Source of the DNA: Bacteroidales bacterium
GTDB lineage: Bacteria > Bacteroidota > Bacteroidia > Bacteroidales > UBA12481
Assembly: GCA_021160155.1 (NCBI GenBank)
Contig: JAGHDB010000222.1
Coordinates: forward strand, 1-19,980
DNA: 19,980 nucleotides
Direction: 5' to 3'
Part shown: in pieces, positions 1 through 19,980 of the stretch
Position numbering within the stretch: position 1 is the stretch's first letter
Layout of the letters: each line of letters begins with the position of its first letter
Made by a program: the position numbers and the translations under genes
The notes under the pieces: model-generated
Database searches by the model: none
What the model saw: the letters and a program-made list of their open reading frames with translations, nothing else
What the model was told of the DNA's origin: nothing

Positions 1-11
1 ATTTTTACATT

Positions 12-1583
12 ATGGAACATCAGACAGATTTTTTAGTTATCGGCAGCGGAGTGGCAGGAATGTCATTTGCACTTCATGCGGCTGAACACGGAAAAGTGAT
101 ATTACTTACCAAAACCTCACTGGATGAGACCAATACAAAATACGCCCAGGGGGGTATCGCAACAGTCATGTACCAACCGGATGATTTTGAAAAACATATT
201 CAGGATACATTGATAGCCGGAGATGGATTGTGCGATGAGCGTATTGTCCGGATGGTAGTTAATGAAGCTCCCGAGCAGATTAAAACCCTGGTGAGTTGGG
301 GAGCTCATTTTGACAAAACGTCGAGTGGCCGCTTTGATCTCAACATGGAGGGAGGACACAGTGAACACCGTATCCTGCATCATAAAGATCAAACCGGTAA
401 AGAGATCATACGCGCATTAATCAACCGTGTTCGTAACCATTCGAATATCAAGGTTTTTGAACATTATTTCACGCTTGAACTGATCACACAGCACCATCTT
501 GGAGTACCCGTTTTTCGCGGGAAACCGGATATCGAATGCTATGGTGCTTATGTATTAAACATCCATCAAAACCGTATTGAAACTATTCTTGGTAAAGTTA
601 CGATGCTGGCAACCGGTGGAAACGGTTTTATCTATCAAACAACTACCAATCCTCCTATTGCCACCGGTGACGGTTTAGCCATGGCTTACCGGGCAAAAGC
701 TTTTGTTGAAAATACTGAATTCGTTCAATTTCATCCCACCAGCCTGTACCATCCAGGAGAAAGGCCCTCTTTCCTGATCACTGAAGCTATACGGGGTTTC
801 GGAGCGATTCTGAAAACCATAGACGGTGAAGAATTCATGCACAAATACGATCCGCGTAAATCACTTGCTCCAAGGGATATAGTTGCCCGTGCGATTGATA
901 CCGAAATGAAAAACCGCGGAGATGATTATGTGCTGCTTGACTGCACCCACCTGGATACCAAAAAACTGAAAGATTATTTTCCGCATATTTTTCAAAAGTG
1001 TCAATCTGTGGGAATCGACATCACCAAAACACCCATACCGGTTGTTCCGGCAGCCCATTACTCCTGCGGCGGGGTACGTATCAATGAAAACGGTCAGACC
1101 ACCATTTGTAATCTTTACGCTTCGGGCGAAGTGGCAAATTCCGGACTCCATGGCGCTAACCGTTTGGCATCCAACTCATTAATCGAAGCCGTGGTGATCA
1201 GCCATCGTGCCGCAATAGATGCTATTCGCACTCTGAAAAGCAAGAAAATTCATCCCGGTATTCCGGCATGGAATGATGAAGGGACTTCCCTCCCCGAAGA
1301 GATGGTTTTGATTACACAAAGCATCAAGGAATTGCAGCAGATTATGAGTAATTATGTAGGGATTGTCAGATCCAACATCCGTCTGAAACGGGCGCTTGAC
1401 CGGCTGGAAATTCTTTACCGTGAAACCGAAGATCTGTATGAACGTTCCACCATATCGGTAAAACTGGGAGAATTGCGTAATGCCATCAATGTCGCATATC
1501 TGATCGTCAGGCAGGCACAACAACGAAGAGAGAGCCGGGGATTACATTACAATATCGATTTCCCCAATAAAAACAAACTTTAA
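12..1583 (+). CDS. nadB: L-aspartate oxidase
   Basis: FAD enzyme that oxidises L-aspartate to iminoaspartate, the first step of de novo NAD synthesis; NadA, its usual cytoplasmic partner, is not in the window. The 523 residues match the family length. Visible: the Rossmann FAD motif GSGVAG (11-16), EGGHSEHR (113-120), QFHPT (239-243), APRDIVAR (286-293), PAAHYSCGG (346-354) and GANRLASNSL (381-390). By alignment from memory with the E. coli enzyme, His241, Arg288 and His349 are the active-site residues. A helical C-terminal domain of the succinate dehydrogenase/fumarate reductase flavoprotein type covers about 430-520. The active-site wording and GANRLASNSL favour NadB over the SdhA/FrdA paralogues. 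The ATG gives a normal N-terminus, but only 11 bases precede it, so any promoter lies outside. Its TAA shares the bases TTAA with the stop of the convergent trpS. Confidence 0.96.
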   Translation: MEHQTDFLVIGSGVAGMSFALHAAEHGKVILLTKTSLDETNTKYAQGGIATVMYQPDDFEKHIQDTLIAGDGLCDERIVRMVVNEAPEQIKTLVSWGAHFDKTSSGRFDLNMEGGHSEHRILHHKDQTGKEIIRALINRVRNHSNIKVFEHYFTLELITQHHLGVPVFRGKPDIECYGAYVLNIHQNRIETILGKVTMLATGGNGFIYQTTTNPPIATGDGLAMAYRAKAFVENTEFVQFHPTSLYHPGERPSFLITEAIRGFGAILKTIDGEEFMHKYDPRKSLAPRDIVARAIDTEMKNRGDDYVLLDCTHLDTKKLKDYFPHIFQKCQSVGIDITKTPIPVVPAAHYSCGGVRINENGQTTICNLYASGEVANSGLHGANRLASNSLIEAVVISHRAAIDAIRTLKSKKIHPGIPAWNDEGTSLPEEMVLITQSIKELQQIMSNYVGIVRSNIRLKRALDRLEILYRETEDLYERSTISVKLGELRNAINVAYLIVRQAQQRRESRGLHYNIDFPNKNKL

Positions 1584-2572
1584 AAAGGTTTGAACCCCAT
1601 GATCTCCTTCACTTCACGGAGTGTTTTTGAAGCACTCTCCCGGGCTTTTTCAGCTCCCTGCCGCACAATTTTTCTCAGGTATTCTTCATCTCCCTGAATA
1701 TCCGTAATCCGCTCCCGGATAGGTGCGGTTAACCGGATCAGATCATCAGCCAGCTGACTTTTCATCTCCCCGTAACGGATCTTACATTCAGCATATTGTT
1801 TACGATAATAGGCTATTACATCGGGCTGACTGGCTACCTCCATCAGTTGAAACAGATTCTGAATCGGTTCGGGTGGCGTTTGGTTTTCATGAGTCGGACC
1901 GGCATCTGTAACCGCTCTCATGACCTTTTGACGAATCACTTCAGGATCATCTGCCAGATTAAGCGCATTCCCTTCAGATTTTCCCATTTTACCCGAACCA
2001 TCCAATCCCGGGATTTTAATCAACTTTCCTGAAAAACTATACCCTTTTGGTTCAATGAAAAAATCTACCCCGTAAATACGATTAAACCTCTTGGCAAATT
2101 TACGCGCCATTTCAAGATTCTGTTCCTGGTCTTTCCCAACCGGTACTTTGTTGGCTTTGTGAATAATAATGTCGGCTGCCATCAATACCGGATAAGTTAG
2201 TAATCCCGCATTCACATTTTCGGGTTGCTTTCTCACCTTTTCTTTAAATGTGGTAGTTCGTTCCAACTCTCCTACATAGGCATTCATATTTAACAACAGG
2301 TAGAGCTCTGCAATCTCAGGTACATCACTCTGAACGTACAAGGTTGCCACATCCGGATCTATACCACATGCCAGGTATTCAGAAATTACCGTCCGCACAT
2401 TCCCCTGATGATCCTCAGGAGTAGGATGAGTAGTCAGCGAATGCCAGTCGGCAACAAAGAAATAACACCGGTATTCGTGCTGCATCTGAACAAAATTACG
2501 CAAAGCGCCAAAATAGTTTCCCAAATGAAGGTGACCGGTAGATCTGATCCCGCTCAATACAACTTCTTTCAT
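1580..2572 (-). CDS. trpS: Tryptophanyl-tRNA synthetase
   Basis: Class I aminoacyl-tRNA synthetase that charges tRNA-Trp in the cytoplasm. The protein has 330 residues, the usual bacterial length. The HIGH-type signature appears as HLHLGN (14-19) after GIRSTG. GKDQEQN (147-153) is in the tryptophan/ATP region. The KMSKS loop is KMGKS (195-199) in GSGKMGKSEGN. The ATG at 2570-2572 starts directly at the conserved KEVVLSGIRSTG segment, so no longer start is needed. It converges with nadB, the two TAA stops overlapping by four bases, and diverges from rbfA across a 65-base spacer holding a TATCTTTG box on its own strand. No T-box leader is visible. Confidence 0.96.
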   Translation of the reverse strand: MKEVVLSGIRSTGHLHLGNYFGALRNFVQMQHEYRCYFFVADWHSLTTHPTPEDHQGNVRTVISEYLACGIDPDVATLYVQSDVPEIAELYLLLNMNAYVGELERTTTFKEKVRKQPENVNAGLLTYPVLMAADIIIHKANKVPVGKDQEQNLEMARKFAKRFNRIYGVDFFIEPKGYSFSGKLIKIPGLDGSGKMGKSEGNALNLADDPEVIRQKVMRAVTDAGPTHENQTPPEPIQNLFQLMEVASQPDVIAYYRKQYAECKIRYGEMKSQLADDLIRLTAPIRERITDIQGDEEYLRKIVRQGAEKARESASKTLREVKEIMGFKPF

Positions 2573-2598
2573 AGCTGAAATATCGTTTCAAACCTTGC

Positions 2599-2606
2599 CA
2601 AAGATA
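2599..2606 (-). promoter_or_regulatory. Candidate -7 element for trpS
   Basis: On the minus strand this reads TATCTTTG, an exact match to the Bacteroidota -7 consensus TAnnTTTG, ending 26 bases before the trpS ATG. No convincing TTTG is seen at the -33 position. The match is direct; promoter activity is inferred. Confidence 0.42.
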
Positions 2607-2625
2607 AGAATATCCATTGATTCAC

Positions 2626-2633
2626 TATTTTTG
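2626..2633 (+). promoter_or_regulatory. Weak candidate -7 element for rbfA
   Basis: TATTTTTG matches TAnnTTTG but ends only four bases before the rbfA ATG. A transcript from it would be nearly leaderless. No -33 TTTG is visible. It may be chance in an AT-rich spacer. Confidence 0.25.
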
Positions 2634-2637
2634 ATGC

Positions 2638-2979
2638 ATGAATATATCTACAAGACAGTTAAAAGTTGCCCGGCTGGTACAGAAAGAACTGGCTGAAATC
2701 CTTCGTTTAAAAGGGCAGGAATGGGGAACCGGATCCATAATCTCCGTTACGGTGGTAAGAGTGACCTCCGACCTGGCACTGGCCACTGTTTACCTGAGTA
2801 TTTTCCCGTCTTCAGATCAGGAGAAAATGCTGTCACTGATTAATAATCAGGGCCGGAGTATCCGGTTTGAACTGGGTAAAAAAATCGGCAAACAGGTCAG
2901 GATTATTCCTGAAATCCGATTCTTTATTGATGACAGCCTGGACTATGCCTCACATATCGATGAACTGCTGGAATCATGA
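2638..2979 (+). CDS. rbfA: Ribosome-binding factor A
   Basis: Small KH-fold protein that binds the 30S subunit during late 16S rRNA maturation and cold adaptation. The 113 residues cover the conserved core and lack the longer C-terminal tail of E. coli RbfA. Typical features are the N-terminal helix with VARLVQKELAEIL, the central strand LALATVYLSIF (about 49-59) and the C-terminal IPEIRFFIDDSLDYASHI region. The ATG chosen gives the normal N-terminus (NISTRQLKVARLVQKEL). Its TGA overlaps the next gene's start in the sequence ATGA (2976-2979), so the two are translationally coupled. The rbfA-permease pairing recurs in Bacteroidota, as far as I recall. Confidence 0.93.
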   Translation: MNISTRQLKVARLVQKELAEILRLKGQEWGTGSIISVTVVRVTSDLALATVYLSIFPSSDQEKMLSLINNQGRSIRFELGKKIGKQVRIIPEIRFFIDDSLDYASHIDELLES

Positions 2980-4208
2980 AATTTTCTCTTTTCATCGCCC
3001 GTCGATATCTGTTTTCAAAAAGATCAACCCATATAGCCAACCGTATCTCTCACATCACACTGGCAGGTATCGGTCTTTCTACCATGGCACTGGTGATCGT
3101 ACTTTCGGTTTTTAACGGACTGGATCACCTGATTAAATCATTGTTCAGCTCCTTTGACCCGGACATTAAAATTGAAGCAAACCAGGGAAAAACTTTTTCT
3201 TTATCAGATGATTCCCTGCAACAGATTTTAAAAATTGAAGGAATCCAATCGGTGTGTGGCACCATTGAAGGTGAAGCATTACTCCGTTACCGCGACCGCC
3301 AGACGGTGGCTACGGTGAAAGGAATTTGTTCTGATTTTGCCCGTGTATCGGGTATTGACAGTATGCTGACCGATGGCGGGTTTACATTATCCGAAGGAGA
3401 TTTACCCGGCGGAATCATTGGTCAGGATCTGGCATGGCAACTGGGCGTGGGACTTAATTTCATTAATCCGCTGCATCTTTATGTCCCTAAACGAAACAGT
3501 AGCTTTTTCTCTGATCCGGCCACAGCTTTCAGCCATCGTTATTTGTTCCCGACCGGTATCTTTTCAATTCAGGCAGATTATGATGCCACTTATCTTCTGG
3601 TGCCGGTTGATTTTGCAAAAACATTGTTCGGTTTTCATTCCGGTGAATATTCCGCCCTTGAAATTTTTCTCCGGAAAAACCAAAAAACCGCTCCGGTAAC
3701 CCATACACTTGAAAATTATCTCGGCTATCGTTACCAGGTACTTGACTCCTACAGGCAACATGCCTATTTTTACAAAGTAATGGCCGGAGAAAAATGGATC
3801 ATCCTGCTGATTCTCTCTTTCATCCTGATCATTGCCTCTTTTAATTCGATCTCTTCACTCTCCCTGCTGCTGCTTGAAAAAAAACAGGATATAGCTATTC
3901 TGCAAAGTATGGGAGCCCGCATCAGTGAAGTCCGCCGCATATTTGTACTTCAAAATTTATTCATTTCATTAATCGGATTGGCCGGCGGATTGGTATTGGG
4001 AATTTTTTTCTGCTGGATGCAGCAACATTACGGCATTATCAGATTTCCCCAGGAGGGATCCTTTCTGGTCAGCGCCTACCCGGTCAGAATAGTATTTCGT
4101 GATTTACTGTTGATATCCGGACTGGTTGGGATGGTGGGAGTAGTAACCGGATGGGTTCCGGTGACAGTGATTAAAAAACATTATTTTTCGCCGGTTTCTG
4201 AAGCATAA
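2976..4208 (+). CDS. FtsX/LolC-E family ABC transporter permease
   Basis: Inner-membrane permease subunit of an ABC system of the MacB/FtsX/LolCE group, 410 residues. Topology read from the protein: TM1 about 27-48, a large periplasmic MacB_PCD-like domain 50-270, then TM2 274-299, TM3 326-347 and TM4 376-397. The stretch EKKQDIAILQSMGA (301-314) is the cytoplasmic signature of LolC/LolE-type permeases, which extract lipoproteins from the inner membrane. It is coupled to rbfA by the ATGA overlap. No ATPase (LolD) or second permease is nearby, so the partner would be encoded elsewhere. A lipoprotein-release role is likely but not proven; a FtsX- or MacB-like role is the alternative. The 3' end overlaps convergent dusB by 28 bases. 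Confidence 0.88.
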   Translation: MKFSLFIARRYLFSKRSTHIANRISHITLAGIGLSTMALVIVLSVFNGLDHLIKSLFSSFDPDIKIEANQGKTFSLSDDSLQQILKIEGIQSVCGTIEGEALLRYRDRQTVATVKGICSDFARVSGIDSMLTDGGFTLSEGDLPGGIIGQDLAWQLGVGLNFINPLHLYVPKRNSSFFSDPATAFSHRYLFPTGIFSIQADYDATYLLVPVDFAKTLFGFHSGEYSALEIFLRKNQKTAPVTHTLENYLGYRYQVLDSYRQHAYFYKVMAGEKWIILLILSFILIIASFNSISSLSLLLLEKKQDIAILQSMGARISEVRRIFVLQNLFISLIGLAGGLVLGIFFCWMQQHYGIIRFPQEGSFLVSAYPVRIVFRDLLLISGLVGMVGVVTGWVPVTVIKKHYFSPVSEA

Positions 4209-5191
4209 GCAGGCTGATCTCCCCATTTCCGTATAATCTCACTCAGAATGATATTAATATCCTCCGGGGTGGTGGCCTGTAATAACCTGATCCGGGACTC
4301 CCTGAACCCGTATAAACCCTTAAAAGAGGTGGCAAAAAAACGACGCATGGATAAAATCGCACGGTATTCGTCCCTGATTGCCAGTACACGTTGAAAATGA
4401 TCACGTAGTAGTTTAACCTGTTCCGTCACGGTCACCGGCGGAAGTAATTCCCCGGTATCCAGATAGTAGCGTATCTCTCTGAAAATCCAGGGTCTGCCGA
4501 TAGCCGCCCTGCCAATCATAATTGCATCTACACCATACTGTTCAAAACACCATTTGGCTTTCTCAGGAGAATCCACATCCCCGTTACCAATTACCGGAAT
4601 ATGCATGCGAGGATTGTTTTTTACCTCCCCGATAAGTTCCCAGTCGGCCTCTCCCTGATACATCTGCGTGCGGGTTCGTCCGTGAATGGTAATCGCCCTG
4701 ATCCCGGTATCCTGTAACTGTTCGGCCACATCTTTAATATTGATACTCTGCTGATCCCATCCCAACCTGGTTTTTACCGTTACGGGGAGGCGGGTAGCTT
4801 TCACAATCTCACGGGTTATTTTGATCATCAGGGGCACATCTTTCAACATACCCGCTCCGGCCCCTTTCATGGCTACCTTTTTTGCCGGACAGCCAAAGTT
4901 GAGATCAATCAGATCAGGGTTAAATGTTTCGGCAATCCTGACTGATTCAATCATGGAAGCGATCCTGTTGCCATAAAGCTGAATGGCATAAGGATGTTCT
5001 GCTTCATCAATGTACATTTTTCTGACTGTTTTATTCACCCCACGAATCAGTGCCTCTGATGAAACAAATTCACTGTACAGAAGATCCGCTCCGAATTTTT
5101 TACAGAAATATCTGAAAGTGGCATCTGTGACATCCTCCATGGGTGCCAGAAAAAGAGGGTATTCTCCGAATTGCAATTCACCTATTTCCAT
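4181..5191 (-). CDS. dusB: tRNA-dihydrouridine synthase (DusB-like)
   Basis: FMN/NADPH enzyme that reduces uridine to dihydrouridine in the tRNA D-loop. A TIM-barrel Dus domain fills about residues 10-245, followed by the helical RNA-binding domain. In the 336-residue form the key pieces are FLAPMEDVTD (14-23), LNFGCPAKKV with the catalytic Cys101, HGRTRTQMYQG (170-180), GNGD (202-205) and IGRAAIGRPW (226-235). I start at the ATG 5189-5191 (MEIGELQFG). A TTG three codons upstream is possible but unneeded. DusB is the best fit; DusA is less likely. It converges with the permease gene and diverges from the beta-rich protein gene. Confidence 0.92.
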   Translation of the reverse strand: MEIGELQFGEYPLFLAPMEDVTDATFRYFCKKFGADLLYSEFVSSEALIRGVNKTVRKMYIDEAEHPYAIQLYGNRIASMIESVRIAETFNPDLIDLNFGCPAKKVAMKGAGAGMLKDVPLMIKITREIVKATRLPVTVKTRLGWDQQSINIKDVAEQLQDTGIRAITIHGRTRTQMYQGEADWELIGEVKNNPRMHIPVIGNGDVDSPEKAKWCFEQYGVDAIMIGRAAIGRPWIFREIRYYLDTGELLPPVTVTEQVKLLRDHFQRVLAIRDEYRAILSMRRFFATSFKGLYGFRESRIRLLQATTPEDINIILSEIIRKWGDQPAYASETGEK

Positions 5192-5197
5192 TACGAG

Positions 5198-5205
5198 CAA
5201 AATTA
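5198..5205 (-). promoter_or_regulatory. Weak candidate -7 element for dusB
   Basis: Minus-strand TAATTTTG fits TAnnTTTG but lies only six bases before the chosen dusB ATG, which would give an almost leaderless mRNA. No -33 element was found. Confidence 0.25.
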
Positions 5206-5214
5206 GACATAAAT

Positions 5215-5226
5215 CCGATCGATCGG
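5215..5226 (+). promoter_or_regulatory. 12-bp perfect palindrome in divergent spacer
   Basis: CCGATCGATCGG is fully self-complementary and sits between the divergent starts of dusB (5191) and the beta-rich protein gene (5270). A dimeric regulator could bind such a site. There is no second copy or known operator match to support this. Confidence 0.3.
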
Positions 5227-5269
5227 GAATTTTTGTATTTTCACTGGTTTATAAGGGAAACAGAGCACT

Positions 5270-6475
5270 TTGACTCGTAAAAAATCCATACATCGTTCTT
5301 CAATCTTTAGTCTTTGGCCTATAGCCTTTAGCCTTAAGTCTTTGGCCTTTAGTCTTTGGCCTTTAGCCTTAAGTTTCACCTGCTCTGCCCAGGATACCCT
5401 TCCGGCCACGCTGCAATGGCCTGAATACCGTACGTTTACCGATCCGGTAGTGACCGATTCTGCCGAACCGATGTCATTGTATTTGCGAATGCACAGTACC
5501 AGCTATTTTAAAAATAATGAGTATAAAAACGACTTTCTGACCGGTTATACACTGGTGGGAATGTATTTTGAACCGGTGTTGGAATTTAATCCGGATGCAA
5601 AAACCTCCATCTATGCCGGAGTGCATCTGTTGAAATATTTCGGCCGTGACCGGTTTGAACGAAAATTACCGGTGATCAGCCTGAGATACACGCCTAACCG
5701 TAATTTTTCCATGATCTTCGGCACATTATACGGCACCACTTCACACGGATTACCTGAGCCCATGTATGACTTTGAACAATATCTTACCAATAATTATGAA
5801 AACGGTATCCAGCTTCTATGGAATTATCCCTCTTTCAGAGGAGATGTGTGGCTTAACTGGGAACAGTTTATCCGTAAGGGGGATCCTCTTCAGGAAAAAT
5901 TCACCGTAGGAGCCAACACAGAATTTCAACTGGTACATGGTAAAAAGCTGAATCTGTCGGTTCCTTTTGCCGTTCTTTTCCGCCATTGCGGGGGGGAAAT
6001 TGATGCCACGAACCTACCGGCCGAAACCCAGAGTAATTTATTAATGGGTTTCAGAGCAGGATGGGATTTTGGTACACGGTGGGTTAAATCTGTTTGGTTC
6101 GATCAGGAGTGGATTGAATTTCTTGAAATTAATCCGGGCGACCACATAACGGTCACGAATGGCAGAGGCCGGTATACGCGGAGTGGTATGGAAACCCGGA
6201 TCGGGAGTTTTGAATTAGGATACTGGAATGCCGATGATTTTATTTCACCGCATGGTATGCCATTGTTCCAGTCGGTCAGTCAGAAGTATCCGGATTTTTT
6301 TCTTTCAAAACGCGAAATGCTGATACTGAAATATGAATTTCACCAGTCACTGACTCCCTTTCTGGATTTTGCTCTGCGGATTGAACCATATTACCATTTT
6401 TACACCGGAAGAATGGACCACAGCTGGAGTTTATATCTTAAATTCAATGACCGGTTTTTTTTGGGGAAATTATAA
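5270..6475 (+). CDS. Predicted exported beta-rich (outer-membrane barrel-like) protein
   Basis: I do not recognise a named family. The 401-residue product has a basic N-terminus (TRKKSIHR), a hydrophobic segment about 12-36 and a likely signal-peptidase site at CSA/QD (40/41). From about 65 onward it alternates polar and hydrophobic/aromatic residues with many Tyr, Phe and Trp, as in beta-barrels. Its last strand is YLKFNDRFFLGKL. An outer-membrane or surface location is inferred. The only start that retains the signal is TTG at 5270, since an in-frame stop lies at 5252-5254; the first in-frame ATG (5471) would remove it. The hydrophobic core is encoded by a heptanucleotide tandem repeat, giving three rough copies of SLWPLAF. 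The 3' end overlaps the convergent glycosylase gene by 32 bases. Confident as a gene, not in its function. Confidence 0.75.
   Translation: MTRKKSIHRSSIFSLWPIAFSLKSLAFSLWPLALSFTCSAQDTLPATLQWPEYRTFTDPVVTDSAEPMSLYLRMHSTSYFKNNEYKNDFLTGYTLVGMYFEPVLEFNPDAKTSIYAGVHLLKYFGRDRFERKLPVISLRYTPNRNFSMIFGTLYGTTSHGLPEPMYDFEQYLTNNYENGIQLLWNYPSFRGDVWLNWEQFIRKGDPLQEKFTVGANTEFQLVHGKKLNLSVPFAVLFRHCGGEIDATNLPAETQSNLLMGFRAGWDFGTRWVKSVWFDQEWIEFLEINPGDHITVTNGRGRYTRSGMETRIGSFELGYWNADDFISPHGMPLFQSVSQKYPDFFLSKREMLILKYEFHQSLTPFLDFALRIEPYYHFYTGRMDHSWSLYLKFNDRFFLGKL
5305..5374 (+). repeat. Ten-unit heptanucleotide tandem repeat
   Basis: Ten head-to-tail 7-base units with consensus CTTTAGC. Variants are CTTTAGT (units 1, 7), CTTTGGC (2, 6, 8), CTATAGC (3), CTTTAGC (4, 9) and CTTAAGT (5, 10). 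CTTCAAT at 5298-5304 may be a decayed eleventh unit. Units 4-5 and 9-10 are identical 35 bases apart. Three units make 21 bases, so the translation repeats every seven residues. The array encodes the signal-peptide core of the gene starting at 5270. The opposite strand is also open and reads as KAKGQRL-like repeats. Confidence 0.95.
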
Positions 6476-6989
6476 ATCTCCACGGTTTTGAAATCCAGGG
6501 CTCACCTGCATAATCGATACCCACGCGCGGTAAGGTTTGGTAATCCGAAACCTGCGGTGCATTTTCAATTCTTACAAGTTCCGAATCAAACACGCTGATC
6601 CCGTAAAATGACCGGTCTAACTGTAGCAGCCTGGTTACCCGTCCCGGTCCGGACACCTCCCCAACCCCCCTGATCAGCAATGCGTGCGGTACACCCCTGG
6701 GCGCCGTGACAATATTCAACATCCAGTGTATGCCATATACCAGGTACATATAGATATGGCCGCCCTCTTCAAACATAACCCGGTTACGGGGTGTCATCCC
6801 CTTGCTGGCATGGCAGGCCAAATCCCGGGATCCGCGGTAAACCTCAACTTCCGTAATGGGCAAACGGATCTCATTTCGGGTATCAAACCGCCGTATCAGC
6901 AACTTCCCGAGCAGTTCCGGAGCTACTTCCAAAGCATCCCGTTGATAAAAGTCATAGGGTAATATCCCGGTTCCCGGATTATGCTTCAT
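6444..6989 (-). CDS. 3-methyladenine DNA glycosylase (AAG/MPG family)
   Basis: Base-excision repair enzyme of the alkyladenine DNA glycosylase family, which removes 3-methyladenine, hypoxanthine and related damaged purines. The 181 residues are close to bacterial family length. ITEVEVY (45-51) holds the catalytic Glu49 and intercalating Tyr51, matched from memory to human Glu125/Tyr127. His60 follows in CHASKGMTPRNRVMF, then YMYLVYGIHWMLNIV (80-94), ALLIRGV (103-109), and the closing PRVGIDYAG with KPWRF. The ATG follows the deaminase stop by one base, so it is the last gene of a minus-strand operon. It overlaps the convergent beta-rich gene by 32 bases, leaving no room for an intrinsic terminator between them. 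Confidence 0.93.
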   Translation of the reverse strand: MKHNPGTGILPYDFYQRDALEVAPELLGKLLIRRFDTRNEIRLPITEVEVYRGSRDLACHASKGMTPRNRVMFEEGGHIYMYLVYGIHWMLNIVTAPRGVPHALLIRGVGEVSGPGRVTRLLQLDRSFYGISVFDSELVRIENAPQVSDYQTLPRVGIDYAGEPWISKPWRFIISPKKTGH

Positions 6990-6990
6990 C

Positions 6991-7464
6991 TCAGTACTCT
7001 TTCCGGTCAGATTTGCTCATCCACAGTCTGAATACTTCACCCGTCTGTGGCAATTCTATCCGCTCAAAGCGGATTTTCCGTTCGGCAGGATCCAAACCTA
7101 TCTCGGTATAAAGAGTCTCATCCATAAAACCTGCCTTTCCGGCATCTTTACGGGTGGACCCATATACAACCCGGTCAATATGAGCCCAGTAAATTGCTCC
7201 CAGGCACATGGGACAAGGTTCACAGGATGAATAGAGCACACATCCTGACAAATCATGATTTTTTAAAACCTGACCTGCTGCTCTGATCGCTTCTATTTCA
7301 GCATGGGCAGAAGGATCATAGGTATCAATCACGAGGTTGACCCCGGTACTGATAACTTTACCTGCTTTAACTATCACGGCACCAAAAGGGCCCCCTCCCG
7401 CCCGTACGTTTTCACAAGCCAGTTTTTCGGCTTCTGATAAAAAATACAGATCATTCCGTTCCAT
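6991..7464 (-). CDS. guaD: Guanine deaminase (cytidine-deaminase fold)
   Basis: Zinc hydrolase predicted to convert guanine to xanthine and ammonia for purine salvage or catabolism. With the ATG at 7464 it has 157 residues, close to B. subtilis GuaD. The zinc/catalytic motifs are HAE (His54, Glu56) and PCPMC (Cys84, Cys87) in SSCEPCPMCLGAIYWA. The later KDAGKAGFMDE segment and the C-terminal KEY ending are GuaD-like and argue against TadA, which shares the fold. A longer start at 7536 would add 24 unconserved residues inside the upstream gene and is rejected. The start overlaps the end of the upstream ligase-like gene by 14 bases, and the stop lies one base before the glycosylase ATG. Confidence 0.88.
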   Translation of the reverse strand: MERNDLYFLSEAEKLACENVRAGGGPFGAVIVKAGKVISTGVNLVIDTYDPSAHAEIEAIRAAGQVLKNHDLSGCVLYSSCEPCPMCLGAIYWAHIDRVVYGSTRKDAGKAGFMDETLYTEIGLDPAERKIRFERIELPQTGEVFRLWMSKSDRKEY

Positions 7465-9022
7465 CACAAAAAGTAAAAAAAGAATAAAAGAATGCGAAAA
7501 ATGCCACACCCGCCTGTGTTTCAAGTGTATCTTCATTTAACATGGATAGCAGTACCGTCAGGATAAACATTAAAAAGAAATAAGTGGAGAACCGCTGTTC
7601 CAACACCGCCGGATAAATAACCGAAAACAGAAACAGCAGAAAACCCACTCCGCCGAAGGTAATTGCAAAGGTCAGAAACTGATTATGCGTCCGCAGTTGC
7701 CATTGCGGTTCTAACCGGGTTTTGATCTCCTTATACTTATCCTTAAATGCCTGGGCCACGTCACCCGTTCCCACACCGATCAGCGGGTGATCCATAAAAA
7801 TCAACCAGCCGGTTCTGAGATATTCTAACCGTTGCGTTACAGAGTGACCACTAGGATTTCCCCCTTTTCGATAATTGTCGATCTCCCAAATTAATTCGTA
7901 AATCCTGTTACTGAACCGGTTTTTATTCCGGTACCTGCAATTGGCATATCCCGATTCGATCAATCGGATATCCGTTGAATCCAGGCGGTTTACTCCCACA
8001 GAATCTTTCCGGTATCCCTTTGAAGTCAGATAACGGCGAAGTGTGTAACGGATCTCCTGACCCAGTGAATCAGTTCCTTTATAATTAATTTTACTGATTC
8101 TGTTCCATGAGCGGCGCATTTCAGGTTCACAAATGTACAACCCGACAAAATGTCCGTTTTCAAGTTTTGTATTGGTTGTGTCATTCCAATAGGGATTTCC
8201 GTTTACAGTCTGATGATCCAAATGGCTGAGATCGTCCCTGACCGTATAAAACTGATCAACCTGATTACTCAGGTAGAGTAAAATCAACAGGGGTACCATG
8301 GATATCCCAACGAACAAAAACCACCGGGTCATCAGATCTTTCTGTTTGCGGGTCCAGCGAATCGCTAAAACCAATCCTCCCAACACCAAAACTACCAGTC
8401 CGGTTAACGATTCAAGCAATAGAAGAAAGCCGGTCAAAAAAGTGGCAGTTCCTACCAATAACACCCTGAAAGAAGTCTTTACACCGGGAATAAAAGCATA
8501 ATAAAAAAGGATAAATACGGCCAGATCAATCATCAGAGCAAATCGAATATGGGAAATAAAAACACTGATTTCCCTGAAATTTGAAATGTGATAAGGTACA
8601 ACTCCTGAAAGCACCAACAATCCAACCGCCACAGAAGTCAATACGGCAACGACAAATCCTCCCAGAAGGATTTTTTTCTCCCGTTCATTAACGGGATCAA
8701 TGGTCCCCAGGATTACGGGTAGTATCAACAGGGGAAGTTTAATTTTCAAATCATGCCATGCATAGGACCAGTCCCGCGTATAGATCAATCCGGCCAAATG
8801 CATGATAAATAACAAGCAAAAGATCAAAATGGCAGGCCGCTCCCTGAAACGCAACCATTTTTCTTTGAATCTCGCCTCTGTCAACCAGGTGAGCAACAAC
8901 AAGATCTGAGAAGCGCTGGCCACATATTTTGACAGGGGTAATCCCACCAGAATAGCAAGCATAAACAGCAGGTATGCCCGGCGAAAAGTAAAAATCCCTG
9001 ATACAGAAGCAGACCGTTTCAT
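7451..9022 (-). CDS. O-antigen ligase/Wzy-like polytopic membrane protein
   Basis: Polytopic inner-membrane protein of 523 residues with about 11-12 hydrophobic segments (for example 13-30, 64-81, 118-140, 152-178, 187-222, 234-251, 449-472, 481-497, 502-518). A long hydrophilic loop spans about 252-445. Near the loop end are HPLIGVGTGDV (412-422) and RTHNQFLTF (444-452), with the conserved His446. These are hallmarks of the O-antigen ligase/Wzy_C superfamily, which joins or polymerises undecaprenyl-linked glycans at the periplasmic face. No glycosyltransferases are adjacent, so the substrate is unknown; ligase versus polymerase cannot be decided. First gene of the minus-strand operon, overlapping guaD by 14 bases. 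The ATG at 9020-9022 gives a basic N-terminus before TM1. Confidence 0.85.
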   Translation of the reverse strand: MKRSASVSGIFTFRRAYLLFMLAILVGLPLSKYVASASQILLLLTWLTEARFKEKWLRFRERPAILIFCLLFIMHLAGLIYTRDWSYAWHDLKIKLPLLILPVILGTIDPVNEREKKILLGGFVVAVLTSVAVGLLVLSGVVPYHISNFREISVFISHIRFALMIDLAVFILFYYAFIPGVKTSFRVLLVGTATFLTGFLLLLESLTGLVVLVLGGLVLAIRWTRKQKDLMTRWFLFVGISMVPLLILLYLSNQVDQFYTVRDDLSHLDHQTVNGNPYWNDTTNTKLENGHFVGLYICEPEMRRSWNRISKINYKGTDSLGQEIRYTLRRYLTSKGYRKDSVGVNRLDSTDIRLIESGYANCRYRNKNRFSNRIYELIWEIDNYRKGGNPSGHSVTQRLEYLRTGWLIFMDHPLIGVGTGDVAQAFKDKYKEIKTRLEPQWQLRTHNQFLTFAITFGGVGFLLFLFSVIYPAVLEQRFSTYFFLMFILTVLLSMLNEDTLETQAGVAFFAFFYSFFTFCDGTE

Positions 9023-9131
9023 TTAATAATTCAGTAAAAATAGGTTTTCCACACGTCTGATTTAATAAGTTGTCCGATTTTAATCCTGCAAATTAGGAGA
9101 AATCAGGTTTTTTTGTATAAAACTATTGAAA

Positions 9132-10055
9132 ATGATATCTGTGGGTATCATGGCCCGGGAACAAAAATGGGCCAGAACTCTTGAGCATCTGATCCGGGAG
9201 GATGATTTCAGTATATCCGGATGGATCAATCCTGTGGCACAGGCTCAAAGTGACATCGATCAGCTCATAGATCGATCTTCCCTGATCTGGATCCCTGAAA
9301 AACTGAACGGAGATATGACGGAGGCGGTTCAGGTATTGCGTAAATCCAAACATTTATTACTCGGGTTTCCGGTAGTTGATTTTGTAGAAGAAGCTTTCCA
9401 TCTTTTAAAACTGACCCGCGAAGCTGAAGTGAAGGTACAAGTCGGCCATCAGGAACGGTATCTGCCGGCGATCCGAAGCATCATTCCTTTTCTCGACCAT
9501 CCCCAGGCGGTTTATGTCAAACACTATACCACACTTTCGGGGATCACTGAAACACCCCCGTGGTTTTTGCAGGAGATGGTGTCTGATCTCGGATTGATCC
9601 TTCCGATTTTGCAAGGCCCTGAAAAGAGGGTGAAGGTTCACGTCTCCCTCTCACGCAATCATCTGCCTGTAACCATTGACATCCGGATTGAATTTCACAG
9701 CGGAGCATTAGCAAAATTACAATACCGGCCCATGACTGAAAAGCCCAAACGGACTATTGAAGTCATCCAGCCGGATGACATAATTGAGATCGACCTGATA
9801 TCAGAAACCAGTGTGCGTCAAAAGTTACCACTCGAATCCGGCGACCGTCTACCCCGTGAAATTCTCTGGGAACCTCCCGGGAACCGCTCTGTTGGTTCAT
9901 TGAATAATTCACTCCATTTTGATGACCAGATCACACAATGTATCTCTTTTTTACAAGCCTTAAAAAAAGATCATCAACCGGTTTTCCCGCTCGAAGAGGG
10001 ATTTCATGCGCTGGAAATTGCCCGCCAGATCCAATCACAGATTATATCCTATTGA
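9132..10055 (+). CDS. Degenerate Gfo/Idh/MocA-fold oxidoreductase-like protein
   Basis: A 307-residue protein with the layout of Gfo/Idh/MocA sugar dehydrogenases: an N-terminal Rossmann-like part (about 1-115, including VGHQERYLPA at 104-113) and a C-terminal beta-sheet domain closing with EEGFHALEIARQIQSQI. The usual functional residues are missing. The GxGxxG/A turn is replaced by GIMAREQK (5-12), the EKP catalytic lysine motif by GFP (79-81), and the DxGxH histidine by isoleucine in SDLGLILPI (151-159). It is therefore probably not an active NAD(P) dehydrogenase; a binding or structural role is possible. I use the ATG at 9132; a TTG two codons upstream is also in frame. No TAnnTTTG box was found in the 109 bases before it. 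Confidence 0.7.
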   Translation: MISVGIMAREQKWARTLEHLIREDDFSISGWINPVAQAQSDIDQLIDRSSLIWIPEKLNGDMTEAVQVLRKSKHLLLGFPVVDFVEEAFHLLKLTREAEVKVQVGHQERYLPAIRSIIPFLDHPQAVYVKHYTTLSGITETPPWFLQEMVSDLGLILPILQGPEKRVKVHVSLSRNHLPVTIDIRIEFHSGALAKLQYRPMTEKPKRTIEVIQPDDIIEIDLISETSVRQKLPLESGDRLPREILWEPPGNRSVGSLNNSLHFDDQITQCISFLQALKKDHQPVFPLEEGFHALEIARQIQSQIISY

Positions 10056-10074
10056 TTTTTTGTTATTGATACTC

Positions 10075-10104
10075 TTTGTCTGTTGAAAAATAATTGTATT
10101 TTTG
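10075..10104 (+). promoter_or_regulatory. Promoter of the rplM ribosomal-protein operon
   Basis: A -33 TTTG at 10075-10078 and an exact -7 TAnnTTTG box (TATTTTTG, 10097-10104) are separated by 18 bases. This is the best promoter in the window. Transcription should start near 10108-10111, leaving a leader of about 60 bases before rplM. Confidence 0.7.
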
Positions 10105-10108
10105 CACT

Positions 10109-10143
10109 CCAATTCGATGGACGTTTCTCATCAATTGGTTTTT
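10109..10143 (+). promoter_or_regulatory. Candidate 5' hairpin leader of rplM
   Basis: CCAATT (10109-10114) plus GATG (10116-10119) pairs with CATC (10129-10132) plus AATTGG (10133-10138), with one bulged C and a nine-base loop, followed by TTTTT (10139-10143). It begins at the predicted transcript start. It could be a 5' stability element, an L13-binding autoregulatory site or a weak attenuator. The pairing is seen; the role is inferred. Confidence 0.45.
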
Positions 10144-10157
10144 AGGGATTTAATCAA

Positions 10158-10184
10158 ATGATCGGAATATTGTGGATAACTTAA
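10158..10184 (+). other. 8-codon upstream mini-ORF overlapping the rplM start
   Basis: ATG at 10158 opens an 8-residue frame (MIGILWIT) that stops at TAA 10182-10184, thirteen bases into rplM in another frame. It is the nearest ATG to the rplM GTG and could couple or dampen its translation. It is short enough to be chance. Confidence 0.22.
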
Positions 10185-10627
10185 GTTACAAAACCATTTC
10201 GGCTAACCAGTCAACGGTAAAAAAAGAGTGGATCATTATTGATGCCACCAATGAAGTACTTGGCCGTTTATCTTCAGCGATTGCCATGATTTTACGTGGT
10301 AAGCACAAGCCTGATTTTACCCCCCATGTGGATTGTGGTGATAATGTAATAGTAATCAACGCTGAAAAAGTCAGGCTGACCGGCTCCAAAATGACTGACC
10401 GGGTACATTTCTCACATACCGGGTATCCCGGAGGCCAGCGTAAAACCACTCCGGAGCAGATGTTTAAAAAGAACCCGACACGGTTGGTTGAAACCGCTGT
10501 TCGTGGAATGCTGCCTAAAAATCGACTGGGCAGACAACTTTTTCATAATTTACACGTGTACACCGGCACCGAGCATCCTCATACCGGTCAAAAACCCAAA
10601 ACCATAGATCTCAGCAGTATTAAATAA
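10172..10627 (+). CDS. rplM: 50S ribosomal protein L13 (uL13)
   Basis: Early-assembling large-subunit protein, 151 residues. Visible are the conserved VLGRLSSAIAMILRGKHKP, TPHVDCGDNVIVINAEKV, the SHTGYPGG motif, ETAVRGMLPKN, and the terminal VYTGTEHPHTGQKP. The start is GTG at 10172, giving MDNLSYKT, the N-terminus I expect in Bacteroidota; no in-frame ATG fits better. First gene of the operon, one base before rpsI. Behind it lie a strong promoter and a candidate hairpin leader, so autoregulation by L13 is possible. Confidence 0.96.
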   Translation: MDNLSYKTISANQSTVKKEWIIIDATNEVLGRLSSAIAMILRGKHKPDFTPHVDCGDNVIVINAEKVRLTGSKMTDRVHFSHTGYPGGQRKTTPEQMFKKNPTRLVETAVRGMLPKNRLGRQLFHNLHVYTGTEHPHTGQKPKTIDLSSIK

Positions 10628-10628
10628 T

Positions 10629-11015
10629 ATGGAAATTATTAACACCATCGGAAGAAGAAAAGCAGCCATTGCCAGAATCTATTTTAATGAAGGTAAAGGA
10701 CAGATCACCATTAACAAAAAAGAGTTAAAAGAGTATTTCCCGCTGGATCAGCTTCAGTATATCGTCTTACAGCCACTGAATGTACTTGATGCTTCGGCAA
10801 AATATGATATCCGCGTGAATCTCACAGGAGGTGGAATAAAAGGGCAGGCAGAAGCACTTCGACTGGCTATTGCCCGTGCCCTGGTAAAAGTGGATCCTGA
10901 AAATAAAAAAATACTTCGTACCAATGGTTTCCTGACCCGCGACTCGAGAGTTGTGGAACGGAAGAAACCCGGTCGCCCCGGAGCACGAAAGCGTTTCCAG
11001 TTCTCCAAACGATAA
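10629..11015 (+). CDS. rpsI: 30S ribosomal protein S9 (uS9)
   Basis: Small-subunit protein of 128 residues whose C-terminal tail reaches toward the P site. It has the N-terminal GRRKAAIARIY, the LTGGGIKGQAEALRLAIARAL segment, LTRDSRVVERKKPGRPGARK and the hallmark C-terminus FSKR. It starts one base after the rplM stop, consistent with translational coupling. The next gene, rpsB, is 103 bases away with no clear promoter, so it is probably served by read-through. Confidence 0.97.
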   Translation: MEIINTIGRRKAAIARIYFNEGKGQITINKKELKEYFPLDQLQYIVLQPLNVLDASAKYDIRVNLTGGGIKGQAEALRLAIARALVKVDPENKKILRTNGFLTRDSRVVERKKPGRPGARKRFQFSKR

Positions 11016-11086
11016 ACCGGTTCATCACGAAGTTAGTTTAGTATCTAAACCAGACCGGATTTCATTCATTGGACTACCGGCCGGTT
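11015..11086 (+). promoter_or_regulatory. Candidate structured region upstream of rpsB
   Basis: In the 103-base rpsI-rpsB gap, AACCGG (11015-11020) can pair with CCGGTT (11081-11086). This would enclose a perfect GTTTAG-TAT-CTAAAC hairpin (11036-11050). ACCGGCCGGT (11076-11085) is also self-complementary. No T run follows, so it is not a terminator. An S2-responsive leader is a possibility only. Confidence 0.3.
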
Positions 11087-11118
11087 GTTAAATCAGAAGG
11101 TAAACTAAAAACAATCTT

Positions 11119-11901
11119 ATGCCAAGAACAACTTTCGAAGAACTTCTCGATGCCGGGGTCCATTTTGGTCACCTGACAAGAAAATGGAACCCCAATATGG
11201 CTCCCTATATCTTTATGGAAAAGAATGGGATCCATATCATCGATCTGCACAAAACTTTGGCCCAAATTGATGATGCCGCCGAAGCATTGAAACGAATTGC
11301 CAAATCCGGACGGAAAATCCTTTTTGTAGCCACTAAAAAACAGGCCAAAGAGATCGTCGCCGAACGGGTGAAGCAAACCGGAATGCCCTATGTAACCGAG
11401 CGCTGGTCAGGAGGGATGTTAACCAATTTCCCCACTGTCCGCAAGGCAGTGAAAAAAATGAATACCATTGACCGGATGGCTACCGACGGCACTTTTGACC
11501 ACATGTCAAAACGTGAACGGTTACAAGTCTCCCGCCAACGGGCGAAACTTGAAAAATTACTGGGCAGCATCAAAGACCTCACCCGGCTCCCGGCAGCTCT
11601 TTTCGTAGTGGATATCTCAAAAGAATATATCGCTGTAAGAGAAGCCATTAAACTGAATATTCCTGTCTTCGGACTGGTAGACACCAATTCGGATCCCGAA
11701 CTGATCGATTTTGTGATCCCGGGAAACGATGATGCCTCCAAATCAATAGCGCTGATTATCGATATCGTATGTCGCGCCATCGAAGAAGGCCTCAGTGAAA
11801 GAAAAGCCGAAAAAGAAAAAGAAGCTGCCACGGCTAAAAATAAAACCGAAAAGGCAGAACCTTCTGAAAAAACCGAATCAACAAAATCAGACAATAAATA
11901 A
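11119..11901 (+). CDS. rpsB: 30S ribosomal protein S2 (uS2)
   Basis: Small-subunit protein of 260 residues. Motifs are [19 protein letters not shown] (9-27), [18 protein letters not shown], the [12 protein letters not shown] region, and [19 protein letters not shown]. After about residue 230 comes a low-complexity tail rich in Lys, Glu, Thr and Ala. The tail is probably disordered and goes beyond the conserved fold. The stop is four bases before the tsf ATG. Co-transcription with rplM-rpsI upstream and tsf-pyrH-frr downstream is likely. Confidence 0.96.
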
Positions 11902-11905
11902 AACC

Positions 11906-12736
11906 ATGGCTGAAATAAAAGCATCAGATGTAGCCAAACTTCGTAAAATGACCGGTGCCGGTATGATGGATTGCAAACAGGCCCTTTCAGAAACCAACGG
12001 AGATTTTGACCAGGCAATTGATATCCTCAGAAAAAAAGGTCAGAAAATAGCCAGTAAAAGAGCCGGACGCGAAGCTTCCGAAGGAGTGGTCATTGCTAAA
12101 ACCAACCCGGATCACACTTTCGGTATCCTGTTGGTACTGAATTGTGAAACCGATTTTGTGGCAAAAAATGAAGACTTTATCCAAAAAGCACATGAAGTAG
12201 CCGACCTGGCAATTCAAAAACAATGCAAGGACCTGCAGTCATTGAAAGAATTATCCATCCATGAAGACACGGTGGATAATGGAATCATCAATCTGGCCGG
12301 TATTACCGGAGAAAAAGTCGAACTCTCCTACTTTGCCAGCCTTGAATCGCCTTTTGTGGTAGCCTATATTCACCCGGGAAACCGTCTGGCAACCCTGGTA
12401 AGTTTTAATAAAAAAGCGGACGACCTTCAGGTTGGCAAAGACGTAGCCATGCAGGTTGCCGCCATGAACCCTATCGCGGTAGATAAAGACCGTGTGCCAC
12501 AGGAAATAATCGACAAAGAACTTGAAATCGGCCGTGAACAGGCTATTGCCGAAGGCAAACCCGAGCAAATCATCGATAAAATTGCACAGGGAAAACTGGG
12601 AAAATACTTCAAAGAAAATACGCTTCTGAATCAGGACTTCATTAAAGACCATAAGATTCAGGTAAAAGAATATTTGGCTCATCATGACAAGGAGCTCACG
12701 GTTAATGATTTCTATCGTTTTACCTTGAATGTCTAA
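11906..12736 (+). CDS. tsf: Translation elongation factor Ts
   Basis: Guanine-nucleotide exchange factor for EF-Tu, 276 residues. The N-terminal UBA-like domain includes VAKLRKMTGAGMMDCKQAL (9-27). The core contains the conserved LNCETDFVAKNEDF (EF-Tu contact), then VAMQVAAMNP and the C-terminal VKEYLAHHDKEL region. The ATG at 11906 gives the family N-terminus (MAEIKASDVAKL). The frame is open a further 37 codons upstream, but that segment is lysine-rich and lies in another frame of the rpsB tail, so it is not counted. Its stop overlaps the pyrH start by eight bases. Confidence 0.95.
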   Translation: MAEIKASDVAKLRKMTGAGMMDCKQALSETNGDFDQAIDILRKKGQKIASKRAGREASEGVVIAKTNPDHTFGILLVLNCETDFVAKNEDFIQKAHEVADLAIQKQCKDLQSLKELSIHEDTVDNGIINLAGITGEKVELSYFASLESPFVVAYIHPGNRLATLVSFNKKADDLQVGKDVAMQVAAMNPIAVDKDRVPQEIIDKELEIGREQAIAEGKPEQIIDKIAQGKLGKYFKENTLLNQDFIKDHKIQVKEYLAHHDKELTVNDFYRFTLNV

Positions 12737-13445
12737 GAGTAAATACCAACGTATCCTCCTTAAATTATCAGGAGAATCCCTGATGGGACAGGAATCCCAG
12801 GGGATTGATCCGTTGCAGTTGCACAATTATACCGAACAGATCATTGCGGCTCGCAATGCCGGTATCCAAATTGGTTTGGTCGTCGGCGGAGGCAATTTTT
12901 TCAGAGGAATATCCGGAGCCGGACAGGGAGTTGACCGGGTAAACGGAGATTATATGGGAATGCTGGCCACCGTTATTAACGGACTGGCATTGCAATCGGC
13001 TTTCAGAAAAGAAGGTATTCCGTGCAACCTCTACACCTCTATCCGGATGGAACCGGTAGGAGAGCTCTGGAACCGGCATAAAGTACTGGATGCCCTGAAC
13101 CAAAACCATATCTGTATTTTTACTTCCGGAACCGGTAATCCCTATTTTACCACCGACACCACTGCGGCCCTCCGGGCTTTGGAAATCGGAGCCGACGCTC
13201 TTTTGAAAGGCACCCGTGTTGACGGCGTCTATTCAGATGATCCGGAGAAAAATCCCGACGCAAAACAATTTACCGAAATCACCTTTAATGAGGTGATCCA
13301 AAGAGATCTGCGAGTGATGGATCAAACCGCTTTTACTTTATGTCGTGAAAATGATCTCAGGGTTATCGTCTTTAATATGAATCAAAAAGGTAACCTCCAA
13401 CGTTTAATTTCAGGTGACAATATTGGTACAATCATCACAAATTGA
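12729..13445 (+). CDS. pyrH: UMP kinase
   Basis: Bacterial-type UMP kinase (amino-acid-kinase fold, hexameric), which makes UDP from UMP for pyrimidine nucleotides. The 238 residues match the family. Motifs: LKLSGE (11-16), VVGGGNFFRG (51-60), DYMGMLATVING (74-85), TSGTGNPYFTTDT (132-144, UMP binding), and KGTRVDGVYSDDP (160-172). The start overlaps the tsf stop by eight bases. Placement between tsf and frr is a common bacterial arrangement. Confidence 0.96.
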   Translation: MSKSKYQRILLKLSGESLMGQESQGIDPLQLHNYTEQIIAARNAGIQIGLVVGGGNFFRGISGAGQGVDRVNGDYMGMLATVINGLALQSAFRKEGIPCNLYTSIRMEPVGELWNRHKVLDALNQNHICIFTSGTGNPYFTTDTTAALRALEIGADALLKGTRVDGVYSDDPEKNPDAKQFTEITFNEVIQRDLRVMDQTAFTLCRENDLRVIVFNMNQKGNLQRLISGDNIGTIITN

Positions 13446-13454
13446 ATACATTTG
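13423..13454 (+). promoter_or_regulatory. Candidate internal promoter for frr
   Basis: TACATTTG (13447-13454) matches TAnnTTTG exactly in the 36-base pyrH-frr gap. A TTG at 13423-13425 lies 21 bases upstream as a possible -33 element. It would give frr a short leader and transcription partly independent of the ribosomal operon. Confidence 0.4.
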
Positions 13455-13481
13455 TGTGGCTGAAACTAAAATGCACCCATT

Positions 13482-14045
13482 ATGAACGAAGAGGTTGAAC
13501 TGATTCTCGAAGATACTAAAGAAAAAATGCAGCGAACCCTCAGACACCTGGAGGGTGAACTGACCAAGATCCGGGCCGGGCGGGCTAACGTTCATATGCT
13601 GGACGGAATCACGGCAGATTACTACGGTACCCTGACCCCGATCAATCAAATCGCTAATATTAACACCCCGGATCCCAGAACCATTGCCATCCAGCCGTGG
13701 GAAAAAACCATGATCGAGTCGATTGAAAAAGCCATTTTGGCAGCTAATATCGGTCTGACCCCGATCAATAACGGGGATCTTATCCGGATTAATATCCCCA
13801 TACTAACTGAAGAACGCCGTAAAGAACTGGTCAGACAGGTGAAAAATGAAGGTGAAAACACCAAGGTAAGTATCCGCAATATCAGAAGAGATTCAAACGA
13901 CCACCTGAAAAAACTGATCAAACAAGGTCTTGCCGAAGATGCTGAAAAAAATGCAGAACAATCCGTGCAGAAACTGACCGATCAATATATTACTCAAATC
14001 GATCAGACTATTTCAGCGAAAGAAGAGGAAATTATGACTATTTAA
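13482..14045 (+). CDS. frr: Ribosome recycling factor
   Basis: Works with EF-G to split post-termination ribosomes. The 187 residues match the family length. It has the N-terminal long helix with LEGELTKIRAGRANVHMLDGI (RAGRA core about 31-35), the YYGTLTPINQIANI segment, a PWEK motif, and INIPILTEERRKELV, then a charged C-terminal helix. The ATG is 36 bases after pyrH, in a gap with a possible own promoter. The TAA shares TTAA with the stop of the convergent radical SAM gene, so there is no terminator between them. Confidence 0.97.
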   Translation: MNEEVELILEDTKEKMQRTLRHLEGELTKIRAGRANVHMLDGITADYYGTLTPINQIANINTPDPRTIAIQPWEKTMIESIEKAILAANIGLTPINNGDLIRINIPILTEERRKELVRQVKNEGENTKVSIRNIRRDSNDHLKKLIKQGLAEDAEKNAEQSVQKLTDQYITQIDQTISAKEEEIMTI

Positions 14046-15067
14046 TGCCTCAACCCCTCACTGCAGTTGGTGCATATATCAATCTCTTTCCGTTTGGTAA
14101 ATACCCGCTTCCGGAACCGATCGGCCGGTACGCTTTTCCATATTTCCGGTATCCTGTCAATAGTTGCATCCCCATAAGGATAACGCCCTGTTTTATCAAA
14201 ACAACAGGGAAGCACCTTACCGTCCCAGGTTACTACCGGAGTGGTCCATACTCTTGTACAATGGTTTTTTAATGGATTCTTAATCTGTATGTTACCCGTA
14301 TCATCCACTCGGTATCGTGCGTACCTGCGGTCTTCAGGAATCCATTGAATACTCTCCCGGTCCAAATCCAGTTGTGCACTTTTCAAAGTGTAATGATTAA
14401 CGCCTGATGATTTCGACCAGTAAATAAAAGCCTCTTTTTGATGTTCATTTTGCCGGGTTACCACAAATTGCGCTTCGAGTAACGGATGCCGTTTTTTCAA
14501 CTCTTTTTTCGCTTCAACTATTAAAGCGATTCCCTTTAAAACATTTTCTAACCGTCCTCCAACCCGGTACGCCTGATATACCTTTTCCGTCATTCCGTCG
14601 ACACTGATGATCAAATGATCGAGCCCGCATAAAACCAGCCGTTCAGCCCAGTCCCGGTCGATCAGATTGCCATTGGTTGATACTACTGTGAAAATCCCTT
14701 TTGACCGTGCATATTGAATCATCCCGGGAAGGCCGGGATGCAGTAATGGTTCGCCCTGAAAATAACAGGCAAGATGAATTAACTTGTCACCTATGTCATC
14801 AATGATCCCCCTGAACAGGTTTACATCCATTTTCCCGGGCGGCCGGTCAAGATTACCGGCCCCCGAAGGACAATACGGACAGTGAAGCTGACAGCGGTTG
14901 GTTGGTTCGAGAGAGATGGCCATCGGTTGCCCACGGTGAAAATAATGACGTGAAATTCTTGTGAACCAGAAAGAAAAACCCAGGAGAAACAAATTCCAGA
15001 TCCGTGCCATGGTGATTCGCTGCAACAGACGGAAAATTACCTGTATTTGAAAAATAATTTCCTTCAT
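14042..15067 (-). CDS. Radical SAM/SPASM domain protein
   Basis: A 341-residue radical SAM enzyme. The N-terminus has a hydrophobic stretch (about 22-36) that may associate with the membrane. The radical SAM motif is Cys59-x3-Cys63-x2-Cys66, preceded by ISLEPTNR. FQGEPLLHP (103-111), STNGNLID and IISVDGMTEKVY are typical barrel elements. The C-terminus is SPASM-like, with Cys270, Cys288-Cys289 in TWDGKVLPCCFD, and Cys332/Cys335 (CTNC), likely ligands of one auxiliary iron-sulphur cluster. The substrate is unknown: peptide maturation, sulfatase-type maturation or other modification are all possible. No precursor peptide or sulfatase is beside it. It diverges from dxs and overlaps frr at the stop codon. 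Confidence 0.88.
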   Translation of the reverse strand: MKEIIFQIQVIFRLLQRITMARIWNLFLLGFSFWFTRISRHYFHRGQPMAISLEPTNRCQLHCPYCPSGAGNLDRPPGKMDVNLFRGIIDDIGDKLIHLACYFQGEPLLHPGLPGMIQYARSKGIFTVVSTNGNLIDRDWAERLVLCGLDHLIISVDGMTEKVYQAYRVGGRLENVLKGIALIVEAKKELKKRHPLLEAQFVVTRQNEHQKEAFIYWSKSSGVNHYTLKSAQLDLDRESIQWIPEDRRYARYRVDDTGNIQIKNPLKNHCTRVWTTPVVTWDGKVLPCCFDKTGRYPYGDATIDRIPEIWKSVPADRFRKRVFTKRKEIDICTNCSEGLRH

Positions 15068-15120
15068 GGATAGTTACGGTGGATTTAGTGCTAAATATAC
15101 AGAACCGATACCGGGGATAT

Positions 15121-15128
15121 CAAATTTA
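15121..15128 (-). promoter_or_regulatory. Candidate -7 element for the radical SAM gene
   Basis: Minus-strand TAAATTTG matches TAnnTTTG, ending 53 bases before the ATG at 15067. No TTTG is visible at -33. It faces the dxs box 16 bases away, so the two promoters may interfere. Confidence 0.42.
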
Positions 15129-15144
15129 ATGACCAGAATATTTT

Positions 15145-15152
15145 TATTTTTG
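15145..15152 (+). promoter_or_regulatory. Candidate -7 element for dxs
   Basis: TATTTTTG matches TAnnTTTG and ends 31 bases before the dxs ATG, implying a leader of about 25 bases. The -33 region has no clear TTTG. Confidence 0.48.
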
Positions 15153-15183
15153 TTACCTTTTTCGGCTGTAAAAGCCTCCTTTT

Positions 15184-17082
15184 ATGGGAAAAGATAAGTA
15201 TACACTGCTGCAGCAGATTGACAGTCCGGATGACCTGAAAAAATTCGATGAATCTGACCTGATCGGGGTTTGCCGCGAATTGCGTGAATACATTATTGAT
15301 GAAATATCCAATAATCCCGGCCATCTCGGCGCCAGCCTCGGGGTAGTTGAACTGACCGTAGCTCTTCATTACGTGTGCAATGCGCCTTATGACCACATTA
15401 TCTGGGATGTCGGACATCAGGCATACGGCCATAAAATATTAACCGGCCGACGCGATCTTTTTCATACCAACCGTCAATATAAAGGGATCAGCGGCTTCCC
15501 TAAAATGTCTGAAAGTGAATATGATGCTTTCGGAACCGGACACTCCTCCACTTCGATATCCGCTGCGCTGGGTATGGCCGTGGCAGCCAATCGTAAAGGC
15601 GAATTCGACCGGCAAACCGTAGCAGTTATCGGGGATGGTGCCCTCACCGGAGGAATGGCTTTTGAAGGGCTCAATAATGCCGGGATTGAAAAATCCAATC
15701 TATTAGTGATCCTGAATGACAACAATATGGCTATTGATCCCAACCGGGGAGCCCTGAGCAACTATTTACTCGATATTGCCACTTCCAAAACCTACAACAA
15801 ATTCAGAGACGACACCTGGAAAGCACTGGGATGGATCAGCAGAATCGGTCCGGATGCACGCCGTATGGCTCAAACCGTACAAAATGCCATCAAACAGATG
15901 ATTCTAAAACAAAGTAATCTCTTTGAATCTTTTAATTTCAGGTATTTCGGACCGGTAGACGGACATGATGTCATCCATCTGGTGAAAGTATTAAAAGATC
16001 TCCGAAATATCCCGGGCCCGAAACTGCTGCATATTATCACCAAAAAAGGGAAAGGGTTCAAACAGGCCGAAATGAACCAGACCGCTTTTCATGCTCCCGG
16101 AAAATTCGACCGGCAAACCGGCGAAATCAAACCCGAACCGGCCGGACTTCCACAAAAATACCAGGATGTATTCGGACAAACCCTGCTGGAGCTGGCTGAA
16201 AAAAACGACAAAATCATCGGGGTTACCCCGGCTATGCCTACCGGGTCTTCTATGACCTATATGATGAACAAACTGCCCAAACGAACTTTTGACGTAGGTA
16301 TTTCAGAACAACATGCAGTTACTTTCAGTGCCGGACTGGCAACCCAGGGAATGATTCCTTTTTGTAATATTTATTCCACATTCATTCAACGGGCTTATGA
16401 CCAGGTGATCCACGATGTGGCACTGCAGAATCTCCCGGTTATTTTTTGTCTCGACCGGGGGGGGCTGGTTGGTTCCGACGGACCTACCCATCACGGCATA
16501 TTCGATCTGGCTTTCATGCGTGCGATTCCCAACATGATCGTTTCTGCACCTATGGATGAGATTGAATTACGTAATCTGATGTACACGGCTCAACTTCGTA
16601 ATCACGGACCGTTTTCTATCCGGTACCCACGAGGCAAAGGAGTGTGGCCCGAGTGGAAACAGCCCTTCGAGGAGATCGAAATCGGTAAAGGCCGGGTAAT
16701 TACCCGTGGAGACCATGTGGCTATTCTCTCAATCGGCCATCCGGGCAATCTGGTTGCAGAAGCAATAAAAGCGCTGGCCGGCGAGAGAATACATCCTGCC
16801 CATTACGATTTCCGTTTTGTCAAACCTCTGGATGAAGAATTACTGCAAACTATTACCGAGCAATTTGATCAACTGGTTACCATCGAAGACGGTACAATTG
16901 TGGGAGGTTTTGGAAGCGCCATCCAGGAATGGGCCGCAGATCATCATTTTAAAGGGGAAATACATAAACTGGGCATTCCCGATCACTTTATTGAACATGG
17001 CACACAACAACAACTTTACAAAGAGTGCGGTTTTGATCCTGGTAGTATCGCCCAAACCGTTCGCCAGCTTTTGGGTGAATGA
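15184..17082 (+). CDS. dxs: 1-deoxy-D-xylulose-5-phosphate synthase
   Basis: Thiamine-diphosphate transketolase-like enzyme that condenses pyruvate and glyceraldehyde 3-phosphate, the entry step of the MEP isoprenoid pathway. At 632 residues it is full length. Seen: NNPGHLGASLGVVELTVALH with His47, GTGHSSTSISAALGMA (117-132), the ThDP/metal motif GDGALTGG (150-157; metal ligand Asp151) with Asn180 in LNDNNMAI, and Glu375 in GISEQHAVTF, the cofactor-activating glutamate. The C-terminal transketolase domain covers about 500-630. The ATG gives the expected N-terminus. The LytTR gene follows by 41 bases. Confidence 0.96.
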   Translation: MGKDKYTLLQQIDSPDDLKKFDESDLIGVCRELREYIIDEISNNPGHLGASLGVVELTVALHYVCNAPYDHIIWDVGHQAYGHKILTGRRDLFHTNRQYKGISGFPKMSESEYDAFGTGHSSTSISAALGMAVAANRKGEFDRQTVAVIGDGALTGGMAFEGLNNAGIEKSNLLVILNDNNMAIDPNRGALSNYLLDIATSKTYNKFRDDTWKALGWISRIGPDARRMAQTVQNAIKQMILKQSNLFESFNFRYFGPVDGHDVIHLVKVLKDLRNIPGPKLLHIITKKGKGFKQAEMNQTAFHAPGKFDRQTGEIKPEPAGLPQKYQDVFGQTLLELAEKNDKIIGVTPAMPTGSSMTYMMNKLPKRTFDVGISEQHAVTFSAGLATQGMIPFCNIYSTFIQRAYDQVIHDVALQNLPVIFCLDRGGLVGSDGPTHHGIFDLAFMRAIPNMIVSAPMDEIELRNLMYTAQLRNHGPFSIRYPRGKGVWPEWKQPFEEIEIGKGRVITRGDHVAILSIGHPGNLVAEAIKALAGERIHPAHYDFRFVKPLDEELLQTITEQFDQLVTIEDGTIVGGFGSAIQEWAADHHFKGEIHKLGIPDHFIEHGTQQQLYKECGFDPGSIAQTVRQLLGE

Positions 17083-17098
17083 TTTTGTTGTATCTTTA
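17070..17098 (+). promoter_or_regulatory. Weak candidate promoter for the LytTR regulator
   Basis: TTTG at 17070-17073 and TATCTTTA at 17091-17098, one mismatch from TAnnTTTG, are separated by 17 bases. The gene could equally be transcribed from dxs. Confidence 0.25.
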
Positions 17099-17123
17099 CT
17101 TCGTAATCAAATCATCCTGACCT

Positions 17124-17885
17124 ATGACCAGTCAGATCCAAGCCGCTCTGGTTGATGATGAAGAGAACAGCCTTGAGGCATTAAGCATCTTGCTCCAACG
17201 GTACTGTCCTGACGTAATAATTACCGGAACCGCCCAAACCGTTCAAGCAGCCGTTACATTAATTGATCAACTTCAACCCGAACTGGTTTTTCTGGATATT
17301 GCACTGCCCGACGGCCTCGGTTTTGAAGTGCTGGATCAGGTGACCCACACCGGTTTTGAGGTGATTTTCACTACGGCCTATGACCAGTATGCCCTGAAAG
17401 CGTTTGAATTCTCCGCACTGGATTACCTGTTGAAGCCTATTGACGCGCAAAAATTACGCGATTCTGTTGAGAAATACCGTAAATCCAACCATTCCACCAC
17501 CCTGCCCGAACGAGTGTCAGTTCTGCGCGAAAACCTGACCGATAAAACCGAACACATCATCCTGACCTCTATGGATGGTTTTGAAGTACATAAAATATCC
17601 GACATTATTCGATGCGAAGCCAACGGCAGTTACACGGTTTTTTATCTAAATAACGGGCGTAAAGTAATTACTTCCAAAACATTGAATAATTTTGAGAAAC
17701 TTCTATCCGATCTCTGTTTTGTGAGAGTCCATTCAAAACACCTGATCAACCTTGAATTTGTGAAAAAATATATCTCGGGACGCGGAGGGTATATCGTGTT
17801 TGAAGACGGAACCCAGGTTGATGTAAGCGAACGTAAGAAAAAAGAGTTCATCCGGAGAATGAAAGAACACGCCAGAAGTACATGA
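17124..17885 (+). CDS. LytTR-family response regulator
   Basis: Two-component transcription regulator of 253 residues. The receiver domain (about 5-120) has the acidic pocket Asp11/Asp12, phospho-acceptor Asp58 in FLDIALPDG, Thr83/Thr84 and Lys104 in YLLKPID. A linker about 121-145 leads to a LytTR DNA-binding domain (about 146-248) with EANGSYT, VRVHSKHLINLEFVKKY and the GYIVFEDGTQVDVSERKK strand-helix end. LytTR regulators usually pair with a LytS-type sensor kinase; none is adjacent, so this one is an orphan here. The ATG is 41 bases after dxs. The targets are unknown; the exported protein downstream is a possible one by position only. Confidence 0.93.
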   Translation: MTSQIQAALVDDEENSLEALSILLQRYCPDVIITGTAQTVQAAVTLIDQLQPELVFLDIALPDGLGFEVLDQVTHTGFEVIFTTAYDQYALKAFEFSALDYLLKPIDAQKLRDSVEKYRKSNHSTTLPERVSVLRENLTDKTEHIILTSMDGFEVHKISDIIRCEANGSYTVFYLNNGRKVITSKTLNNFEKLLSDLCFVRVHSKHLINLEFVKKYISGRGGYIVFEDGTQVDVSERKKKEFIRRMKEHARST

Positions 17886-17916
17886 GTAATTTTCTTATAA
17901 TACTTTTTTGTTTTTT

Positions 17917-17940
17917 AGCTATTGATTAGCTTCGTTTTTT
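17917..17940 (+). terminator. Weak candidate terminator after the LytTR gene
   Basis: AGCTA (17917-17921) and TAGCT (17927-17931) can form a 5-bp stem with a 5-base loop, followed closely by TTTTTT (17935-17940). The stem is short and AT-rich, so it may be chance. Confidence 0.22.
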
Positions 17941-17950
17941 GTAACTTTTG
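17922..17950 (+). promoter_or_regulatory. Candidate promoter for the large exported protein
   Basis: TTG at 17922-17924 and TAACTTTTG at 17942-17950, a TAnnTTTG box with one extra base, lie 50 bases before the ATG at 18000. The match is imperfect. Confidence 0.33.
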
Positions 17951-17999
17951 AAGCCTTTACCGGGAAAGAATGATATCAAACCAATAAAATAAATTGTCT

Positions 18000-19980
18000 A
18001 TGAAAAAAATTACACTACTTTTTGCACTGATGCTTTTCTTCTCTGTGACTTTTGCCCAAAAGTATACAGTCAATGAAAATGCAGGGCTGGTTGACCGGCA
18101 TTTATACAAACCGCTGGTTAAAGAAGCCCCAGCTCTCAAAACCGAAGGAGAAATATTTTACTCTGAAACATTCGATTTCAAAGACTCCGAAAACCCCAGG
18201 GGATGGACCCTGCCGGAAGGCTGGAATATTGTGGATGAAAATGATATGGGGCATTACTGGGTCTGGCGCGCCGGGACCGACAGTATCAAAGGAAAATACA
18301 CTTTTGAGCCCGGTCACCGTTATTCTAAAACGCCTGAAGACGGTTATTTTGTCTTACCCATGGACGAATATAACTATGTGGATGGAGTGAGTACTTCAAA
18401 CGGTGGTCACGCCTGGTTTCAGATGGCGCCGATCGACTGCTCCGAACATCCTTCTGTTGTGATGAAACTTCGCCAGTACTTTAGAAATTGCTGCGGATCT
18501 ACTTACGTAAAAATCTTTATCAGTAACGACCAGGGCGTCCACTGGGCCGAATATAATATGGCCTATGGTACCACCACGAATGTGTTTTGTAAAAAACCTA
18601 TCGTCGAAGTAAACATCTCCGAAGTGGCCGCCGGAATGCCGGATGTCTGGGTTAAATTCGAATGGGACAACAACAGTCATTATTTCTGGTGCATCGATGA
18701 CTTTGAACTGATGGAGGGATACACCAATGAAATTCAATTGACCGATTCATGGGTGATGATGTCTGACCTGTATGATGATGACAATGATGAAGGCTATGTA
18801 TTCATGACTCCCCTGTCACAGATCAATGGCGTGCTGGGTGGATGGACCTTCAAGGGAGCTTTTGTGAATGCCGGTAGAGATGATCAATACAACTGTCACC
18901 TGAACGCCCAGATTTTCAAGAACGGAACTTCGGTATATAACGAAAACTCCGAATCAAGAGATATCTGGTCACTTGACCGGGATACTTTTGACATTACCAC
19001 ACCCTACTTCCCGGATGATTACGGCACCTATAAATTTACCATGGAAGCAAAACAGGATCAGGAAGATGCCGTTCCGTCAAATAACAACTACATGGATTTC
19101 TTCAATGTCACAGACAGTGTGTATTCCATAGCTGACTGGGATTATGAAACTTATTCCAGTACTGCCTCCTGGGGGAATAATGACGGCGACTATCTGGGTA
19201 TTCTCTATGACATTACACAGGCTACCGAAGTAAACTCCATGTCTGTATTCATTATGCAGCGACCTGAAAATCCACAGGCCAGTACACAGGTTGGCTACGG
19301 TTTCCAGTATTTTATTTTTAAATGGGATGAAGAAGCTCAGGACTGGATCGAAATAATCTCTGCCGAATACGGTGAAGTTACCGAAGATAACCTGAATACC
19401 TGGATCACCATGCCGATGGATAAAGACGGTGAATCAGAATTTATGGAACCGGGCCAGTATATCGCTGCCATTCAGGTATGGCACGGTGGAGGAGCAGGCC
19501 CTGACAATAATGTGTACCGGTTTACCATCGGTTCTGACCTGGATCATAAATACAATAAGGGGAAATCACTCTTCAAACTGATCTCCGGAGATGTCTGGAA
19601 CGTCAATGATACCGACCTCTCCATGATCCGCCTGAATCTGAATTACACCGGCGCTCCTACTACCGGTTCGGTTACATTTAATGTAGATATGACCCTGCCG
19701 ATCACTAACGGGTATTTCCATCCCGACTGGGAATTTGTGGATGTAGCCGGCACCTTTAATGACTGGGGCGGCTCCGCACACATGGAAGATCCGGATGGTG
19801 ACGGGATTTACACGCTTACTATCAATGATATTCCTGTTTTCCAACAGATTGAATATAAGTACCGGATCAATGGAAACTGGGATACCTCGGAATTTCCGTT
19901 AGGCGGGCCAAACCGTACCTACATCACTTCCTACTGGAATGAACTGAATGATGTGTATAATAACGGCGTCAGTATGGGTG
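18000..19980 (+). CDS. Large exported multidomain protein, 3' end outside window
   Basis: Open from the ATG at 18000 to the window edge: 660 residues with no stop, so it is truncated. The signal peptide is MKKITLLFALMLFFSVTFA, with probable cleavage before Gln20. Residues about 50-240 resemble a jelly-roll choice-of-anchor-J/MAM-like domain, opening with YSETFDF, using GWTLPEGW, and closing with YFWCIDDFELME. A second beta-rich region of unknown family covers about 245-550. About 555-645 resembles a CBM20/CBM48-type starch- or glycogen-binding beta-sandwich (VDVAGTFNDWGG, DPDGDGIYTLTI, IEYKYRINGNW). Such architecture is common in type IX secretion cargo, whose sorting domain would lie beyond the edge. 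An extracellular, glycan-related role is inferred, not shown. Cysteines and acidic residues are frequent. Confidence 0.85.
   Translation, partial: MKKITLLFALMLFFSVTFAQKYTVNENAGLVDRHLYKPLVKEAPALKTEGEIFYSETFDFKDSENPRGWTLPEGWNIVDENDMGHYWVWRAGTDSIKGKYTFEPGHRYSKTPEDGYFVLPMDEYNYVDGVSTSNGGHAWFQMAPIDCSEHPSVVMKLRQYFRNCCGSTYVKIFISNDQGVHWAEYNMAYGTTTNVFCKKPIVEVNISEVAAGMPDVWVKFEWDNNSHYFWCIDDFELMEGYTNEIQLTDSWVMMSDLYDDDNDEGYVFMTPLSQINGVLGGWTFKGAFVNAGRDDQYNCHLNAQIFKNGTSVYNENSESRDIWSLDRDTFDITTPYFPDDYGTYKFTMEAKQDQEDAVPSNNNYMDFFNVTDSVYSIADWDYETYSSTASWGNNDGDYLGILYDITQATEVNSMSVFIMQRPENPQASTQVGYGFQYFIFKWDEEAQDWIEIISAEYGEVTEDNLNTWITMPMDKDGESEFMEPGQYIAAIQVWHGGGAGPDNNVYRFTIGSDLDHKYNKGKSLFKLISGDVWNVNDTDLSMIRLNLNYTGAPTTGSVTFNVDMTLPITNGYFHPDWEFVDVAGTFNDWGGSAHMEDPDGDGIYTLTINDIPVFQQIEYKYRINGNWDTSEFPLGGPNRTYITSYWNELNDVYNNGVSMG

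Follow-up and report, generated by a model that had tools for sequence, protein, structure and literature searches.

Heptanucleotide repeats as the probable source of an apparent signal peptide core in a predicted outer-membrane protein of Bacteroidales

We analysed a stretch of 19,980 nucleotides (the window; contig C349) from a Bacteroidales genome of 2.38 Mb in 411 contigs, 82% complete. A gene for a predicted outer-membrane beta-barrel in it begins with an apparent signal peptide whose hydrophobic core is written in degenerate seven-base repeats. It is probable that this core was swapped in place by a slippage-born heptamer array, with the reading frame kept by selection. The features concerned are:

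4181..5200, minus strand: dusB (tRNA-dihydrouridine synthase), divergent neighbour, Pfam PF01207, E 7e-83
5230..5250, plus strand: promoter-like element TTTTTGTATTTTCACTGGTTT, aligned with L111 and L112, both of which read TGTACTTTCACCTGTTT
5270-6475, plus strand: open reading frame with TTG start, 401 amino acids, open across the array
5270..5304, plus strand: TTG start and positively charged n-region MTRKKSIHRSSI, residues 1 to about 12
5305..5374, plus strand: heptamer array, ten units, consensus CTTTRGY, with a weaker eleventh unit at 5298-5304
5375..5392, plus strand: apparent c-region and cleavage site, residues 36-41 FTCSAQ, cut before or after Q41
5393..6472, plus strand: mature part, predicted outer-membrane beta-barrel, distant LpxZ-family relative

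We found the array at 5305-5370/5374 with TRF, at periods of 7, 14 and 21, and a CTTTRGY matcher placed it at 5298-5374 (11 units, 5 mismatches). Identity at lag 7 was 47/63, against a maximum of 33 and a mean of 29.0 in 200 dinucleotide shuffles of the window, and no other stretch of the window is as strong at lag 7. The frame opens 5 codons ahead of the TTG at 5270 and continues through the repeats, which bears out the preliminary description of ten heptamers within a coding region. When the protein was held fixed and its codons were redrawn synonymously 2000 times (codon usage from the relative G001), lag-7 DNA matches were 22/28 in the array against a mean of 14.6 (p = 0.001), so the array DNA is periodic beyond what the encoded protein demands. 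Hydrophobic cores are of low complexity and lags of 6, 9 and 12 also occur in signal-peptide-like starts, and a leucine- and serine-rich signal peptide might thus have become periodic by chance. We consider this very improbable, given the redraws and the fact that the unit is the dispersed heptamer of this genome.

The array encodes the hydrophobic core (residues 12-35) as the heptapeptides SLWPIAF (14-20), SLKSLAF (21-27) and SLWPLAL (28-34). The whole apparent signal peptide reads MTRKKSIHRSSIF-SLWPIAF-SLKSLAF-SLWPLAL-SFTCSAQ/D, where the slash marks the cut. Judged by inspection and a Kyte-Doolittle scan only, it has the layout of a Sec signal peptide, with a positive n-region, a core of at least 10 residues and small residues before the cut. 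The best 11-residue Kyte-Doolittle mean was 1.81 for the window protein and 1.59 for a homologue from a second strain (P0001), while homologues with a clear signal peptide mostly gave 2.2-3.6. This lower hydrophobicity, together with the W, P and lysine 24 found within the core, weakens the signal peptide reading. We infer that the array-encoded peptide would act as an export signal and be cleaved; the element at 5230..5250 may similarly serve as a promoter.

The nature of the protein supports a need for export. An AlphaFold2 model built from a 17-sequence alignment (the window protein and 16 of 120 listed homologues) had a mean pLDDT of 76 and a pTM of 0.73, with strands between residue 69 and the C-terminus and, within residues 1-46, where pLDDT was <50, a helix at 15-28. 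Foldseek returned a list headed by porins (best E 1.1e-9, TM 0.47 on the query and 0.56 on the target), and the modelled fold thus appears like that of solved porins. A barrel-type outer-membrane protein needs a signal peptide, and the N-terminal sequence looks like one. A Pfam search gave no family for the 401-aa protein. At profile level it is related to NCBIfam NF052651 (LpxZ) with an E of 8e-65, but its 219 bits lie far under the curated cut-off of 460 bits, and membership of this lipid A deacylase family was rejected. It therefore appears to be a distant relative of LpxZ, for which we make no functional claim; in the available text of PMC11784228, LpxZ is a lipid A deacylase of Porphyromonas gingivalis. 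A dusB-like start was seen by eye upstream of the homologues at L021 and L023, and less clearly at L024 and L025.

TTG is a weak start codon, and the next in-frame starts are TTG 5342, GTG 5450 and ATG 5471. If the protein started at one of these, the array would be a 5' untranslated repeat. We regard this as improbable, because a start at 5450 or 5471 would drop the conserved WPEY (residues 50-53) and any export signal of the barrel protein, and a start at 5342 would still lie within the array and would lack positive charge. Moreover, two strains have an uninterrupted frame across the array, and both non-ATG and MTR starts recur in homologues: 6/36 fetched homologous proteins begin with V, non-ATG starts are also found at relatives' loci, and MTR-like starts were seen in P0008, P0010, P0012, P0016, P0019, P0020 and P0023.

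Homologues were used to trace the core. A protein database search gave 214 of them at E <= 1e-40, of which the best 120 were examined; among named records, the nearest that contain a homologue are Bacteroidota MAGs. Among the 120 matches listed, several of which are N-terminally truncated, only P0001 carried an SLWP/FSLW/LAFSL signature in its first 60 residues. P0001 is 98% identical to the window protein, lies on a JGI contig of 40.9 kb and has the same start codon, with the array in frame. It differs by substitutions at residues 8, 18 and 21 and by six more at 51-398, and its unit count is unchanged (one other strain compared). Since this separate contig keeps the array in frame, the array of the window is not an assembly artefact. 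At the DNA level, the homologous locus was found in 22/60 genomes searched, the window's genome included, and the array core was absent from all the starts read, those of 20 of the 21 relatives' loci (L034 left out).

The flanks of the core are nevertheless shared. P0008 and P0010 begin MTRPLLIILLLASGALSSWAQDSTWF, with a window-like MTR start and AQD region and an ordinary core in between; by eye, the cleavage region is TCSAQDTLPA in the window protein and SSWAQDSTWF in these two. The upstream element TGTACTTTCACCTGTTT is also common to the window gene and its two nearest named relatives. As the MTR start, the AQD region and the upstream element are all common to relatives, replacement of the core in place is the most likely event, as far as these sequences allow one to judge. 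The earlier claim that the signal peptide core was born of a simple DNA repeat therefore gains support from the differing cores of homologues, the scatter of the heptamer in the genome and the in-frame second strain. Homologues do not share a well-conserved unrelated signal peptide with an ATG start in another frame; their signal peptides vary. The preliminary description also mentioned SLWPLAF-like peptides in Bacteroidota predictions, and such peptides turned out not to be common at this protein size. A search with residues 1-48, limited to proteins 0.55 to 1.75 times the query length, found only the copy of the other strain (1/7 candidates).

Some homologues have repeats elsewhere. In L021 and P0013, other heptamer-like repeats follow an ordinary signal peptide (TTDDGRRMTDD with ACGACGG units in one, QTADRGLQTADTATRGRLQ, protein only, in the other), and the junction of signal peptide and mature part in these two seems prone to arrays. 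P0026 and P0028 end in GSRLKAQGSR-type repeats (proteins only), as if a 3' heptamer array had been read through.

We computed that a 7-base unit read in triplets gives an identical cyclic heptapeptide in all three frames. CTTTGGC yields LWPLAFG and CTTTGGT yields LWSLVFG, with AKGQRPK and TKDQRPK from the complements, so that the peptide of the CTTTRGY strand is hydrophobic and that of the opposite strand charged. Because every frame gives this peptide and the SLWPLAF/SLVFGLW type is hydrophobic, the array could serve as a signal peptide core. A consensus CTTTAGC array would meet a TAG codon every 21 bases. Of the ten units in the window, 5 contain TAG; the TNG triplet falls in frame in units 2, 5 and 8, which read TGG, AAG and TGG, none with the consensus TAG. 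Having 0/3 in-frame TAG is expected by chance with a probability of 0.08, and avoidance of in-frame TAG in this array is only suggestive.

Changing the array in silico by -2, -1, +1 or +2 units led to a stop at residues 37-58; the frame survived a change of plus or minus 3 units. Gain or loss of one heptamer would thus shift the frame and turn the outer-membrane protein off, as CTCTT does in Neisseria opa, and the array could be a contingency locus. Surface proteins are the usual targets of phase variation, and a gene with four exact CTTTGGT units in tandem (L051) is known from a relative. The array also resembles the opa type in being a tandem repeat within the 5' coding region whose unit is not divisible by 3. 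The one-unit switch-off is, however, a matter of arithmetic only, and the array has no long perfect tract that would slip readily: at lag 7 its exact runs reach 7 nt at most and at lag 14 they reach 16 nt, and so degenerate an array should slip rarely. The one other strain compared (P0001) differs by substitutions only, with an equal unit number, and arrays also occur in the housekeeping genes glpK, mnmE, gltX and an isoleucyl-type tRNA synthetase. We therefore think phase variation unlikely and prefer a core replaced by an array whose frame is kept.

Searching this genome with the pattern CTTTAGYCTTTRGYCTTTRGY (2 mismatches) gave 25 matches on 11 contigs, the window included, and none for the reversed control. 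The window array is the longest of its genome, with 11 units against 3-6 elsewhere. Ten other CTTTRGY arrays were found, 4 intergenic, 5 over a gene's end and 1 inside glpK. This answers the earlier suggestion to look for further arrays: they are mostly intergenic or at gene ends here, and other overlaps with signal peptides lie in related genomes. At L011, L012, L013, L015 and L017 of the window's genome, arrays over the stop codon have GCTAAAG-like coding-strand units that give TAA in every frame.

With 9/10 of these arrays intergenic or over gene ends, the repeat might be a DNA- or RNA-level element (in protein binding, CUUUAGC-GCUAAAG antisense pairing or translational control), its coding content being incidental. 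A translational role was proposed for TAACTGA repeats of Beggiatoaceae in the available part of PMC4679880, and quadruplexes for GGGAATC repeats in that of PMC4692102. Against this, the units vary between and within genomes, housekeeping genes contain copies, and the copies within genes sort by peptide hydropathy (see below), pointing to selection on the peptide. We judge this account unlikely too, slightly more so than phase variation, and retain selection on the encoded core.

Across the order, a five-unit CTTTRGY array was found in 15/393 genomes and the reversed control in 18/393, so there is no proof, beyond this genome, that CTTTRGY is special. The reversed control is evidently another heptamer in use in other genomes. 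It gave 22 to 68 matches in G053, G056, G211 and G380, and other heptamer units are spread in other lineages. The following array counts rest on pattern searches and sampled stretches. In 40 unselected contigs of the window's genome (three unreadable), lag 7 gave 2 arrays and lags 6, 8 and 12 gave 3 each; lag 7 is thus not above other lags and the heptamer load is modest. In 150 kb of unselected sequence from G001, of the same family, we counted 5 lag-7 arrays against 0-3 at lags other than 7 and its multiples. In contigs partly picked for matches, such arrays are common in G001, where 767 kb held 29, of many different units, against 0-6, and 324 kb of G302 (another family) held 15 against 0-4. 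Long AATCGGG/CCCGATT arrays, a rotation of the published Xanthomonas/Nostoc GGGAATC, lie at L235:16031-16121 and L227:10667-10725.

We then compared arrays inside genes, counting 15 in G000, G001 and G004 in Pfam-supported genes (for the window gene, the NCBIfam match and homologues served). Hydrophobic readings were found in 4/15, all of them in signal peptides: the window gene, L051 (T9SS sorting domain) and the GH29 fucosidases at L150 and L233, the former with a signal peptide ending in a lipobox-like LSGC. The other 11/15 had hydrophilic readings and none was in a signal peptide: GlpK, a sulfatase, a DUF5107-TPR protein, an E2 acyltransferase linker, MnmE, GltX, CoaBC, a PQQ-type protein, an iron-sulphur oxidoreductase, the class I tRNA synthetase of L080 and a histidine kinase. 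For this set, which is small, from one family, partly found through the pattern itself and classed by hand, Fisher's test of hydropathy against signal peptides gave p = 0.0007 (0.0014 before the L080 synthetase and the histidine kinase were added). Signal peptides are hydrophobic by nature, so the sorting shows that arrays are tolerated by the kind of peptide they encode and not that signal peptides have a special mechanism. In-gene arrays sort by hydropathy, not strand: a rule that the pyrimidine-rich strand makes signal peptides was dropped, as the non-exported L080 synthetase and L150 histidine kinase have a pyrimidine-rich coding strand and hydrophilic peptides.

The count leaves out arrays that precede a likely later Met and signal peptide (L150, 605 aa; L228, 1191 aa) or the start itself (L201, 568 aa); frames with no Pfam family opposite a Pfam-supported gene (L150, 135 aa; L186/L212, 165 aa); the frames at L199 (105 aa), L201 (110 aa), L228 (103 aa) and L179 (127 aa); arrays over stop codons; and cases from other families (L046, 206 aa; L056, 135 aa; the L241 ORFs; L244, 488 aa; L254, 399 aa, with ATTTTTT units). 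The L080 array, at 4864-4902 in the window's genome, has GTGTGCA-like units in the 954-aa ORF of the class I synthetase and reads SHRTPHTAHCTLH; the same contig has a GATATTG-like array at 1590-1652. In relatives, array peptides of the KDQRPKT and GNRESGI types lie in hydrophilic stretches of proteins, cytoplasmic ones among them, at L171 (MnmE), L177 (GltX), L201 (CoaBC) and L212 (E2), and likewise at L222 (two genes), L150 (sulfatase and histidine kinase) and L192.

Searches directed at signal peptides, outside the 15-gene count, gave further candidates: L265 (PQQ-type, MFLSLKSSIFCLILVLGLGSSVLGQ) and two PQQ-type signal peptides in L223 with a different unit. A 31-residue signal peptide query over 60 genomes had 17 matches and one new gene (L265), most of the others being short or interrupted frames. 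The seven candidate signal peptides belong to four unrelated families, and 6/7 exceeded 2000 synonymous redraws (p 0.0005-0.0015); the second L223 signal peptide did not (p = 0.13). The proteins of L265 (G004) and the first L223 gene (G001) are 79% identical, and their signal peptides are written in GTCTTGG-like and in GCCTTTT/GCCCTCT-like units, respectively. The view that a repeat is an unusual origin for a targeting signal thus needs qualifying: derivation of the core from a repeat is supported, but it is less singular, with five more clear candidates in related genomes and a precedent in opa, according to the accessible part of PMC3960869.

Length differences in two of these families are multiples of the repeat. 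L051 has its four exact CTTTGGT units in a row, and its protein (P0121) differs from P0122/P0123 by one 7-residue gap within the signal peptide core. By eye and on peptides only, nine near homologues (P0122, P0123, P0126, P0127, P0129, P0130, P0132-P0134) have a core related to that of L051, which is absent from P0124, P0125, P0128 and others. The glpK of the window's genome has five antisense-strand heptamers (L016:2609-2643) that give a 7-residue-longer stretch, LQGQRLKDKGQKLKDRGQSL: KIKW...D(S/T)W spans 36 residues here against 29 in 11/11 relatives with the motif (6 further loci were unmatched), and the stretch is also 7 residues longer than in the E. coli GlpK structure. The 7-residue steps in GlpK and the L051-type signal peptide correspond to three heptamers each. 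For MnmE, GltX and CoaBC the length difference from the best solved relative is another one, and 7-residue steps are therefore not a feature shown for all.

Lag-7 enrichment among signal-peptide-like starts is small. At a threshold of 18/28, lag-7 periodicity was found in 6/323 of these starts in G001, two of them T-rich and doubtful (L148 'MIFFRV...' and L162), against 0-3 when the lag was divisible by neither 3 nor 7, and in 2/293 starts that are not signal-peptide-like. The corresponding figure in G302 was 2/79, against 0-1 at such lags, and in contigs of the window's genome other than the window's it was 0/75. Repeat-built signal peptides are rare, one or two per hundred at most.

These results suggest a route by which the window gene could have acquired its core. 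In this Bacteroidales family, CTTTRGY would belong to a class of 7-base arrays that are dispersed and slip easily. An array would have arisen in, or been copied into, the signal-peptide-coding start of the barrel gene and displaced the hydrophobic core, with the charged start and cleavage region retained. Units with TAG may then have been shunned where they fall in frame, and length changes borne in steps of three units (7 aa). Both the slippage origin and the selection on the array are our interpretation; that heptamer abundance may reflect polymerase slippage is a suggestion passed on in the available text of PMC4692102. It is a real possibility, though short of a probable one, that heptamer arrays serve these Bacteroidota as a constant supply of new protein segments and that signal peptides are repeatedly born or rewritten from them, even with different units in orthologues. 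As one cyclic heptapeptide is given in every frame, an array in a gene would always supply one kind of peptide, hydrophobic for an export signal or hydrophilic for a linker or loop.

The origin of a signal peptide, a fast-evolving element, can seldom be traced, but here the raw material is still legible. Like material is found in exported proteins that are unrelated to one another, and this suggests that protein-targeting signals can be made by reusing simple repeats. Because 7 is not divisible by 3, such an array may provide an export-ready peptide whatever the frame. This opens the birth of a targeting signal to testing and may be one reason why 7-base arrays are tolerable in genes.

The in-gene arrays recall the Rickettsia palindromic elements, a repeat family whose members enter genes, among them housekeeping genes, without breaking the frame. 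Those elements are palindromic and over 100 bases long, not heptamer arrays, and to our knowledge none acts as a signal peptide. Heptameric simple sequence repeats also include the cyanobacterial STRR. In the available text of PMC3960869, Neisseria opa genes have a short tandem repeat, CTCTT, whose unit is likewise not a multiple of three, in the leader-peptide region of an outer-membrane protein. Unit number varies in opa, and phase variation (about 1e-3) results, whereas the window array has a 7-base unit, is degenerate, showed no variation in number (one strain compared) and belongs to a dispersed repeat, with several unrelated genes involved. As far as the accessible parts of PMC4679880 and PMC4692102 go, TAACTGA heptamers occur in Beggiatoaceae, Cyanobacteria and a few Bacteroidetes, and GGGAATC heptamers in Xanthomonas/Nostoc; G001 itself carries AATCGGG arrays, a rotation of the latter. 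Leader-peptide repeats (PMC3960869) and dispersed heptamers (PMC4692102, PMC4679880) are thus known separately; within the titles and abstract openings of the open-access literature, we found no report of heptamer repeats as signal peptides and none joining the two. The published heptamers share with CTTTRGY the period of seven, the dispersal and the mostly intergenic location, but in the accessible text of PMC4679880 and PMC4692102 they are mainly intergenic and under-represented in coding sequence, with one two-unit set in purC, while the in-gene copies described here become signal peptide cores or loop insertions.
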